From positions 10,425 to 74,424 of the forward strand of contig JAQUUB010000016.1 in assembly GCA_028694115.1 (NCBI GenBank): a stretch of DNA of 64,000 nt, read 5' to 3'. Each line of letters starts with the position of its first letter. The first letter of the stretch is position 1. The stretch comes from Lachnospiraceae bacterium. Its GTDB lineage: Bacteria > Bacillota_A > Clostridia > Lachnospirales > Lachnospiraceae. Made by a program: the position numbers and the translations under genes. Positions 1 to 64,000 of the stretch are shown one piece after another. A model generated the notes under the pieces. The model was not told the origin of the DNA. It worked only from the letters and a program-made list of their open reading frames with translations, and made no database searches.

Positions 1-1
1 A

Positions 2-85
2 GGTACTCCAAGTGAGAACACAGGTACTCCAAGTGGAAACACAGGTACTCCAAGTGAGAACGCAGGTACTCCAAGTGAAAATACA
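2..85 (+). repeat. Four tandem 21-bp repeats encoding GTPSENT-type heptapeptides
   Basis: Four in-frame 21-bp units (2-22, 23-43, 44-64, 65-85) each encode Gly-Thr-Pro-Ser-(Glu/Gly)-Asn-(Thr/Ala), and a partial ISPS unit follows. The units differ by only a few bases. The array probably continues upstream of the window as a Pro/Ser/Thr-rich linker, and such arrays often vary in length between strains. Confidence 0.9.
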
Positions 86-3000
86 ATTTCTCCAAGTATG
101 GATAAGGTTGTAGAGGACGAACTTGAAATAATTGACGGAATGATCGTAGGAAAAGGATACGATACCATTACCATATCAGTTAATTCATTAAAGTTAGGTG
201 AAAAGAAATTTTATAATCTTTTTATTGATACAAAGGCTGTTGGGATAACAGCAAATAATGAGAATATTGTAGGAAATAAAATAGGTAAATATAATAATTC
301 AGTGGAATCAGTAGTAATAAAAGGCCTAAATTCAGAGAGTTTTAAGATTTATGCTAAGGGTATTACGACTGATGTTTCTGCGTCCTTTGATGTTACATCT
401 GTTGAAACTGGTACTGTTAATATGACAGTGATGTCAGATGCAGAAGCAGTACGTAGAGTTTATGAATATCATGATGAAGATGTAAAAGTGACTGCTACCT
501 TAGAGGAAGCAAGTGCGATTCCAGATGATGCAGAACTAAACGTAACAGCAATCAAAGAAGGAAAAGAATATGATGATTATGTAAAAATGATAGAGGAAAA
601 ATCAAAAGAAGATCCTTCTCTATTGCTTAGTAATTATCTTCTTTATGATATTAGTTTCATACTAGATGGTCAGGAGATAGAGCCAGAACAGGGAACTGTC
701 TCAGTATCCATGGAATTCTTGAAAAAGCAGTTAAAGGAAGAAAATAGCACGAGTGTCAATGAAGTCGTGGTGCTCCATGTGAATGATGAAAATGAATGTG
801 AAGTGTTAGAAGATACCGAAGCAGATACTACAAAGAATGTAGTAAATCAGGTGGAATTTGTTACGGATAGCTTTTCGACTTACGTTATTGGTTCTAAGTA
901 TAAAATTAGTAAGGAGGTCTTTGATAGTAATAATTATAACTTAAATTATATACTTAATCATTTTAATCTCTTTATTTCTGGTAAAGTCAAAACAAGTCAT
1001 ACAGTAGGAGAAGTAGCGGTAGGAGGAGATGGCGATTTCACTGAATGTAATGGTGGAATTGGTCGTAGAGGCTATCAACATACGGAACCATCTTATATTC
1101 GAGGAATATTCAAGTCAAATGAAGGTAATGCAATTGAAACAGATAATCTTAATACAATGTCATTTTTTCTAGGTGAAATAAATAAAAAAAATAAGATATC
1201 ATTCAAAAGCCATAGTAATTTAGATGTTAAAATTACAGACGATTATATTAACTTTGAGGATGCTTTTGATAAAATTGAAGATGAAGTTGATTATTTGTCA
1301 AATAACCTTCATTTTGAACCAAGCAATTCAAAATATGAGATTGGTAAGAACTATAGATTAAAACTAAATAATACAAATTTGAAAATTGATATTTCAAAGG
1401 CAAAAGAAGGAACAGATACCTTTATTTTGGATGATTCTAATGGAACAATTTCTTTTAAATTTGCACCAGTTAAGAATTTTCAAAGCCTAGAATCAGGAAA
1501 GAAAACAAGTATAGTTTTTTTATTCCCCAAAGCTGATAGAATCGTAATTCCAACAGATGCAACACCATTTTTGGGTCATATTATTGCACCAAATGCAGAA
1601 ATTATAATGGATCGTGGAAATTATAATGGCTGTATGATTGGCACGAAACTCACAGGTAAAGCAGAAGGTCATATGTGGCCTTATAATGGAAAAATACTAA
1701 AACCAACGGAAGCTGTTTTAAAAGCATACAAGAATGTTGATGGAACTCCTGCGAAAGATCAGAAATTTCAGTTTGAGCTTTATAAAAAGATTGGGCTATC
1801 ATGGGTTAGGAAAGATACAGTTGATAATAAAGGCGCTGAAGTAACATTTAATATTAAGAAATATTTTAATAACTTTGAAAATGTATACACCTTTAAGATT
1901 GTGGAATCCTATAATGCTTCCCTTGGATATAAGAAAAACACGACGGATTATTATGCAAAGGTAACTTTATTGCCTAACGGAAACGTTAATACGATACAAT
2001 ATTATAATGATGAAGAATGTAAAGATTTAATAAATTCTTCTGAGGTTGTCTTTGATAATTTAAAAGAAACTCCAAAAGGAAAACTAAAAGTTCAAAAATT
2101 GGGTGGTTCTTCATGGGATAAATTTTATTTTACTATTAAAGACAGCAACAATAATTATATTTTGAATAGTAATGGAAAAATTGGCTGGCTCATCCATGGA
2201 AATGGTGAAACCGTAAAGGTAACAGATCTTCCACTTGGAACTTATACGATTAACGAAGTGAAGGATGAGGATGGAACATCTCTTGATTGGAAATTTCCTT
2301 ATATTGTTAGCTATTCTGATAAAGATGGTGGAGTAACGATAGATTCTACCGGAACGAAAGATTTTAAAATTATAAATATTCCAAAGCCAAGTGCAGATTT
2401 AGTTATTAAAAAATATGATAATTCTAATCAGCCATTAGATGGTGCAAAATTCACATTGGAATATAAAGATAAACATGATGTTTGGAAGACATTCTCGTAT
2501 GGTGATACAGCATTTAAAGATATAGAGACTAAAAATGGAACTCTAACAATCCCATATTTAGGAATGGAGACGAGAGATTTCAGAATTATGGAATCACAAG
2601 CTCCAATAGGTTATAAAAAATTAAATGAGCCACTTGTAACTTTTAAATTTTCATTTGATATTTTAAAGTGGGATAATGTATTTAGTGATATTAAATATGG
2701 CAATCCATCAAAATCAGTATCTTTTAGTTTAGGTACGCATCCAGGATGTTCACCATGTGGTAGTAAAACTTACACTGGTGGAATCGTAAATGTCTACAAT
2801 GAAAAGGTACTTGGTTCCATTGAGTTAACGAAAACGGATGAGAGTGGAACAAAGGCATTACCTGGAGCTCAGTTTGAATTATATAAGGATGGTAACTTAT
2901 TTAATACAACCAATACAACAGAAGGAATTGTTATTTCAGGAAGTATTGTAATAGGTAGTCAGTCCACGTACCAGGTAGATGAGAATACTGGTAAATTGAA

Positions 3001-6000
3001 GATTTCGAATCTGCCAGTAGGAACTTATTACTTGAAAGAAGTGAAAGCTCCGGATGGATATGAATTACCGGCGGAAAATGATGCAAAATCAAAGGAATTT
3101 ACGATATCACAAGATAATGTAAGCAATGATTTTGAAGAAACAATAATAAACAAACAATTGCTAGGTTCCTTTAATATTACAAAGGTTGATGAAAAAGGGC
3201 AGAAACTTCCTGGCGCAAAATTTAAATTGATTGATAGTAATCAAAACAGTATTTTGTTAAAAGGTGAAAATGGTGAATACCAATATGATCCAACGGATAA
3301 AGATAAAAAAGAAATCCTAGAAACAAGTGATAGTAGTACACTTACGGTTACTGGATTGCCATTTGGAACGTATGAATTAATAGAAGTAGAAGCACCGCAT
3401 GGTTATAAAAAAACTGTTTCTACTAATATTGTGATTGAATCAAGAAAAATAGTATCTCAAAATATAATAAATGCAAAGATTACTGCAAATGTAGAATTTT
3501 ATAAGGCAGATGCGGTATCAAAGAAAACAATTTCAGGTGCAACCTTTGAACTATACAAGGTGCAAGATAATAAAGACGGTGAACGGATAGATACACTAAC
3601 CGCTGGTGAAGATGGTAGAGTATATAAACAAAATCTAGATGAGGGTAATTATTATTTTAAAGAAAAAACTGCACCTTTAGGATATCAACGCGATACTAAA
3701 AAAATTTGGCTTACCATTTCAAAGAAGAATGATGGAACGATAATAAAGCTAGGAGACGCTGAAAATAAGATCTATAACGAACGAGCAACAGGAAGAGTAA
3801 AAATTGAGAAAACGGATGCTTCTAATAATCTTATCGATGGTGCTAAATTTAATTTATATTCGGATCATCCCCGAAATGCAATTGAGTCAATAATTCAAGA
3901 TAGATTATTAAGAAAACAATGGTTCTATTATGATAGTATTACGGTAAGTGGTTCCCAAATAATTAGTGATCTTCCATGGGGTGATTACTACCTTGTAGAA
4001 ACGGAAGCTCCTATTGGAAAAGTAAAAAGCACACAACATTATCCGTTTACAATTAGTGCAAACCACTTAGAGGATACGACTTATACTGGACCAAAGGCGA
4101 TTAAAAATGAAAGCATCAAAGGATCGGTAAAGCTTATTAAAACGGATTCTGTCACAAAAAGTCTAATGTCAGATGTAGAATTTAATTTGTTTAAAATTAA
4201 TGATAATTCATTGGGAGTACCAGTAGATGGAAAATTTATAACGAAAAATGGAGAGCTACAAGTTAATGATCTAGAGTATGGAAATTATTACTTTACTGAG
4301 AAAGATATGGTAAAGGGATATCAAGCGAACATTACAAAATATAAGTTCAGTATATTAAAACCAACAGCAGATAAAATAGAAATTGTTAAAGTAGAAAATG
4401 TACCTGTTTCAGGTAATGTAACAATTAGCAAGAATGATTCAAAGGATCATCCTTTAGCAGGAGCAGAGTTTACCCTGTATTCGAAAAAACCTACAAAATT
4501 ACAAATGATTTTAGCTTGTTTTAATAATGATAATAACCTTCAAGGCTATACTATAGTAAACTCAGATGATACAGGTGACGATGGTATTGTTACCTTTGAA
4601 AACTTAACATGGGGAGACTATGCAATAAAAGAAACAAGGGCTCCAAAAGGTTATGATTTAGATCCTGATGCAATCAGATATTTCACTGTCAATGCAGAGA
4701 AACAGTCGTTCACTTACAAATATGTTGATCAGGAATTAACTGGCTCTATAAAATTAAAAAAGGTGGATGTAGAAACACAAAAAACCTTATCAGGGGCAAA
4801 TTTCCAACTGTATAAGGATGGAGAGCCATATGATGATAAGATTCTGACAACAGATGAAAATGGCTTAATCAGTGTTCATGATTTACCATGGGGAACTTAT
4901 CATTTTGTTGAAACAAAAGCACCTAATGGATATATCTTAAATACGGAACATAAGACGGAAGAAATTACAATCGGAAAAGATACGGTATCAGGTACGCAGA
5001 CTTTCCAAACAGTTTCCAATCAACCAACTCAAATTTCCTTTAGTAAGAAGTCACTAACGAATGAGTCGGAAGTTGCTGGAGCCGTATTAGAAATAAGAGA
5101 AAAAGATAGCAAAGATTCAGATCCGATTGATCATTGGACCTCAACCGATAAACCACACTTGATTACAGCGAAACTAAATCCAAATACGACCTATGTGATG
5201 TCAGAAATTGAAGCACCAAAGGGTTATGGTTATGCAGATCCAATTGAATTTACCGTATCAGAAAATGGAACAGTAGGCAAGAATTCGCATACCGTTACCA
5301 TGAAAGATAGACCTTATAATTTAAGGGTTAGAAAAACGGATCTTAGTGGAAATGAATTAGCAGGGGCAGTTTTTGCTTTAATGAATTCTGCAAATGTAGA
5401 AATTGATAGTTGGAAATCAGATAATAAAGAGGACCATGTAGTAGATGTAGCAAAATTAACTCCTGGTGAAACCTATCAATTAATTGAAAAATCTGCACCA
5501 GAGGGCTATCAGACAGCAGAAAAAATCACCATTTCCATCAGCAGGAATGGCACGATAACAACCAATCCAAAGGATGCGTTTAATGACGGTATTGTCATGG
5601 TGAGAGATGAAGTAATTAGTGGAAATGTCATCCTCAAAAAGACAGATGCTACAGATAATAAACCATTAAAAGGTGTTTCCTTTGAATTATATAAAGGAAT
5701 TGCACCAAGTGGTACTTTGATAAAGAAATATGAAACCGATGATAAGGGTATCATTTCTGTCAATGGTCTATTATATGGAGACTACTACTTCAAAGAAATC
5801 ACGCCACAAGGATATCAGGAATATAAAGGAGTTTTATCCTTTAAGATTTCAGAGCAGGGAAAAGAAATTACACTAGATGTTAAGAATGAAAGAATGCTTG
5901 GTAGTGTTACACTGACAAAAATTGATGGAGTTAGTAAGAATGGTGTTTATCAAACGTTGTCAGGTGCGGAATTTAAATTATATACAAAGGAACCACAAAG

Positions 6001-6514
6001 TACGCCACAATCCATGCTGTCCTTCTTCTTAAAGAATGTTTACTATGAATATCAGGATAATGAAAATATTGTATATACGACAGGTGAGGATGGAAAACTT
6101 ACGGTTACCGGATTGCCTTGGGGAAGCTATTATTTTGTAGAGACAAAAGCTCCAAAAGGTTATGAAACTCCAATGAGTACGACCTATCCATTTATCATTG
6201 ATGCTACCAAGGAACAACAGATGACAATAGATATTGGTGAAATAAAGAACTTTAAAGAAACGACCAAACCACCTGTAAAGAAGTCGTCGAGCTCAGACGA
6301 AGAAACAACCACTACGACTTCTACAGGAAATAGTGTAACGGGTGTGTTAGGTATTGCTTCCGCACCAATATACGGTGTATTGGGTGCCAGAATGTCTCCA
6401 CTCACTGGCGATAACTTAAATGCTTTCTTCTGGCTAATGCTCCTATCCTTATCCGGTGGAACAGTTGGAACCGTTATATTTGTCAAAAAGAGAAAGAAAA
6501 GAAAAGTAGAATAA
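2..6514 (+). CDS. Giant sortase-anchored Cna-B repeat adhesin, 5'-truncated by the window edge
   Basis: The reading frame is open from base 2 with no start, so the N-terminus lies outside the window; 2170 residues are visible. The visible part starts with four GTPSENT-like heptapeptides. It continues with a choice-of-anchor-A type domain (about 930-1690 nt; VAVGGDGDF near its start, HIIAPNAEI and WPYNGKIL near its end). About 12-14 tandem Cna-B/prealbumin-like modules follow, each with a GA-x-F-x-LY strand and a GTYYLKE-like ending. A Ser/Thr-rich linker leads to the sorting signal SPLTGD, a hydrophobic segment and a KKRKKRK tail. Cna-B stalks are usually stiffened by Lys-Asn isopeptide bonds, and the SPLTG motif resembles the (S/P)PxTG signal used by clostridial class B sortases. 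The role is therefore inferred to be cell-wall-anchored adhesion. A terminator follows directly. The ligand is unknown. Confidence 0.93.
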   Translation, partial: GTPSENTGTPSGNTGTPSENAGTPSENTISPSMDKVVEDELEIIDGMIVGKGYDTITISVNSLKLGEKKFYNLFIDTKAVGITANNENIVGNKIGKYNNSVESVVIKGLNSESFKIYAKGITTDVSASFDVTSVETGTVNMTVMSDAEAVRRVYEYHDEDVKVTATLEEASAIPDDAELNVTAIKEGKEYDDYVKMIEEKSKEDPSLLLSNYLLYDISFILDGQEIEPEQGTVSVSMEFLKKQLKEENSTSVNEVVVLHVNDENECEVLEDTEADTTKNVVNQVEFVTDSFSTYVIGSKYKISKEVFDSNNYNLNYILNHFNLFISGKVKTSHTVGEVAVGGDGDFTECNGGIGRRGYQHTEPSYIRGIFKSNEGNAIETDNLNTMSFFLGEINKKNKISFKSHSNLDVKITDDYINFEDAFDKIEDEVDYLSNNLHFEPSNSKYEIGKNYRLKLNNTNLKIDISKAKEGTDTFILDDSNGTISFKFAPVKNFQSLESGKKTSIVFLFPKADRIVIPTDATPFLGHIIAPNAEIIMDRGNYNGCMIGTKLTGKAEGHMWPYNGKILKPTEAVLKAYKNVDGTPAKDQKFQFELYKKIGLSWVRKDTVDNKGAEVTFNIKKYFNNFENVYTFKIVESYNASLGYKKNTTDYYAKVTLLPNGNVNTIQYYNDEECKDLINSSEVVFDNLKETPKGKLKVQKLGGSSWDKFYFTIKDSNNNYILNSNGKIGWLIHGNGETVKVTDLPLGTYTINEVKDEDGTSLDWKFPYIVSYSDKDGGVTIDSTGTKDFKIINIPKPSADLVIKKYDNSNQPLDGAKFTLEYKDKHDVWKTFSYGDTAFKDIETKNGTLTIPYLGMETRDFRIMESQAPIGYKKLNEPLVTFKFSFDILKWDNVFSDIKYGNPSKSVSFSLGTHPGCSPCGSKTYTGGIVNVYNEKVLGSIELTKTDESGTKALPGAQFELYKDGNLFNTTNTTEGIVISGSIVIGSQSTYQVDENTGKLKISNLPVGTYYLKEVKAPDGYELPAENDAKSKEFTISQDNVSNDFEETIINKQLLGSFNITKVDEKGQKLPGAKFKLIDSNQNSILLKGENGEYQYDPTDKDKKEILETSDSSTLTVTGLPFGTYELIEVEAPHGYKKTVSTNIVIESRKIVSQNIINAKITANVEFYKADAVSKKTISGATFELYKVQDNKDGERIDTLTAGEDGRVYKQNLDEGNYYFKEKTAPLGYQRDTKKIWLTISKKNDGTIIKLGDAENKIYNERATGRVKIEKTDASNNLIDGAKFNLYSDHPRNAIESIIQDRLLRKQWFYYDSITVSGSQIISDLPWGDYYLVETEAPIGKVKSTQHYPFTISANHLEDTTYTGPKAIKNESIKGSVKLIKTDSVTKSLMSDVEFNLFKINDNSLGVPVDGKFITKNGELQVNDLEYGNYYFTEKDMVKGYQANITKYKFSILKPTADKIEIVKVENVPVSGNVTISKNDSKDHPLAGAEFTLYSKKPTKLQMILACFNNDNNLQGYTIVNSDDTGDDGIVTFENLTWGDYAIKETRAPKGYDLDPDAIRYFTVNAEKQSFTYKYVDQELTGSIKLKKVDVETQKTLSGANFQLYKDGEPYDDKILTTDENGLISVHDLPWGTYHFVETKAPNGYILNTEHKTEEITIGKDTVSGTQTFQTVSNQPTQISFSKKSLTNESEVAGAVLEIREKDSKDSDPIDHWTSTDKPHLITAKLNPNTTYVMSEIEAPKGYGYADPIEFTVSENGTVGKNSHTVTMKDRPYNLRVRKTDLSGNELAGAVFALMNSANVEIDSWKSDNKEDHVVDVAKLTPGETYQLIEKSAPEGYQTAEKITISISRNGTITTNPKDAFNDGIVMVRDEVISGNVILKKTDATDNKPLKGVSFELYKGIAPSGTLIKKYETDDKGIISVNGLLYGDYYFKEITPQGYQEYKGVLSFKISEQGKEITLDVKNERMLGSVTLTKIDGVSKNGVYQTLSGAEFKLYTKEPQSTPQSMLSFFLKNVYYEYQDNENIVYTTGEDGKLTVTGLPWGSYYFVETKAPKGYETPMSTTYPFIIDATKEQQMTIDIGEIKNFKETTKPPVKKSSSSDEETTTTTSTGNSVTGVLGIASAPIYGVLGARMSPLTGDNLNAFFWLMLLSLSGGTVGTVIFVKKRKKRKVE

Positions 6515-6524
6515 TCATGAATTT

Positions 6525-6556
6525 GTTCCCGGTCTTATATGGCCGGGAACTTTTTT
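6525..6556 (+). terminator. Rho-independent terminator of the adhesin gene
   Basis: Arms of 10 bp (6525-6534 and 6541-6550, one G-T pair) surround a 6-nt loop, and six T follow. It starts 11 bases after the adhesin stop codon. Confidence 0.9.
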
Positions 6557-6610
6557 GTCAGGTTCTATGTTTTTGCGCGATAACTTCATTTAATACATAA
6601 TTGCTAGATA

Positions 6611-6639
6611 TTGACATCCTATGGCACATGGTTTATTCT
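6611..6639 (+). promoter_or_regulatory. Promoter of the c-di-GMP riboswitch transcript
   Basis: A perfect TTGACA (6611-6616) and TATTCT (6634-6639) are separated by 17 bp. Transcription would begin near 6646, just upstream of the aptamer. Confidence 0.7.
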
Positions 6640-6683
6640 ATAACTATAGAAGGATTTGTAAATTGTAGTGTGTCATAAAGAAA

Positions 6684-6768
6684 ACTGCATATGGGCAAAC
6701 TTATTGAAAAGTAAGGACGCAAAGCTATAGGGTCTTACCTAAAGGGGAAGACAGCCAGTTGCCGGATA
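6684..6768 (+). ncRNA. Cyclic-di-GMP-I (GEMM-I) riboswitch aptamer
   Basis: The class I core is visible in order: GGGCAAAC, a P2 helix capped by a GAAA tetraloop (about 6702-6715), the conserved GGACGCAAAGC (6715-6725), TAGGG, a P3 helix GTCTT/AAGAC, and the closing AGCCAGTTGCCG (6752-6763). Class I aptamers bind c-di-GMP in this three-way junction. The aptamer lies between a strong promoter and a terminator hairpin, so it should control transcription of the CAP gene and possibly the protease gene beyond. The direction of control cannot be read from the primary sequence. Confidence 0.93.
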
Positions 6769-6790
6769 CACCGAAAGTATTCGTAAATGT

Positions 6791-6824
6791 AATAGCCAGT
6801 GTTTTTGCACCGGTTATTTTTTTT
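6791..6824 (+). terminator. Expression-platform terminator of the c-di-GMP riboswitch
   Basis: A hairpin (6791-6801 with 6807-6817, one mismatch and one G-T pair) is followed by T8 at 6817-6824. It lies between the aptamer and the CAP gene's ribosome-binding site, as expected for transcriptional riboswitch control. Confidence 0.8.
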
Positions 6825-6882
6825 CGGAAATCCCAATCCACCATAAGTAGTTTTCCACATCAAAAAGATGGGGGAAATGAAG

Positions 6883-7386
6883 ATGAAAAAGGAAAGATTC
6901 TATTCTGTAGTAAGAGCAGTTGTACTAACGATGATATTTGCAATGATGTTTTCTGTAACTACTTTTGCAGAGGATATATCAACGGTCAACAATGACTTGT
7001 TAACAAGTGTAAATACGTTAAGAGAATCAAAAGGGTTAGAGCCGTTAACCTTAGATACAGAACTTTCCGGATATGCAGCAATCAGAGCACAGGAAGCATC
7101 CACAAGCTGGACACATGTAAGACCAGATGGAACACAGGGATGTGATATGATAAACGCTAATAAATGGCGAGGAGAAAATCTTTCCTACATAAAATATACA
7201 AAGTTTGGTTTTTCCATATCAGAGCAGCAACAGGCAGCAAGTATCATGTATAATAACCTAGTCGCTTCTCCAACACATTATGACAATATGGTGTTTGGTA
7301 ATTATACAAAAATAGGGATTTCTACCTATATTTCAAAAGATGGGTCTGGAACAAAGCTGACAACTGCTTATATGTTTTCTAACTAG
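6883..7386 (+). CDS. Small secreted CAP (SCP/PR1-like) domain protein
   Basis: The 167-residue product has a classic signal peptide (MKKERF, a hydrophobic core, then TTFA before ED) and one CAP domain. Visible CAP features are the helix LLTSVNTLRESKGLEPL, the HVRPDG segment, GENLSY and the closing ISTYIS strand. The start at 6883 is preferred because GGGGGA at 6870-6875 is correctly spaced for it; 6868 is in frame but lacks a site. CAP proteins of the YkwD type are secreted, and their biochemical role in bacteria is mostly unknown. The gene is the first one behind the c-di-GMP-I riboswitch and its terminator, so its level should follow the motile/sessile signal. A strong terminator follows. 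Confidence 0.88.
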   Translation: MKKERFYSVVRAVVLTMIFAMMFSVTTFAEDISTVNNDLLTSVNTLRESKGLEPLTLDTELSGYAAIRAQEASTSWTHVRPDGTQGCDMINANKWRGENLSYIKYTKFGFSISEQQQAASIMYNNLVASPTHYDNMVFGNYTKIGISTYISKDGSGTKLTTAYMFSN

Positions 7387-7401
7387 AGTAATCAGATCTA
7401 T

Positions 7402-7440
7402 AAGAGAGATTCTGTTTCTGACAGAAATCTCTCTTTTTTT
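7402..7440 (+). terminator. Terminator after the CAP gene
   Basis: Arms beginning AGAGAGAT (7403) pair with ATCTCTCT (ending near 7434), with one bulged A, and a T8 run ends at 7440. I see no clear new promoter before the next gene, so partial read-through is possible. Confidence 0.85.
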
Positions 7441-7463
7441 AACTCAAAGAAAGGAGAATTTAT

Positions 7464-7577
7464 ATGAATAAAAAAAGATATTACAAAAAATGTAATTGTT
7501 TGCACTTGCTTTATAACCGTAGCAGTAATAAAATAATATCAGGGAGGGTTTCTTATGAAAAAAGGATACTTCAATAA
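7464..7577 (+). other. Short ORF with a good RBS, possibly a frameshifted secreted-peptide remnant
   Basis: A strong AAAGGAG (7450-7456) precedes an ATG at 7464. As read, the frame gives a 37-residue basic peptide that overruns the protease start codon. Removing one A from the A7 run at 7470-7476 would instead give MNKKDITKN followed by a hydrophobic stretch (VIVCTCFITVAVI) and a stop, which resembles a signal peptide. It could be a remnant of a secreted gene, a leader ORF that affects protease translation, or chance. Confidence 0.3.
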
Positions 7578-10500
7578 ATTAGCAATACTGCTTTCTCTAT
7601 GTATTATAATGACTTCTTTTCCTATGTCATGCGTAGGAGCAGTTGAAGATATACAAAGTTCTGAAGTTACAACGGAAAATAATAAAGAAGTTGTTTCATC
7701 TCTGATAGGCATGGAAACAGCAGTGGAAGATGATAGCGAAAATATCGTTGGGAGTGGTCAATTTCCTGTTTCTTATAACAATCTGGATTTAATGACTCCA
7801 TTAAGAACACAGCATACTCCAACTTGTCTTGCTTTTGCTTCAGTTGCAGCAATGGAAACTTCCCTTGTAAAACAGGGTATAGCAACAAAAGATGTGGATT
7901 TGTCCGAATTTTACCTAACAAAAGCTATGGGATATGCGAATATCCGTGTACCCGTATATAATAAGTTGCAGGACTGGGTAGGTATTACATCAGAAGCAAA
8001 TGCCCCAGAGAGTTTATATACGGAAGATGGTGGAAAACAAGAAGACTCCAGTTTTAGAAGGCCAGAATTATATCATATAAAAAATTCATTTAATCTGGAC
8101 ATTAATGATGTAGACTCAATAAAACAAGCAATCATGGATTACGGTTCGGTTCAGATGGATTACTGTTACGATTTCCAAAATGATGGACATGCGATGTGTA
8201 TTATAGGTTGGGATGATACTGTAGATGATGAAAATGACAGTTATGGACCAGGTGTATGGATTTGCAAGAACAGTTGGAACATGTACAGTAAATTCTGTTA
8301 CGATGAAAGTAAATACATTGGGACCATAACAGTTTTCGAATTAGAATCCGTAAATGAATACGACCATAATTACGGAACAATGACAGGGTTAACATCAAGT
8401 GGAAAGCATGATTACTCCTTTGAAATTAACCAGAATAGTGAAGGAAAGAAAGAAGAAGTTAAATCTCTGGGACTTGCCACTTCAACAAAAGGCGAGTATT
8501 CCTTTAAAATCTATAATTCAGAAAAAGAAGGTATTTTATCAGAGCAATCATTTACGGTGGAGCACCCGGGGTATTATACCATACCGCTTAATACATCTGT
8601 AGTAGAAGCACAAGGCAAAATAGTCCATGTTGAAGTTACCGGACCAGCAAAACCTTATAAGATGCATATACTTACAAAAGATACCGTACAAAATACCGTA
8701 AACACTATTTCCTTGAATTCAGACAATATTGTTATTCAGTCGGGCGATACGGGAGCTTCCATGGGAGCAACTCTGAATTATGGCGATGGAAACGATACGA
8801 TCCGCTACGAATCTATGGATACCAGTGTTGTAACCGTAAACAGTGAAGGATTACTAACGCCAGCTGCAGGAGGAGATACCTATGTAAAAGCCTATACGGA
8901 TACGGATACCGTCTGGTGTAAGGTCAGGGTATACCGAAAAATTAGTGAAGCATCTGGAATAGCAGCAGACGGAATGTACCCGGGTAATGGCAATAAATTA
9001 ACGCCGGTACCGACCTTATCCATGAACGGAACAGTCTTGGTATCAAATACCGACTATTTATTATCGGGCTATCGTGATAATGAAAACATAGGAACTGGAT
9101 ATGTGACGGTAACGGGTAAGGGATTTTATACTGGAACAAAGGATATTCCATTTTCAATATCCCAGGCAAATATAGAAGATGCAATCAGGCAAGACTCAAA
9201 AATGACCATGACGTATAACCCAGAAGGGGAATATAACCCAGAAGGACTTCTTCTATATAATGGACGTACCATTAACCTAATGGATTACACCATTACATCA
9301 GAAGCAAACACGATAGGAGCAAGAACCTTTACTATTAAGGGAAAGAATAACTTCTATGGTACAAAACAAATCACAATCAATATACTCAGAAAAAAGTCAG
9401 ATACCTATTTAAGAGTATATTTTGCCAGTACCGATAAAAATAAAGCACTCTGGAGAAATGAATCCGCAAGGGAAGCTCAATACACGGGCAACCCAGTAGA
9501 GCCAGATGTAGAAGTAGAAGGTACATTTAATGGTAAGACAATAAAATTTGCTGCGAAGGATTACACCGTAACATATTACAACAATGTATTAGATTCGTAT
9601 TATGACTATGATAAGAAAGTCTTCAGCATGTATAATCCTATTCGAACAGCAGGGCTTACGGTATCCTTAAACGGAGACTGTTGTTATGAGGGAGAAAGCG
9701 TTCCTTATGATGAGCATGGATATACCACAAACTTTGAAATCAAAGGATATATACCACCATACGAAGGGCCAGAGTACCTGAATATGGAAAATGCTACCGT
9801 GGAAGATACATTTACTTTCCCTTCTAGTTTTTTAAAGAAGGAATTTCATCCGATCGTAAAGGATGAAAACGGAAAAGTCTTAACGGAAGGCGAAGAATAT
9901 ACGGTATATGCACCGAGGTCTTATTTTATAGAACCGGAGCAAATAGAAATTGGATTGTTCGGAGTCGAAGAAAAAGGTTATCAAAATAGAAAAATCATTA
10001 CCTATACCGTAACCAAACGTCCGATTACCGATATTACAGTGGGAGAGGTAGCAGAACAGCAGTATACTGGCAAGGAGATAAAACCAATCCCAGTAATGAG
10101 TTGCGAAGGAGTAAAGTTTGACAATATTCAAATTAATGTTGATCAGTATCTTGATGTTTCGTACCAGAACAATATTAGTGTAGGAACAGCAACCATAACC
10201 ATCACAGGTAAAGAAAATGGACCATTCGATGGTAGCATAACAAAGACTTTTGTTATTAAAGGAAATTCTGGAACTGATCCAACACCGCCAGATGAAAATT
10301 CATCGGAATCTCTAACACTGGTACAAAAAGAAAAATATCAGATTGAAACAACTGTAGGAGCTACTTATACAACTAGCAATAAAAAAGTGGCTTCTGTAAG
10401 TAAAAAAGGTCTGGTCACCGCTGTGAAGGGTGGTACAGCAGATATTACAATAAATACATCTACCAAAACAAAAATTATCCATGTGACGGTAGACGTACCT

Positions 10501-11391
10501 AAAATTAGTGCTAAGAGTTACGAGGTTACAAGTGGTAACCAGATTACCTTAACCTTAAATGATACGACATTGACACCTGAATGGAAGAGTTTAAAGCCAA
10601 CCATAGCAACGGTATCCAATGGAGTTGTCACAGGTATATCAAAGGGTAGTACAAAAATTTATGCAACGGTACATGGTAAAAACTATATTTCTACAATAAA
10701 AGTTGTGACACCTGTTATTTCTAAGAGTAGCATTTACTTGAAAGTTACAAAGGGAATAACCTTGAAATTGAAAAACACAAAGCAATCGGTAATATGGAAA
10801 TCTTCGAAAGACACCATTGCAACCGTATCTCCTAAAGGTAAAGTCATAGGCACTGGACTTGGAACTGTGACAGTCACAGCATATGCAGGTGGAGATCAGT
10901 ATATTTGCGAAGTGGAGGTTATTCCAAATGAAAAACCGAAGCTTGTTGCATCTACCATTTACCTCACAAAAGGAGTATCGGGACAGCTGTCTATGAGAAA
11001 TTCTTATATGCAGCCTGTATGGACTGTACCAGATACGAATTATGCATCCATTACGGAAAATGGTAAGATAACTACTTATGCAAAAGGAAAAGTAAAAGCT
11101 ACAGGTATTTTATATGGAAAGAAGTATGCTGCAACGATTATTGTGGAAGAACCAGTACTTTCGTCAACGGAACTTACATTAATCAGTCCATTAACGAATA
11201 AGCAGAAATCGAAAGCAGCTACGATAAAGGTAAAGAATACAAAACAAAAGTTTACTTATGAAAGTGCAGATCCTAGCATAGCAACTGTAACTGTTAAGGG
11301 AAAGATTACTCCTATAAGTGTAGGAACTACTATTGTCACGGCTACGACTGCCGATGGGGTACTTCATGAGTGTTTGGTAACAATAGAATAA
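7555..11391 (+). CDS. Secreted papain-family (C1A) cysteine protease with Ig-like Big_2 domains
   Basis: The 1278-residue product starts with a signal peptide (MKKGYFNKLAILLSLCIIM). The C1A domain follows at about residues 70-260: LRTQHTPTCLAFASVAAMET carries the oxyanion Gln and the catalytic Cys, GHAMCIIGWDD the catalytic His, and CKNSWN the Asn. The papain-type Q-C-H-N set is complete. The rest, about 1000 residues, is beta-rich: Ig-like modules around 400-460, repeats ending in ITVGEVAEQQYTGK-like segments, and at least four C-terminal Big_2 modules with the IATVSPKGKV pattern. No sortase motif or transmembrane anchor is seen, so wall binding through the Ig-like domains is inferred. The RBS GGGAGGG sits 7 bases before ATG. 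Neighbours are a c-di-GMP-controlled CAP gene and a giant adhesin, which suggests surface-protein processing. Confidence 0.9.
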   Translation: MKKGYFNKLAILLSLCIIMTSFPMSCVGAVEDIQSSEVTTENNKEVVSSLIGMETAVEDDSENIVGSGQFPVSYNNLDLMTPLRTQHTPTCLAFASVAAMETSLVKQGIATKDVDLSEFYLTKAMGYANIRVPVYNKLQDWVGITSEANAPESLYTEDGGKQEDSSFRRPELYHIKNSFNLDINDVDSIKQAIMDYGSVQMDYCYDFQNDGHAMCIIGWDDTVDDENDSYGPGVWICKNSWNMYSKFCYDESKYIGTITVFELESVNEYDHNYGTMTGLTSSGKHDYSFEINQNSEGKKEEVKSLGLATSTKGEYSFKIYNSEKEGILSEQSFTVEHPGYYTIPLNTSVVEAQGKIVHVEVTGPAKPYKMHILTKDTVQNTVNTISLNSDNIVIQSGDTGASMGATLNYGDGNDTIRYESMDTSVVTVNSEGLLTPAAGGDTYVKAYTDTDTVWCKVRVYRKISEASGIAADGMYPGNGNKLTPVPTLSMNGTVLVSNTDYLLSGYRDNENIGTGYVTVTGKGFYTGTKDIPFSISQANIEDAIRQDSKMTMTYNPEGEYNPEGLLLYNGRTINLMDYTITSEANTIGARTFTIKGKNNFYGTKQITINILRKKSDTYLRVYFASTDKNKALWRNESAREAQYTGNPVEPDVEVEGTFNGKTIKFAAKDYTVTYYNNVLDSYYDYDKKVFSMYNPIRTAGLTVSLNGDCCYEGESVPYDEHGYTTNFEIKGYIPPYEGPEYLNMENATVEDTFTFPSSFLKKEFHPIVKDENGKVLTEGEEYTVYAPRSYFIEPEQIEIGLFGVEEKGYQNRKIITYTVTKRPITDITVGEVAEQQYTGKEIKPIPVMSCEGVKFDNIQINVDQYLDVSYQNNISVGTATITITGKENGPFDGSITKTFVIKGNSGTDPTPPDENSSESLTLVQKEKYQIETTVGATYTTSNKKVASVSKKGLVTAVKGGTADITINTSTKTKIIHVTVDVPKISAKSYEVTSGNQITLTLNDTTLTPEWKSLKPTIATVSNGVVTGISKGSTKIYATVHGKNYISTIKVVTPVISKSSIYLKVTKGITLKLKNTKQSVIWKSSKDTIATVSPKGKVIGTGLGTVTVTAYAGGDQYICEVEVIPNEKPKLVASTIYLTKGVSGQLSMRNSYMQPVWTVPDTNYASITENGKITTYAKGKVKATGILYGKKYAATIIVEEPVLSSTELTLISPLTNKQKSKAATIKVKNTKQKFTYESADPSIATVTVKGKITPISVGTTIVTATTADGVLHECLVTIE

Positions 11392-11603
11392 GAACTAAGT
11401 CCCTATGTTTGATAATTGAAATGTAATGAAGAATTGATAAATATCAACAGAAATAAGAGTTGTAGGTAGAATAAAGGAGAGAATGAGTTTGCAATATCAT
11501 GAAAGATAAGAAAGATGCAAATGAAGAATGGATGTTTATTTTGAGATAACATTAGTATTAGTTTTGAAATGGCATAAAAAAACAAATGAGTGGGAGAAAA
11601 AAT

Positions 11604-12476
11604 ATGTATTGTAGTAAATGTGGTTTTGAAATGAAAGATGGTGCCTTATTTTGTGAAAAATGTGGAACAAAGATAGAAAATAGCCAATCTTCATCGAAGA
11701 ATAAGGGTGTATTTGATAGCTCCATGAATTTATCTGTAAATGAAAAGCAGGAGGTTATTGGGAAATTACAAAACTTAATTCAACCTCTGAATAGATATTT
11801 AAAATTGTGTAAGGAGAAAGAAGCAACAGACCAGAAGCTTGAATGGCATAATAGAAGAGAAATAAAGAAAGACTGGGTTGCAATTATTTTGCCAATAATA
11901 TTTGGTCCACTTTTATTAACTGTCATTAATTGGTATATTGCAGATATGATTTTGACTTTAATATTTAAAGCGAAAGGCTACTCGGCACCATTTGCCGATG
12001 CGGTTGGGGGATTGGGCAAATTACTTCAATATATGTTTATTATTTTGCTGATATTTTGGATAATAGAAGGGATTATTATAGCTCCAATTTCAAAAAAGCT
12101 TGCAGATAAGAGATTGTCCTCTACTATACAAAAAAACACTGAAATGATAGGCAAATATGAGAGTCGGATTGAAAACATTAATAAACTGACAGAGGAAACA
12201 GTAATTGAAATAAATAGATATGTAGATGTGGTTCCACCAGATTACAGATATCCAATGGCTGTTGAATATCTGTACAAATCTTTTTTAAATGGAAGAGCAA
12301 ATTCAATACCTGAATCAGTGAACTTGTTTGAAGAGCAAGTACATAGATGGAAAGTAGAAAATTATCAAGTACAAATGCTAGATATGCAACAGCAGCAACA
12401 AAAGACAATGTCAGGTATACGTACGGCAACGACTATCAATGCGGCGGCGAGTGTTGCGCAATTCTTATTAAAATAA
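11604..12476 (+). CDS. Zinc-ribbon membrane protein of unknown function
   Basis: The product is 290 residues. It opens with a zinc-ribbon (MYCSKCGFEMKDGALFCEKC, two CxxC pairs), as in many Firmicute membrane proteins annotated zinc_ribbon_2. A Ser/Lys linker leads to two hydrophobic segments near residues 90-120 and 140-165, then a long helical, charged region and a Gln-rich tail (QQQQQK). The start at 11604 fits GGGAGA at 11592-11597; an in-frame ATG at 11586 would put that motif inside the gene. It stands alone, 210 bases after the protease gene and before the tyrS leader. No enzymatic motif is visible and I cannot assign a function. Confidence 0.75.
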   Translation: MYCSKCGFEMKDGALFCEKCGTKIENSQSSSKNKGVFDSSMNLSVNEKQEVIGKLQNLIQPLNRYLKLCKEKEATDQKLEWHNRREIKKDWVAIILPIIFGPLLLTVINWYIADMILTLIFKAKGYSAPFADAVGGLGKLLQYMFIILLIFWIIEGIIIAPISKKLADKRLSSTIQKNTEMIGKYESRIENINKLTEETVIEINRYVDVVPPDYRYPMAVEYLYKSFLNGRANSIPESVNLFEEQVHRWKVENYQVQMLDMQQQQQKTMSGIRTATTINAAASVAQFLLK

Positions 12477-12567
12477 ATAGGATTATATCCTTGGAACTGT
12501 GCCATGAGGATTGCCAACTCAACTGTAATTTTATGTTTAACAGGATAATGAAAGTAAAAATGAAATC

Positions 12568-12596
12568 TTGACAAACCAATATTCTCATTTTATAAT
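12568..12596 (+). promoter_or_regulatory. Promoter of the tyrS T-box transcript
   Basis: Consensus TTGACA (12568-12573) and TATAAT (12591-12596) are separated by exactly 17 bp. The predicted start near 12603 is the 5' edge of the T-box leader. Confidence 0.9.
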
Positions 12597-12602
12597 GACC
12601 CT

Positions 12603-12878
12603 AGTTAAGAAAAAAGCGATGATCAGAACAAGTAGCAGTCAGCAGAAGATACAGAGAAGAGCCGGTTGGTGAGAGGCCTATTGGAGCGATTGTGAATACG
12701 TCTGGGAGCTTCGTACCGAAAAGTAATGAGTAGGCTACGGCGTGTGCGCACGTTACAGCGTGAGTGGTATTCGTGAAGAACAGTACCCATTGAGGCAGAT
12801 AGTGCGAACTATTTGTGAAATAAGGTGGTAACACGTGAGTTTGATGCTCTCGTCCTTTTATGGACGGGAGCTTTTTTT
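12603..12878 (+). promoter_or_regulatory. Tyrosine T-box leader with terminator
   Basis: The leader carries Stem I elements (AGAGAGCCGGTTGGTGAGAG type, then an AGTAGGCTAC apex). A UAC tyrosine codon at 12697-12699 lies in GTGAATACGTC at the specifier position. The T-box core AAGGTGGTAACACG is at 12822-12835; its TGGT (12826-12829) complements an ACCA tRNA end, as expected for tRNA-Tyr with discriminator A. The terminator hairpin is 12846-12855/12862-12871 followed by T7. Uncharged tRNA-Tyr should stabilise the antiterminator and switch on tyrS. Confidence 0.95.
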
Positions 12879-12989
12879 CGTCCATTGATAGTAGGATGTT
12901 TATTGAAAAACATCCATGGATATGATACTATTTAAAAAGATGCGTGTACAGAAAAGCTACACGATCGACGGACTTGAAAGGAGTAAGTA

Positions 12990-14249
12990 ATGTCACAGGA
13001 AAGAAATGTTTATGACGTACTTGTGGAAAGAGGATTCATTGAACAATGTACACATGAAAAAGAGGTAAGGGAACTATTAGAGAAGGAAAAGGTGTCTTTT
13101 TATATTGGTTTTGATGCAACAGCCGATAGCTTAACAGCAGGACATTTCCTTACTGTAATGGCCATGATGCATATGCAAAGGGCAGGTCATAGACCCATCG
13201 CCTTATTAGGTGGTGGTACTACCATGATTGGTGACCCATCCGGGAAATCGGATATGCGTACCATGATGACAATGGAAACAATTCAGCACAATGCAGATTG
13301 CTTTTACAAACAGTTAAGCAGATTTATTAGTTTTGATAATGACAGTGCAATTATTGCAAACAATGCAGACTGGTTGCTGGATTTGAATTATGTAGATTTT
13401 TTAAGAGAAGTAGGGGTTCATTTTTCTGTTAATAAAATGCTTGCAGCTGATTGCTACAAACAGCGTATGGAAAAGGGCTTAACTTTCTTTGAATTTAATT
13501 ATATGTTAATGCAGTCCTATGACTTCTGGAAATTAAATCAGTTATATGGCTGTAAGCTGGAAATGGGTGGTAACGATCAATGGAGCAACATCATTGGTGG
13601 TGTAGAGTTGATTCGTAGAAAAGAGCAAAAAGAAGCCTTTGGTCTGACCTTTAAATTATTAACAACGAGTGAAGGAATTAAAATGGGTAAGACTATGAAG
13701 GGTGCTGTATGGCTTGATCCTGCAAAGACCACTCCATATGAATTCTTCCAGTACTGGCGTAATATTGAAGACGTAAAAGTTGAAGAGTGTCTTGGACTTT
13801 TAACATTCTTACCAATGGATGAGGTGCATAGCCTCTGTGCCAAGGATGGGGCAGAAATCAACCATGCAAAAGAAGTTCTTGCTTATGAAATCACAAAAAT
13901 TGTTCATGGGGAAGAAGAGGCACAAAAAGCACTTGATGCTGCAAAAGCTATTTTTGCAAATGGTGGGAAAAGTGAAGATATGCCTACCACTTTGATGAGT
14001 AAAGAGGAAATGGAAGCAGGAAAAGAGTTAATCTCTTTATTGGTAGAAACCAAACTTTGTGCAACACGTTCAGAAGCCAGAAGAATAATTGAACAGGGTG
14101 GAGTTACTGTAAATGATGTGAAAATCACAGATATTAAGCAGATTTTTACAGGGAATGATTTTGATAGCGATGGCTCTTTGATTATTAAAAAAGGGAAAAA
14201 GGGATTTCACCAGATAAAATACCTTGTAAAGGAGGGTTCAGATGAATAA
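12990..14249 (+). CDS. tyrS: Tyrosyl-tRNA synthetase
   Basis: The 419-residue product is a cytoplasmic class Ic aminoacyl-tRNA synthetase that charges tRNA-Tyr. The start of the Rossmann core reads [17 protein letters not shown], where AGHF is the HIGH-box variant. [17 protein letters not shown] and the tyrosine-site [11 protein letters not shown] follow. The KMSKS variant is KMGKTM near residue 231, and the C-terminal S4 RNA-binding domain contains [19 protein letters not shown]. The length is normal for the family. The RBS GAAAGGAG precedes ATG. Expression is governed by the Tyr T-box immediately upstream. The stop codon overlaps the start of a small membrane-protein gene by 8 bases, so the two are probably translationally coupled. 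Confidence 0.98.
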
Positions 14250-14421
14250 TCTTATTGTTTTCACAAATATGTTTTTAAGTTATTTATTAGTATTCTTTGT
14301 TTTTATTACAGTTATCATTGTAGCAGTTATGATAGGAAAGAAATTACGTATGAATAAAGATATGAAAACAGCGGCATTAGAAGCAACGAATGCAGAACAG
14401 AAGGATCATAGAAAAGAATGA
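14242..14421 (+). CDS. Small single-pass membrane protein in the tyrS operon
   Basis: A 59-residue frame starts at ATG 14242, inside the last codons of tyrS, with GGAGGG at 14231-14236 correctly spaced. It has one long hydrophobic segment (about residues 10-36, rich in Leu, Val, Phe and Ile), followed by a basic stretch ([11 protein letters not shown]) and an acidic/polar tail. It overlaps tyrS by 8 bases and the next gene by 4 (ATGA), which argues for translation within a tyrS-small ORF-HAD operon. The predicted topology is N-out, C-in by the positive-inside rule. No family is recognised and the function is unknown. Confidence 0.65.
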
Positions 14422-15110
14422 TAAAAAAGTATGAAACGATATTATTAGATGTGGATGGAACGCTGCTTGATTTTCAAAAAACAGAAAGGTATGCTCTAGA
14501 GCATACCTTTCAAAAGTTTGCTGTTCCTTTCACAGAAGAAATATATGAGAAATACAAAGATATTAACCATGGCCTTTGGAAACAGTTCGAACTAGGAACC
14601 ATTGACAAGGACACGTTATTATACAGCAGATTTACAAAACTGTTCGAAGAGATCGGAATCAGGCAGGATGGAATTGCTTTTGAAGATGAGTACCAGATTA
14701 TGCTTGGAAATACATTCTTCTATATCGATGATTGTTTAGAATGTCTAAAAAGACTAGGAGCAAACTATCGATTATATATTGTAACGAATGGGGTATCAAT
14801 TACGCAGGTAACAAAATTACGGCTATCTGGAATCGATCAATTAGTAAGTGATATTTTTGTTTCAGAGGATTCTGGTTTTCAAAAGCCTATGAAAGAGTAT
14901 TTTGATTATATAGAAAAAAAGATTCCGAATTATAAAAGGGAAACTACATTGATTGTAGGGGATTCTTTAACCTCTGATATGAAGGGTGGAATCAATATAG
15001 GAATTGATACGTGCTGGTTCTGTCAGACGGGAGAAGAGATACCAGAGGATATGGATATTACGTATCGAGTTGCTTCCTTAAAAGAGTTAATGGAGCTACT
15101 GGAAGTTTGA
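14418..15110 (+). CDS. HAD-superfamily phosphatase, YjjG/YfnB-like pyrimidine nucleotidase
   Basis: The 230-residue cytoplasmic product shows all four HAD motifs: motif I LLDVDGTLLDF (nucleophile Asp and second Asp), motif II IVTNG, motif III Lys in FQKPMKEYF, and motif IV GDSLTSDMKGG. The sequence just after motif I and the helical cap fit the YjjG/YfnB subgroup, whose members dephosphorylate non-canonical pyrimidine nucleotides; exact substrate choice is an inference. It overlaps the small membrane-protein gene by 4 bases and is likely the last gene of the T-box operon, although it has no evident link to tyrosine charging. Confidence 0.85.
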   Translation: MIKKYETILLDVDGTLLDFQKTERYALEHTFQKFAVPFTEEIYEKYKDINHGLWKQFELGTIDKDTLLYSRFTKLFEEIGIRQDGIAFEDEYQIMLGNTFFYIDDCLECLKRLGANYRLYIVTNGVSITQVTKLRLSGIDQLVSDIFVSEDSGFQKPMKEYFDYIEKKIPNYKRETTLIVGDSLTSDMKGGINIGIDTCWFCQTGEEIPEDMDITYRVASLKELMELLEV

Positions 15111-15176
15111 GATAATAAAGAGACTTTATAGGGGAAATTTAATACTTGCAGGTTAGAGAAAGGTAAGGTTATTACG

Positions 15177-16349
15177 ATGCAGTTTGCAGATAGGATGAAA
15201 GAATTTGAAGAGGGGATTTTTCAGGTACTGAATGAAAAGAAAAAGGAAAGAGAAGCGAAGGGATTAAAGGTATATAATCTTTCCGTAGGAACACCAGATT
15301 TTCCGCCTTCTAAGCATGTAATGGAGGCACTTGTTGAAGCAGCAAAAATACCGGAAAATTATAAGTATTCATTAGGAGATATGCCAGAGCTTCTTGATGC
15401 AGTAATGGAAAGATTTGATAAGAGGTATCAGGTATCTGATCTTAGTAGAAATGAAATCACAAGTGTATATGGTTCCCAGGAGGGGATTGCTCATATTGCA
15501 TTGTCCATTTGTAATAAAGGGGATGTTGTTCTCGTTCCAAATCCGGGATATCCGATTTTTGCAATTGGGCCTGCACTTGCAGGTGCAGAGATTGTCACAT
15601 ATCCACTTTATGAAGAAAATGGATTTTTACCAAAGCTCGAGGAAATACCTGAGGATATCTGTAAGCGTGCAAAAATAATGATCGTTTCCTATCCTCTGAA
15701 TCCTGTATGCGCGATTGCGCCCAGGAGTTTTTATGAAGAATTAGTAGCATTTGCAAAAAAGAATGATATTATTATCATTCATGATAATGCTTATTCGGAT
15801 ATTATTTTTGATGGAAAGGAAGGAATCTCCTTTTTGTCTATTCAAGGTGCAAAAGAAGTTGGTGCAGAATTCTATTCTCTTTCAAAATCTTTTGATTTGA
15901 CAGGAGCACGGATTGCGTTTTTAGTTGGTAATGAAAAGCTTGTACAGAATTTTAAAACATTGCGTTCCCAGATTGATTATGGCCTTTTCCTCCCCATTCA
16001 ACATGCAGCAATTGCTGCACTGACGGGAGACGATGAAGATGTCAGAAAGCAGTGCAGGGAATATGAAAAAAGAAGAGATGCTTTATGTGGAGGATTACGT
16101 AAAATTGGCTGGAATGTTCCTGATAGTAAGGGGTCGATGTTTGCATGGGGACCGGTTCCACAACAATACAAAACTTCTACAGAGTTTGTAATGGATTTGA
16201 TGGAAAAAACAGGAGTGATCTGTACCCCAGGAGAAAGCTTTGGCAGTCTTGGAAATGGCTATGTTCGTTTTGCATTAACAATGACAGTAGAAGAAATAGA
16301 AGAAGCAATCGAATCCATTAGACAAAGTGGAATTTTTCAAAATAATTAA
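15177..16349 (+). CDS. PLP-dependent class I/II aminotransferase
   Basis: The 390-residue product is a fold-type I aminotransferase. Visible features are the N-terminal NLSVGTPDFPP substrate loop, the YKYSLGDMPELLDAV segment, PNPGYPIF, the Asn/Asp-Tyr pair in IHDNAYSDIIFDG, and the Schiff-base lysine in SLSKSFDLTGARIAF. The conserved Arg that binds the substrate carboxylate is in GYVRFALT near the C-terminus. The family includes aspartate, alanine and LL-diaminopimelate aminotransferases; the sequence alone does not decide the substrate. It stands alone 66 bases after the HAD gene, with GAGAAAGG before ATG, and a large inverted repeat follows. Confidence 0.9.
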   Translation: MQFADRMKEFEEGIFQVLNEKKKEREAKGLKVYNLSVGTPDFPPSKHVMEALVEAAKIPENYKYSLGDMPELLDAVMERFDKRYQVSDLSRNEITSVYGSQEGIAHIALSICNKGDVVLVPNPGYPIFAIGPALAGAEIVTYPLYEENGFLPKLEEIPEDICKRAKIMIVSYPLNPVCAIAPRSFYEELVAFAKKNDIIIIHDNAYSDIIFDGKEGISFLSIQGAKEVGAEFYSLSKSFDLTGARIAFLVGNEKLVQNFKTLRSQIDYGLFLPIQHAAIAALTGDDEDVRKQCREYEKRRDALCGGLRKIGWNVPDSKGSMFAWGPVPQQYKTSTEFVMDLMEKTGVICTPGESFGSLGNGYVRFALTMTVEEIEEAIESIRQSGIFQNN

Positions 16350-16386
16350 AAACAAAAAATTATAAAATAAATGTTTTACAAAATTT

Positions 16387-16455
16387 AGAGTGTCAATTTG
16401 TGAATTACTCCTAAAATTAATTTGTTAGGGGGGAGCTATTGACACTCTATTTTAA
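16387..16455 (+). terminator. Long inverted repeat, probable terminator after the aminotransferase gene
   Basis: Perfect 11-bp arms (AGAGTGTCAAT at 16387-16397 and its complement at 16438-16448) enclose about 40 nt with a weaker inner CTCCTAA/TTAGGGG pairing. A T-rich but interrupted tail follows. It lies just upstream of the nrdD control region, so it may insulate that promoter. Confidence 0.6.
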
Positions 16456-16478
16456 TTCTCTTATACTTAGATACAGAA

Positions 16479-16525
16479 CCACAATATATAGTGACTGTTT
16501 TTGATGACAATACTATATAATCTAA
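16479..16525 (+). promoter_or_regulatory. nrdD promoter with tandem NrdR boxes
   Basis: The first box at 16479-16494 (CCACAATATATAGTGA) closely matches the NrdR consensus acaCwATATATwGtgt. The second at 16510-16525 (ATACTATATAATCTAA) is weaker and contains TATAAT (16516-16521), the apparent -10. The boxes start 31 bp apart, the three-turn spacing typical of paired NrdR sites. NrdR is an ATP-cone repressor of ribonucleotide reductase genes, so repression when dATP is plentiful is inferred. Confidence 0.8.
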
Positions 16526-16533
16526 TAGATAGG

Positions 16534-16586
16534 AAGGTAGATGGGATGCTACCTTAGATAATCACTCGTGTTATGAAATGATTATC
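16534..16586 (+). promoter_or_regulatory. Two hairpins in the nrdD 5' leader
   Basis: AAGGTAG/CTACCTT (16534-16540/16549-16555) and GATAATCA/TGATTATC (16557-16564/16579-16586) are perfect stems between the predicted transcription start and the nrdD RBS. No known riboswitch class is recognised. They may affect mRNA stability or translation. Confidence 0.5.
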
Positions 16587-16609
16587 CGTTGGGATGAAGG
16601 GAGAAAAGA

Positions 16610-18763
16610 ATGAATTATTCAACGAAATATGAACCAAAATTAGATGTTAAGGTGATAAAAAAGGATGGAACATTAGAAGCATTTCATGTGCAAAAGGTTG
16701 TAGATGCAGTGGGGAAAAGTGCTTACCGTGCCTTAACTCAGTTTACGGAAGAAGAAAAGGATTATATCTGCCAAAATGTAATTGAGCGGGTAAATGAATT
16801 AAATAAAGAGGAAATCCCAATCCCAATTATGCATAATATCGTAGAGAGCGCATTAGAGCAGGTAAAACCAATTGTTGCAAAAAGTTATCGTGACTATCGG
16901 AATTACAAGCAGGATTTTGTACGAATGATGGATGAGGTCTATAAAAAGAGTCAGTCTATTATGTATGTTGGAGATAAAGAGAATGCGAATACGGATAGCG
17001 CATTAGTTTCAACAAAAAGAAGTTTAATCTTTAATCAGTTCAATAAAGAATTATATCAAAAATTCTTTATGACAACAGAAGAAATTCAGGCGTGTCGGGA
17101 TGGATATATTTATGTGCATGATATGTCTGCCAGAAGAGATACCATGAATTGCTGTTTATTTGACGTTGGAAGTGTCCTGACTGGTGGGTTTGAGATGGGT
17201 AATATCTGGTATAATGAGCCAAAGAGCCTGGACGTCGCATTTGATGTAATCGGTGACATTGTTTTGAGTGCAGCAAGCCAGCAGTATGGTGGATTTACCG
17301 TTCCAAATGTAGAATTGATTCTGGAACCATATGCGGAGAAATCGTATGAAAAGTATCTAGAAAAATATAATCGTTTAGGTGTAGATCAAGAGACTGCAGA
17401 GTCTGAGGCTTATGCGGATGTTAAGAGAGATTTTGAACAGGGATTCCAGGGATGGGAGTACAAATTTAATACGGTAGCTTCCAGCCGTGGGGATTATCCA
17501 TTTATTACGGTTACAGCAGGTACTGGAACAGGAAGATTTGCAAAATTAGCGACAATTTCCATGCTCAATGTCAGAAGAAAAGGACAGGGAAAGAAAAATT
17601 GTAAGAAGCCAGTATTGTTCCCTAAAATTGTATTCTTATATGATGAGAATTTGCATGGAGAGGGAAAAGAATTAGAGGATGTTTTCGAAGCTGGTGTTTA
17701 TTGCTCTAGTAAAACGATGTACCCAGACTGGCTCTCTCTAACTGGAAAAGGTTACATTGCAAGTATGTACAAAAGATATGGTAAAATCATTTCGCCAATG
17801 GGATGCCGTGCATTTTTGTCCCCTTGGTACGAAAGAGGTGGAATGTATCCAGCAGATGAGAATGATGAGCCGGTGTTTGTTGGACGATTTAATATTGGTG
17901 CAGTTTCCTTGCACCTTCCTATGATACTTGCAAAAGCAAGACAAGAGAGTAGGGATTTTTATGAAGTTCTTGACTACTATTTAAATTTGATTCGTCAGCT
18001 TCATATTAGAACTTATGCTTATTTAGGCGAAATGAGGGCATCTACCAATCCATTAGCTTATTGCGAAGGCGGATTTTATGGTGGACATTTTAAGCTAACG
18101 GATAAGATAAAACCAATTTTAAAAATGGCAACCGCTTCCTTTGGTATTACTGCGTTTAATGAATTACAACGTCTATACAATGGAAAATCCTTAGTAGAAG
18201 ACGGTCAATTTGCAATAGAAGTATTAGAATTTATTAATAAGCGTATTAATGAATTTAAAGAAGAAGATGGTAATTTGTATGCGATTTATGCAACACCAGC
18301 AGAAAATCTATGCGGATTACAGGTAAAGCAGTTCCGCAAAAAATATGGCATTATTGAGAATGTATCAGATAGAGAATATGTAAGTAATGGATTCCATTGT
18401 CATGTAACAGAGGAAATTACATCAATTCAGAAACAGGATTTAGAATACCGATTCTGGGAGTTAAGCAATGGTGGCAAAATCCAATATGTAAAATATCCGA
18501 TTGATTATAATACGGATGCAATTAAATCGTTAATTCATAGAGCCATGGATATGGGATTATATGAAGGGGTAAATATGTCGCTGGCTTATTGTGATGATTG
18601 TGGTCATCAGGAATTGGAGATGGATGTATGCCCAAAATGTGGAAGCACTAATTTAACTAAAATTGATCGTATGAATGGATATCTTTCTTATTCCAGAGTT
18701 CATGGTGATACCAGACTAAATGAAGCAAAAATGAGAGAAATTGAAGAAAGAAAATCTATGTAG
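16610..18763 (+). CDS. nrdD: Anaerobic ribonucleoside-triphosphate reductase (class III)
   Basis: The 717-residue glycyl-radical enzyme reduces NTPs to dNTPs under anoxia. An ATP-cone allosteric domain spans about residues 10-100 (VIKKDGTLEAFHVQKVVDAV). The NrdD barrel follows, with YVHDMSARRDTMNCCLFD and the LRKKYGIIENVSDREY-type region. The C-terminal zinc site is CDDC...CPKC, and the radical loop RMNGYLSYSR places the glycine near residue 690. The length is typical. The gene is preceded by tandem NrdR boxes and followed 26 bases later by its activase gene nrdG and then dut, so the three form a dNTP-supply operon. Confidence 0.98.
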   Translation: MNYSTKYEPKLDVKVIKKDGTLEAFHVQKVVDAVGKSAYRALTQFTEEEKDYICQNVIERVNELNKEEIPIPIMHNIVESALEQVKPIVAKSYRDYRNYKQDFVRMMDEVYKKSQSIMYVGDKENANTDSALVSTKRSLIFNQFNKELYQKFFMTTEEIQACRDGYIYVHDMSARRDTMNCCLFDVGSVLTGGFEMGNIWYNEPKSLDVAFDVIGDIVLSAASQQYGGFTVPNVELILEPYAEKSYEKYLEKYNRLGVDQETAESEAYADVKRDFEQGFQGWEYKFNTVASSRGDYPFITVTAGTGTGRFAKLATISMLNVRRKGQGKKNCKKPVLFPKIVFLYDENLHGEGKELEDVFEAGVYCSSKTMYPDWLSLTGKGYIASMYKRYGKIISPMGCRAFLSPWYERGGMYPADENDEPVFVGRFNIGAVSLHLPMILAKARQESRDFYEVLDYYLNLIRQLHIRTYAYLGEMRASTNPLAYCEGGFYGGHFKLTDKIKPILKMATASFGITAFNELQRLYNGKSLVEDGQFAIEVLEFINKRINEFKEEDGNLYAIYATPAENLCGLQVKQFRKKYGIIENVSDREYVSNGFHCHVTEEITSIQKQDLEYRFWELSNGGKIQYVKYPIDYNTDAIKSLIHRAMDMGLYEGVNMSLAYCDDCGHQELEMDVCPKCGSTNLTKIDRMNGYLSYSRVHGDTRLNEAKMREIEERKSM

Positions 18764-18789
18764 CATAGTGGTGGGAGAAGATAGTAAAA

Positions 18790-19299
18790 ATGAGATATCA
18801 TAACATAACAAAAGATGATATGAAGAACGGTGACGGTTTAAGAGTTGTATTGTGGGTAGCAGGTTGTTCCCATTGCTGCAAGGAATGCCATAACCCTATG
18901 ACGTGGGATCCGAATGGTGGACTTCTCTTTGATGAGTCTGCAAAGCAGGAAATTTTTGAACAATTAGATAAAAACTATATTTCGGGAATCACATTCAGCG
19001 GAGGAGATCCACTGCATCCATCAAATATTTTAGATGTAAAGAATTTAATGGCAGAGATTAAAGAGAAATATCAAGAGAAAACAATCTGGCTTTATAGTGG
19101 AGATGTATGGGAAAATATTATGCATTATCCATTAATGAAATACGTGGATGTATTGGTAGATGGGGAATTTCATATCGAGGAACGTGATGTGAGATTACGT
19201 TGGAAGGGTAGCAGAAATCAAAGAGTCATCGATGTACAAGCTTCCTTAAAGCATGACATGCAGGATCCAGTAATTCACTGCCCTGATTACTATAATTAG
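18790..19299 (+). CDS. nrdG: Anaerobic ribonucleotide reductase activating protein
   Basis: The 169-residue radical-SAM enzyme generates the glycyl radical on NrdD using S-adenosylmethionine and a [4Fe-4S] cluster. The cluster motif CX3CX2C is seen in [11 protein letters not shown] near residue 26. [14 protein letters not shown] carries the conserved GGDP SAM-binding element, and [10 protein letters not shown] is the usual late strand. The length is normal for NrdG. It follows nrdD by 26 bases with GGTGGGAG as RBS, and dut begins 13 bases after its stop. Confidence 0.97.
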
Positions 19300-19312
19300 A
19301 ATGGAGAGTAAA

Positions 19313-19744
19313 ATGGAAATAAAAATAAAATATTTTCAAGACGACCTTGAGAGATTAAAATATATTGATGGGAAATCGGATTGGATTGATTTAAGAGCGG
19401 CAAAGGATGTCACAATCAAAGAGGGTGAATTTTGTTTAATCCCTTTAGGCATTGCAATGGAGCTGCCAGCAGGATATGAAGCACATGTAGTACCAAGGAG
19501 CAGTACATTTAAGAACTTTGGAATCATCCAAACGAACAGCATGGGAATCATTGATGAGACTTATTGTGGAGATCATGACCAATGGTTTTTCCCAGCTTAT
19601 GCATGTAGAGATACCGAAATTAAGAAAAATGAACGTATCTGTCAATTCCGCATTATGGAACATCAGCCAGCGATTTTGTTTGAAGAAGTTGCTGCACTTA
19701 CTGGTGTAGATAGAGGCGGTCATGGAAGTACCGGGACAAAATAA
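19313..19744 (+). CDS. dut: dUTP diphosphatase (dUTPase)
   Basis: The 143-residue trimeric-type dUTPase hydrolyses dUTP to dUMP and PPi, preventing uracil incorporation and supplying dTMP synthesis. The family motifs appear in order: WIDLRAA (motif 1), PRSST (2), [10 protein letters not shown] (3), RICQFRI (4) and the C-terminal phosphate-binding RGGHGSTGT (5). The start at 19313 is chosen because GGAGAG (19303-19308) precedes it; an ATG at 19301 is in frame but poorly served. Its place after nrdDG makes it the third gene of a nucleotide-pool operon under the NrdR promoter. Confidence 0.95.
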
Positions 19745-19830
19745 AATAGCATGAGATATGAGTATGAATTTATTGTAAAAAAAATCTAATAGTGATAGAA
19801 TAGGCTATTATGATAGACAGGGGGATTTTC

Positions 19831-20700
19831 ATGCGGGATTTTATTATTAGTACGGACAATACAGCAGATTTGCCTATTAGTTATTTAGAAGAAAATCATA
19901 TTCGTTGTATTAATTTAGCATATATGATTGATGGGGAAACATATGGAGCAGAGAAAGAGCTCGATGCAAAAGAATTCTATAAAAGGGTGCGGGGCGGATC
20001 AATTCCTACAACTTCTCAGGTAAATCCAGAAGAAGCAAAAGATTTTTTTGAAGAAATTTTAAATGAAGGGTATGATATTTTACAGATTGCCTTTTCTTCA
20101 GGTCTTAGTGGTACTTTTAATAATATGAAGCTAGTTGCAGATGAAATCAATGAAGAGCGTAAGGAAGGCAAAGTGATTGTCATAGACTCGCTCTGCGCTT
20201 CTCTAGGAGAAGGGCTTTTTGTTCAGCAGGCAGTTAAAATGAAAAAAGAGGGCAGGTCCATCGATGAAATAGCAGAATGGCTTGAGAATCATAAACTTAA
20301 TTTGATTCATATGTTTACGGTTGATGATTTGAATCACTTGCATCGAGGTGGACGTGTCAGTAAAGCAACCGCAGTGATTGGAACGATGGTTAATATTAAG
20401 CCTATTTTACACGTTGATCAGGAAGGACACTTAATCGCAATTGATAAGGTAAGAGGTCGTAAAAAATCACTCCAATCCCTTGTAAACTATATGGACCAAA
20501 AAATGGGAAGCTACAAAGAAAAGCAGCAGGAAATTTTTATAAGTCATGGAGACTGCATCGAAGATGCGGAATATGTGGCAGAACTGATAAAAGAAAAATA
20601 TGGAATATCGAATTTCCTTATTCATACGATAGGACCAACCATAGGTGCTCATTCAGGCCCAGGCACCGTAGCACTATTCTTTTTAGGCGACGAAAGATAA
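19831..20700 (+). CDS. DegV-family fatty-acid-binding protein
   Basis: The 289-residue product has the DegV two-domain fold. Its N-terminus IISTDNTADLP carries the phosphate/fatty-acid carboxylate loop, followed by IPTTSQVNP, the FSSGLSGTFNN strand-helix, HLHRGGRVSK and the C-terminal GPTIGAHSGPGTVALFF. DegV (FakB-type) proteins bind a fatty acid that FakA phosphorylates for membrane lipid synthesis; no fakA is in this window, so pathway use is inferred. The start at 19831 fits AGGGGGA upstream; an in-frame ATG at 19810 would place that site inside the gene. It is transcribed alone and ends at a clear terminator. Confidence 0.93.
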   Translation: MRDFIISTDNTADLPISYLEENHIRCINLAYMIDGETYGAEKELDAKEFYKRVRGGSIPTTSQVNPEEAKDFFEEILNEGYDILQIAFSSGLSGTFNNMKLVADEINEERKEGKVIVIDSLCASLGEGLFVQQAVKMKKEGRSIDEIAEWLENHKLNLIHMFTVDDLNHLHRGGRVSKATAVIGTMVNIKPILHVDQEGHLIAIDKVRGRKKSLQSLVNYMDQKMGSYKEKQQEIFISHGDCIEDAEYVAELIKEKYGISNFLIHTIGPTIGAHSGPGTVALFFLGDER

Positions 20701-20714
20701 ATCGATTTATGTAC

Positions 20715-20745
20715 ACCACCGACAACACTACTGCCGGTGGTTTTT
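20715..20745 (+). terminator. Terminator of the degV gene
   Basis: ACCACCG (20715-20721) pairs with CGGTGGT (20735-20741), and T5 follows. There is no T-run in the opposite direction, so it serves only the plus strand although cotJC ends 2 bases away. Confidence 0.85.
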
Positions 20746-20746
20746 C

Positions 20747-21361
20747 TTATTCTGTTGGAAGTGTTGTATTATCAAATGCAGGATTAAATGCAAAGAAGTT
20801 TTTAGAATTAAGGTGATCCTGAACGATTCTAAGACCTTCTCCAAAACGTTGGAAATGAACAATTTCACGTTCTCTTAAATACTTAATGGGATCAGCTACT
20901 TCGGGATCATCAACAAGTCTTAAAATATTATCATAGGTGGTTCTTGCTTTTTGCTCAGCTGCCATGTTTTCAAATAGATCCGTAATGGGGTCTCCTGTAG
21001 ACTGAAGTGTCTCAACACTAAAAGGAAGGCCACCAGCCGATTGAGGATAAATACCCAAGGTATGATCGGTATAATATTTATCAAAACCACTCTTAACTAA
21101 TTCCTCCATAGACATATTACGGGTTAATTGATAAACAATCGTACATACCATTTCCATATGTCCCAGTTCCTCGGTTCCGATATCAGTGAACACACCAGCT
21201 ACTTCACGGTAGGGCATAGTATAACGCTGAGATAAATATCTCATGGCAGCGCCCGCTTCACCGTCCGGACCACCGTACTGGCTCATAATGACTTGTGCCA
21301 GCTTTGGATTTGGTTTTGTGATTTTCACTGGAAATTGTAATATTTTTTCATATTCCCACAT
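20747..21361 (-). CDS. cotJC: Spore coat protein CotJC, manganese-catalase-like
   Basis: The 204-residue product matches the Mn-catalase/CotJC family. YGGPDGEAGAAMRYLSQRY is the diagnostic N-terminal block, followed by DIGTEELGHMEM with Glu and His ligands and by EIVHFQRFGEGL with a second His site. Mn-catalases bind a dinuclear Mn centre and remove hydrogen peroxide. In Bacillus CotJC is incorporated in the inner coat of the spore. It is the last gene of cotJABC, 3 bases after cotJB. The expected mother-cell sigma-E control is family knowledge; I could not confirm a promoter by eye. Confidence 0.96.
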   Translation of the reverse strand: MWEYEKILQFPVKITKPNPKLAQVIMSQYGGPDGEAGAAMRYLSQRYTMPYREVAGVFTDIGTEELGHMEMVCTIVYQLTRNMSMEELVKSGFDKYYTDHTLGIYPQSAGGLPFSVETLQSTGDPITDLFENMAAEQKARTTYDNILRLVDDPEVADPIKYLREREIVHFQRFGEGLRIVQDHLNSKNFFAFNPAFDNTTLPTE

Positions 21362-21364
21362 AGA

Positions 21365-21622
21365 TTAATACACTCCTTCCCATGGCCATGGACTTTGTGC
21401 CCATTTCCATGTATCTTCGTCTTTATTGACATCTCTTAATGAGAGAGGTTCATAGAGAGAGCTATATTCCTGCATTGCCTTTTTATTAAGCTCATTATAG
21501 TGATTAAAGAATTTTAAAGCATCCTGATCATAAGGGTGTGTATCTAGAAAAAGATTTAAGTCACCTAACGTTAATTTAAGCACCTGGATATTATTTAAGT
21601 GCTGAAGCTGTTCTCGAGTCAT
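21365..21622 (-). CDS. cotJB: Spore coat protein CotJB
   Basis: The 85-residue product matches CotJB in length and pattern: an N-terminal helix (LQHLNNIQVLKLTLGDLNLFLDTHP), YDQDALKFFNHYNEL, and the C-terminal WKWAQSPWPWEG. CotJB is needed with CotJA for CotJC assembly into the spore coat. The start codon overlaps the cotJA stop as ATGA, and cotJC follows 3 bases downstream, so the operon is tightly coupled. Confidence 0.95.
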   Translation of the reverse strand: MTREQLQHLNNIQVLKLTLGDLNLFLDTHPYDQDALKFFNHYNELNKKAMQEYSSLYEPLSLRDVNKDEDTWKWAQSPWPWEGVY

Positions 21623-21786
21623 CGTGCTTTCCTCCTTCCAATAAAGGGCTTATCTAATTCCTGGAAGATGGTAGCTTGTTTAAATGCCTTTTCAGGTTCA
21701 TACAATGCTCCAAAATTCTGCCAGGGAACATAGGCCATTCCGAGTGGAAAATAACGAATGGATTGTTTGAAATCATTATCTTTCAT
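21619..21786 (-). CDS. cotJA: Spore coat associated protein CotJA
   Basis: This 55-residue gene on the minus strand runs from ATG at 21786 to TGA at 21619. The product contains the CotJA hallmarks: LGMAYVPWQNFGALYEPEKA, TIFQELDKPFIGRR and a short basic tail. AAAGGAT sits upstream at the right distance, and its stop overlaps the cotJB start by 4 bases. With cotJB and cotJC it completes the canonical cotJABC operon, a marker of endospore formation. Confidence 0.93.
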   Translation of the reverse strand: MKDNDFKQSIRYFPLGMAYVPWQNFGALYEPEKAFKQATIFQELDKPFIGRRKAR

Positions 21787-22002
21787 AAATAGATCCTTTC
21801 TATAAGTTGTTAATAACTGATAATTCGATACTATATACTATGGGAACAAAAGGTATTTGTGAGTGAGTTTATGAAATTTAAAAGAATTTTGGAGTTCACA
21901 CAAAATTCACAGAATCATACGAAAATGAACACATTTATTGACTATATTGTAACAAGAATTGAGTTTATAGATACTCAAGGAAGTAATAGGAAGGGGATCG
22001 TC

Positions 22003-23019
22003 ATGATAGAAGTAAAAGATTTAGTAAAAAAGTATGGCAGCCACCTGGCAGTTGATGGATTGAATTTCAAGGTAGAAAAAGGCCAGATATATGGATTTCT
22101 CGGACCAAATGGTGCAGGGAAAAGTACAACTATGAATATGATTACGGGGTATCTGGCATCAACAAGTGGAACGATTACCATTGATGGGCATGATATTTTA
22201 AAGGAGCCGGAGGAGGCAAAGAAAAGAATAGGTTACTTGCCAGAACTTCCGCCCTTATATCCGGATATGACAGTATCAGAATATTTAAAATTTGTTTCTG
22301 AACTAAAGAAGATAAAGAAGACAGAACGGCAGAAGATGATTGATGAAGTCATGGAAATGACTAGAATAACAGAGGTGAAGGATCGTTTAATCAGGAATCT
22401 TTCCAAAGGTTATAAACAAAGAGTTGGTCTGGCACAAGCAATTCTAGGATATCCGGAGGTAATCATTCTGGATGAGCCAACAGTAGGCCTTGATCCAAAA
22501 CAGATCATTGAAATAAGAGATCTGATTAAATCGCTAAGTAAAAAACATACGGTGATCCTGAGTTCACATATTTTATCGGAAGTAAGTGCTATTTGTGATC
22601 ATATCCTTATTATTTCAAAGGGAAAGTTAGTTGCCAGTGATACACCAGATCATCTAAGCAAATTAATGTCAGGCACTAATTCCCTTGCATTAACAGTAAA
22701 AACGGACCTGGAGAAAGCACATCAATTATTCAAGGATTTTAAAAAAATAAAAAGCATTGAAATTCATGATTCGACAATCCGTGGAGCACAAGATATGATA
22801 CTTCAGATGGAAGGAACGGAAGATATCAGAGAGGCAATCTTTTATCAGTGTGCAGAAAAAAAATGTCCAATTCTTCAAATGAAACAAAATAATATGTCTC
22901 TTGAGGATGTTTTCCTTGAATTAACGTCAGATGATGAACCAAAACAATCACAGACAAAAGAGATAGAAGAAGAGAATGATAAAAAAGAGGAGGCAGAAAG
23001 TCATGACAGCAGTTTATAA
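22003..23019 (+). CDS. ABC transporter ATPase, GldA-like
   Basis: The product is 338 residues from the ATG at 22003, chosen because AGGAAGGGG precedes it and the family starts MIEVKDLVKKYG; the frame is open upstream to 21859 without conserved sequence. Walker A is GPNGAGKST, the signature LSKGYKQRVGLAQA, and Walker B VIILDEPTVGLDP, followed by the H-loop in LSSHILSE. The C-terminal 100 residues form an accessory domain ending in an acidic/Lys tail. It overlaps the permease gene by 17 bases. With a GldF/GldG-type permease and a DUF4340 protein it forms a widespread ABC export cassette of unknown substrate; despite the Gld name, gliding is not implied here. Confidence 0.93.
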   Translation: MIEVKDLVKKYGSHLAVDGLNFKVEKGQIYGFLGPNGAGKSTTMNMITGYLASTSGTITIDGHDILKEPEEAKKRIGYLPELPPLYPDMTVSEYLKFVSELKKIKKTERQKMIDEVMEMTRITEVKDRLIRNLSKGYKQRVGLAQAILGYPEVIILDEPTVGLDPKQIIEIRDLIKSLSKKHTVILSSHILSEVSAICDHILIISKGKLVASDTPDHLSKLMSGTNSLALTVKTDLEKAHQLFKDFKKIKSIEIHDSTIRGAQDMILQMEGTEDIREAIFYQCAEKKCPILQMKQNNMSLEDVFLELTSDDEPKQSQTKEIEEENDKKEEAESHDSSL

Positions 23020-25123
23020 AAGAGAACTGAAATCATATTTTCAGTCAGTAACAGGTTGCCTTTTCATTGCAGTTAATTTGTTGTTTATTGGGATTTATTT
23101 TACTGCTTTTAATTTAAGCTATGGAAAGCCTTATATTTCTTATGCAATCAGTAGTGCATTATTTATTTTTCTGGTTATTACGCCAATCCTGACAATGAGA
23201 AGCTTTGCAGAGGAGAAAAGGCAAAAAACGGATCAGCTGTTATTTACTTCACCTACCTCGATTGGTAAAATCGTAATCGGAAAATATCTGGCAATGGTAA
23301 CAGTCTTTATGATACCAGTCATCATTGTCTGCTTTTATCCCTTATTATTATCGATGTTTGGGGAGGTACCATTTGCAGAATCTTATGTAGCTATCTTAGG
23401 ATACTTTTTATTTGGAGCTACTAGTATTGCAGTTGGTATGTTTGTATCCTCATTAACGGAAAGCCAGATTATTGCATCGGTTGGGACGTTTGCAATATTG
23501 CTTGTCGGCTATTTAATGAAGGGAATCGAAGGAATTATCTCTAGTACAGGGAACTGGATTACCAAAATATTAGATGTCTTTAATATCGGGTCGAGGCTTG
23601 ATAATATCATGCAGGGTGTATTTGATATCAATAGCATCGTATATTTTCTGACAGTGATGATTCTATTTCAGTTTTTTACGTACCAATCCATTCAAAAGAG
23701 AAGGTATAGTATTTCTTCAAAAACCATGAAATTAACTGCATATAGTAATTCGATGGTTGTTGCAGCGATAGCAATTGCAGTTGCATTTAATTTTGTGGTC
23801 AGTGAACTTCCCTCCACTTATACACAGCTTGATGTAACAAGTGGTAAAATCTATTCTATAACAGATCAGACAAAAGAGATTGCAGCTTCCTTAAATGAGG
23901 ATGTAACCATTTATGTTTTAAGTAATGAGGATAACGCTGATAGTACAGTTGACCAGACATTAAAGAAATATGAGGCATTATCAAAACATATTAAAGTTGT
24001 TTATAAAGACCCTACCGTAAATCCTAATTTTGCATCTCAGTACAATGGGGACGATGCCACAGCAGGCAGTCTGATTGTAGTAAGTGATCGCCGCTCAAAG
24101 GTGATTGCATACAATGATTTATTTGAGACAGAAATGGACTATTCTACTTATCAGGAAACACCCACAGGATATGATGCAGAGGGACAAATTACCAGTGCAT
24201 TATCGTATGTAACAAGTGAATCGATGCCAAAGATGTATGTCATCAATGGTCATAATGAGGCGGAAATATCCTCTACGCTTGCAAGCAGTATCGCCAAAGA
24301 AAACATTGATACCATGACTATAAACTTAATGGATTATGATGCGATTCCTGAAGATGCAGAATGTATTTTTATACTATCTCCTACAAAGGATTTTTCTGAT
24401 GATGATACGACTAAGGTTAAGGAATATTTAAAAAATGGAGGAAAAGCATTTATCATATCTTCCTATTCACAAGAAAAGTTGAAGAATTTTGATTCTATAA
24501 TGGAAGATTATCAGCTGACACTGGCTGATGGCTTGGTTGTGGAAGCAGATCAGGGAAGGTATTATGAGAATCCATATTATCTGTTACCCAATATTGAAAC
24601 ATCAGAAATCACATCTTCTGTAGTTTCTAATAAGCAGTATATATTCACGCCATATGCCAGAGGGATCGTTGTACCAGAAGAAGATCAACTAAGAGATGGA
24701 CTTACCATTGAGAAATTATTGACGACCTCGGAAAGCTCTTATGCGAAATCAGATGTCAGCAATGATTCTGACTATAAAAAGGGGGAAAAGGATGTAGATG
24801 GTCCATTTGCTGTTGGCGTCTATGTAGAGGAAGCTTCGGGGGAGGAAACAACCCAAATCGCTTACTTTACGACGGAAAACATGATGACTGACACCGTCAA
24901 CGAAACCGTTGCTGGAAGCAATTACGAATTAGTCATGAGTGCACTGGGTAAAATGGTGGATCATGAAGTTAGTGTATCAATTCCAGCGAAACCTTATGAG
25001 ACACAGGACCTGACCATTGCACGAAGTAGTCTTGCAATTTTAAGCTTTTTAACTACGATTATACTTCCTTTATTATTCTTAGCTACAGGTCTAATTGTTT
25101 GGATCAGAAGGCGCAAAGTGTGA
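23003..25123 (+). CDS. ABC permease fused to a GldG-type auxiliary domain
   Basis: The 706-residue product starts at 23003 with GAGGAGG upstream. The N-terminal 250 residues are an ABC-2 type permease with about six transmembrane segments; EEKRQKTDQLLFTSP is the conserved cytoplasmic coupling loop. Another membrane segment near 260-285 is followed by a large extracytoplasmic domain like GldG (ABC_transp_aux), with INGHNEAEIS and IFILSPTKDFSDDD. A final C-terminal membrane helix ends in RRRKV. GldF and GldG are separate in Bacteroidetes and often fused in Firmicutes. It is co-transcribed with the ATPase gene upstream. The substrate is unknown. Confidence 0.9.
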   Translation: MTAVYKRELKSYFQSVTGCLFIAVNLLFIGIYFTAFNLSYGKPYISYAISSALFIFLVITPILTMRSFAEEKRQKTDQLLFTSPTSIGKIVIGKYLAMVTVFMIPVIIVCFYPLLLSMFGEVPFAESYVAILGYFLFGATSIAVGMFVSSLTESQIIASVGTFAILLVGYLMKGIEGIISSTGNWITKILDVFNIGSRLDNIMQGVFDINSIVYFLTVMILFQFFTYQSIQKRRYSISSKTMKLTAYSNSMVVAAIAIAVAFNFVVSELPSTYTQLDVTSGKIYSITDQTKEIAASLNEDVTIYVLSNEDNADSTVDQTLKKYEALSKHIKVVYKDPTVNPNFASQYNGDDATAGSLIVVSDRRSKVIAYNDLFETEMDYSTYQETPTGYDAEGQITSALSYVTSESMPKMYVINGHNEAEISSTLASSIAKENIDTMTINLMDYDAIPEDAECIFILSPTKDFSDDDTTKVKEYLKNGGKAFIISSYSQEKLKNFDSIMEDYQLTLADGLVVEADQGRYYENPYYLLPNIETSEITSSVVSNKQYIFTPYARGIVVPEEDQLRDGLTIEKLLTTSESSYAKSDVSNDSDYKKGEKDVDGPFAVGVYVEEASGEETTQIAYFTTENMMTDTVNETVAGSNYELVMSALGKMVDHEVSVSIPAKPYETQDLTIARSSLAILSFLTTIILPLLFLATGLIVWIRRRKV

Positions 25124-25124
25124 A

Positions 25125-25232
25125 GTGTGGAAAGAATTTCTAAGAAGTGAAAGTACCACTTCTAAGAAATTCTATGTTCCACACCTGAAGAAGCCGCAGG
25201 CGTCTTCTTCTCACTGATGTTTGTGTCGCTGG
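25125..25232. repeat. Dispersed two-hairpin repeat, family A, copy 1
   Basis: A long imperfect inverted repeat (GTGTGGAA at 25125 pairing with TTCCACAC at 25177-25184, with an inner GAAGTG/CACTTC stem) is followed by a second hairpin (25187-25210, GAAGAAGCC/GGCGTCTTCTTC). A related copy is at 39911-40022, with paired changes that preserve both stems. It sits between the permease and DUF4340 genes without a T-run, so it is not a classic terminator. Confidence 0.8.
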
Positions 25233-25272
25233 AGCGGCATGTTTGGAAGTATGCAAATGGAGGTAAGAGTAA

Positions 25273-25857
25273 ATGAATAAGCAGGCTAGAAATTTAATAG
25301 GAATGGTTGTTATTCTGGTGGCTTTGATTGGATCCTTCTTTCTGGTTAAGGATTGGAATCAAAAACAGGAAGAAAAGAAGGAGGCAGAGAATACTGCAGA
25401 TCAAGTTACCATATCAGATATTTCTGATACAATCATTACTGGTTTTTCTTATAAAATTGATGGAGATACGATATCTTTTGTAAAAGAAAATGATACATGG
25501 TATTCAGAGGATGATAGGACGTTAAACCTTGACCAAGAAAAAGTAAATGCATTAGCAGAAAAACTCACTTCTATTACGGCAAAACGTCAGCTAAATGGAA
25601 AAGAAGTTTCTATCGATGAATTTGGCTTTAAAACGCCTACCAATGTGATTACTTTGAAAACAACGGAAGGTATTTCAATCTTCACCTTTGGCATGAAGAA
25701 TACGATGACAAATGAATATTATATGATTATTAATAATAGTTCTGATAATGTATATGTTTTAGATACAACAATTCCAACGGATATGAATCAGAGGGCAGAA
25801 GATCTGGTTGCTGAGGAAAAAGTCAGTGAAGATAGTATCTCACAGAATGCAGAATAA
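25273..25857 (+). CDS. DUF4340 domain lipid-envelope-associated protein of the ABC cassette
   Basis: The 194-residue product has an N-terminal membrane anchor (NLIGMVVILVALIGSFFLV), a charged linker, and a DUF4340-like beta-rich extracytoplasmic domain (ITGFSYKIDGDTISFVKEND, then TWYSEDDRTLNLDQEKV). It ends in an acidic tail. DUF4340 genes regularly follow GldA/GldFG-type transporters, which fits here: the permease gene is 149 bases upstream, separated only by a family A repeat. The RBS GGAGG precedes ATG. The role is presumably an extracytoplasmic partner of the transporter; its biochemistry is unknown. Confidence 0.85.
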   Translation: MNKQARNLIGMVVILVALIGSFFLVKDWNQKQEEKKEAENTADQVTISDISDTIITGFSYKIDGDTISFVKENDTWYSEDDRTLNLDQEKVNALAEKLTSITAKRQLNGKEVSIDEFGFKTPTNVITLKTTEGISIFTFGMKNTMTNEYYMIINNSSDNVYVLDTTIPTDMNQRAEDLVAEEKVSEDSISQNAE

Positions 25858-25863
25858 TGATGG

Positions 25864-25908
25864 AAGAATGGCCTGGTTTCCCTAAAGGAAATTAGGCCAT
25901 TCTTTTGT
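25864..25908 (+). terminator. Terminator of the ABC/DUF4340 operon
   Basis: The hairpin pairs AGAATGGCCTGGTTTCC with GGAAATTAGGCCATTCT, with a short CTAA loop and a small internal mismatch, and ends in TTTT. The T-run abuts the feoAB promoter. Confidence 0.85.
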
Positions 25909-25961
25909 TGACAAAAAATTTCATCTATACTATAATTTCAATGTAAATGAAAATCATTATC
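25908..25961 (+). promoter_or_regulatory. feoAB promoter with Fur box
   Basis: TTGACA (25908-25913) and TATAAT (25931-25936) are separated by 17 bp. The 19-mer at 25943-25961 matches the classical Fur box GATAATGATAATCATTATC at 16 of 19 positions and covers the predicted start site. Iron-loaded Fur would block transcription; regulation by Fur is inferred from the site. Confidence 0.88.
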
Positions 25962-25986
25962 AACTAGAAAAATGAGGAATTAAAAA

Positions 25987-26223
25987 ATGACTCTTTACGA
26001 AGGCGAAATATCAGAACAATATCAAGTGAAAGAGGTTTTGGCTGAGGAATCAATCACCAGAAGATTAGAGGCACTTGGACTTAATTTTGGTACAACAATT
26101 ACGATTTTGAATAAGAAGAAAAATGGTGCCATGATCATTAAGGTAAGAGGAACAAGACTGGCATTAGGCAAGCAAATCACTGAAAATATAGAAGTTAAAA
26201 CTAGGAATGGAGAAAATATATGA
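25987..26223 (+). CDS. feoA: Ferrous iron transport protein FeoA
   Basis: The 78-residue SH3-like protein matches FeoA: a short N-terminus, EESITRRLEALGLNFGTTI, and the final IKVRGTRLALGKQITENIEV strand pair. FeoA is a small cytosolic partner of FeoB and is thought to modulate its GTPase or channel activity. It is the first gene behind the Fur-box promoter and overlaps feoB by 4 bases (ATGA). Confidence 0.94.
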   Translation: MTLYEGEISEQYQVKEVLAEESITRRLEALGLNFGTTITILNKKKNGAMIIKVRGTRLALGKQITENIEVKTRNGENI

Positions 26224-28199
26224 ATCAGATTATTAAAATTGCATTTGTAGGAAATCCAAACTGTGGGAAAACAACTTTATTTAATGCGGTGACGGGTTCC
26301 AAACTAAAGGTAGCAAACTGGCCAGGGGTGACGGTAGAAAAGACAGAAGGGGAGCGAACCTACCAAGACTTTCCGTTAATTATTACGGATACACCAGGAA
26401 TTTATAGTATGACTTGCTATACAATAGAGGAAAAGGTAACCAGAAAGTGTGTGATGGACGATGAAATTGATGTAATCATCAATGTTGTCGATGCATCCAA
26501 CCTAGAACGAAATTTATATCTGACATTACAGCTTTTAGAACTTGGGAAGCCGGTAATTCTGGCTTTGAATATGATGGATATTGTGGAGGAGAGGGGAATT
26601 GAAATAGATTTACATAGATTGCCCGAAATGCTGGGAGGTATCCCAGTGATTCCTGTATCTGCAACAAAGAAAAAAGGTCTAGATACATTGCTCCATGCAG
26701 CTGTTCATCATTATGAAGAGGGACCAATTGGAAATATTGTAACCTATCCATATGATATTGAAGAAAAAATAGAAAAATTAGAAATCATGATGGGTGTTCG
26801 ATATCCTACTCATGAGCTATTAAGGTGGCATGCAATTAAGCTACTGAAATATGATGATGAGGTGATGGCAGAACATCCCATTCAGATTTCCAATATTGTT
26901 GAGAAAAGTTATGAAAAGCAAATTATCGAAAGTAAGTATAAACGGATTGAAGCGATTGTTTCTGAGGTTATGCTGAGAAAAGAAAAACGAGAGGCATCTA
27001 CAGACCGTATTGATGCTGTGTTGACACATCCGATATGGGGAGTACCGGTATTCTTGTGTATTATGGCAATTGTATTTTTATTAACTTTTACCGTAGGAGA
27101 TGTCTTAAAAGGGGTATTTGAACTGTTTTTAGAGCAATTTTCCAGGATAACATCACAATTTCTTAGTGCTATTGGTACCAATGAATTTCTGGTATCCCTG
27201 ATTGTAGATGGAATTGTAGCAGGCGTTGGAGGAATTTTAACTTTTTTACCAAATATCATTATTTTATTTATCGCTTTAGCAATTTTAGAGGATAGTGGTT
27301 ATATGTCACGTGTTGCCTATGTAATGGATGGTATTATGGGTAAATTGGGGCTGTCGGGGAAAGCATTTTTACCGATGGTTTTGGGATTTGGATGTACGGT
27401 TCCGGCAATCATGGCTACAAGGGCATTAGAAAAAGAACGTGATAGGAGAAGGACGATTATGGTGACACCATTTATGTCCTGTTCCGCAAGATTACCAATT
27501 TATGTATTGTTCTCAGGTATGTTTTTTCATAAGTATAAAGTAATCGTAGCTTTTTCTATGTATGTAATTGGCCTTATAACAGCAATACTAGTAGCAATGG
27601 TGGTAAACAAGATTGATAAGAAAAAGCAGAAGCAATCATTACTAATTGAGCTTCCAGAATATAAAAGGCCAAATGCGCATACGATTTTCATTTATGTATG
27701 GGAAAAGGTGAAAGATTATCTCACAAAGGCAGGTACTACGATTTTTCTTGCATCCATTGTGATATGGCTAATTTTAAATCTCGGACCAACGGGAGTGGCG
27801 GCAAATCCTTCAGAAAGCATTGGTGCAAAAATGGGGCAGTTCCTTGTTCCAATATTTGCATTAGCAGGATTTGGAACATGGCAGATTGTAGTAGCTTTAA
27901 TAGCGGGAATATCTGCGAAGGAAGTCGTTGTTAGTTCCCTGGCGGTGCTGTATGGAGTGGTAAATGCGAATTCACAGGCTGGGATGCAGGCATTATCAGA
28001 AAGTATGCCTGGGTTTGGACCTTTAAATGCATACGCACTTATGATTTTCTGCTTGTTTTATACACCTTGTATTGCAACCATTGCAACCATAAAAAAAGAA
28101 ACCAAATCAATAAAATTTACACTGGAAATGGTGCTCTTCCAATTATTATTTGCATGGGGGGCCGCAACACTAGTATATCAAATTGGAAGTTTGATTTGA
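26220..28199 (+). CDS. feoB: Ferrous iron transporter FeoB
   Basis: The 659-residue Fe(II) permease has an N-terminal G domain: G1 GNPNCGKTT, G3 DTPGIYS, G4 NMMD, and G5-like VSATKKKG. A GDI-like helical spacer follows (about 170-270). The membrane domain has two Gate motifs, seen around LGFGCTVPAIMATRALE and GISAKEVVVSSLAV. The C-terminus ends soon after the last helix, with no appended FeoC. It forms the feoAB operon under Fur-type control, and a strong terminator follows. Confidence 0.97.
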   Translation: MNQIIKIAFVGNPNCGKTTLFNAVTGSKLKVANWPGVTVEKTEGERTYQDFPLIITDTPGIYSMTCYTIEEKVTRKCVMDDEIDVIINVVDASNLERNLYLTLQLLELGKPVILALNMMDIVEERGIEIDLHRLPEMLGGIPVIPVSATKKKGLDTLLHAAVHHYEEGPIGNIVTYPYDIEEKIEKLEIMMGVRYPTHELLRWHAIKLLKYDDEVMAEHPIQISNIVEKSYEKQIIESKYKRIEAIVSEVMLRKEKREASTDRIDAVLTHPIWGVPVFLCIMAIVFLLTFTVGDVLKGVFELFLEQFSRITSQFLSAIGTNEFLVSLIVDGIVAGVGGILTFLPNIIILFIALAILEDSGYMSRVAYVMDGIMGKLGLSGKAFLPMVLGFGCTVPAIMATRALEKERDRRRTIMVTPFMSCSARLPIYVLFSGMFFHKYKVIVAFSMYVIGLITAILVAMVVNKIDKKKQKQSLLIELPEYKRPNAHTIFIYVWEKVKDYLTKAGTTIFLASIVIWLILNLGPTGVAANPSESIGAKMGQFLVPIFALAGFGTWQIVVALIAGISAKEVVVSSLAVLYGVVNANSQAGMQALSESMPGFGPLNAYALMIFCLFYTPCIATIATIKKETKSIKFTLEMVLFQLLFAWGAATLVYQIGSLI

Positions 28200-28207
28200 C
28201 TTGATTT

Positions 28208-28260
28208 CCTCGCATATTTATGTTACAAATGAGGGTGGACATAAATGCGAGGATTTTTTT
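28208..28260 (+). terminator. Terminator between feoB and the hydrogenase-like gene
   Basis: CCTCGCATATTTATGT (28208-28223) pairs with ACATAAATGCGAGG (28239-28252) with a two-base bulge, followed by T7 (28254-28260). It lies immediately before the RBS of the next gene, so it could also act as an attenuator. Confidence 0.88.
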
Positions 28261-28272
28261 GGAGGTGTTTTT

Positions 28273-29760
28273 ATGCGAGGTCTTGATACACAAGTCAGAA
28301 AAAACAGAAGAGATGTATTTAAAGCAATAGCCGATTTAGCTTACAATTCTACCAATATTGTAGATGATATCGAGGCATTACCATATAAATTATGTGCAGT
28401 TGATGAACCGGAATCATGGGAAAATATTTATCGGGAAAGAGCGGTAGCAAGAGAACGTAGCCGTTTAGCAATGGGAATGTCATTGCGACCAGAGAATCAA
28501 CCCGTTCATGTTTCTCAGGGGATCGAAGAAAGTAATATATCAGAGAAATATTATGAACCACCTCTACTACAGGTAATTCCATCAGCCTGCAATGCCTGCC
28601 CGGATAATAAATACGTGGTAAGTAATCAATGCATGGGATGTGTTGCACATCCATGTAAGGAAGTGTGCCCGAAGGGTGCAATTGAAATGATCAATGGAAA
28701 ATCTTTTATTCATCAGGATAAATGTATTAAATGTGGTAAATGCAAGGCAGTATGTCCTTATGATGCCATTACTCATAAGACTCGTCCCTGTGCAGATGCA
28801 TGTGGGGTGAATGCAATTGGCAGTGATAACATAGGAAGAGCTTCCATAGATCCTGAAAAGTGTGTTTCCTGCGGAATGTGTATGGTAAGCTGCCCATTTG
28901 GAGCAATTGCTGACAAATCACAGATTTTCCAGCTGATTCGTGCAATGCAGTCGGGTAGAAAAGTCATTGCAGAGATTGCACCTGCTTTTGTAGGACAATT
29001 TGGAACAGGAGTGACACCAGACCAGATTAAAACAGCGATTAAAGAATTGGGATTTTTTGATGTATATGAAACAGCAATTGGTGCAGATATGGGTGCCATG
29101 GCGGAAGCAAAGCACTATGTGGAAAAGGTAACAACAGGGGAACTGCCTTTCTTACTGACCTCCTGCTGCCCATCCTGGTCAGTTCTCGCTAAGAAATTCT
29201 TTCCTGAGACGATTGGAAATATTTCAAATGAATTGACACCAATGGTTGCAACAGCAAGAGTCATTAAGGAAGATCATCCGGATGCAGAGGTTGTGTTTAT
29301 TGGACCGTGCGCATCAAAAAAACTAGAGGCTAGTAGAAGAACGGTTCGTTCCGATGTAGATTTTGTTATTACCTTTGAAGAACTGCTTGGAATGTTTGAT
29401 GCAAAAAACATAGTATTAGAAGCTATTGAAGAACAAGATAAAATGAATGATGCGACAGGTGCCGGCAGAGGGTATGGTGTTGCTGGTGGAGTAGCAAGCG
29501 CAATTGAGGAATGTATTAAGGAATATTATCCGGAAGCAGAAGTTCATATTGAACATGCAGAAGGATTATCTGATTGTAAAAAGATGCTGATGCTTGCGAA
29601 AGCAGGTAAAAAAAATGGTTGTTTGATAGAGGGAATGGCATGTCCAGGCGGCTGTGTTGCAGGGGCAGGAACCAATATTGCAATTCCTATTGCAACAAAA
29701 GAATTGAAAGCATTTAAAGAAAAGGCGGATAAGAGTATTCCTGATTTAGAGGAAGAATAA
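28273..29760 (+). CDS. [FeFe]-hydrogenase-like protein, monomeric, group B type
   Basis: The 495-residue product (start 28273, RBS GGAGGTG) has an N-terminal ferredoxin-like region with several CxxCxxC[x]nCP clusters (CMGCVAHPCKEVCP, CIKCGKCKAVCP, CVSCGMCMVSCP). The H-cluster domain shows L1 TSCCPSW, L2 IGPCASKKLEA and L3 EGMACPGGCVAGAG, so all four H-cluster cysteines are present. The L2 form (GPCASK instead of MPCxxK) suggests the poorly characterised group B rather than the standard fermentative enzyme. It could evolve or sense hydrogen; direction and partners are unknown. The MATE gene begins directly at its stop. Confidence 0.88.
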   Translation: MRGLDTQVRKNRRDVFKAIADLAYNSTNIVDDIEALPYKLCAVDEPESWENIYRERAVARERSRLAMGMSLRPENQPVHVSQGIEESNISEKYYEPPLLQVIPSACNACPDNKYVVSNQCMGCVAHPCKEVCPKGAIEMINGKSFIHQDKCIKCGKCKAVCPYDAITHKTRPCADACGVNAIGSDNIGRASIDPEKCVSCGMCMVSCPFGAIADKSQIFQLIRAMQSGRKVIAEIAPAFVGQFGTGVTPDQIKTAIKELGFFDVYETAIGADMGAMAEAKHYVEKVTTGELPFLLTSCCPSWSVLAKKFFPETIGNISNELTPMVATARVIKEDHPDAEVVFIGPCASKKLEASRRTVRSDVDFVITFEELLGMFDAKNIVLEAIEEQDKMNDATGAGRGYGVAGGVASAIEECIKEYYPEAEVHIEHAEGLSDCKKMLMLAKAGKKNGCLIEGMACPGGCVAGAGTNIAIPIATKELKAFKEKADKSIPDLEEE

Positions 29761-31140
29761 ATGAGCCAGACAAAGAAAATGACAGTAGGGAATCCTACAA
29801 AACTTTTGTTACAATTTGCATTACCAGTATTTATAGGAAATATCTTTCAGCAATTATATAATATGGTGGATTCTATCATTGTAGGAAAGTTTGTTGGACC
29901 AGATGCTTTAGCAGCGGTAGGGGTTACGGGATCGACTACGTTTTTTATTTTTTCACTTGTGCTTGGATTAACGACAGGAATCTCTGTTATGATTGCCCAG
30001 TTTTTTGGCGCGCAGGATGAAGAATCATTAAGATTGTCATTTTCCACATCTATTTATGTAGTTACTTTATCGTCTATTATTTTAGCGGCCTTGGGCTTTT
30101 TAGTTACGAGACCGGTATTAATATTATTACAGACACCAGCGAATATACTAGAGGATGCTGTTCTATATATGCATATCATCATGGTGGGAAGCATTGCGCT
30201 TGTTTTATATTATTGGATTGCATCCGTGCTCAGGGCATTGGGAGATTCCGTGACACCATTAATATTTCTAATTATTTCAAGTATACTAAATGTTCTATTG
30301 GACCTGCAATTTGTTATCGTGTTTCATTTAGGGGTTGCAGGTGTAGGCTACGCAACAATATTAGCTCAGTTCATATCAGGCGTTGCATGTCTGATTTATG
30401 CAATGATTCGTATGCCAATTTTACGATTACGTATTAGAGATGTTAAATTTGATAAAAAAATGTGTATGAATGTTGTACGAATTGGCATTCCATCTGGAAT
30501 ACAGGGTTCTTTTATTGCAATTAGTGTTATGGTGATGCAGGCAGTCATTAACTCTTATGGTTCTATTGTTGTTGCAGGATTTATTGCTGCGACCAAGATA
30601 GAATCCATTATTTTTCAAACGGGAAACTCAATTGGTATGGCAAATGCAACCTATACAGGACAAAATATGGGTGCTGGAGATATTGACAGAGTAAAAGCTG
30701 GATATCGTTCCATGGTTTTTTTAAATATCATTTCTTATCTTGTCATTTTGCCATTTTTGTGGTTCTTTGCGGGAGACTTGATGAAGCTGTTTGTAAATCA
30801 TAGTGATGAGGCAAAACAGGTCATCGATGTGGGAACACGGTATCTGCATATTGTAACTCCATTTTTTATTCCGGTAGGGTTGTTAATGGGATTCCAGAAT
30901 TTGTTAAAGAGTGCAGGGTATGTATCTGCAACCATGATTTTAGGTTTATCAGAAGTTTTTTCCAGAGTAATTTTTGCTTTTTCATTATCTTATTTCTTTG
31001 GGTTTTCAGGTGCATTTGCAGCAACACCAACGGCATGGATTATTGGATGTGCTTTAGGATTTTATTATTATTATTCGGAAAAATGGGTTTCAAAAGGAAT
31101 TGTTCAAAAGTCAAAAAGTGACAGAAATGTCATAAAATAG
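29761..31140 (+). CDS. MATE-family multidrug/cation antiporter
   Basis: The 459-residue integral membrane protein has about 12 predicted helices in two related halves, typical of MATE. Family segments include LPVFIGNIFQQLYNMVDSII, VGPDALAAVGVTGS, the VLRALGDSVTPL loop and, in the second half, GIPSGIQGSFIAIS. MATE pumps export organic cations or drugs using Na+ or H+ gradients; the substrate here is unknown. Its ATG follows the hydrogenase-like stop codon with no gap, so the two are probably co-transcribed. Confidence 0.93.
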   Translation: MSQTKKMTVGNPTKLLLQFALPVFIGNIFQQLYNMVDSIIVGKFVGPDALAAVGVTGSTTFFIFSLVLGLTTGISVMIAQFFGAQDEESLRLSFSTSIYVVTLSSIILAALGFLVTRPVLILLQTPANILEDAVLYMHIIMVGSIALVLYYWIASVLRALGDSVTPLIFLIISSILNVLLDLQFVIVFHLGVAGVGYATILAQFISGVACLIYAMIRMPILRLRIRDVKFDKKMCMNVVRIGIPSGIQGSFIAISVMVMQAVINSYGSIVVAGFIAATKIESIIFQTGNSIGMANATYTGQNMGAGDIDRVKAGYRSMVFLNIISYLVILPFLWFFAGDLMKLFVNHSDEAKQVIDVGTRYLHIVTPFFIPVGLLMGFQNLLKSAGYVSATMILGLSEVFSRVIFAFSLSYFFGFSGAFAATPTAWIIGCALGFYYYYSEKWVSKGIVQKSKSDRNVIK

Positions 31141-31170
31141 ATAGTTATTACGAAAGGATGTAGATACAAG

Positions 31171-32631
31171 ATGAGTAACGTTAAAACAAGATTTGCACCA
31201 AGTCCTACAGGAAGAATGCATGTGGGAAATCTAAGAACAGCTTTATATGCGTATTTGATTACAAAGCATGAAGGTGGAACATTCATGCTACGTATTGAAG
31301 ATACGGACCAGGAACGTTTCGTGGAGGGTGCGGTAGATATTATTTATCGGACATTAAAGAACACAGGACTCGTACATGATGAGGGACCAGATAAAGATGG
31401 CGGTGTTGGACCATATGTTCAGAGTGAAAGACAGAAACATGGACTCTATTTGGAATATGCTAAGAAACTTATTGATATGGGGAAAGCTTATTATTGCTTT
31501 TGTGATAAAGAGAGATTAGCCACTTTAAATAAAAAAATCGAAGGAACCGATAAGGAAATTAATGTTTATGATAAGCATTGCCTTTCCCTATCAAAAGAGG
31601 AAGTAGAAGATAATCTTAAGGCAGGAAAGCCTTATGTAATCAGACAAAATAATGAACCGGAAGGAACTACGACATTCCATGATGATATTTATGGGGATAT
31701 CACGGTAGAAAACTCGGAATTAGATGATATGATTTTAATTAAATCAGATGGATATCCTACGTATAATTTTGCAAATGTAGTGGATGACCATTTAATGGGC
31801 ATTACGCATGTTGTGCGTGGAAATGAATATTTATCTTCATCACCAAAATATAACCGTCTGTATGAGGCTTTTGGCTGGGAAGTACCAGTTTATGTTCACT
31901 GTCCTTTAATAACAGATGAATCCCATCACAAATTATCAAAACGATGTGGACATTCCTCTTATGAAGATTTATTAGAGCAGGGATTCCTTACAGAGGCAAT
32001 TGTTAATTTTGTTGCATTATTAGGATGGTCATCAGAAGACAATCGTGAAATATTTACGCTCCAGGAATTAGTAGAAGCATTTGACTATCATCACATGAGT
32101 AAATCACCAGCTGTATTTGATTTTACAAAGCTTAAATGGATGAATGGTGAATATATGAAGGCTATGGATTTTGACAAATTCTATGAGATGTCAGAGTCTT
32201 ATATCAAAGAAGTTGTTTCAAAACCATATGATTTAAGAAAAATAGCAGCACTGATTAAAACGAGAATTGAAGTTTTCCCAGACATTAAAGAGCATATTGA
32301 TTTCTTTGAAGAATTGCCAGAATATGATATTGAAATGTATTGTCATAAAAAAATGAAAACAAACAGAGAATCATCACTTGAGGTTTTACAGGAATTGTTA
32401 CCCGTTTTTGAAGCACAGGATGATTACAGTAACGATGGGCTGTATCAGACGCTTGTCTCTTATGTGGAGAAAAAGGGATGTAAGAACGGATTTGCAATGT
32501 GGCCATTAAGAACGGCGGTATCTGGTAAACAAATGACGCCAGGTGGGGCAACCGAAATCATGGAGATTATCGGTAAGGAAGAATCCGTGAAAAGAATCAT
32601 AAAAGGAATTGAAAAATTACAGAATGATTAA
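31171..32631 (+). CDS. gltX: Glutamyl-tRNA synthetase
   Basis: The 486-residue product is a class I synthetase that charges tRNA-Glu. [20 protein letters not shown] holds the HIGH-type site as [38 protein letters not shown] and the KMSKS variant KLSKRCG are all present, and the helical anticodon-binding domain makes up the C-terminal third. The length is standard. The RBS AAAGGATG precedes ATG by 13 bases, slightly long. It overlaps the helicase gene by 8 bases. Confidence 0.97.
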
Positions 32632-34483
32632 TGGTATCAACTGTAATGAAGCCCAAGAGAGGGCGATTATCCATAACACAGGACCTATGCTTGTAATAGC
32701 AGGTCCTGGTTCTGGAAAAACATTTACTATCACCCATCGTATCAAATATCTAATCGAATGTCATGGCGTTTCGCCAACAAATATCCTAGTTATTACATTT
32801 TCAAAGGCTGCGGCAAAAGAAATGAAAGAAAGAGCACATAAGACGATAGGGGAACATGCAGGCCATGTAACCTTTGGTACTTTTCATAGTGTTTTTTATC
32901 AAATACTAAAAAAGAGTTTTCATTACCCAGAGGATTCCTTATTACGGGATGATATGAAATATCAGGTCATCAAAGAATTTTTGGAACAGGAATCATTTGA
33001 AACAGATGATATCAATGAAACAATTCATCATCTTATTTTAGAAATCAGTCTCTATAAAAATTCCATGAAACAGATAGAAGAGTTTGAATGCAAAAATTTT
33101 GAAAAAGAGATATTTTGCAAGCTCATGAAAGCGTATGAAAGCTATTTAAACAGAGCAAGAAAGATTGACTTTGATGATATGCTGTTAAAATGTTTTGAGA
33201 ACCTTTGCAAATATCCGGAAAAATCATTGTTATGGAAAGAGCGGTTTTTATACATTCTAATTGATGAGTTTCAGGATGTAAATCAATTGCAGTTTGAAAC
33301 AATCAAAATTCTGGCAGGAGAAAGTCAAAATCTATTTGTGGTGGGAGATGATGACCAGTCAATTTACGGATTTCGGGGCGCAAAACCTGAAATTATGCTT
33401 TCTTTTGAGGAAGCTTTTCAGAATGTTAAAAAAGTATTATTGAATGTGAATTACCGTTCACAAAAATGTATTGTAGAGGGAGCACTTCGTGTAATTGAAC
33501 ATAATGAGAGTCGTTTTTCTAAGGAAATTCTTGCAGATAAGGCAGAGAGAGATCCTATCTCTGTTTTGAAGTATAAAGACAGAGAGGAGGAATTGAAATC
33601 AGTTATTACCTATTTATTAGATCATAAGGAAGAGCAGAAGGATACAGCAATCATTGTGCGAACAAATTCAAGTGCATCTTATATTGCATCCATGCTTTTG
33701 CAATATCACATTCCGTTTACAACCAGGGAGCAAATACCGGATATCTATGCAAACTTTTTGGCAAAGGATTTATTTCATTATTGTAGAATTGCAATGGGAG
33801 AGAAAAAAAGAGGACAATTTTATGGAATTATGAACCGACCCAAACGTTATCTGACCAGAGGAGCATTTTTAAATGACGAAGTATCGTTTCAGGAATTATA
33901 CCGATATTATGCAGACAAACCATATATGCAGAATATAATAGAAAAATTTGAGAAAGATATTAATTGGTTAGCAAAGATGAGACCATATTCAGCAATTAAC
34001 TATATTTTAAAAGGAATCGGATATGAGGAATACTTAAAAGAGCATGCAAAATCAAGAAGAATCAACTTCAATGAGCTAAGAGAATGTGCATACGAAATAA
34101 GGGAAAGAAGCAAACCATTTGCTTCCTTTCAGGAATGGTTTGAACATATTGAAAATTATGAAGAAGAGATGAAACAAAGAAAACAAGAAAACAAAGATCA
34201 GAATGAAGAAGGAGTATCCATTGTAACGATACATGTTTCAAAAGGACTTGAGTATGGTACGGTATTTATCCTTGCATGTAATGAAGGAAATATGCCTTAC
34301 AAGAAGGCAACGACAAAGGAGGAAATAGAAGAGGAACGAAGGATGTTCTATGTAGCTATGACAAGGGCGAAAGAAAAACTTTTTTTATCCTATATTGAAA
34401 CAAGTCATGAAAAATCAGTGGCACCGTCTAGATTCTTAAATGATTTTGACATTAAAAAGGAGCAGTCGAAAACTGCCCCTTAA
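32624..34483 (+). CDS. UvrD/Rep-family superfamily 1 DNA helicase
   Basis: The product is about 619 residues. SF1A motifs in order: Q motif NEAQERAI, Walker [10 protein letters not shown], motif Ia [12 protein letters not shown], motif [11 protein letters not shown], motif [16 protein letters not shown], motif IV VNYRSQ, motif [14 protein letters not shown] and motif [22 protein letters not shown]. It is shorter than PcrA/UvrD (about 720-750) and lacks their C-terminal extension. It probably acts in repair or replication restart. The ATG at 32624 overlaps the gltX stop, suggesting coupling; a TTG at 32609 is in frame but only 1 base after AAGGA. Its last 25 bases form part of the converging gene's terminator. 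Confidence 0.93.
34454..34479 (-). terminator. Terminator of the DUF1292 gene, inside the 3' end of the helicase gene
   Basis: Reading the minus strand, GGGGCAGT pairs with ACTGCTCC (34472-34479 with 34459-34466) and T5 (34458-34454) follows. The hairpin lies within the last codons of the convergent helicase gene. Confidence 0.8.
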
Positions 34484-34489
34484 AGGTAT

Positions 34490-34819
34490 TTATTTCTCTT
34501 CGTCAGAAGCGATCTCGTCAAACTCTTGGTCATCAAGATAAGAATCAAAAGCTTCTGCAACTTTTTCGTATTCTTCATCGCTTTCGATGTATACAAGTTC
34601 TGGTTCTTTATCAGGATCATTTTCATCTTCTACTAACTGATAGAACCAAACTTCTCCCTCATCACTGTCTTCTTTTTCATCAGCAGGAAGAAGTACGATA
34701 TATTCTTTTCCCTCTACTTCAAGAACGGTAATGACTGCACAGTTTACAACTGTTCCATCATCTAGCTCCAATTCCACACTCATTTCTTCATCTGGTTCCA
34801 AATTTTCTGGCTTTTCCAT
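34490..34819 (-). CDS. DUF1292 family acidic protein
   Basis: The 109-residue, strongly acidic product matches DUF1292 (YrzB-like), a Firmicute family of unknown function. VELELDDGTVVNCAVITVLEVEGKEYIVLLP is the family strand pattern, split by short turns, and WFYQLVEDENDP and YIESDEEYEKVAEAF follow. The RBS AGGAGGA precedes ATG at 34819. It is a single-gene unit convergent with the helicase gene and has its own terminator. An inverted repeat at 34877-34893 lies upstream and could be an operator. Confidence 0.88.
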   Translation of the reverse strand: MEKPENLEPDEEMSVELELDDGTVVNCAVITVLEVEGKEYIVLLPADEKEDSDEGEVWFYQLVEDENDPDKEPELVYIESDEEYEKVAEAFDSYLDDQEFDEIASDEEK

Positions 34820-34876
34820 GATAGTCCTCCTATTTATTTCTTCTATGGTTTGTTATAGAAATAATACATAATTACA

Positions 34877-34893
34877 ATGTAACATAGTTACAT
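34877..34893. promoter_or_regulatory. 17-bp palindrome in the divergent intergenic region
   Basis: Perfect arms ATGTAAC/GTTACAT flank a 3-bp centre. It lies 58 bp upstream of the minus-strand DUF1292 gene and 110 bp upstream of the plus-strand sirtuin-like gene, so it could be an operator for either. No regulator is identified. Confidence 0.45.
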
Positions 34894-34936
34894 AGGTAGA
34901 ATCAACTAGTGTTTCTTATATTTTTCGCAAAATATG

Positions 34937-34965
34937 TTGGAAAAATCCACAATATGAGTTAAAAT
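34937..34965 (+). promoter_or_regulatory. Candidate promoter of the sirtuin-like gene
   Basis: TTGGAA (34937-34942) and TAAAAT (34960-34965) are 17 bp apart, about 37 bp upstream of the ATG at 35002. Each hexamer is one or two bases from consensus. Confidence 0.5.
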
Positions 34966-35001
34966 AAATTGACTTAGTCTGTTACAAAGGAGGGGTATGA
35001 T

Positions 35002-35760
35002 ATGGATGGCATGAGGGATAAACAGTTAATTGCTGCAAGAGCTATGATGAAGTCAAGTGATAGCATCGTTTGCTTACTTGGCGTTGGGATGGATATAGAA
35101 TCTGGCCTACCCAATTTATGGAGTAATGATACGGCTTACTACCTGGAAGACAAATATGGTTATTCCCTGGAGGAAATGTATTCTGCAACTTTTTTAAATA
35201 CCAGACCTGCAAAATTTTATGAGTACTATAAGGAATTATTTTTGGAAAAAGAGTGTGAACCAAATGTTGCTTTTACAGTGGTGTCTGAATTAGAAGACAA
35301 AGGAAAAATTAAAGGATGTATTACGGAGAGTATCAGTGGTCTGGCGAGAAGAGCTGGAATATCAAATATTGTTGAATTGCATGGCAATATTGATTATAAT
35401 TGGTGCCCCAAATGTAAGAAAAAATATACAAAACAATATATACTGAGCCAGGAAAATGTACCACTATGTAATGAATGTAAGGCTACAATTCGACCTGGTG
35501 TTATATTAACGGGTGAGCAGGTCAGGAATGACTACATGACCTATGCTGCCAATATGGCGGCTAGTGCAGATATGTTATTAGTGCTTGGAACGAATATGAA
35601 TGATAATATGGTGAAGTGGGTAATGAATTATTTTACAGGGGAACACGTATTAGTCATTAGTAAAAATATCCATTTTTCTGATAATCGTGCGAATCTTGTG
35701 ATCAATGAAGAAGTTCAGAAAGTGTTACCGCAATTGATAGAAATGAGAGGATCCAGGTGA
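35002..35760 (+). CDS. Degenerate sirtuin (Sir2-like) protein
   Basis: The 252-residue product follows the sirtuin layout: LLGVGMDIESGLP in place of TGAGIS-x-SGIP, ITESISGLARRAG in place of TQNIDGLH-x-AG, then VELHGNIDYNWCPKC keeping the catalytic His, a second zinc pair CNEC, IRPGVILTGEQV for the (R)PxVVxFGE strand, and LLVLGTNMND for the late Rossmann loop. The zinc Cys4 site is intact. The NAD/nicotinamide pocket is not: Asn and Asp of QNID are Ser and Ser, and the Phe and Arg of PDFR are Leu and Trp. Deacetylase activity is therefore doubtful. The gene has GGAGGGG before ATG and ends 4 bases before a GH13-like gene, so they form a unit. Confidence 0.85.
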   Translation: MDGMRDKQLIAARAMMKSSDSIVCLLGVGMDIESGLPNLWSNDTAYYLEDKYGYSLEEMYSATFLNTRPAKFYEYYKELFLEKECEPNVAFTVVSELEDKGKIKGCITESISGLARRAGISNIVELHGNIDYNWCPKCKKKYTKQYILSQENVPLCNECKATIRPGVILTGEQVRNDYMTYAANMAASADMLLVLGTNMNDNMVKWVMNYFTGEHVLVISKNIHFSDNRANLVINEEVQKVLPQLIEMRGSR

Positions 35761-35764
35761 CTTT

Positions 35765-37630
35765 ATGTCAGATGTAACAATGGAAAAGGGATATCCAACG
35801 CCTATGGGAGTTTCCATAGTAGGGAAGGATGTAAATATTGCAGTTGCAGTAACTGGAGAAGAATGCAGTATGATTCTTTATGACAAGGCAACGGGCAGGA
35901 AATGGAAACGCCTCGAATTACCAGGGGAATACAGGGTAGGAAATGTATATTGTGTTCTCTTAAAAAATTTCGATTATTCCTATGTTGAATATAACTTTTG
36001 CTCTGAAAAGAATAAATTTACGGATCCTTATGTAAAAAAAGTTTCAGGATGTGAAAAATGGGGCATAAGAAATCCAAAAGGAGTTTTTACTACAGACTCT
36101 TTTGATTTTGAAGATGATAAGCCTTTACAGATACCTTATGAAGATGTGATTCTTTATACATTGCATGTGAGAGGTTTTACAAAACATTCCTCTTCCAAAG
36201 TGAAGCATAAAGGCACCTTTGAGGGTATGATTGAAAAAATCCCTTATCTGAAAGATTTGGGGATTAATCAGGTTGAATTAATGCCTGCGTATGAATTTAA
36301 TGAACTGATTGAAAAAAAAGAGGAAAAGTATACATTAGTAAACATTCCGAAAGATGCGATAGAATCAAAAATTTTTCAAGAAGAAATGAAAATAAAAAAA
36401 CCAGATAATAAAATTAATTTCTGGGGATATACAGATGCCTATTATTTTGCACCAAAATCATCTTATTCTGCGGTAGATTCACCAGAAATATCTTTTAAGC
36501 ATATGGTAAAAGAATTTCATAAAGCTGGAATAGAAATTATCATGCAGTTCTATTTTCCGGTAGAAAAAAATCTGAATTTAATGATTGATTGCATTCGTTA
36601 CTGGATTACTGAATATCATATAGATGGGGTACATTTAAAAGGGAGCACGGTTCCAATTGAAATGATTGCTATGGATCCCTTTCTTAGCAAAAGCAAGATT
36701 TCCTATGAAAGAATGCCAACGGAACAAATCTACCAGCAGAATTATGTGCCGAAACAGAGAAACTTAGCTGTTTGTGATGATAGTTATATGTATGATATCC
36801 GAAAATATTTAAAAAGTGATGAGGATATGTTACGTACATTTATCAATCACCAGCTTTGTAATCCACAAAAACATGTCATGGTTAATTATTTAACAAATTA
36901 TTATGGATTTACGCTTATGGATCTTGTATCTTATGATAGAAAGCATAATGATGATAATGGCGAAGATAATCTTGATGGAAATGAATACAATTATAGTTGG
37001 AATTGTGGGGTAGAGGGAATTTCCAGGCGAAAAGCAATCCGTGCGATTCGGGAGAAACAGATAAAGAATGCGTTTACTTTTCTCTTTTTAAGTCAGGGTG
37101 TTCCTATGATTTTCAGTGGAGATGAATTCGGCAGGACACAAAAGGGAAATAACAACGCCTATTGTCAGGATAATGAAATCACATGGATAAATTGGACTCT
37201 TTTTGATAAAAACAGGGAACAATGGGAGTTTGTAAAAGAAATGATTTCATTTCGAAAGAGTCACTCTTTTTTTCATAAAAGAGAGAAATTTCAAATGATG
37301 GATTACAAATCCTGTGGGTTTCCAGATTTATCTTATCATGGGGAAATGGTGTGGTATCCTAAATTTGAAAACTACAATCGGCATATTGGATTACTATATT
37401 GTGGAGATTATGCGGAGTTGGAAAAAGGGGAAAAAGATGATTCCTTTTATGTTGCCTATAATATGCATTGGCAAAGTCATCGATTTGCACTTCCTAAACT
37501 TCCCAAGGGGAAAAAATGGTATAGTTTTGTTACAACAAAAGAAGGATTTTACGTGGAATCTCTCGAACTTAAGAATCAGGCTGATATTTTAGTATCCGAT
37601 AGAACTGTGGTAATATTAATTGGAAAATAA
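35765..37630 (+). CDS. Catalytically degenerate GH13 (isoamylase/pullulanase-like) protein
   Basis: The 621-residue product aligns by pattern with glycogen-debranching GH13 enzymes: an N-terminal CBM48-like domain (about 10-110), a barrel with LYTLHVRGFTKH, GMIEKIPYLKDLGINQVELMP and WGYTDAYYFAPKSSY, and FLFLSQGVPMIFSGDEFGRTQ with NNAYCQDNEI, then a beta-sandwich. The catalytic residues are altered. At the GFRFD position the sequence is GVHLK (Lys292 for the nucleophile Asp). The CHDG motif is NYYG (Tyr380 for Asp). The VVYNH motif is FYFPV, and no GEPW-like acid/base Glu is evident. Hydrolysis by the usual mechanism looks impossible. A carbohydrate-binding or regulatory role is inferred. Confidence 0.88.
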   Translation: MSDVTMEKGYPTPMGVSIVGKDVNIAVAVTGEECSMILYDKATGRKWKRLELPGEYRVGNVYCVLLKNFDYSYVEYNFCSEKNKFTDPYVKKVSGCEKWGIRNPKGVFTTDSFDFEDDKPLQIPYEDVILYTLHVRGFTKHSSSKVKHKGTFEGMIEKIPYLKDLGINQVELMPAYEFNELIEKKEEKYTLVNIPKDAIESKIFQEEMKIKKPDNKINFWGYTDAYYFAPKSSYSAVDSPEISFKHMVKEFHKAGIEIIMQFYFPVEKNLNLMIDCIRYWITEYHIDGVHLKGSTVPIEMIAMDPFLSKSKISYERMPTEQIYQQNYVPKQRNLAVCDDSYMYDIRKYLKSDEDMLRTFINHQLCNPQKHVMVNYLTNYYGFTLMDLVSYDRKHNDDNGEDNLDGNEYNYSWNCGVEGISRRKAIRAIREKQIKNAFTFLFLSQGVPMIFSGDEFGRTQKGNNNAYCQDNEITWINWTLFDKNREQWEFVKEMISFRKSHSFFHKREKFQMMDYKSCGFPDLSYHGEMVWYPKFENYNRHIGLLYCGDYAELEKGEKDDSFYVAYNMHWQSHRFALPKLPKGKKWYSFVTTKEGFYVESLELKNQADILVSDRTVVILIGK

Positions 37631-37655
37631 TAAAAAATTGTAAGGATGGAAGACT

Positions 37656-38297
37656 ATGGTATTCACCTCTTTTACTTTAAAATTAATTGCAGTCATCACC
37701 ATGTTAATCGATCATATTGGAGCAGCTTTATTACCACAATATTTTTTTCTTAGAATTATTGGAAGATTATCATTTCCAATCTATTGTTTCTTATTGGTAG
37801 AAGGCTTTTATCATACAAGGGATATCAAGAAATATTTATCCCGCATGGGCTTATTTGCTATTGTTTCAGAGGTGCCTTTTGATCTCGCATTTCATGATAT
37901 GTTTTGGTGCATGGAATATCAAAATGTATTTTTTACTTTATTTCTAGGGCTATTCATGGTTTACTTATTAAATCGTTTCTTGCATGTAGTAGCGCAGCTA
38001 TTCATCGTATCAGGTACATGCTTACTTGCCTATGTGATTCATTGTGATTATAGCTATATGGGTATTCTGCTTATTTTGTTCTTCTATTTATTTCGAACCG
38101 ATCGTTTATTGCAGTGTGCCAGTGTATTTTTGTTAAATGCTACCTCATTTAGCAGTGTTCAGTGGGTAGGAGGTCTTGCCTTACTTCCTATTCAGCTTTA
38201 TAATGGAAAGCCAGGGAAATATAGATGGAAGTACTTTTTTTATCTATTTTATCCCGTACATTTATTTATTATTTATCTAATAAAAATTGGAGTTTAA
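37656..38297 (+). CDS. TraX-family integral membrane protein
   Basis: The 213-residue, very hydrophobic product matches the TraX family. The N-terminus TLKLIAVITMLIDHIGAALL is characteristic, followed by LRIIGRLSFPIYCFLLVEGF, Tyr-rich loops and YNGKPGKYRWKYFFY near the end, with about seven to eight membrane helices. TraX of F plasmid N-acetylates pilin; chromosomal Firmicute members belong to an acyltransferase-like membrane family with unknown substrates. It follows the GH13-like gene by 25 bases with AAGGATGG as RBS and is probably in the same transcript. Confidence 0.9.
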   Translation: MVFTSFTLKLIAVITMLIDHIGAALLPQYFFLRIIGRLSFPIYCFLLVEGFYHTRDIKKYLSRMGLFAIVSEVPFDLAFHDMFWCMEYQNVFFTLFLGLFMVYLLNRFLHVVAQLFIVSGTCLLAYVIHCDYSYMGILLILFFYLFRTDRLLQCASVFLLNATSFSSVQWVGGLALLPIQLYNGKPGKYRWKYFFYLFYPVHLFIIYLIKIGV

Positions 38298-38299
38298 TT

Positions 38300-38890
38300 A
38301 TGCATCCCATCAAACATTTTTTAACAATTACCTATCATAAATTCCTTGTAATGCAAGGATGCTTTGGGGTAGGTCTGTATAAACAAGGATTGTTACATGA
38401 TCTTAGCAAATATTCGCTTTCAGAATTTATTGTAGGTGCAAAATATTATCAGGGAGATCAGAGCCCAAACAATATGGAGAGACGTGATAAGGGTTATTCT
38501 TCGGCATGGCTGCATCATAAAGGTAGGAATAAGCATCATTATGAGTATTGGGTTGATTACTCTACAAAGGCAGTCAGAGGAAAAGTCGTACCTGTTGAAA
38601 TGCCAGTCAAATATGTAGTAGAGATGATGATGGATCGAATTGCAGCATCAAAAGTATATAATGGAAACAAGTATCAGGATTCTTTTCCGCTTGAATATTA
38701 TTTAAGAGGCAAAGAAAATGCGCCGATTCATGAGAATACAAAGATGCTTTTGGAAAAGCTTTTAAGGATTCTGGCGGAAAAAGGTGAGCAGGAATCTTAT
38801 CAGTATATAAAGAAATTTATTTTAAATAAAAAATGTAAACTTGGTATGTTTAAAAAAGCATATTCAAGAATGGAGGATAGGAATGATTGA
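38300..38890 (+). CDS. DUF5662 family protein
   Basis: The 196-residue product starts at ATG 38300, preceded by TTGGAG; the same frame is open upstream inside the traX gene. Recognisable are the N-terminal HPIKHFLTITYHKFLVM, the HDLSKYSLSEF segment, AWLHHKGRNKHHYEYWVDY with several His, and PVEMPVKYVVEMMMDRIAASK. The repeated His/Asp motifs resemble an HD-like metal site, but no activity is known to me. The family is common in Firmicutes and phages. The gene overlaps trpS by 8 bases. Confidence 0.82.
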   Translation: MHPIKHFLTITYHKFLVMQGCFGVGLYKQGLLHDLSKYSLSEFIVGAKYYQGDQSPNNMERRDKGYSSAWLHHKGRNKHHYEYWVDYSTKAVRGKVVPVEMPVKYVVEMMMDRIAASKVYNGNKYQDSFPLEYYLRGKENAPIHENTKMLLEKLLRILAEKGEQESYQYIKKFILNKKCKLGMFKKAYSRMEDRND

Positions 38891-39896
38891 TAACAAAAAA
38901 GTACTATTTAGTGGGATGCAGGCCACAGGAACATTAACGCTTGGAAATTATCTTGGAGCATTAAAAAACTGGGTATCTTTAAGTGATGAGTATGAATGCT
39001 TTTATTCGGTGGTTGATTTGCATTCTATTACAGTACGTCAGGATCCAGCAGAGCTTAGAAAGAGAGCTAGAAATTTATTGACCTTATATATTGCAGCAGG
39101 ACTTGATCCAACCAAAAACTGCATTTATTATCAATCGCATGTTTCTGGACATGCAGAATTATCATGGATTTTAAATTGTTATACTTATATGGGTGAATTA
39201 AGTCGTATGACGCAGTTTAAGGATAAATCAGCAAAGCATGCGGACAATATTAATTCAGGACTCTTTACGTATCCAGTTCTTATGGCTGCAGATATTCTGC
39301 TTTATCAGGCAGATGTGGTACCAGTTGGAATTGATCAGATGCAGCATCTGGAAATAACAAGAGATATTGCACAGAGATTTAATAGTATTTATGGGGATGT
39401 ATTTACAATACCAGAAGCGTATATTGGAAAAGTTGGAGCCAAAATTATGAGCTTACAGGATCCAGAAAAGAAAATGTCAAAATCAGATGAGAATCCAAAC
39501 GGAAGTATTTATCTAATGGATGATCCCGACACAATTATGCGTAAATTCAAGCGTGCGGTGACAGATTCAGACGCGCAGGTACTATATAGGGAAGAACAGC
39601 CTGGAATCAGAAATTTAATCGATATCTATTGCTCCTGTACAGGGAAAACTCCACAGGAGACCGTAAAAGAATTTGATGGCAAAGGATATGGTGAATTTAA
39701 GGAAACAGTCGGAGAGGCAGTCGTTTCTTCATTAAAACCAGTACAGGATCGATATGCAGAGCTTCAAAAGGATAAAGGCTATATTGACAGTATGATCAAG
39801 GACAATGCAGATAAGGCAAATTATTATGCAACAAAGACTCTTAGAAAGGTCCAGAAAAAAGTAGGATTTCCAGAGAGAGTAAAGTGTGAGAAGTAA
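38883..39896 (+). CDS. trpS: Tryptophanyl-tRNA synthetase
   Basis: The 337-residue class Ic synthetase charges tRNA-Trp. LFSGMQATGTLTLGNYLGAL contains the HIGH variant TLGN. Also visible are the tryptophan-site region SVVDLHSITV, YPVLMAADILLYQADVVPVGIDQMQHLE and the KMSKS motif in DPEKKMSKSDENP. The start at 38883 has GGAGGATAGG upstream and overlaps the DUF5662 stop; an earlier in-frame ATG at 38841 lacks family support. No T-box precedes it. A family A repeat follows. Confidence 0.97.
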   Translation: MIDNKKVLFSGMQATGTLTLGNYLGALKNWVSLSDEYECFYSVVDLHSITVRQDPAELRKRARNLLTLYIAAGLDPTKNCIYYQSHVSGHAELSWILNCYTYMGELSRMTQFKDKSAKHADNINSGLFTYPVLMAADILLYQADVVPVGIDQMQHLEITRDIAQRFNSIYGDVFTIPEAYIGKVGAKIMSLQDPEKKMSKSDENPNGSIYLMDDPDTIMRKFKRAVTDSDAQVLYREEQPGIRNLIDIYCSCTGKTPQETVKEFDGKGYGEFKETVGEAVVSSLKPVQDRYAELQKDKGYIDSMIKDNADKANYYATKTLRKVQKKVGFPERVKCEK

Positions 39897-39910
39897 TTCT
39901 AAGGAGCAAA

Positions 39911-40022
39911 ATGTGAAAAGAATTTCTAAAGAAGCGAAATAACCGCTTCTAAGAAATACTATGTTTCACATAAGAAGAAGCCGCAAGCGCCTTCTTCTCA
40001 CTGATTATTTGTGCGTAATGGA
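39911..40022. repeat. Dispersed two-hairpin repeat, family A, copy 2
   Basis: It is homologous to the element at 25125-25232 with the same order: a long hairpin (ATGTGAAA pairing with TTTCACAT, inner GAAGCG/CGCTTC), a second hairpin (GAAGAAGCCGCAAGCGCCTTCTTC), then TCACTGATTATTTGTGC. Several differences from copy 1 are paired changes that keep the stems. It lies between trpS and the UPF0303 gene. Confidence 0.8.
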
Positions 40023-40049
40023 GAACGTGTGAAAAGAATGGAGGATAAT

Positions 40050-40556
40050 ATGGATACAGAAAAGACAATTGAAGAGATTTTAAGTGTTTTAGGGATGCAG
40101 GAAGAAATATTACAATTTAATCATTTTACGAATGCAGATGCATGGGAGCTTGGAAGCCTGATGGTGGAAGAAGCAAAAAAAAGAGAAGTAACGATCTCTA
40201 TCAGTATTAGACGCAATAATGGCTTAGTTGTATTTCAACATTGCCTCGATGGTACAAAACTTCATAATGAGCAATGGATGTGTAGAAAATTTAATACGGT
40301 AAAGGTTATGGAAACGAGTAGTTTATTTTTATATACCAAGCTTAAAAAGTGTGATCAGACAATGGATGATCAGTTTTTAGATGAGAAGGAATATGCCTGC
40401 TGTGGTGGAGCGTTTCCAATCAGAATTGAGGAAGCAGGTGTGATAGGTGTTATTATCGTATCAGGAATGAATCATGTAGCAGATCATGATTTTATTATTA
40501 AATGTCTGTCAAAGTATCTTCACATGGATGAGGTTCCAAGAATTAAGAAATTTTAG
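40050..40556 (+). CDS. UPF0303 / heme-degrading-domain (GlcG-HbpS-like) protein
   Basis: The 168-residue product matches the UPF0303 (YBR137W-like) family: a helical N-terminus, WELGSLMVEEAKKREVTISI, RNNGLVVFQHCLDGTKLHNE, and CCGGAFPIRIEEAGVIGVIIVSGM leading to HDFIIKCL. The fold is shared with GlcG/HbpS heme-binding proteins; the biochemical role of UPF0303 is unclear and heme degradation is not shown. The start at 40050 has GGAGG 5 bases upstream. The M20 peptidase gene follows 22 bases later. Confidence 0.85.
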   Translation: MDTEKTIEEILSVLGMQEEILQFNHFTNADAWELGSLMVEEAKKREVTISISIRRNNGLVVFQHCLDGTKLHNEQWMCRKFNTVKVMETSSLFLYTKLKKCDQTMDDQFLDEKEYACCGGAFPIRIEEAGVIGVIIVSGMNHVADHDFIIKCLSKYLHMDEVPRIKKF

Positions 40557-40578
40557 TGGTATGCAGATGGGAATAAAA

Positions 40579-41775
40579 ATGATGGAATTAAAGCAATTAA
40601 AACAATTAATGTATCAAAAAGAAGATGAAAATCATCTTCTTTTTGAAGAAGTAAGTAATATCATTTTTAATCATCCAGAATTAGGGGACCAGGAATATTT
40701 TAGTGCAAAGTATTTAACGGAACAAATTAAACAATTGGGATTTTCCGTTGAAATGCCGTATAAAGGACTAGAAACTGCATTTCGCTGTGAACTAGGGGAT
40801 GATGAGGGACCTTGTATTGCTTTTCTGGCAGAATATGATGCTCTTCCTGGATATGGAAGTAATAGAAAAGAAAATGCCCATGCATGTGGGCATAACTGGA
40901 TTGCAGCAAGTACCTTTGCTGCCTGCGCGGCTTTAGCCTCTGTAAAAGAGCATTTTCAAGGAAAAATCGTTTTTATGGGCACTCCTGCAGAGGAAACTAT
41001 AGGTAGAAAAATCGATTTAGTGGAATACGGTGCATTTGATGATATCGATGCAGTTTATCAGATGCATTTAGGTTTAGAGACAGTGATTGATTGTAAAGCA
41101 TTGGCAGTGACCGATTTCTATTTTACTTTTGAGGGCTTAGCGTCTCACGCCTCCGGATGTCCAGAGAAAGGAATTAATGCATTAGATGCAGTGACTCTTA
41201 CCTTTGCCGGAATCAATGCATTACGCCAGCATACAAAGCCAGATGTGAAAATCCATGGAATTATTATTGAGGGCGGACAGGCAGCAAATATTGTTCCTGA
41301 TCATTGTGTAATGCATGTTATGATTCGAGCAGCGGATAAGAATTATCTGGAAGAGGTTGTAGATAAGGTTTGCAATTGTGCTAAGGGTGCAGAGCTGATG
41401 ACTGGTGCTAAGCTAACTATGAAAAGAGCCAGAAATACATTTTATGATTTGAAAAATAATGAAGTCATGATGAATATGATGAAAGAGGATTTAGCGGAAC
41501 AGGGAATTACGGATATCGATAAAGAGGAAGTATATACAGCTGGAAGCACGGATATTGGAAATGTTGGGTACGCATCTCCAACCTGCTATGTGGAACTGGG
41601 AACAAAGAAAATGGGACCACATACGCCTCACGATGCTGCTTATCTGGATATTGTGAATTCCAATTATTCCTATCAGTTACTACATAAGGGAGCCAAGGCA
41701 ATGGCGGCGGGGGCGCTTGCTATTTTTTGCTCAAAGGAAATAAGAGAGCAAGTAAGAGAGAAAAGAAATCAATAG
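40579..41775 (+). CDS. M20-family amidohydrolase (AbgB/aminoacylase-like)
   Basis: The 398-residue metallopeptidase-type enzyme has LAEYDALPGYGSNRKENAHACGHN with the first metal ligands, GTPAEET with the catalytic Glu, YQMHLG, a dimerisation domain starting TDFYFTFEGLASHASG, and the late STDIGNVGYASPTCYVELG and HTPHDAAYL. The pattern is that of p-aminobenzoyl-glutamate hydrolase B / N-acyl amino acid amidohydrolases; the substrate is unknown. The start at 40579 (GGGA upstream) is chosen; the frame is open upstream inside the preceding gene but not conserved. Confidence 0.92.
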   Translation: MMELKQLKQLMYQKEDENHLLFEEVSNIIFNHPELGDQEYFSAKYLTEQIKQLGFSVEMPYKGLETAFRCELGDDEGPCIAFLAEYDALPGYGSNRKENAHACGHNWIAASTFAACAALASVKEHFQGKIVFMGTPAEETIGRKIDLVEYGAFDDIDAVYQMHLGLETVIDCKALAVTDFYFTFEGLASHASGCPEKGINALDAVTLTFAGINALRQHTKPDVKIHGIIIEGGQAANIVPDHCVMHVMIRAADKNYLEEVVDKVCNCAKGAELMTGAKLTMKRARNTFYDLKNNEVMMNMMKEDLAEQGITDIDKEEVYTAGSTDIGNVGYASPTCYVELGTKKMGPHTPHDAAYLDIVNSNYSYQLLHKGAKAMAAGALAIFCSKEIREQVREKRNQ

Positions 41776-41820
41776 GAGATTAAGAACGTAGTTTTGGGAA
41801 AGTAAATGGGGAAAGTACAA

Positions 41821-42786
41821 ATGAAAATAGGTTTGATTGGGTTTGGAGGAGTTGGAAAATCACTGATTCGTCTGATTAGTGAAGAACGGCAAGATATTGA
41901 AGTAGTCTATATTGTGAAAAGCAATGGGGCGCTTGTAAATGAGAGTGGAATAGATTTAGAGAGCGTTCTTGTTATGGAACATCAAATATATAACCATCCT
42001 GCATGGAAGCCGTTAACTTCCTTTTATGATGTAGTAGATATTCCGGTAGATTATATAGTGGAACTTACGCCTACTGTAATAGAAGATGGAGAGCCAGCAC
42101 TTTCCTATATTAAGGAAGCACTTTTGTATAAAAGAAATGTAATAACAGGAAATAAAGGTCCTATTCTGCATGCATATCACGAACTGATGGAATTAGCAAG
42201 AAAACAAGAGGTTACATTGGGAATCGGATGTGTAGCAGGGGGAGCGCTTCCATCAATTGCAGTAGGAAAATATGGACTGGCAGGATCTAAAATAAAATCC
42301 ATAGAGGCAATTCTTAATGGAACTACTAATTTTATTTTGAATTCCATGGAAGAACATGACATAAGCTATGAGGATGCGCTAAAAGAAGCCATTTCCCTGG
42401 GAATTACTGAGACAGATCCTATGTTTGATGTGGAGGGATTTGATACTGCTATCAAAATAGTGATTTTAGCAAATGCTTTGATGAATCAGAGCCTGACCCT
42501 TAAGGATGTTTCTATAAAGGGGATTACAAAGATTACAAAAGAGGAGATTACAGCTGCGAAAAGAGAGTCAAAATCTTGTAAACTGGTAGGAAAAATCGAA
42601 ATGATAGAAGATAAAGTAGTAGCAGAAGTTAAGCCTGTGTTTTTAACATCAGGACATCCACTTTTCTGTGTAAAAGATAAGAATAAAGGGATATGTTACC
42701 ATTCTGATACGCTGGGAACGATTGTGGTCACTGGCGGGGCATCAGGTACCAGGTCTGCTGCTGCAGCGATTCTTAGAGATATGTAA
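41821..42786 (+). CDS. hom: Homoserine dehydrogenase, short form
   Basis: The 321-residue product catalyses NAD(P)H-dependent conversion of aspartate semialdehyde to homoserine, leading to Thr and Met. The Rossmann start is MKIGLIGFGGVGKSL; VITGNKGPI, GCVAGGALPSIAVG, the signature LNGTTNFILNSM, and EAISLGITETDPMFDVEGFDTAIK carry the catalytic Asp/Lys. There is no C-terminal ACT domain, so feedback inhibition by threonine through ACT is not expected. ATG 41821 has GGGGAAAG upstream; 41806 is also possible. No aspartate kinase is nearby. Confidence 0.92.
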   Translation: MKIGLIGFGGVGKSLIRLISEERQDIEVVYIVKSNGALVNESGIDLESVLVMEHQIYNHPAWKPLTSFYDVVDIPVDYIVELTPTVIEDGEPALSYIKEALLYKRNVITGNKGPILHAYHELMELARKQEVTLGIGCVAGGALPSIAVGKYGLAGSKIKSIEAILNGTTNFILNSMEEHDISYEDALKEAISLGITETDPMFDVEGFDTAIKIVILANALMNQSLTLKDVSIKGITKITKEEITAAKRESKSCKLVGKIEMIEDKVVAEVKPVFLTSGHPLFCVKDKNKGICYHSDTLGTIVVTGGASGTRSAAAAILRDM

Positions 42787-42816
42787 AAATTATATAGTGT
42801 AGAAAAAGGGTGCTTA

Positions 42817-42846
42817 TTGACAAAGTCAGCACCTTTCGTTTACAAT
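42817..42846 (+). promoter_or_regulatory. Promoter of the amino-acid ABC transporter operon
   Basis: TTGACA (42817-42822) and TACAAT (42841-42846) are separated by 18 bp. The region overlaps a GGGTGCT/AGCACC stem that may end hom transcripts. The roughly 75-nt leader has a CGCGG/CCGCG hairpin near 42905 just before the RBS. Confidence 0.7.
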
Positions 42847-42929
42847 GAACACTGTACATTTGTAAAGTAGTAGAGAAATAACGAATAAAAGATTACGGGA
42901 CGCGGGATACCGCGCAGATGGGAGAGATT

Positions 42930-43751
42930 ATGAAAAGATTATTATCCGTTTTATTAGTAGTTACCATGGCAGCTTCTATGCTGACAGGATGTGGTAACAA
43001 GTCAGATCAGAGCCGTCTTGACAAAATCAAGGAGGCAGGTAAAATTCAGGTGGCTACAGAACCATATTTTGCACCTTATGAATTTATTGATAATACAAAA
43101 CAAGGAGATCTACAATATCAGGGAGCAGATATGCAGTTAGCTCGTTACATAGCAGAGGAAATGGGAGTGGAGCTTGAAATCGTTCCTCTTGAATTCTCAG
43201 CGGTTTTAACTGGTATTTCAGACGGAAAATATGACCTCGCAATTTCAGGTCTTGGATATACAGCGGAACGTGCAGAGTCAATGGAATTATCAGAAGCATA
43301 TTTTACAGAGGATGTTGATATTCATGGACTTTTAGTAAAAGAAGAAAATGTTTCAAAATATAAAGCGTTATCCGATTTTGACGGATTAAAAATCGCATAT
43401 CAGAGTGGTTCTTTACAGGACACTTATGCGAATTCACAATTAAAAGATATTACACCTATGCCATTTGATGATGTTGCAAAAGCAGTTCTTGCAGTTCAAG
43501 AGGGTAAAGCAGATGCAGCGGCAGTGTCATATGACAATGGAGCATTATTCTGTCAGTCAAATGAAGGAATTGGAATGTGTGAGCCTTTATTTAGTTCAGA
43601 TGGAGCAGGTGTTGTAATTGCAGCTCCTAAGGGAGAAACAGAATTAATTGAAGAAATTAATAAGATTGTTGCAAAATCAAAAGAAACAGAAATGTATGCT
43701 ACATGGTGGGATGAAGCAAAAAAACTTGCAGCAGGTCTCGGATTAGAATAA
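42930..43751 (+). CDS. Amino-acid ABC transporter substrate-binding lipoprotein
   Basis: The 273-residue family 3 solute-binding protein has a lipoprotein signal peptide ending in the lipobox LTGC (Cys near residue 22). The mature start IKEAGKIQVATEPYFAPYEF is typical of polar amino-acid binders, followed by GADMQLARYIAEEMGVELEI, DLAISGLGYTAERAESM and the hinge DGLKIAYQSGS. The ligand cannot be fixed by eye. The start at 42930 fits GGGAGA. It is first in an operon with the permease and ATPase genes, 18 bases before the permease. Confidence 0.94.
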   Translation: MKRLLSVLLVVTMAASMLTGCGNKSDQSRLDKIKEAGKIQVATEPYFAPYEFIDNTKQGDLQYQGADMQLARYIAEEMGVELEIVPLEFSAVLTGISDGKYDLAISGLGYTAERAESMELSEAYFTEDVDIHGLLVKEENVSKYKALSDFDGLKIAYQSGSLQDTYANSQLKDITPMPFDDVAKAVLAVQEGKADAAAVSYDNGALFCQSNEGIGMCEPLFSSDGAGVVIAAPKGETELIEEINKIVAKSKETEMYATWWDEAKKLAAGLGLE

Positions 43752-43769
43752 GTTTAAAAGGAGAAATAC

Positions 43770-44426
43770 GTGTTAGAGACAATTATTAAAATATTAACAA
43801 AATACGGTTATATGTTTGCGATTGGTTTAGGCAATACCCTCTGGATGGCATTGATTTCCATTGTGTTTGGTACTATAATTGGTTCCTTTATCGCAATCGG
43901 AAAATTATCCAGAAAAAAATTTTTAAATGTCCTGACAAGTATTTATATTGAAGTATTAAGGGGTACCCCAATGCTTTTACAATTGTATTTGTTTTGGATC
44001 CTACTTCCTAAAATATTACCGGTAACAGATTTACAATGTATTATTGTAGCACTTGTAATTAATAGTAGTGCCTATGTAGCAGAATGTATCAGAGCTGGAA
44101 TCCAGGCGGTTGATAAAGGACAAAAGGAAGCAGCATTAAGTCTTGGTATTAGTGAAAATAATATCATGCGTAAAATTATCTTCCCGCAGGCGATAAAAAA
44201 CATCCTGCCAGCACTTGGTAATGAATTTATTGTTATGATCAAGGAAACGTCTCTTGCCTCCGTATTTTTCTGTGGAGAGTTAATGACTCAGTATAAGACC
44301 ATCCAGTCATTAACATTTAAGGCAATTGAACCATTACTGATTGTAGGTATCATTTACTTATTTTTAACGCTTGTACTATCAAAATTATTACAAATTTTTG
44401 AGAGGAGGTTAAAAGAAAGTGACTGA
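43770..44426 (+). CDS. Polar amino-acid ABC transporter permease
   Basis: The 218-residue His/Glu/Gln/Arg-type permease starts with GTG at 43770 after AAGGAG. It has about five membrane segments; the family's early [18 protein letters not shown] is present, then [21 protein letters not shown] [10 protein letters not shown], and the EAA coupling loop [22 protein letters not shown]. It pairs with the ATPase gene, which overlaps its end by 8 bases. The subunit would dimerise to form the import channel. Confidence 0.95.
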
Positions 44427-45156
44427 TGTATTAATTAGAGTAGAGAATTTAAAAAAAGATTTTAAGGATTTAGAAGTCCTAAAGGGAATCACAGAAGAAA
44501 TACATGAGGGAGAGGTAGTGTCTATTATTGGACCATCCGGTTGCGGTAAGAGTACCTTCCTTCGCTGCATGAATCTGTTAGAACAGCCAACATCCGGCAG
44601 AGTCTTATTCGAAGGGGACGATATTACAGGGAAATCAGTTGATATTACACTTCACAGACAGAAAATCGGGATGGTTTTTCAGACATTTAATGTATTTCCT
44701 CATATTACAGTATTAGAAAATGTGACATTGGCACCAATTCTAAACAAAAAAATGACAAAAGATAAAGCAGAGGAAAAGGCAAAAGAACTGCTAGAACGTG
44801 TAGGACTGCTTGACAAAATGAACGAATATCCCAAAAAACTTTCCGGTGGTCAAAAGCAAAGACTTGCCATTATCAGAGCACTTGCCATGGAACCAGATGT
44901 TATGTTGTTTGATGAACCTACCAGTGCACTGGATCCTGAAATGGTCAATGAAGTACTCGATGTAATTAAGGAATTAGCCATTTCTGGTATGACAATCGTA
45001 ATCGTAACTCATGAAATGGGTTTTGCAAGAGAAGTCAGTGATCGTGTACTATTTATGGATGAAGGTGTCATTGCGGAGCAGGGAACTCCTGAGGAAGTAT
45101 TGTCGAATCCCAAGAATCCAAGAACGATTGATTTCTTAAGTAAGGTTTTGAAATAG
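44419..45156 (+). CDS. Polar amino-acid ABC transporter ATPase
   Basis: The 245-residue GlnQ/HisP-like ATPase starts at GTG 44419, overlapping the permease stop, with GAGAGGAGG upstream. Walker A is GPSGCGKST, the Q-loop lies in [12 protein letters not shown], the signature is [11 protein letters not shown], Walker [15 protein letters not shown], and the H-loop [10 protein letters not shown]. It energises uptake for the preceding permease and lipoprotein. A terminator follows 36 bases after its stop. Confidence 0.97.
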
Positions 45157-45191
45157 GAATATATGGATATAATGATTATGCATTTTGATGC

Positions 45192-45236
45192 ACCTCCAAG
45201 TGGTTTGTTGGCTAGACTGGCACTTGGGGGTTTTTC
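45192..45236 (+). terminator. Terminator of the amino-acid transporter operon
   Basis: ACCTCCAAGTG (45192-45202) pairs with CACTTGGGGGT (45221-45231, one G-T pair), and a T-run continues to 45235. Confidence 0.88.
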
Positions 45237-45315
45237 TTATTCTAAAGCAAGAAAAAGAAATAGAATAAATAGATTGCGTATGGTAATATGAAAAGATAAA
45301 AATGTTAGGATAGGT

Positions 45316-46371
45316 ATGATTATGGAACAACAAGAAAACAGACATAAAAGACGTGTTCGTTATCAGGGAACACATCCCAAAACATATCAGGAAAAATACA
45401 AAGAACATCAGCCAGAAAAATATGCGGATACCATTGTTAAGGTCATTCAAAAAGGAAGTACGCCTGCAGGAATGCATATTTCCATCTGTGTAAAAGAAAT
45501 TATAGAGTTTTTACAAATAAAACCTGGACAAAAGGGACTAGATGCAACATTAGGGTATGGTGGACATACCTTGGAAATGTTAAAGTGCCTTGATGGACAA
45601 GGCCATATTTACGGTCTGGATGTAGACCCTATTGAAATAGAAAAGACAAAAAAAAGATTAGAAGATTTGGGTTTTTGGGAAGAAATCATGACGGTGAAAC
45701 AGATTAATTTCGCCAACATTGATGAGGTAGCAAAAGAAGTAGGCCCCTTTGATTTTGTGCTGGCTGATTTAGGAGTTTCCTCGATGCAGATTGATAATCC
45801 AGATAGAGGATTTTCGTATAAAACAGAGGGACCACTTGATTTACGATTAAACCCAGAGAAGGGGATTTCGGCTGCAGAACGTTTAAGTAGTATTTCACAG
45901 GAAGAGTTGCGAGGGATGTTAGAAGAAAATTCAGATGAACCATATGCAGAAATAATTGCTAATGCAATTGTTTCTGAAATAAAGAGAGGAAATGCAATTG
46001 ATACCACATCAAAACTACGACAAATCATTAGTGATACCTTAGCTTTTCTTCCGAAAGACGAACAAAAAGAGACCATAAAAAAGACATGTCAGAGAACCTT
46101 TCAGGCATTAAGAATTGACGTGAATCATGAGTTTGAAGTTCTATATCAGTTTCTGGAAAAATTGCCAGATGTTCTTTCGAGTGGGGGCAGGGTTGCAATT
46201 CTCACGTTTCACTCCGGAGAAGATCGTCTTGTGAAGAAATCCTTTAAGCAATTATTAAAAGAAGGTGTTTACAGTGATATCGCCGGGGATGTGATTCGTC
46301 CATCGGCAGAAGAGTGCAATCGGAATAGCCGTGCACGCTCTACAAAAATGAGATGGGCGATCAAGGCTTAG
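45316..46371 (+). CDS. RsmH-like 16S rRNA (cytosine-N4) methyltransferase, paralogue type
   Basis: The 351-residue product has an extra basic N-terminus of about 50 residues (HKRRVRYQGTHPKTYQEKY), then the RsmH (MraW) fold. HISICVKEIIEFLQIKPGQ replaces the usual HxSVLLxE, and GLDATLGYGGHT, GLDVDPIEI, FVLADLGVSSMQIDNPDRGFSY and the closing RVAILTFHSGEDRLVK follow. RsmH methylates C1402 of 16S rRNA. Canonical rsmH lies in the mraZ-ftsL division cluster; this copy stands alone between a transporter operon and an aldo/keto reductase gene, so it is probably a second, diverged RsmH. Whether it targets the same base is unknown. Confidence 0.85.
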   Translation: MIMEQQENRHKRRVRYQGTHPKTYQEKYKEHQPEKYADTIVKVIQKGSTPAGMHISICVKEIIEFLQIKPGQKGLDATLGYGGHTLEMLKCLDGQGHIYGLDVDPIEIEKTKKRLEDLGFWEEIMTVKQINFANIDEVAKEVGPFDFVLADLGVSSMQIDNPDRGFSYKTEGPLDLRLNPEKGISAAERLSSISQEELRGMLEENSDEPYAEIIANAIVSEIKRGNAIDTTSKLRQIISDTLAFLPKDEQKETIKKTCQRTFQALRIDVNHEFEVLYQFLEKLPDVLSSGGRVAILTFHSGEDRLVKKSFKQLLKEGVYSDIAGDVIRPSAEECNRNSRARSTKMRWAIKA

Positions 46372-46398
46372 CAAAAAAGAAGAAGAGGTGAATCAATT

Positions 46399-47430
46399 AT
46401 GAAACAAATTATGTTAGGTAAAACAGGAATTCAAACAGTTCAGAATGGTTTTGGCGCATTGCCAATACAAAGAGACGATATGGAAACATCCATTCATTTA
46501 CTACGAAAAGCATATGAAGGTGGAATGACATTCTTTGATACGGCGAGAGCTTATTCAGATAGTGAAGAAAAAATAGGATATGCTTTTGAACCTCTTGGAA
46601 TAAGAGATAAAATTGTGATTACTTCAAAAACAATGGCGAATACTCCTGAAAAATTTTGGACTGACTTAGAAGAGTCTCTTCGCCTATTAAAGACAGAATA
46701 CATAGACATATATCAATTCCATTGTGCCAATCAATGTTATAAACCTGGTGATGGAACGGGTATGTATGAATGCATGTTAGAGGCAAAATCACAGGGTAAA
46801 ATAAGCCATATTGGTATTACCTGTCATAAAATTGGTGTTGCCGAGGAAAGCGTAAAATCCGGATTATATGAAACCATGCAATATCCCTTTAGCTATCTTT
46901 CAACAGAGCGTGAGATTGCACTTGTTAATTTATGCAAAGAAATGAATATGGGATTTATCGCCATGAAGGGCCTTGCTGGAGGTTTGATTAATAACTCGAA
47001 AGCAGCATTTTCTTTTATGTCTCAGTATGATAATGTTGTACCAATTTGGGGAATTCAAAAAGAGACAGAGCTTGATGAATGGCTCAGCTATATGCAAAAT
47101 CCAGTCGTTTATTCAGCAGAAATAAAAGAATTTATAGAGAAGGAAAAGAAAGAATTACAGGGTGAATTCTGTAGGGGATGCGGATATTGTATGCCATGTC
47201 CTTCGGGCATAATGATTAATCAATGTGCGAGAATTTCATTAATGCTAAGAAGAGCTCCATCAGATTATTGGCTTGGTGAAATCATGCAAGAAGAAATGAA
47301 AAAAATCGAAACATGCTTACACTGTGGGAAATGTAGTTCAAAATGTCCCTATGAGTTAAATACCCCAAAGCTTCTAGAGAAAAACTATGAAGATTATAAA
47401 AGGATTCTAGAAAACTCTACGGAGCGTTGA
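46399..47430 (+). CDS. Aldo/keto reductase with C-terminal 4Fe-4S domain
   Basis: The 343-residue product has an AKR barrel (GFGALPIQRDDMETSIHLL; FFDTARAYSDSEEKIGYAF with Asp and Tyr; VITSKTMANTP with Lys; YQFHCANQ with His, completing the tetrad). Two cysteine clusters at the C-terminus, CRGCGYCMPCPSGI and CLHCGKCSSKCPYEL, suggest one or two [4Fe-4S] centres. Such AKR-ferredoxin fusions are common in anaerobes and may couple carbonyl reduction to electron transfer. It starts 27 bases after the rsmH-like gene with AAGAGGTG. The substrate is unknown. Confidence 0.9.
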   Translation: MKQIMLGKTGIQTVQNGFGALPIQRDDMETSIHLLRKAYEGGMTFFDTARAYSDSEEKIGYAFEPLGIRDKIVITSKTMANTPEKFWTDLEESLRLLKTEYIDIYQFHCANQCYKPGDGTGMYECMLEAKSQGKISHIGITCHKIGVAEESVKSGLYETMQYPFSYLSTEREIALVNLCKEMNMGFIAMKGLAGGLINNSKAAFSFMSQYDNVVPIWGIQKETELDEWLSYMQNPVVYSAEIKEFIEKEKKELQGEFCRGCGYCMPCPSGIMINQCARISLMLRRAPSDYWLGEIMQEEMKKIETCLHCGKCSSKCPYELNTPKLLEKNYEDYKRILENSTER

Positions 47431-47478
47431 TTGTAATAATAACCGTCGGCAGTTATGATTTAGTTGGAGGTGAATTCC

Positions 47479-48066
47479 ATGGATTATGAAAAAGTTGGAA
47501 GATTGATATTCTCATTAAGAAAAGAAAAGGGTGTTACGCAGAAACAACTTGCGGATGCAATGAATATCAGTGATAAAACAATATCAAAATGGGAGAGAGG
47601 CCAGGGGTGTCCAGATGTATCTCTGCTTCACGAATTATCCAATGCACTAAATGTAAACATTGAAAAAATTCTGGCAGGAGATTTAGAAGAAAACCAGACC
47701 GACGGAGGAAATATGAAGAAAGTAAAGTTTTATGTTTGTAAGACCTGCGGCAATATTATGACTGCAACAAATGATGCAGAAATATCCTGTTGTGGGCGAA
47801 AACTCGAGGCGCTTGTTGCAAAGCCCTGTGATCAAGAACATCAGTTGAAGCTAGAAACGATTGAGGATGAGTATTATATTACATTCCCTCATGAGATGAA
47901 AAAGACACATTATCTTAATTTCATTGCTTATGTAACCTGTGATAAAATACTTTTTGTAAAATTATATCCAGAACAGAGTGGGGAATTGCGTATGCCTAAA
48001 TTACATGGTGGAAAATTCTATGTGGGGTGTAATCAAGATGGATTGTGGGTGATGAATTGTGGGTAA
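47479..48066 (+). CDS. XRE-type HTH regulator fused to a desulfoferrodoxin-like domain
   Basis: The 195-residue product starts at ATG 47479 with GGAGGTG upstream. Residues 1-65 are a Cro/CI HTH (FSLRKEKGVTQKQLADAMNI, then SDKTISKWERGQGCPDVS). From about 80 a rubredoxin-like iron knuckle (YVCKTCGNIM and SCCGRKLEAL, four Cys) leads into a superoxide-reductase-like domain (FPHEMKKTHYLNFIAYVT; GCNQDGLWVMNC). The catalytic SOR site normally uses four His and one Cys; here HEMKKTH and the Cys remain, but the usual His of CNxHGLW is Asp. A redox- or iron-sensing regulator is a reasonable inference. It is convergent with the TetR gene. Confidence 0.88.
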   Translation: MDYEKVGRLIFSLRKEKGVTQKQLADAMNISDKTISKWERGQGCPDVSLLHELSNALNVNIEKILAGDLEENQTDGGNMKKVKFYVCKTCGNIMTATNDAEISCCGRKLEALVAKPCDQEHQLKLETIEDEYYITFPHEMKKTHYLNFIAYVTCDKILFVKLYPEQSGELRMPKLHGGKFYVGCNQDGLWVMNCG

Positions 48067-48072
48067 TGAGCG

Positions 48073-48654
48073 TCACTTAGTAGAAAGCAGTTCTTGCTTA
48101 ACCCCATTTGCCGTAAGCGAAATTAATAATGCAATTAAATCTTTACGGTCAATGGTTTTACCATTTTCATACCAAAGAGAAATAACAGAAAAAACAGCTG
48201 CATTCTGATATTCTAAAATATAGGGAAGAAGAGCCCCATTCTTATTTGTTGAAGCCAGTGTTTTTGTTACAGTAGGCAGAAGAAAATTCAATATTTTACG
48301 ACGAAATCCGGGATCACCATTTGGTCCAAGGAGAGTTGGAAAATAATCATCGTTGCGTTCGAATAGTGTAATAATACTAGAAATAATTACTTCATCTGGA
48401 GTGGAAGAAATCAAATTATTTAATATGAGTGTTTGAAATTCAACAGGTGAAATGAGAGAGCATTCTAATGTATGTAATACATCATGAATATCCTCAAAAT
48501 TCGCATAGAAAGTTGAGCGATTGTATCCTGTAATTTTACAAATATTTGTAACGGTTACATTGGATAATCCCTTTGACTTATAAAGATGCCAAAAAGTATT
48601 TACAATATTTTGTTTCGCAACGGAATGCGTAAAATCAGTATTATTTTTTAACAT
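48073..48654 (-). CDS. TetR/AcrR-family regulator
   Basis: The 193-residue product has an N-terminal TetR HTH: VAKQNIVNTFWHLYKSKGLS, VTVTNICKITGYNRSTFYANF with the NRSTFYxxF recognition helix, then an all-helical ligand domain. The start at 48654 is chosen because GGAGGC lies 4-9 bases upstream; the longer frame to 48702 lacks an RBS. It ends 6 bases before the HTH-desulfoferrodoxin stop and is divergent from the YdhR-like/glycosyltransferase pair, which is the likeliest target. The ligand is unknown. Confidence 0.88.
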   Translation of the reverse strand: MLKNNTDFTHSVAKQNIVNTFWHLYKSKGLSNVTVTNICKITGYNRSTFYANFEDIHDVLHTLECSLISPVEFQTLILNNLISSTPDEVIISSIITLFERNDDYFPTLLGPNGDPGFRRKILNFLLPTVTKTLASTNKNGALLPYILEYQNAAVFSVISLWYENGKTIDRKDLIALLISLTANGVKQELLSTK

Positions 48655-48771
48655 AATGCCTCCAATTTCAATAATTATAGCGAATGAACCAACAAAAGAC
48701 AAGATTTGTTGGTTTTCTTTATTATGTGAAAATGTTTAACTGTAATAAAAGAGTAGAAAGGTCTGGTGGGT

Positions 48772-48840
48772 AAAGGTTAAATAAAAAGTATATTTAACTA
48801 ATGATTTGAGTGCATGCTTAAGCATCAGATGGGTATAAAG
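48772..48840 (+). repeat. Dispersed 69-bp leader element, family B, copy 1
   Basis: It is similar along its length to 56425-56493. It contains hairpin GTTAAATA/TATTTAAC (48776-48783/48791-48798), ATGATTTGAG, a second hairpin ATGCTTAAGCAT and a Shine-Dalgarno-like GATGGG, and ends on the base before the ATG at 48841. The stem differs from copy 2 by a compensatory A-T for G-C exchange. Confidence 0.7.
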
Positions 48841-49236
48841 ATGAAAATATATTTTGATAAATCTAAGGTTGGAAAAAATCTTGAAGTGGAATATAATATT
48901 CCAGAAGAATTTAAAGTTTTTAGATATGCTTATAAAGAAAATGCAGAATCAGCAAAGGCGCTCTTTATCGTTCGATTTCAATTGAAACATATGGATGGTA
49001 ATAAAAATATTCGATTTTCAAAAATCCCAATGAGGGCATTGTTTCATTTTAAAGGCTTTCTATCAAAGTATTGGTTGCTAGATAAAAAGACAAATACTTG
49101 TATGGGTGTATATCGATGGGCAACAATTGAAGATGCAGAGAACTATTCAAAATCAATCGCAATGAAATTTATGAAGAGGCGTTCTGTTGAAGGTAGCGTT
49201 TCCTATCGTATTCAAGAGATTAGGAGGGAGCTATGA
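48841..49236 (+). CDS. YdhR/ABM-like ferredoxin-fold protein
   Basis: The 131-residue product starts with MKIYFDKSKVGKNLEVEYNI and later has FKGFLSKYWLLDKKTNTCMGVYRWATIEDAENYSKS. This resembles the YdhR putative monooxygenase family, in which a GL-x-K-x-W strand is followed by GG(I/V)Y-x-(W/F) and a helix. Members are small dimeric alpha+beta proteins, a few of them quinol or polyketide monooxygenases; activity here is unproven. The start at 48841 follows a family B element, and the stop overlaps the glycosyltransferase start as ATGA. Confidence 0.65.
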   Translation: MKIYFDKSKVGKNLEVEYNIPEEFKVFRYAYKENAESAKALFIVRFQLKHMDGNKNIRFSKIPMRALFHFKGFLSKYWLLDKKTNTCMGVYRWATIEDAENYSKSIAMKFMKRRSVEGSVSYRIQEIRREL

Positions 49237-50399
49237 AGATATTAATGGTGCCTCTCAGCGCTATGGCTGATACAGCAGGATCGTTTCAACGCGTAAATGC
49301 AATTACGGAAACGCTGTTAAAAAACAATATCGAGGTCGCATTATGTGCTGGACGGGATATGAATTATAAGAATCCTTTTCATGTAAAAAATTTTGAATTA
49401 CCAGTACCAAGTCCTCTAGGATTACCTAAATGGATCGGAAAGAATATGCTTCGATTTGCTTCAAAATCAGGGATTGCAGCTCATAAAACAATTAGGAGCT
49501 TTGATGAAGTATTATTTTTGACAGGAGCAATCTCAAAGCGATACTTTACGGAACAAGTCAACATAATTAGAAATGCAGTCCGAGAATACCAACCGGATTA
49601 TGTGTATTCGGAATTCAATATCGCAGCAATTGTAGCTGCGAAAATGGAGGGAGTACCTTGCCTGGCAGATTACAGTTATCCTGTTCAACATGAATATGCA
49701 CATAATAAAAAATATGCGAAGGACGTCAATGCTTTTTTACTGCAAAATAATTTACAACAAGTAGAGAGTGTCTTACAATTATTTGATTGGGCGGATCAGT
49801 TGATTGTCCCAAGTCACAAACAACTAGAACCAATACAAAAGGATCATCTTATTTATACAGGGCCATTTAGAAAGAAGAAAATTATAAATTCATCGGAGAA
49901 TAGAAATAAAATTCTGGCATATATGGGGAATGAATGTATCTCATCGTCAAAGCTTCAGAAGGTAATGACAGAATGTACAAAACACATTGAAAAAGAATTC
50001 TATATTGCAATGCCAGGAAGCATCCCTATGGAGCAAAATAATCTGCATATTGGACCATGGTTTGATTTCGAAGGAATGATGGAAGAAGCATTTGTGTACA
50101 TTCATCATGGAGGCCAGAATAGCTGTATGACTGCATTAATGGCAGGCACTCCGCAAATTATCTGTTCTGGGGAGATGTTTGAACGAAAATATAATGCAGA
50201 GAGTATGTGTAAAATTGGTGCAGGAATTCTGCTGGAACAAAGAGAGTTTACGGCGAAAAGAATAGTAGAATGTGTCAGTGAAATTGAAAAGAATCAGTCA
50301 TATAGGGAAAATGCGAGGAGAATAGGAGTCGAACTACAGAGCCTGGGTGGTGCGGAGCAGATTGTAAAGTACATGAAAAGGAAGAAAATTCATAACTGA
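49233..50399 (+). CDS. UGT/MGT-like glycosyltransferase (GT-B fold)
   Basis: The 388-residue product has an N-terminal GT-B domain beginning MKILMVPLSAMADTAGSFQR and a C-terminal donor-binding domain with IGPWFDFEGMMEEAFVYIHHGGQNSCMTALMAGTPQIICSGEMFERKYNAESM. HHGGxxS-x4-L-x-G-x-P is the UDP-sugar signature of GT1/MurG-like enzymes. Natural-product, lipid or drug glycosylation is possible; the acceptor is unknown. It overlaps the YdhR-like gene by 4 bases and faces a divergent TetR gene, a layout common in detoxification or metabolite modification cassettes. Confidence 0.85.
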   Translation: MKILMVPLSAMADTAGSFQRVNAITETLLKNNIEVALCAGRDMNYKNPFHVKNFELPVPSPLGLPKWIGKNMLRFASKSGIAAHKTIRSFDEVLFLTGAISKRYFTEQVNIIRNAVREYQPDYVYSEFNIAAIVAAKMEGVPCLADYSYPVQHEYAHNKKYAKDVNAFLLQNNLQQVESVLQLFDWADQLIVPSHKQLEPIQKDHLIYTGPFRKKKIINSSENRNKILAYMGNECISSSKLQKVMTECTKHIEKEFYIAMPGSIPMEQNNLHIGPWFDFEGMMEEAFVYIHHGGQNSCMTALMAGTPQIICSGEMFERKYNAESMCKIGAGILLEQREFTAKRIVECVSEIEKNQSYRENARRIGVELQSLGGAEQIVKYMKRKKIHN

Positions 50400-50424
50400 G
50401 AACCGTCCCCGCTTCAAAAAACTC

Positions 50425-50453
50425 TTGCAATTTCTAAAATAATCAGATATAAT
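50425..50453 (+). promoter_or_regulatory. amtB promoter
   Basis: TTGCAA (50425-50430) and TATAAT (50448-50453) are separated by 17 bp. The predicted start near 50460 lies upstream of a strong hairpin, giving a leader of about 120 nt. Confidence 0.7.
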
Positions 50454-50494
50454 TTTCCCGTCGAAAAATAATAAAAAAGTATAACAAATAAGAC

Positions 50495-50540
50495 AAAGAT
50501 GTCAATGAATGCGAAAGCATTCATTGACATCTTTTTTATT
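50495..50540 (+). terminator. Intrinsic terminator in the amtB leader (candidate attenuator)
   Basis: An 18-bp perfect stem (50495-50512 with 50517-50534) is capped by a GAAA tetraloop and runs into a T-rich tail. It can end upstream glycosyltransferase transcripts. It also lies downstream of a good promoter and upstream of the amtB RBS (AAGGAG), so amtB transcripts must pass it. Confidence 0.85.
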
Positions 50541-50578
50541 TTTAGTGTCTTGTTTCATTTCAAAGGAGAAGTAAGTAT

Positions 50579-51832
50579 ATGAATACAAGTATTAACTCAG
50601 GGGATATTGCGTTTATGCTCATTGCATCAGCAATGGTACTTTTTATGACTCCAGGATTGGCTTTCTTTTATGGCGGGCTGGAAAGAAGAAAAAATGTTCT
50701 TAATACCATTATGTCCTCATTTTTCATAATGGGTTTGGCATCTGTAATGTGGGTATTGTTTGGTTATAGCCTCAGCTTTAGCGGTAATATAGGTGGAATC
50801 GTCGGTGACTTGAAGTGGTTTGGCATGAATGGCGTTGGAATTGAACCAGGACCTTATGCAGCAAGCATTCCACATCTTCTATTTGCAATGTTCCAGATGA
50901 TGTTTGCAATTATTACTCCAGCACTGATTACTGGTTCGGTTGCAGGAAGAATGAATTTCAAAGCATTGTTGATTTTTGTTCCCTTATGGTCTTTGATTGT
51001 TTACTATCCTCTGGCTCATATGGTTTGGGGAGAAGGTGGATTTTTAGGACCCATCTTAGGAAGTGTAGACTTTGCTGGTGGAAATGTTGTTCATATCAGT
51101 AGTGGTATCAGTGGCTTGGTTTTGTCAATTATGATTGGTACCAGACATGGATATCAGAGGGTGTCCTATCGAATTCATAATATTCCATTTGTTATTCTCG
51201 GAGCAGCCATTCTTTGGTTTGGGTGGTTTGGATTCAATGGCGGTAGCGCATTAGCAGCAAATGGACTTGCGGTTCAGGCTTTTATGAATACGAATACTTC
51301 TGCAGCATTTGCTATGCTTTCCTGGGTAGTCATTGACCTCGTAAAGCAGGGAAAGCCAACACTTGTGGGTGCGGCAACCGGAGCGGTACTTGGTCTGGTA
51401 GCTATTACACCAGGATCTGGTTTTGTTCCTTTATGGGCGGCAATGATTATTGGTACTTGCGTTAGCCCTATTAGTTATTTTGCTATGTCGGTGATTAAGA
51501 ATCGTTTTGGATATGATGACGCGCTGGATGCTTTTGGCTGTCACGGCGTGGGCGGAATCTGGGGTGGACTGGCTACTGGGTTGTTTACACAAAAATCAAT
51601 GAATAGTGTTGCAAGATGGGATGGACTTGTTTTTGGTGATTATCACTTATTAGCTGCACAGGCAATTTGTATTGTAATCACAATTGCAATTGCAATTGTT
51701 GGAACCATGATTTGTGCAAAACTAGTGACAGTGTTTGTTCCACTTCGAGTTTCAGAAGAAGATGAAAAAATTGGTCTGGATATTTCACAGCATGGAGAAA
51801 ATGCATATCCAGCCTTCAACGGTCTCGATTAG
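50579..51832 (+). CDS. amtB: Ammonium transporter
   Basis: The 417-residue membrane protein has about 11 helices. The family signature is seen in FMTPGLAFFYGGLERRKNVLN, then PHLLFAMFQMMFAIITPALITGS with the Phe gate, LIVYYPLAHMVWG, GGNVVHISSGISGLVLS with the first pore His, and DALDAFGCHGVGGIWGGLATGLF with the second. Amt channels import ammonium/ammonia. glnK follows 33 bases downstream, the usual pairing. The leader contains a terminator-like hairpin that could regulate expression with nitrogen status. Confidence 0.97.
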   Translation: MNTSINSGDIAFMLIASAMVLFMTPGLAFFYGGLERRKNVLNTIMSSFFIMGLASVMWVLFGYSLSFSGNIGGIVGDLKWFGMNGVGIEPGPYAASIPHLLFAMFQMMFAIITPALITGSVAGRMNFKALLIFVPLWSLIVYYPLAHMVWGEGGFLGPILGSVDFAGGNVVHISSGISGLVLSIMIGTRHGYQRVSYRIHNIPFVILGAAILWFGWFGFNGGSALAANGLAVQAFMNTNTSAAFAMLSWVVIDLVKQGKPTLVGAATGAVLGLVAITPGSGFVPLWAAMIIGTCVSPISYFAMSVIKNRFGYDDALDAFGCHGVGGIWGGLATGLFTQKSMNSVARWDGLVFGDYHLLAAQAICIVITIAIAIVGTMICAKLVTVFVPLRVSEEDEKIGLDISQHGENAYPAFNGLD

Positions 51833-51865
51833 TCAATCGTCAAATGGATGGAAAGGATGTAAAAC

Positions 51866-52210
51866 ATGATTAAAGTTGAAGCAATTGTAAGAGAAGAGAA
51901 TTACGAAGACGTAAAGGCTGCATTAAACCAAATTGATGTATACGGTATTACAGTATCTCAGGTTATGGGATGTGGTCTTCAAAAGGGATATGTGGATATT
52001 GTAAGCGGGTCAGAGGTCGATGTGAATATGTTGCCAAAGATAAAATTCGAAGTGGTTGTTCCTAATAAGGAATGGGCGGATAAAACAGCTGATGTCATCA
52101 AGGAAGCAGCCTTTAGCGGAAGCCAGGGAGATGGAAAAATATTTATGTGTGAAATCATGGATGCAATTCGTATTCGTACCGATGAGCATGGTGAAAATGC
52201 ATTAGTATAA
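51866..52210 (+). CDS. glnK: PII nitrogen regulatory protein, GlnK-type
   Basis: The 114-residue trimeric signal protein has MIKVEAIVREENYEDVKAAL, GITVSQVMGCGLQKGYVDI with the T-loop Gln (position 39 in PII numbering), and the C-terminal DGKIFMCEIMDAIRIRTDEHGENAL. It would bind ATP/ADP and 2-oxoglutarate and plug the AmtB channel. The T-loop residue usually uridylylated (Tyr51) aligns with Val, so control by uridylylation is not expected. It is co-transcribed with amtB and followed by a terminator. Confidence 0.96.
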   Translation: MIKVEAIVREENYEDVKAALNQIDVYGITVSQVMGCGLQKGYVDIVSGSEVDVNMLPKIKFEVVVPNKEWADKTADVIKEAAFSGSQGDGKIFMCEIMDAIRIRTDEHGENALV

Positions 52211-52241
52211 ATACAGAAAGAATAAAGAATATGGAATCATA

Positions 52242-52287
52242 AGCCCAACGGGCCTTTTGTAATAGAAGGCTTTCGTTGGGCTTTTTA
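52242..52287 (+). terminator. Terminator of amtB-glnK
   Basis: AGCCCAACG (52242-52250) pairs with CGTTGGGCT (52274-52282); an inner GCCTT/AAGGC stem continues it, and a T-run follows. Confidence 0.9.
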
Positions 52288-52298
52288 TATACTTTATA

Positions 52299-52346
52299 TT
52301 GACAATCTAAATTCATATAAGTAATATATATCGTAACGATATATAT
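52299..52346 (+). promoter_or_regulatory. padR promoter with palindromic operator
   Basis: TTGACA (52299-52304) and TAATAT (52322-52327) are 17 bp apart. An inverted repeat with 11-bp arms (52324-52334 and 52336-52346, core ATATCGT-A-ACGATAT) overlaps the -10 and start site. It is the likely operator for autoregulation by the adjacent PadR protein. Confidence 0.75.
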
Positions 52347-52361
52347 AAAGGAAGGGGTTCA

Positions 52362-52919
52362 ATGTTAGAATTTATTATTTTAGGTACGTTATATACAAAT
52401 TCTTTAACAGGATATGATATTAGAAAATGGATGGAAGAAGGGATCGGAATGTTTTACCGAGCGAGTTACGGAAGTATCTATCCTCTCCTTGGAAAATTAT
52501 CAGAAAAAGGATATGTAATTTGCACGGATGAAGTACAAGGAAAGAGAATGAAACGAAAGTATCGCATTACAGAATGTGGGAAAGAAGTATTTATGAACTG
52601 GCTTAATGAGGATACTGATTGTGGCAATTCTATGGAGTCATTTATGGCAAAAGTATTTTTCTTTGACTTATTACCACGTGACCTTGCTTATAAAAAAATA
52701 AAGGAGTATGAAGAAAGATTACTGGACTATCAAATAAGTCTTATTGAGAAAAAGAAAAAATATGAAGCATTGGAAAATAAAGAATCCTATTACTTTAAAA
52801 TATCCACCTTGTATTTTGGAATATGTAAAATCCAGAGTATTATTATGTGGTGCGAAACAGTGAAACAAGGAAATAATTTAGAAAAATTAATAGTACCAAT
52901 GAAGGGGGAGATTCAGTAA
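52362..52919 (+). CDS. PadR-family transcriptional regulator
   Basis: The 185-residue product opens with the PadR winged helix (LEFIILGTLYTNSLTGYDIRKWM, FYRASYGSIYPLLGKLSEKGYV, KRKYRITECGKEVF). A C-terminal coiled-coil of the Vir_act_alpha_C type (about residues 95-185) follows, as in the PadR-s1 group. AGGAAGGGG precedes ATG. It probably represses its own promoter through the palindrome just upstream. Its stop overlaps the next start (TAATG), so the hydrolase gene is co-expressed and may act on the inducing compound. Confidence 0.92.
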   Translation: MLEFIILGTLYTNSLTGYDIRKWMEEGIGMFYRASYGSIYPLLGKLSEKGYVICTDEVQGKRMKRKYRITECGKEVFMNWLNEDTDCGNSMESFMAKVFFFDLLPRDLAYKKIKEYEERLLDYQISLIEKKKKYEALENKESYYFKISTLYFGICKIQSIIMWCETVKQGNNLEKLIVPMKGEIQ

Positions 52920-53644
52920 TGCAAGAAATTATAAGAATTGATTTAGGGGGAGTAAATTGCTATTTGCTAAAGAATAATCAAAGATTCATTTTGGTGGACA
53001 CGGGTGGTCATATGTTTATGGATCGGCAATATACGGATCGAAGAAACGATTTGGTAAATCAGCTTGAAAAGAATGGAGTGAATGATTCCAATTTGGAGAT
53101 GATTCTATTAACACATGGAGATAATGATCATACTTGTAATGCAAAATATTTAAGGGATAAATATCATTCCAAAATTTCTATGCACTTAGAGGATGCATTT
53201 ATGGTAAAAAAATCAGATACTAGCTGTTACAAAATTAATTCCAATTATCAATCCTTACTTTTGAAGCTTGTGTTTAGAATGATGGATTCAAAAATTGAAT
53301 TATTAATGAATAAAGTATATAGCGAGTTTGAAATATTTCAACCAGATCGATTATTAGAAAATGGACAGTCCTTATTAGAATTTGGTTTTGAAGGCACTGT
53401 TTTTCATTGTCCAGGACATTCGAAGGGTTCCATCTGTATTTTAGATAACGAAGGAAATTTAATCGCTGGTGACCTGTTTGCAAATCTTAAAAAACCATCA
53501 TTAGCAATCAATGCCCAGAATTTTAGTGAAATGAAAGAAAGTGCTAGAGAAATATTAACGAATCATGTCATTAAGATATTTCCTGGACATGGGGAACCAT
53601 TTGAACTATCTGCTGCATTATTTGGAAAAGATATACTTTTATAA
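52919..53644 (+). CDS. Metallo-beta-lactamase-fold hydrolase
   Basis: The 241-residue product shows the MBL pattern: VDTGG near the start, LLTHGDNDHTCN (an HxDxDH variant of HxHxDH, common in some subgroups), FHCPGHSKGSI with the third His, IAGDLFANL with the bridging Asp, and the late FPGHGEPF. A dinuclear or mononuclear metal centre is therefore likely. Substrates range from thioesters to phosphodiesters and cannot be predicted. It overlaps padR by one base. Confidence 0.88.
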   Translation: MQEIIRIDLGGVNCYLLKNNQRFILVDTGGHMFMDRQYTDRRNDLVNQLEKNGVNDSNLEMILLTHGDNDHTCNAKYLRDKYHSKISMHLEDAFMVKKSDTSCYKINSNYQSLLLKLVFRMMDSKIELLMNKVYSEFEIFQPDRLLENGQSLLEFGFEGTVFHCPGHSKGSICILDNEGNLIAGDLFANLKKPSLAINAQNFSEMKESAREILTNHVIKIFPGHGEPFELSAALFGKDILL

Positions 53645-53777
53645 AGATTCATATTAAAATATCTTTATTATAAGAATTATAGTAAGAAAAGCGATAGGAA
53701 ATAAAATATGCAATGCAGAAATGCTTTGAAATATTGGAACACACAACAATATAGAAATAGAAGCAAAGGAGAATCAT

Positions 53778-54299
53778 ATGAGTGATTTATTAAAAAGAAT
53801 GCAGACAAGAAGAAGCATCAGAAAATACAAAACGGACATGATACCCAGGGATATCATTGATAAAATCGTGACAGCAGGAACATACGCGGCAACTGCTATG
53901 AACAAGCAGTCGCCGATTATTATTGCTGTTACGAATAAAGAGATGAGAGATAAGTTATCCCGTATGAACGCAGAAGTTATGGAGTCAGACGGTGATCCGT
54001 TTTATGGTGCGCCGGTTGTCCTAATCGTTCTGGCAGATAAGACCATTGCAAACAGAGTGTACGATGGCAGCCTGGTAATGGGAAATCTGATGCTGGCTGC
54101 TCATGTGCTTGGGATCGGAAGCTGCTGGATTCATCGCGCAAAACAGGAATTCGAAACGGAAGAAGGAAAAGAAATTTTGAAATCACTTGGAATAACAGGC
54201 GAATATGAAGGTATTGGACACTGTATCCTTGGCTATGTAGATGGCGAATATCCACAGGCATCTGCCCGTAAGGAAAACTGGGTTTATTATATTGATTGA
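53778..54299 (+). CDS. Nitroreductase-family flavoprotein
   Basis: The 173-residue product starts RMQTRRSIRKYKTDMIPRDI, the FMN-binding nitroreductase signature, followed by GTYAATAMNKQSPI, APVVLIVLADK, DGSLVMGNLMLAAHVLGIGSCWIH and ILGYVDGE. It would use FMN and NAD(P)H to reduce nitro compounds or quinones. AAAGGAG precedes ATG. A small orphan gene follows 47 bases later. The 133-bp gap upstream shows only AT-rich DNA. Confidence 0.93.
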   Translation: MSDLLKRMQTRRSIRKYKTDMIPRDIIDKIVTAGTYAATAMNKQSPIIIAVTNKEMRDKLSRMNAEVMESDGDPFYGAPVVLIVLADKTIANRVYDGSLVMGNLMLAAHVLGIGSCWIHRAKQEFETEEGKEILKSLGITGEYEGIGHCILGYVDGEYPQASARKENWVYYID

Positions 54300-54346
54300 T
54301 GTGAACGTTTTTGTCTCTTTTGTAAAAGAGGGAGTGAGGTGTAAGG

Positions 54347-54595
54347 ATGAGAGATGAATTTGATATGTCTGTGTCGCCGGTCTGTCAGAAGGATGGAAAA
54401 CAATATGCATTTGTTTCTTTCACAGACGGGAGCAGAACAGCGGAAGGTAAGATTCCGGATTGTAAAATCATATCCAATAAAGGATTTTCCGAGGAGGAAG
54501 TGAAAAAACTGGAGGATTACTTAAAGCGGGAATTGACCAGCCTTAAGAAAACCGCTGCCGGGAATAATGTGTTAAATGCCTTTATGAAAAGTTGA
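54347..54595 (+). CDS. Small protein of unknown family
   Basis: The 82-residue product has an N-terminal beta-rich half (MSVSPVCQKDGKQYAFVSFTDGSRTAEGKIPD, in two strands) and a C-terminal helix (FSEEEVKKLEDYLKRELTSLKK). GTGAGG precedes ATG. Codon use resembles the nitroreductase gene 47 bases upstream, and both are somewhat richer in GC than the flanking DNA, so the two may have arrived together. I do not recognise a family. It is the last gene before the IS110 element. Confidence 0.7.
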   Translation: MRDEFDMSVSPVCQKDGKQYAFVSFTDGSRTAEGKIPDCKIISNKGFSEEEVKKLEDYLKRELTSLKKTAAGNNVLNAFMKS

Positions 54596-54797
54596 AATTC
54601 ACTCTACGTTTTCTCCAAATAATGGTTGACGAATAATAATCGAAGTGATATCATAATGATATCAAATAGATAAAAAATAAAAGCAGGCATGCTACTTATG
54701 CAGAATGGAGAAAGTGTGAAATCAAAGAATGAATTTTGCGCAAAGTTATTAAAGGTGCGAAAAATCCCACCTTCTACAGAAGGCATTATTGAAAATA

Positions 54798-56081
54798 TCA
54801 AGTGATACAATATTGCTTTTGTAGCAATTGTAGTGCCTGTGCATCTGCTCCCTGCTCTTGGAGGAACTGAAGGACATTTTCAACAGTCATTTGAGGAACA
54901 TTGTTCTTAGGTTTTGGATGTACTATTTCGTCATAATCAACAGGTTTGAACTCAGCATTATCTTTGATAATGTGGTAGATTGCAATTAACATCATTCTTG
55001 CGATTGCAATAATTGCTTTTTTATGACCACGACGTTTTTTAATGCGCTGATATTTGATTGCATAGTAAGGATCCTTCTTACTTTTTAATGCAGCTAATGC
55101 ACATTGAATTAATAAAGGCTTTAAATATTGTCCGGCTTTCGAGCAACGTGTAGATTTCTTCTTATTGGCACTTTCGTTGTTGGCAGGAGTTAAACCAGCC
55201 CATGAGGCTAGATGTTTTTCGTCATCAAAAACTGACATATCAACACCAATTTCAGAGATGATGAGGACAGAAGATAGCTCTTTAAGTCCAGCCATTGTAG
55301 AAATGTGTTTGATAATAGAATCATAAGAACGGGTTCGGATAAAAAGTTCTTTTTCTATTTCGGAAATAGATTGATTTAAGTAATCCATATGTTCTTTAGC
55401 ATGGTTCATTTTAAAACGTTGTTCTGGGAAAAGATGATATCCACGAATGGAATTAAGGATTTCTTCAGGCGAAGCTTTTAGCCGACCTTGACAATGGAGC
55501 AGATTAAGACATTTGTTTTCTTCAAAGTTGCCTTCTGTTAGAAGATAATTCATGAGTTTGGTAGCTGTTTTGCCAAAAGGGTCAGTAAGGACACAGTCAA
55601 GACGAATACGTGAAATGGTCATACTGTTTTGATAGCGGTTCTTTTCGGCACTTTTCATATAGGCAAGTTTGATTCGATATCGTGATAGTTCACGAAGAGC
55701 CCGGATATCTTCTGGAGGAATAAAGGAAGAACGAACGATATCAAAACGAAAAAGATTGGAGATCCATTTCGCATCACGCTTGTCTGTTTTCTTACCTTTA
55801 ATAGCTTTCACATATTTAGGATGGGTAAGCACAACGTGCATATCTTTTTCTAAAATATTGAAAATAGGAATCCAGTATTTACCGGTAGACTCCATACAGA
55901 CATCACTACAGTGATTGGACTTGAGCCAGTTATGTAAGTTAACGATGTCAGAGTTCATGGTAGAAAAAGATTTAACAGTATACTTTGCTTCAAAGGTTAC
56001 AGGATCCGTAACGGCAATAGAAGCGATAACGGTTTTTTTGTGAACATCAAGTCCACAGCAGATTGGGTAAACAAGATCCAT
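54798..56081 (-). CDS. IS110-family transposase (recombinase)
   Basis: The 427-residue product has the N-terminal RuvC-like DEDD domain (CCGLDVHKKTVIASI, CMESTGKYWIP, GKKTDKRDAKWISNLF), a coiled-coil linker, and a C-terminal Transposase_20 domain (LIISEIGVDMSVFDDEKHLASWAGLTPANN, then STRCSKAGQYLKPLLI with the conserved Ser). IS110 recombinases are directed by a structured bridge RNA made from the non-coding end. The start at 56081 matches the family N-terminus and has AGAAGG upstream; the frame is open further without conservation. The gene appears complete. Confidence 0.95.
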   Translation of the reverse strand: MDLVYPICCGLDVHKKTVIASIAVTDPVTFEAKYTVKSFSTMNSDIVNLHNWLKSNHCSDVCMESTGKYWIPIFNILEKDMHVVLTHPKYVKAIKGKKTDKRDAKWISNLFRFDIVRSSFIPPEDIRALRELSRYRIKLAYMKSAEKNRYQNSMTISRIRLDCVLTDPFGKTATKLMNYLLTEGNFEENKCLNLLHCQGRLKASPEEILNSIRGYHLFPEQRFKMNHAKEHMDYLNQSISEIEKELFIRTRSYDSIIKHISTMAGLKELSSVLIISEIGVDMSVFDDEKHLASWAGLTPANNESANKKKSTRCSKAGQYLKPLLIQCALAALKSKKDPYYAIKYQRIKKRRGHKKAIIAIARMMLIAIYHIIKDNAEFKPVDYDEIVHPKPKNNVPQMTVENVLQFLQEQGADAQALQLLQKQYCIT

Positions 56082-56327
56082 AAACAAACCTTCTTTCTTA
56101 GAGAAATAAGAGCATAAAAAGAAACAGTAACATTGACTGCTATCCAAGCGATAACTTATCTAAGTGGCAAAGCCACATAAGTGATAATGATAAGTGTCCG
56201 GGCTCTAAGTCCCAATTATTTGTGCTAATAAAGGATAGCGGCACATATAAGGTTACGGGATAAGATATGCTTTCGCCACTCCCCATTTCGTGCTCCGTAG
56301 TATATTACTGTCTCTAAGAAGATTGTA
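56082..56327 (-). ncRNA. Candidate IS110 bridge RNA leader
   Basis: This is the non-coding segment between the transposase start and a minus-strand promoter (TTGATT at 56349-56344, 16-bp spacer, TACAAT at 56327-56322). It contains several stems, including GTGGC/GCCAC (56165-56175) and GGGCTCTAAGTCCC (56210-56213 region), and a long-range GCTATCC/GGATAGC complement. In the IS110 group a bridge RNA is expressed from this position. The 12-mer at 56214-56225 recurs exactly at 56371-56382 beside the element, as a target-guide match would. No fold was computed. Confidence 0.5.
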
Positions 56328-56424
56328 GCAACTTGTAACTAAAAATCAAGATAAAGTTCTTGATTTCATTAATTATTTGTGCCGAAAGGCACGACGTAGT
56401 CGGCATGCCGAAGCGGCATGTTAA

Positions 56425-56493
56425 AAAGGTTGAATAAAAACATATTCAACTATTGATTTGAGGGCATGCTAAATCATGCGGAAAGGGTGTAAA
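56425..56493 (+). repeat. Dispersed 69-bp leader element, family B, copy 2
   Basis: It is similar to 48772-48840 and the same length. Hairpin GTTGAATA/TATTCAAC (56429-56436/56443-56450), TTGATTTGAG, a second hairpin GCATG/CATGC and the Shine-Dalgarno AAAGGG are present, and it ends on the base before the SPFH gene's ATG at 56494. Confidence 0.7.
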
Positions 56494-57501
56494 ATGGAAG
56501 AGAAGATATTAACAAAAAATAAAAATGGAATGTTAGCTTTGATACTGACAATGCTTGCGTATCTCGCAGCAATTGCATTATGCATTCTTGGTGCATCGAA
56601 ATCAAATATTGTTTTACTGGTAGTCAGTATTGTCTGGCTTAGTTTAGGATGGTTTCCACTGTTGGGACTACGTGTTTTAAAGCCACAGGAGGCACTTGTA
56701 ATTACACTGTTTGGAACATATGTGGGAACTTTAAAGGAAGATGGTTTTTATTTTGTCAATCCCTTCAGCACCAGTGTCAATCCAGCAGCAAAAACAAGGT
56801 TAAAGCAAAGCGGAGATGTAGAACATACAGGAAACTCTACGATTAATCTTGCAACACTTTCCAGTACAGCAGCATTAGAAACCGTTGACAAAAAGATTTC
56901 CTTGAAAATCATGACATTAAACAATAATAAACAAAAGATCAATGATTGTCTTGGAAACCCGATTGAAATTGGGATTGCTGTAACATGGAGAGTGGTAGAT
57001 ACTGCCAAAGCAGTCTTTCAGGTTGATAATTTTAAAGAATATCTTTCTCTACAGTGTGATACTGCACTAAGAAATATTGTCCGTAGCTATCCATATGACG
57101 TAGCACCTAATGTAGACACAACCGGTGATGGACTCGCAGATGATGGAAGCCTCAGAGGGTCAAGTGAAATTGTTGCACTTAAAATTAAAGAAGAGATTCA
57201 GTCAAAAGTGAAAGAAGCAGGACTTGAGATTATTGAAGCTAGAATCACCTATCTTGCCTATGCACCTGAAATCGCAGCTGTGATGCTTCAGAGACAACAG
57301 GCATCTGCCATTGTTGACGCACGAATGATGATTGTAGACGGCGCTGTGGGTATGGTAGAAATGGCACTGAACAGATTAAATGAGACGGGTGTTGTAAAAC
57401 TAGATGAAGAGCGAAAAGCAGCCATGGTATCGAATCTGCTTGTAGTTCTCTGTGGTAACAAAGATGCACAACCGATTGTGAATTCCGGTAGTTTATATTA
57501 A
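56494..57501 (+). CDS. SPFH/Band-7 domain membrane protein
   Basis: The 335-residue product has two N-terminal hydrophobic segments (about residues 12-60: MLALILTMLAYLAAIALCIL, then IVLLVVSIVWLSLGWFPLLG). An SPFH domain follows, starting LRVLKPQEALVITLFGTYVG, with the usual VTWRVVDTAKAVFQVDNF, ALRNIVRSYPYDV, and a helical end with LEIIEARITYLAYAPEIAAVMLQRQQASAIV. SPFH proteins oligomerise at membranes and organise microdomains or proteases. ATG 56494 follows AAAGGG within a family B element. A small ribbon-helix-helix gene starts 18 bases later. Confidence 0.92.
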   Translation: MEEKILTKNKNGMLALILTMLAYLAAIALCILGASKSNIVLLVVSIVWLSLGWFPLLGLRVLKPQEALVITLFGTYVGTLKEDGFYFVNPFSTSVNPAAKTRLKQSGDVEHTGNSTINLATLSSTAALETVDKKISLKIMTLNNNKQKINDCLGNPIEIGIAVTWRVVDTAKAVFQVDNFKEYLSLQCDTALRNIVRSYPYDVAPNVDTTGDGLADDGSLRGSSEIVALKIKEEIQSKVKEAGLEIIEARITYLAYAPEIAAVMLQRQQASAIVDARMMIVDGAVGMVEMALNRLNETGVVKLDEERKAAMVSNLLVVLCGNKDAQPIVNSGSLY

Positions 57502-57519
57502 TGAAGTGATGGTGATGAT

Positions 57520-57729
57520 TTGAGTGAAAAAGAAAAGAAACAGATTCCGCTAAGGTTATCGGCAAATTTATATCAGGCATTATCAAGCTGGGCAGAAGAT
57601 GATTTCCGGTCCGTAAACGGACAAATCGAATATCTACTCACAGAGTGTGTCAGGCAGAGAAAAAAGAATGGGAAGTATGTGTCGGATGAATTAGATACCC
57701 CTCTTGAAATAGATCTTCCACAGGAATAA
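57520..57729 (+). CDS. Small ribbon-helix-helix (Arc-like) protein
   Basis: The 69-residue product begins at TTG 57520 and has the RHH pattern: [20 protein letters not shown] as strand and helix 1, and [20 protein letters not shown] as helix 2. Arc-type proteins bind DNA as dimers; this class is often found beside SPFH genes in Firmicutes, where a DNA-binding role is unproven. The start codon is TTG with only a weak GGTGAT upstream, so low expression or coupling to the SPFH gene is likely. An acidic C-terminal tail follows. Confidence 0.75.
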
Positions 57730-57767
57730 ATAGGTGAATTAATTCAGAATTTGATTGGAGAAGAGTT

Positions 57768-57980
57768 ATGATAACTTTTTTTAACCGTGTAGAGCTCGTG
57801 GTTACCTTTGATCTAGAATTGCAGGATCGCATCCGACGAGTATTAGCCCAGAATGATATTGAGTATGATGTTTGCGTAAGAACCTATAAGCTCTTTAACG
57901 AAACAAAATATGAACATCGAATTTTTGTACGCAAGAAAGATGAAGAAGAAGCAGTTTATCTCATTAACAAACGGGATTAA
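57768..57980 (+). CDS. Small DUF2007-like protein
   Basis: The 70-residue product has a beta-alpha-beta pattern (VELVVTFDLELQDRIRRVLAQNDIEYDV, then KYEHRIFVRKKDEEEAVYLI) like small DUF2007/putative signal-transducing proteins, although I cannot be certain of the family. GGAGAAGAG precedes ATG. It is third in the SPFH-RHH-small protein group, 38 bases after the RHH gene, and ends before a large terminator hairpin. The function is unknown. Confidence 0.65.
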   Translation: MITFFNRVELVVTFDLELQDRIRRVLAQNDIEYDVCVRTYKLFNETKYEHRIFVRKKDEEEAVYLINKRD

Positions 57981-58028
57981 AGTAGCGGGGAGACAATAGG
58001 TTATATAATTATAAGAAAATTAAAGGAT

Positions 58029-58096
58029 AGGACTAAATGACAAAGCCGAGAACGGATTGATTCGGAATCGGGCTGGGTGCATTTGGTCCTGTTTTT
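58029..58096 (+). terminator. Large terminator hairpin after the SPFH gene group
   Basis: AGGACTAAATG (58029-58039) pairs with CATTTGGTCCT (58080-58090), with inner AGCCGAG/CGGGCT and CGGA/TTCGG pairings, followed by GTTTTTT. The remaining DNA to 58320 is AT-rich; it holds TACAAT at 58271-58276 but I see no convincing -35. Confidence 0.8.
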
Positions 58097-58320
58097 TGTG
58101 TGGGTAATAAGAGAGGGGAAGAAAATGGAGATTGAGTGGGGATGGAATGATAGACCACAATTTGAGATATTCAATTGTATGGTATATAATAATTATAATT
58201 TATTGTAATAATAAAAAAGATTTTTGGTGAGATTTGTAAAAAATATTCCTATTAAATTGTCAAAGAAATGATACAATGGAGATAGTTGAAAAACTTACAA
58301 TAAGAGGCGGGGGTTACATT

Positions 58321-61251
58321 GTGGATAAAATTAGTGAGTTGCAAGATGGATTCCAGACGGCATTTATAAATAATGGTTACAATTCTAATCTTGCATATAG
58401 ACCAGAATTTATATCTAATGATCATAAAAAAGGAAAGAAAGTAGTAGCATCGATTGAACAGGAGTTGCAAAACTGTGATGAGTTTTGTATCAGTGTTGCA
58501 TTCATAAAACAAAGTGGAATTGAACCTTTGCTTATGATATTGGAAGAATTGGAAAAAAACAATATACCAGGTAAAATTCTGACAACAGATTATTTAACAT
58601 TTAGTGAACCGAAGGCACTGAAATGTCTTGCATCCTTGAAAAATATAAAACTAAAAATGTATCGAACCAGTTCTGAGAGTGGTGGATTTCATACGAAAGG
58701 CTATATATTTAGAAAAGAAGAGATTTATCGTATTATTATTGGAAGCTCTAATTTGACCGCGAGTGCTATAACAAAAAATCGTGAATGGAATACAAAAATA
58801 GTGTCCACAGAGGAAGGTCAGGTTGCACAAGATATTCTGCTTGAATTTAATAATCTCTGGTCAGATGAAAATTCACTAGATTATGATGATTTTATTGAGG
58901 ATTATCAAAGCGAGTATTTGAAAAAACAAGTTATCTTGAAGCAACAAAAGCTGGCACTACAAGATCAAATTGTTGATTTGGAGAGGTATACACTAAAACC
59001 AAATAAAATGCAGGTGGCTTTTATTGAAAATGTAATGAAAATGAGACAAAATGGGGTAGATAAGGCTTTGCTCCTTTCAAGCACGGGAACTGGAAAAACA
59101 TATGCATCTGCTTTCGCACTCAGGGAAATGCAACCTAAAAAAGTTTTGTTTTTAGTACATAGGGAACAAATTGCAAAACAATCAATAAAAAGTTATAAAA
59201 GAGTATTTGGTAACACTAGAACATATGGACTTCTTTCTGGTACAAGTAAAAACATGGACGCTAAATATTTATTTTCGACGATACAGATGATGAAAAAAAT
59301 AGAAATACATACACAGTTTGCAGAAAGTGAATTCGATGTCATTGTTCTTGATGAATGTCATCATGTGGGTTCTGATAGTTATCAGCAAATTATGAATTAT
59401 TTTAAACCAAAGTTTTGGCTTGGAATGACTGCAACGCCAGATACAACCAATTATGATATATATGAGATATTCAACCATCAGATTGCCTATGAAATTCGTT
59501 TACAGCAGGCTTTAGAAGAGGATTTATTATGTCCATTCCATTATTTTGGAATTACAGATATTGAGATTGATGGAGAAGTTTTTGATGATACTGCGGGAGT
59601 TCGAAATTTTGAGAAGCTAGTTTCTAAAGCAAGAGTAGAATATGTAATTCAAAAAGCAAAATATTATGGATATAGTGGAAATCGTGTGAAGGGTTTAGTG
59701 TTTTGCAGCAGGAAGGATGAAGCAAAAGAATTATCAGCTAGTTTTAATCAATACGGGTATCGCACAGAAGTATTAACGGGTGAAGACACTCAGGAAAGGC
59801 GAGGAATGGTTATTGAGCGATTAACTGATGATGAAAATATAAATAATCAGCTTGATTATATTTTTACAGTAGATATATTTAACGAAGGTGTTGATATTCC
59901 TGAAATCAACCAAGTTATCATGCTTAGACCAACAGAGTCTCCAGTTGTATTCATTCAGCAATTAGGAAGAGGATTACGAAAATTTGAAGATAAAGAATAC
60001 GTTGTAATTCTTGATTTTATTGGAAATTATATGAATAACTTTATGATTCCGATTGCACTATCAGGAGACCGTTCCTATAACAAGGATACAATTCGTAGGT
60101 ATGTAAGGGAAGGTTCTCGGGTTATTTCTGGTAGTTCTACGATTCATTTTGACGAAATATCAAAGAAAAGAATTTATGCATCAATTGATAATGCAAGAAC
60201 GAATGATATAAAATTATTGAGAGAATCTTATCAAAATCTAAAATATAAATTAGGACGAATTCCAGATATTAATGATTTTGTACAGTATGGATCAATTGAT
60301 GTTACTAAGATATTTGATAAATGTGGTTCTTATTATGCATTTCTTGTAAAATATGAAAAGGAATATAGCTTTCGTTTAAATAAGGAGGAAGAAAGTGTAA
60401 TTGAATTTCTTTCTAGGAAATTGCTTTCCTATAAGAGGATTCATGAGCTCGCATTGTTACGGCATTTGATGCAGCAGGAAACAAGGATAATGACATATTT
60501 TAAGTCTTTAATGAAACAAGAGTATGCAATTGACGTAACCAAATCTCTTGAAAATTCGGTTGTTTGTAATTTAATAAATGAATTTCCAAAGGAAGAAGAA
60601 AAGAAAAAATATGCAAATTGTATATTTATAGAAGCATCAGAAAATGGTAGCTATCGAATTTCAGATTCTTTTCATAAAATGCTTAGAAATCGTGTGTTTT
60701 CTGATATGGTAAAGGAGTTAATTGATTTTGGTATAGCAAGATATTTTGATAATTATGCGGATACTTATAAGGATACAAATTTTCAGTTATATCAGAAATA
60801 CAACTATGAGGATGTATGCCGTCTTTTGAATTGGAAGCGAAATATGAATGCTCAAAATATTGGTGGTTATTTCTATGATGTGGATACAAAAACGCTTCCT
60901 GTTTTTATTAATTATGAAAAAACTGACGATGCGATTGCATATGAAGATCGATTTGTATCAGAAGATAGTTTAATTGCATTATCCAAACATCCAAGGAAAA
61001 TCACATCGAGTGATGTTACTCATATTTACAAACGAGGTGAAGAGGATAAAGGAAATCGGATTTTTCTATTTGTTCGAAAAAATAAGGATGATAATGAAGC
61101 AAAAGAATTTTATTTTCTTGGAGAAATATTTGCGGAGGGTCAGCCAAATTCAATTCATATGGAATCCACGAAGGATGATGCTTTTGAAATACTTTATCGT
61201 TTGGATGTGCCAGTTAGAAATGATATTTATGATTATATAGTCAGGGAGTAA
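58321..61251 (+). CDS. PLD-domain DEAD/DEAH helicase with DUF3427 C-terminus
   Basis: The product is about 976 residues. The N-terminal 200 residues are a phospholipase-D-like domain (FHTKGYIFRKE and IIIGSSNLTASAI, an HxK site). An SF2 helicase core follows: Walker A LLSSTGTGKTYAS, motif Ia FLVHREQIAKQS, DECHHVG, GMTATP, and motifs V/VI as GVDIPEINQVIMLRPTESP and QQLGRGLRK. The C-terminal 400 residues match DUF3427. Restriction- or repair-type DNA processing is inferred, and such proteins are frequent in defence islands. GTG 58321 with GGGGG upstream is preferred; an ATG at 58276 overlaps the TACAAT hexamer. The Nudix gene follows 24 bases later. Confidence 0.9.
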   Translation: MDKISELQDGFQTAFINNGYNSNLAYRPEFISNDHKKGKKVVASIEQELQNCDEFCISVAFIKQSGIEPLLMILEELEKNNIPGKILTTDYLTFSEPKALKCLASLKNIKLKMYRTSSESGGFHTKGYIFRKEEIYRIIIGSSNLTASAITKNREWNTKIVSTEEGQVAQDILLEFNNLWSDENSLDYDDFIEDYQSEYLKKQVILKQQKLALQDQIVDLERYTLKPNKMQVAFIENVMKMRQNGVDKALLLSSTGTGKTYASAFALREMQPKKVLFLVHREQIAKQSIKSYKRVFGNTRTYGLLSGTSKNMDAKYLFSTIQMMKKIEIHTQFAESEFDVIVLDECHHVGSDSYQQIMNYFKPKFWLGMTATPDTTNYDIYEIFNHQIAYEIRLQQALEEDLLCPFHYFGITDIEIDGEVFDDTAGVRNFEKLVSKARVEYVIQKAKYYGYSGNRVKGLVFCSRKDEAKELSASFNQYGYRTEVLTGEDTQERRGMVIERLTDDENINNQLDYIFTVDIFNEGVDIPEINQVIMLRPTESPVVFIQQLGRGLRKFEDKEYVVILDFIGNYMNNFMIPIALSGDRSYNKDTIRRYVREGSRVISGSSTIHFDEISKKRIYASIDNARTNDIKLLRESYQNLKYKLGRIPDINDFVQYGSIDVTKIFDKCGSYYAFLVKYEKEYSFRLNKEEESVIEFLSRKLLSYKRIHELALLRHLMQQETRIMTYFKSLMKQEYAIDVTKSLENSVVCNLINEFPKEEEKKKYANCIFIEASENGSYRISDSFHKMLRNRVFSDMVKELIDFGIARYFDNYADTYKDTNFQLYQKYNYEDVCRLLNWKRNMNAQNIGGYFYDVDTKTLPVFINYEKTDDAIAYEDRFVSEDSLIALSKHPRKITSSDVTHIYKRGEEDKGNRIFLFVRKNKDDNEAKEFYFLGEIFAEGQPNSIHMESTKDDAFEILYRLDVPVRNDIYDYIVRE

Positions 61252-61275
61252 AAAAACAGATTAGAGGAAAGTATT

Positions 61276-61671
61276 ATGATAGAGAGAAAAACAATCCATG
61301 TTGTTGCAGCAATTATTCGGGATAATTATAAGATATTTGCAACACAACGGGGATATGGAGAATTTGAAAATGGATGGGAATTTCCTGGTGGAAAAATCGA
61401 ATTAGGAGAAACACCAGAGGAAGCATTGAAGAGAGAAATCAAGGAGGAACTGGATACAGAAATAGAGGTCGGGGATTTAATTGATATAATTGAATATGAT
61501 TATCCAGATTTTCATCTTACGATGCACTGCTTTTGGTGTTTTGTAAAATCAGGAAGTTTAGAATTAAGTGAACACAAGGCGGCAAAATGGTTATTAAAGA
61601 ATCAACTTTACAGTGTGGAATGGCTACCAGCGGATGTTACTTTAATTAGTAAAATCGACAAAGAAATATAA
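61276..61671 (+). CDS. Nudix (MutT-like) nucleoside triphosphate pyrophosphohydrolase
   Basis: The 131-residue product has a complete Nudix box (GGKIELGETPEEALKREIKEE, beginning at about residue 39) and the MutT/CTP-pyrophosphohydrolase context VVAAIIRDNYKIFATQRGYG and WEFPGGK, ending in HKAAKWLLKNQL and VEWLPADV. It would hydrolyse NTPs or oxidised dNTPs. It follows the helicase gene by 24 bases with AGAGGAAAG as RBS, so the pair forms an operon. The same pairing of a DUF3427 helicase and a Nudix enzyme is, to my recollection, recurrent. Confidence 0.92.
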   Translation: MIERKTIHVVAAIIRDNYKIFATQRGYGEFENGWEFPGGKIELGETPEEALKREIKEELDTEIEVGDLIDIIEYDYPDFHLTMHCFWCFVKSGSLELSEHKAAKWLLKNQLYSVEWLPADVTLISKIDKEI

Positions 61672-61703
61672 AATTTTTTATAATTAAATATTTTGAAACT
61701 TAA

Positions 61704-61734
61704 ATTGTCATCCAAGTAACACTTGGATGACAAT
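61704..61734. repeat. Perfect 14-bp inverted repeat after the Nudix gene
   Basis: Arms 61704-61717 and 61721-61734 (ATTGTCATCCAAGT and its complement) enclose AAC. No T-run follows on the plus strand. It may be a terminator without a T-tail or an operator for the next gene. Confidence 0.75.
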
Positions 61735-61834
61735 GATACCATATTGATATAAACTATTCTTAGAATCAAAAACTCATTTGTTTTTGTAGGAGCGGCGTTG
61801 CGACGGCGCTCTAGTTTTAAGTTTAGGAGGAAAG

Positions 61835-62413
61835 ATGGCAAATATCAATGGCATTGAGATAAAAGCAATAAAAACTTTTCTTGGAACGGAAGGTTACGCG
61901 AGACAAGGCAACGTTTACTTAGACAAAAAGAAGATGGGTTTCTTTTCAGAAGATGGTAATGGCGGTTGTGATTGGATAGAGTTTGAATGTGACAAAGAAG
62001 TTAAGGAGCTATTTTTTAGAAGAGTAAGAGCTCACTATAAAAAATATCCGGCTTTGGATTATATGAAGATTTATGATATGACGATTGAAGAGTATGTAAA
62101 ACAAGAAAATAAATTGCCAGTCACGACATTTGAGCAGGAATCCAATGATATCATAATGGAATATTTTATGGAGAAACTGCTTAATCTAAGAGAGTTTGAA
62201 CAAGATTATAGGAATGCAGTTAAAAAGGGCTATTCGGAGCTAATATCCATTAAGTATATTTCCTTATCGGGAAATGCACTTCCATTAGATGAAGTTTACT
62301 ATACTAATGGAACACACGAATCTTTTAAGAAGGTTGAAAATGCCGCAAAAGAAAAGTCAATAACAGTGATTGTAGAGTCGTATACTAGTCCGAAAGATTT
62401 TATCATAATGTAA
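61835..62413 (+). CDS. Hypothetical protein in the mobile/defence region
   Basis: The 192-residue product starts MANINGIEIKAIKTFLGTEG, then has YLDKKKMGFFSEDGNGGCDW and a helical C-terminal half (NDIIMEYFMEKLLNLREFE). AGGAGG precedes ATG. No catalytic motif, membrane segment or signal peptide is visible. I recognise the general type only as a protein seen on clostridial mobile elements, and a function cannot be given. It sits between the Nudix gene and an HTH gene, and 61680-61834 upstream contains two hairpin-forming sequences. Confidence 0.7.
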   Translation: MANINGIEIKAIKTFLGTEGYARQGNVYLDKKKMGFFSEDGNGGCDWIEFECDKEVKELFFRRVRAHYKKYPALDYMKIYDMTIEEYVKQENKLPVTTFEQESNDIIMEYFMEKLLNLREFEQDYRNAVKKGYSELISIKYISLSGNALPLDEVYYTNGTHESFKKVENAAKEKSITVIVESYTSPKDFIIM

Positions 62414-62441
62414 TAAAATTTCTAATGAAAGGGAAATGTGC

Positions 62442-62777
62442 ATGAAAGTAGATTTTGAGTATCCGGTGATTGATGCTAAACGAACTGGTTCTTGGCTACG
62501 TTATCTTTGTAAATGTAAGAATCTAACGGTGAGAGATATACAAAGAAATCTTCATATTACATCTAATCAAGCAATTTATGATTGGTTCAACGGAAAAACG
62601 CTTCCTTCATTAAATAATATGTATGCACTTAGCCGTTTAATAAATGTTCCAATGGAACAAATGTTGTTAAATGAAAAGCAAAGATTATCTGTGTGTGATT
62701 TGTATTTTACAGTTACCAACAATAGAATGAAACGTTTGTTAGAATATACGAGACGTTTCCAGGCATGTGCTGGATAA
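62442..62777 (+). CDS. HTH (XRE-like) DNA-binding protein
   Basis: The 111-residue product has a Cro/CI-type helix-turn-helix: TGSWLRYLCKCKNLTVRDIQRNL, ITSNQAIYDWFNGKTLPSLNNMYALSRLINVPMEQML. The C-terminal 30 residues are basic and helical. The start at 62442 is favoured because GGGA lies at 62431-62434; ATG 62436 is too close to it. Similar small HTH genes accompany serine-recombinase elements in clostridia, which fits the decayed recombinase downstream. The target is unknown. Confidence 0.8.
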   Translation: MKVDFEYPVIDAKRTGSWLRYLCKCKNLTVRDIQRNLHITSNQAIYDWFNGKTLPSLNNMYALSRLINVPMEQMLLNEKQRLSVCDLYFTVTNNRMKRLLEYTRRFQACAG

Positions 62778-62962
62778 ATTTAAATATAGAATTAGGTGTA
62801 AGAAGAAAAATTATACTTGAAAGAATACATGTTCTTGCATAAATCTAGATACAACTTAATAAAAGTGACTACTGAGCCACAGATCCACATAGAGATTCAA
62901 CATGTTTGAATCCGTTATAGGGCAAGTTTATAATCGCAACCTATATCCACGAGATACCAAAT

Positions 62963-63012
62963 TGCCAGAGTAAGATGTTAGTAAAATACTAGCTCTTATT
63001 CTGGCATTTTTT
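62963..63012 (+). terminator. Terminator after the HTH gene
   Basis: TGCCAGAGTAAGA (62963-62975) pairs with TCTTATTCTGGCA (62994-63006, one G-T pair), followed by T6. Apart from this hairpin I see nothing in the gene-free stretch 62778-63080. Confidence 0.85.
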
Positions 63013-63080
63013 ATGTTTAAAAATGGACTTACGAAGTCGTGCTATGAAGCCAAAATAGACCTACAAGGTAGAGATACACA

Positions 63081-63253
63081 ATGAAAACACTACAGGCCCA
63101 TGTGGATGCTTATCTGAAAGATAAAAGACCAGTTTTACAGGTAATAGAAAAAGCAGCAAAGCAAAGCAAAGAAGAAAAGGCTTTGAAAGAAAGCTTGCGA
63201 AATATCAAGGTAAAATCGGTGAGTTGGATTATCAAGAAACCGAGATTTATTAA
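63081..63253 (+). pseudogene. Frameshifted fragment of a large serine recombinase coiled-coil region
   Basis: The first frame encodes VDAYLKDKRPVLQVIEKAAKQ and SKEEKALKES, a basic coiled-coil like that near the C-terminus of TnpX-type recombinases. A one-base shift near 63183-63195 would continue it as KYQGKIGELDYQETEIY up to a TAA at 63251-63253. The pieces before and after are missing. Its stop overlaps the ATG of the next recombinase fragment, which suggests a deletion or rearrangement between recombinase genes. Confidence 0.55.
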
Positions 63254-64000
63254 TGTTACTAAATTATGTGAGTGCAGATGAAGAATTAAAGGGCAATACT
63301 ATTTTGCAATTTGTCGATGATGGTTATAGTGGAACGAATCTAAATCGCCCGGGTATGCAGGATATGTTAAAAAGAGTTCGGGAAGAGCAGATTAAGTGTG
63401 TCATTGTGAACGACTTTTCAAGATTTTCCCGTGACCATATTGAACTGGGAAGTCATATTGAACAGATATTTCCATTCATGGATGTAAGATTTATAGCAGT
63501 AAATGATGAATAGGACAGTAAAGAAACGCTAGGTGGAATTAGTGGTCTTAGCGACCGATTTAAGATGCTTATTTATGATTATTACAGTAAGGATCTATCA
63601 GAAAAAGTTAAGACCTCTATGGCTGCTTTAAAAAAGCAAGGGAAGTTTGTTGGTGGACATGCTCTCTTTGGATATATTAAAGATCCAGCGGATAAATCAA
63701 AGATATTGGTAGATGATGTGGCTGCCAGGGTTATTAGAAAAATATTCAAAATGGCGCTAGACGGTAACTCCTTATATCAAATCAGTAAGATTTTGAATGA
63801 GGAAGGAATTATAACTCCGGCTATCTATATGAAACAGGCAGTTGGAAGAGTGGATGGTAATTTTAAGAATCACCCCCAGCAAAACTGGACCGTGAGCAAA
63901 GTGAAAAGAATTTTGGATAATGAAATGTATCTTGGAAATATGGTCCAGGGTAAATTAAAGTCAACCGGTGTTGGTTCTAAACGGCAGGTCCATGTTCCGG
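63253..64000 (+). pseudogene. Large serine recombinase, N-terminally truncated with an in-frame TAG; runs off the window
   Basis: The frame starts at LLNYVSADEELKGNTILQF and continues with the resolvase core (FVDDGYSGTNLNRPGMQDML, VIVNDFSRFSRDHIELG, FPFMDVRFIAVNDE). A TAG at 63511-63513 replaces what is usually a Tyr codon in ND-x-Y-DS. The same frame then goes on through DSKETLGGISGLSDRFK, SEKVKTSMAALKKQGKFVGG and the Recombinase domain to base 64000. The first 40 or so residues, including the catalytic Ser, are missing. It is therefore inactive. It belongs to the TnpX/TndX-like group of excision enzymes of clostridial mobile elements. Confidence 0.9.

What the first reader, a model, noticed from the sequence alone, without database searches (positions are those of the whole stretch)
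1..11391. Giant adhesin, c-di-GMP riboswitch, CAP protein and papain-like protease form a possible attach/release locus
In order: a Cna-B adhesin with an SPLTG sorting signal, a c-di-GMP-I riboswitch with terminator, a secreted CAP protein, and a secreted C1A protease with a complete Q-C-H-N set. In Clostridioides difficile, c-di-GMP riboswitches oppositely control an (S/P)PxTG-anchored adhesin and the protease PPEP-1 that releases it. This locus has the same logic with unrelated parts: a papain-type enzyme and a CAP protein instead of a zinc protease. That the protease cuts the adhesin is inference.
Basis: partly seen in the sequence, partly recalled or inferred. Interest (0 to 1): 0.72.

Follow-up and report, generated by a model that had tools for sequence, protein, structure and literature searches.

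The report
c-di-GMP switch controlling secreted CAP protein
In a bacterium of the family Lachnospiraceae, an RNA switch for the signal c-di-GMP sits between a giant surface adhesin and a small secreted CAP protein; relatives show that the switch goes with the CAP protein and not with the protease further along, which makes the CAP protein a candidate for letting cells change or shed their adhesin.

Summary
All four elements exist as described. The grouping needs changing.

The c-di-GMP-I riboswitch (6684-6766) serves the CAP gene: riboswitch and CAP lie between two strong terminators, and the papain-like protease lies beyond the second.

Four of four close kin keep adhesin end, riboswitch, CAP and tyrS in that order, without the protease; the two whose contigs reach further have a sortase before the adhesin. 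The protein search found no close relative of the protease.

In 37 genomes carrying this CAP subfamily, 28 of 32 class-I riboswitches found lie directly upstream of CAP, in several genomic settings. Two loci elsewhere put more distant CAP-domain proteins under the same riboswitch. My paper searches listed nothing on this link.

In the window the terminator layout suggests OFF at high c-di-GMP, but its predicted antiterminator is no better than shuffles. Four tandem leaders (three of them near-copies) have strong ones. Fifteen translational leaders are unresolved and may be ON.

Best reading: a c-di-GMP-controlled CAP protein that changes the sortase-anchored surface, possibly by cutting the adhesin, as enterococcal PrgA (a CAP-domain protein) is thought to do to PrgB. 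CAP would then stand where PPEP-1 stands in C. difficile. Cleavage is inference.

The parts
2..6514 (+). Giant sortase-type adhesin, 5' end cut by the window: 12 SpaA stretches; sorting region VLGIASAPIYGVLGARMSPLTGD at 6344-6412
950..1672 (+). pAdhesive_15 (PF20597) putative ice-binding-like adhesive domain of the adhesin (residues 317-557)
   Evidence: E 8e-15
6525..6550 (+). Intrinsic terminator of the adhesin transcript
   Evidence: -19.7 kcal/mol, z -6.2
6611..6639 (+). Promoter-like site TTGACA-17-TATTCT before the riboswitch
   Evidence: 10 of 12 matches; a consensus match only: 33 sites in the stretch, 24.7 on average in shuffles
6684..6766 (+). c-di-GMP-I riboswitch aptamer (RF01051)
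   Evidence: 69.3 bits, E 1.7e-11
6791..6818 (+). Terminator hairpin of the riboswitch expression platform
   Evidence: -11.3 kcal/mol, z -4.7
6883..7386 (+). Secreted CAP-domain protein (ORF from 6868; likely start 6883)
7402..7435 (+). Intrinsic terminator after CAP, separating it from the protease
   Evidence: -16.8 kcal/mol, z -3.9, followed by a U run; the simple scan did not list it
7555..11391 (+). Secreted Cwp84-like C1A protease with Big_2 domains; neighbour, not part of the conserved unit
11586..12476 (+). Zinc-ribbon protein, not found in the kin loci searched
12610..12860 (+). T-box leader of tyrS (synteny anchor)
12990..14249 (+). tyrS; directly follows CAP in four kin

Best explanation
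The riboswitch is a dedicated c-di-GMP sensor for the secreted CAP protein. In this window c-di-GMP most likely lets the terminator form and shuts CAP off, so CAP is made when c-di-GMP falls (the motile or leaving state). CAP then acts outside the cell on the sortase-anchored surface, most plausibly by processing or releasing the neighbouring giant adhesin. It would do the job of PPEP-1 in C. difficile with the fold of enterococcal PrgA. The papain-like protease is a neighbour beyond CAP's terminator. Shown by sequence: the gene order, the riboswitch-CAP pairing across genomes, the terminator hairpins. Predicted: OFF polarity (about 0.7 for this window). Inferred: that CAP acts on the adhesin (about 0.35) and does so by cleavage (about 0.25).
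For: 28 of 32 RF01051 sites found in 37 CAP-carrying genomes lie directly upstream of CAP; a 29th (G761) sits at a contig end after FliS while the CAP of G761 opens another contig. In the 48-genome group, riboswitches were found in 21 of 33 CAP+ and 1 of 15 CAP- genomes (Fisher p 0.0004). Four of four kin (G372, G063, G403, G010) keep adhesin end-riboswitch-CAP-tyrS; G372 and G063 also show a sortase before the adhesin. The matching sortase group (E<=1e-60) is in 20 of 33 CAP+ and 3 of 15 CAP- genomes (p 0.013). Of 20 sortase loci fetched, 7 lead to a long surface-protein ORF, two of them complete (4579 and 4453 aa, SPVTG), five cut by contig ends. CAP lies downstream of flagellin and FliS in 10 loci (two also checked by Pfam). 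Antiterminators using the aptamer core: z -3.3 to -4.4 in four tandem leaders, p 0.03 in G372. Precedent: CAP-domain PrgA, likely protease of adhesin PrgB (passages of PMC10588982; PDB title of 6z9k).
Confidence: 0.45

Rival explanations
1. CAP is a motile-state cell-wall or flagellum-associated protein with no business with the adhesin; standing next to the adhesin here is incidental.
For: CAP lies downstream of flagellin and FliS in 10 loci and next to purF-like/azlC or HU-like genes in others; FliS is in 47 of 48 genomes of that group. CAP and the giant adhesin are unlinked there.
Against: The sortase group still co-occurs with CAP (20 of 33 against 3 of 15; cut-off chosen after seeing the scores, and one of the query sequences was that of G744), and four of four kin of the other group keep the adhesin-CAP order.
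Confidence: 0.33
2. One reading: the papain-like protease releases the adhesin under the same riboswitch.
For: Adjacent, secreted, C1A fold with Q, C, H and N; nearest solved relative Cwp84 processes surface proteins (passages of PMC5842191).
Against: Terminator between CAP and protease; absent from the kin loci; only weak C1A matches (best E 2.5e-10) in 30 of 145 relatives, those in the kin on other contigs than the CAP locus; no close relative found; Q-C spacing off by one.
Confidence: 0.08
3. c-di-GMP turns CAP ON, and CAP is a matrix or adhesion component of sessile cells.
For: In the translational leaders the strand that closes the aptamer (GCCAUGA) is complementary to the start region, so a bound aptamer could free the start codon (by inspection; supported by the fold numbers in G725 only).
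Against: Window, four kin and G763:C8 use a terminator that does not overlap the aptamer; four tandem leaders have near-perfect antiterminators, which means OFF for their first aptamer.
Confidence: 0.12

Closest known systems
C. difficile CD2831 / PPEP-1 (ZmpI) c-di-GMP system (passages of PMC4591827 and PMC11477304)
   Same: Sortase-anchored adhesin next to a secreted protein behind a class I c-di-GMP riboswitch; SPxTG/PPxTG-type sorting signals; short repeats just upstream of the sorting signal.
   Different: The secreted protein is a CAP protein, not a zinc protease; no riboswitch found upstream of the adhesin in the two kin read; cleavage untested.
Enterococcal PrgA / PrgB (passages of PMC10588982 and PMC8265641; PDB 6z9k and 6z9l)
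   Same: A CAP-domain protein encoded next to a cell-wall-anchored adhesin; PrgA is thought to cleave PrgB.
   Different: PrgA is itself wall-anchored, on a long stalk, and plasmid-borne; this CAP is a single small secreted domain behind a riboswitch.
Cwp84 of C. difficile (PDB 4ci7, 4d59)
   Same: Nearest solved relative of the window's protease: C1A domain followed by a beta-rich region.
   Different: Pfam shows Big_2 domains and no cell-wall-binding repeats; shorter active-site loops; about 20% identity.
BB0689 and other bacterial CAP proteins
   Different: No function found for BB0689 (passage of PMC5842191).

Membership tests
c-di-GMP-I riboswitch (RF01051) | Covariance-model score above the gathering cut-off | tested here: met
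   69.3 bits against 35
c-di-GMP-I riboswitch (RF01051) | Binds c-di-GMP rather than a related dinucleotide | not testable with these tools
   Ligand inferred from family only
c-di-GMP-I riboswitch, OFF type | Terminator compatible with the aptamer, antiterminator excluding it | tested here: inconclusive
   Terminator does not overlap the aptamer; antiterminator predicted for transcripts ending at 6808-6811 but not better than shuffles in the window
CAP superfamily (PF00188) | Profile match and CAP fold | tested here: met
CAP superfamily (PF00188) | His-Glu-Glu-His cavity tetrad (recalled) | tested here: inconclusive
   E103 and H137 invariant, H83 in at least 90% of 60 rows; second Glu not evident; mapping by eye
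PPEP-1-type c-di-GMP release system | Adhesin and secreted partner inversely controlled by two c-di-GMP riboswitches | tested here: inconclusive
   Only one RF01051 in each of G372 and G063 and no other riboswitch in their 20 kb loci; the window's upstream DNA is not held
PPEP-1-type c-di-GMP release system | Partner cleaves the adhesin near its anchor | not testable with these tools
   Needs protein work
PrgA-type adhesin-processing CAP protease | Proteolytic CAP domain acting on the neighbouring adhesin | not testable with these tools
C1A papain-like protease | Fold and catalytic Q, C, H, N | tested here: inconclusive

The most novel reading that the evidence does not exclude
Lachnospiraceae run a c-di-GMP-gated adhesin release system in which a small secreted CAP-domain protease, under its own class I riboswitch, cuts giant sortase-anchored adhesins at the repeated VLGxxxxP motifs just upstream of the sorting signal. 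It would be an independent counterpart of PPEP-1 built on the CAP fold, and the first CAP protein that I know of under a second-messenger riboswitch.
Probability: 0.2. Interest if true: 0.85.

Novelty: new variant of a known kind. Interest (0 to 1): 0.6.

Why it matters
Bacterial CAP domains are poorly understood: the review passage read says that they are less characterised than their eukaryotic relatives and that assays of BB0689 found no function (PMC5842191). A signal that controls them (c-di-GMP), a nearby candidate partner (a sortase-anchored adhesin) and flagellar neighbours in relatives make the function directly testable. If CAP does process the adhesin, two unrelated protein folds have been put in the same place under the same RNA sensor in Firmicutes.

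Tried and rejected
Protease as part of the unit: rejected. Second riboswitch upstream of the adhesin: not found in the two kin that could be read. Phage contigs as a source of more CAP loci: six IMG/VR loci, at most 39% identity over parts, no use. Start-site accessibility as a test of polarity in translational leaders: no clear answer. Antiterminator test for the window itself: negative. Weak Rfam matches at CAP loci without riboswitch: no c-di-GMP family at E<=2 in 11 of the 14 loci; the other three rest on the RF01051 search and a motif scan. Tree of 41 of 43 CAP sequences (G756 and G761 left out as contig fragments): the riboswitch label needs 7 changes, 11.8 on average in shuffles, so it is clustered but was gained or lost several times; the window's place is unsure. 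Structure of the protease: low confidence.

Literature on CAP domains with c-di-GMP riboswitches: searches found no paper holding the terms; one search listed 20 of 797 and one search listed 15 of 46, none of the listed titles or abstract openings on this link. Papers were seen as search listings and as passages (PMC4591827, PMC11477304, PMC5842191, PMC10318531, PMC10588982, PMC8265641); none was read whole. Searches were two further searches: 63 led to PMC5842191 and PMC10318531, 83 listed nothing of use.

The VLG repeat was searched only in loci that I had fetched, and all hits are from CAP+ genomes that I had chosen, so it is not shown to follow CAP. The 399-aa protein beside CAP in G744 has no Pfam match.
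Full report
What is there. The window starts inside a giant adhesin gene (2-6514, at least 2170 aa; 12 SpaA stretches, one pAdhesive_15 domain, SPLTG anchor). It is followed by a strong terminator (6525-6550, -19.7 kcal/mol), a promoter-like site (6611-6639), a c-di-GMP-I aptamer (6684-6766, 69.3 bits), a terminator hairpin (6791-6818), a CAP-domain protein (6883-7386), another strong terminator (7402-7435), a Cwp84-like C1A protein with Big_2 domains (7555-11391), a zinc-ribbon protein, and a T-box plus tyrS. The terminators before and after riboswitch and CAP suggest a transcript for CAP alone.

Relatives. The window's genome is not held. tyrS places it in Lachnospiraceae (the best 80 loci kept). 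CAP of this subfamily is rare: 7 of 397 family genomes at E<=1e-12 (single sequence) and 2 of 392 order genomes at E<=1e-25 (profile). Four kin have adhesin end, c-di-GMP-I riboswitch, CAP and tyrS in that order with no gene between CAP and tyrS: G372, G063, G403 and G010. In G372 and G063, whose contigs reach further, the adhesins are 3835 and 1931 aa with SpaA repeats and follow a sortase gene (Pfam); in G403 and G010 the contig begins within the adhesin. The window differs by having the protease and the zinc-ribbon gene between CAP and tyrS. tblastn finds neither in the loci of G372, G063 and G010; in G403, which was not in that search, CAP and tyrS are too close to hold them. The protease's catalytic part gives only weak C1A matches in 30 of 145 relatives, and those in the kin lie on other contigs than the CAP locus. 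A search of about 5.8 billion proteins, which scored the 7991 candidates sharing most words, found no close relative (next best 24% identity over 28%).

The riboswitch goes with CAP. One group of 48 genomes carries CAP in 33 (38 loci at E<=1e-25). RF01051 was searched in those 33 plus the four kin: 32 sites in 25 genomes. By coordinates 28 of the 32 lie directly upstream of CAP, at 24 loci, four of them with two aptamers in tandem. Of the four others, one (G761) lies at a contig end just after FliS while the CAP of G761 opens another contig, so it is probably the same arrangement cut by assembly; for G726:C15 and two sites in G724 no CAP was found downstream. Of 42 CAP loci in these genomes, 24 have the riboswitch, 4 are cut by the contig within 150 bases, and 14 have none found. 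In the 15 CAP- genomes of the group one riboswitch was found: 21 of 33 against 1 of 15, Fisher p 0.0004. One search used stricter filters and scored fewer candidates, which may inflate this contrast. One search also covered 50 other Lachnospiraceae, none with a strong match to this CAP (G015 and G051 have weak ones). In all, the 65 genomes held 59 sites in 25 genomes; I examined 57 (two at contig ends were not). Judged by eye, their targets are diverse. Three aptamers at two loci (G029 in tandem, G058) precede more distant CAP-domain proteins (hmmsearch 4.5e-9 and 2.8e-9). So CAP proteins recur as outputs of this riboswitch.

Genomic settings of riboswitch-CAP: adhesin-[riboswitch-CAP]-tyrS in the kin; flagellin-FliS-[riboswitches-CAP] (10 flagellin-FliS-CAP loci in all, 6 with and 4 without the riboswitch); purF-like gene-[riboswitch-CAP]-azlC; HU-like gene-[riboswitch-CAP] with a sortase nearby in G744 (HU by eye). 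The pair has moved as a unit or been kept through rearrangement.

Link to the sortase-adhesin surface. A sortase of the same group (E<=1e-60) is in 20 of 33 CAP+ and 3 of 15 CAP- genomes of the 48 (p 0.013). The cut-off was chosen after seeing the scores, one of the three query sequences came from G744 itself, 45 of 48 genomes have some match at E<=1e-20, and many of these assemblies are fragmented. Of 20 sortase loci fetched (18 CAP+, 2 CAP-), 7 lead to a long surface-protein ORF: G090 (4579 aa, SPVTG) and G733 (4453 aa, SPVTG) complete, G764 with at least 4229 aa, and shorter pieces cut by contig ends in G757, G749, G763 and G728. In four of the 20 a periplasmic-binding/GGDEF diguanylate cyclase follows the sortase (two checked by Pfam). 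Several substrates share a repeated VLGxxxxP motif just before the sorting signal (window VLGIASAPIYGVLGARMSPLTGD at 6344-6412; G063 VLGAIAAPESGVLGDIAAPLTGD). In C. difficile the PPEP-1 sites also lie directly upstream of the sorting motif (passages of PMC4591827). The motif may equally be part of sortase recognition.

Polarity. In the window, the kin and G763:C8 the terminator does not overlap the aptamer, so a bound aptamer permits termination; regulation then needs an antiterminator in the free state. One is predicted for window transcripts ending at 6808-6811, but its duplex energy against shuffles is not significant for the window (p 0.68), G403 (0.72) or G010 (0.58), marginal for G063 (0.08) and G763:C8 (0.11), and nominally significant for G372 (0.03). 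The four tandem leaders have near-perfect antiterminators (z -3.3 to -4.4) between the core of their first aptamer and the terminator's 5' arm; three of the four (G767, G722, G724) are near-copies, so this is about two independent cases. The remaining 15 single leaders look translational; folding changed start-site access by more than 0.1 in one only (G725, upward), and inspection suggests ON. Polarity may therefore differ between lineages.

Verdict. The attach/release idea is reasonable but with a different actor. What is solid is a recurrent regulatory link in Lachnospiraceae, c-di-GMP-I riboswitch to secreted CAP protein, that I did not find in print. What CAP does to the surface is open and can be tested directly.

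Noticed in passing
L157, L159, L165, L101 (upstream of CAP): Two c-di-GMP-I aptamers in tandem before CAP: the first with a terminator and near-perfect antiterminator (OFF), the second with a translational platform that may be ON; together they could give a band-pass response.
   Followed up: partly
window 6344-6412; L098, L099, L118, L268, L280, L286: Repeated VLGxxxxP motif directly upstream of the sorting signal in several sortase substrates, two or three copies.
   Followed up: partly
L277 12985-14928, L282 5345-7297: Periplasmic-binding plus GGDEF protein encoded between sortase and a long surface-protein ORF, linking c-di-GMP synthesis to the adhesin locus.
   Followed up: partly
L262 and L263: More distant CAP-domain proteins (324 and 290 aa) downstream of c-di-GMP-I riboswitches in two other Lachnospiraceae, one with tandem aptamers.
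   Followed up: partly
window 7464 onwards: Short ATG frame with an AAAGGAG site just upstream, between the CAP terminator and the protease, running into the protease start; meaning unknown.
   Followed up: no
L231 (G061:C39): Two divergent c-di-GMP-I riboswitches about 0.8-0.9 kb apart, each facing a secreted-looking protein (456 aa, and at least 1004 aa).
   Followed up: no
L171 12779-13978, L175 12957-14135: Roughly 390-400-aa secreted-looking protein converging on CAP, in G744 beside a sortase; the G744 one has no Pfam match.
   Followed up: no
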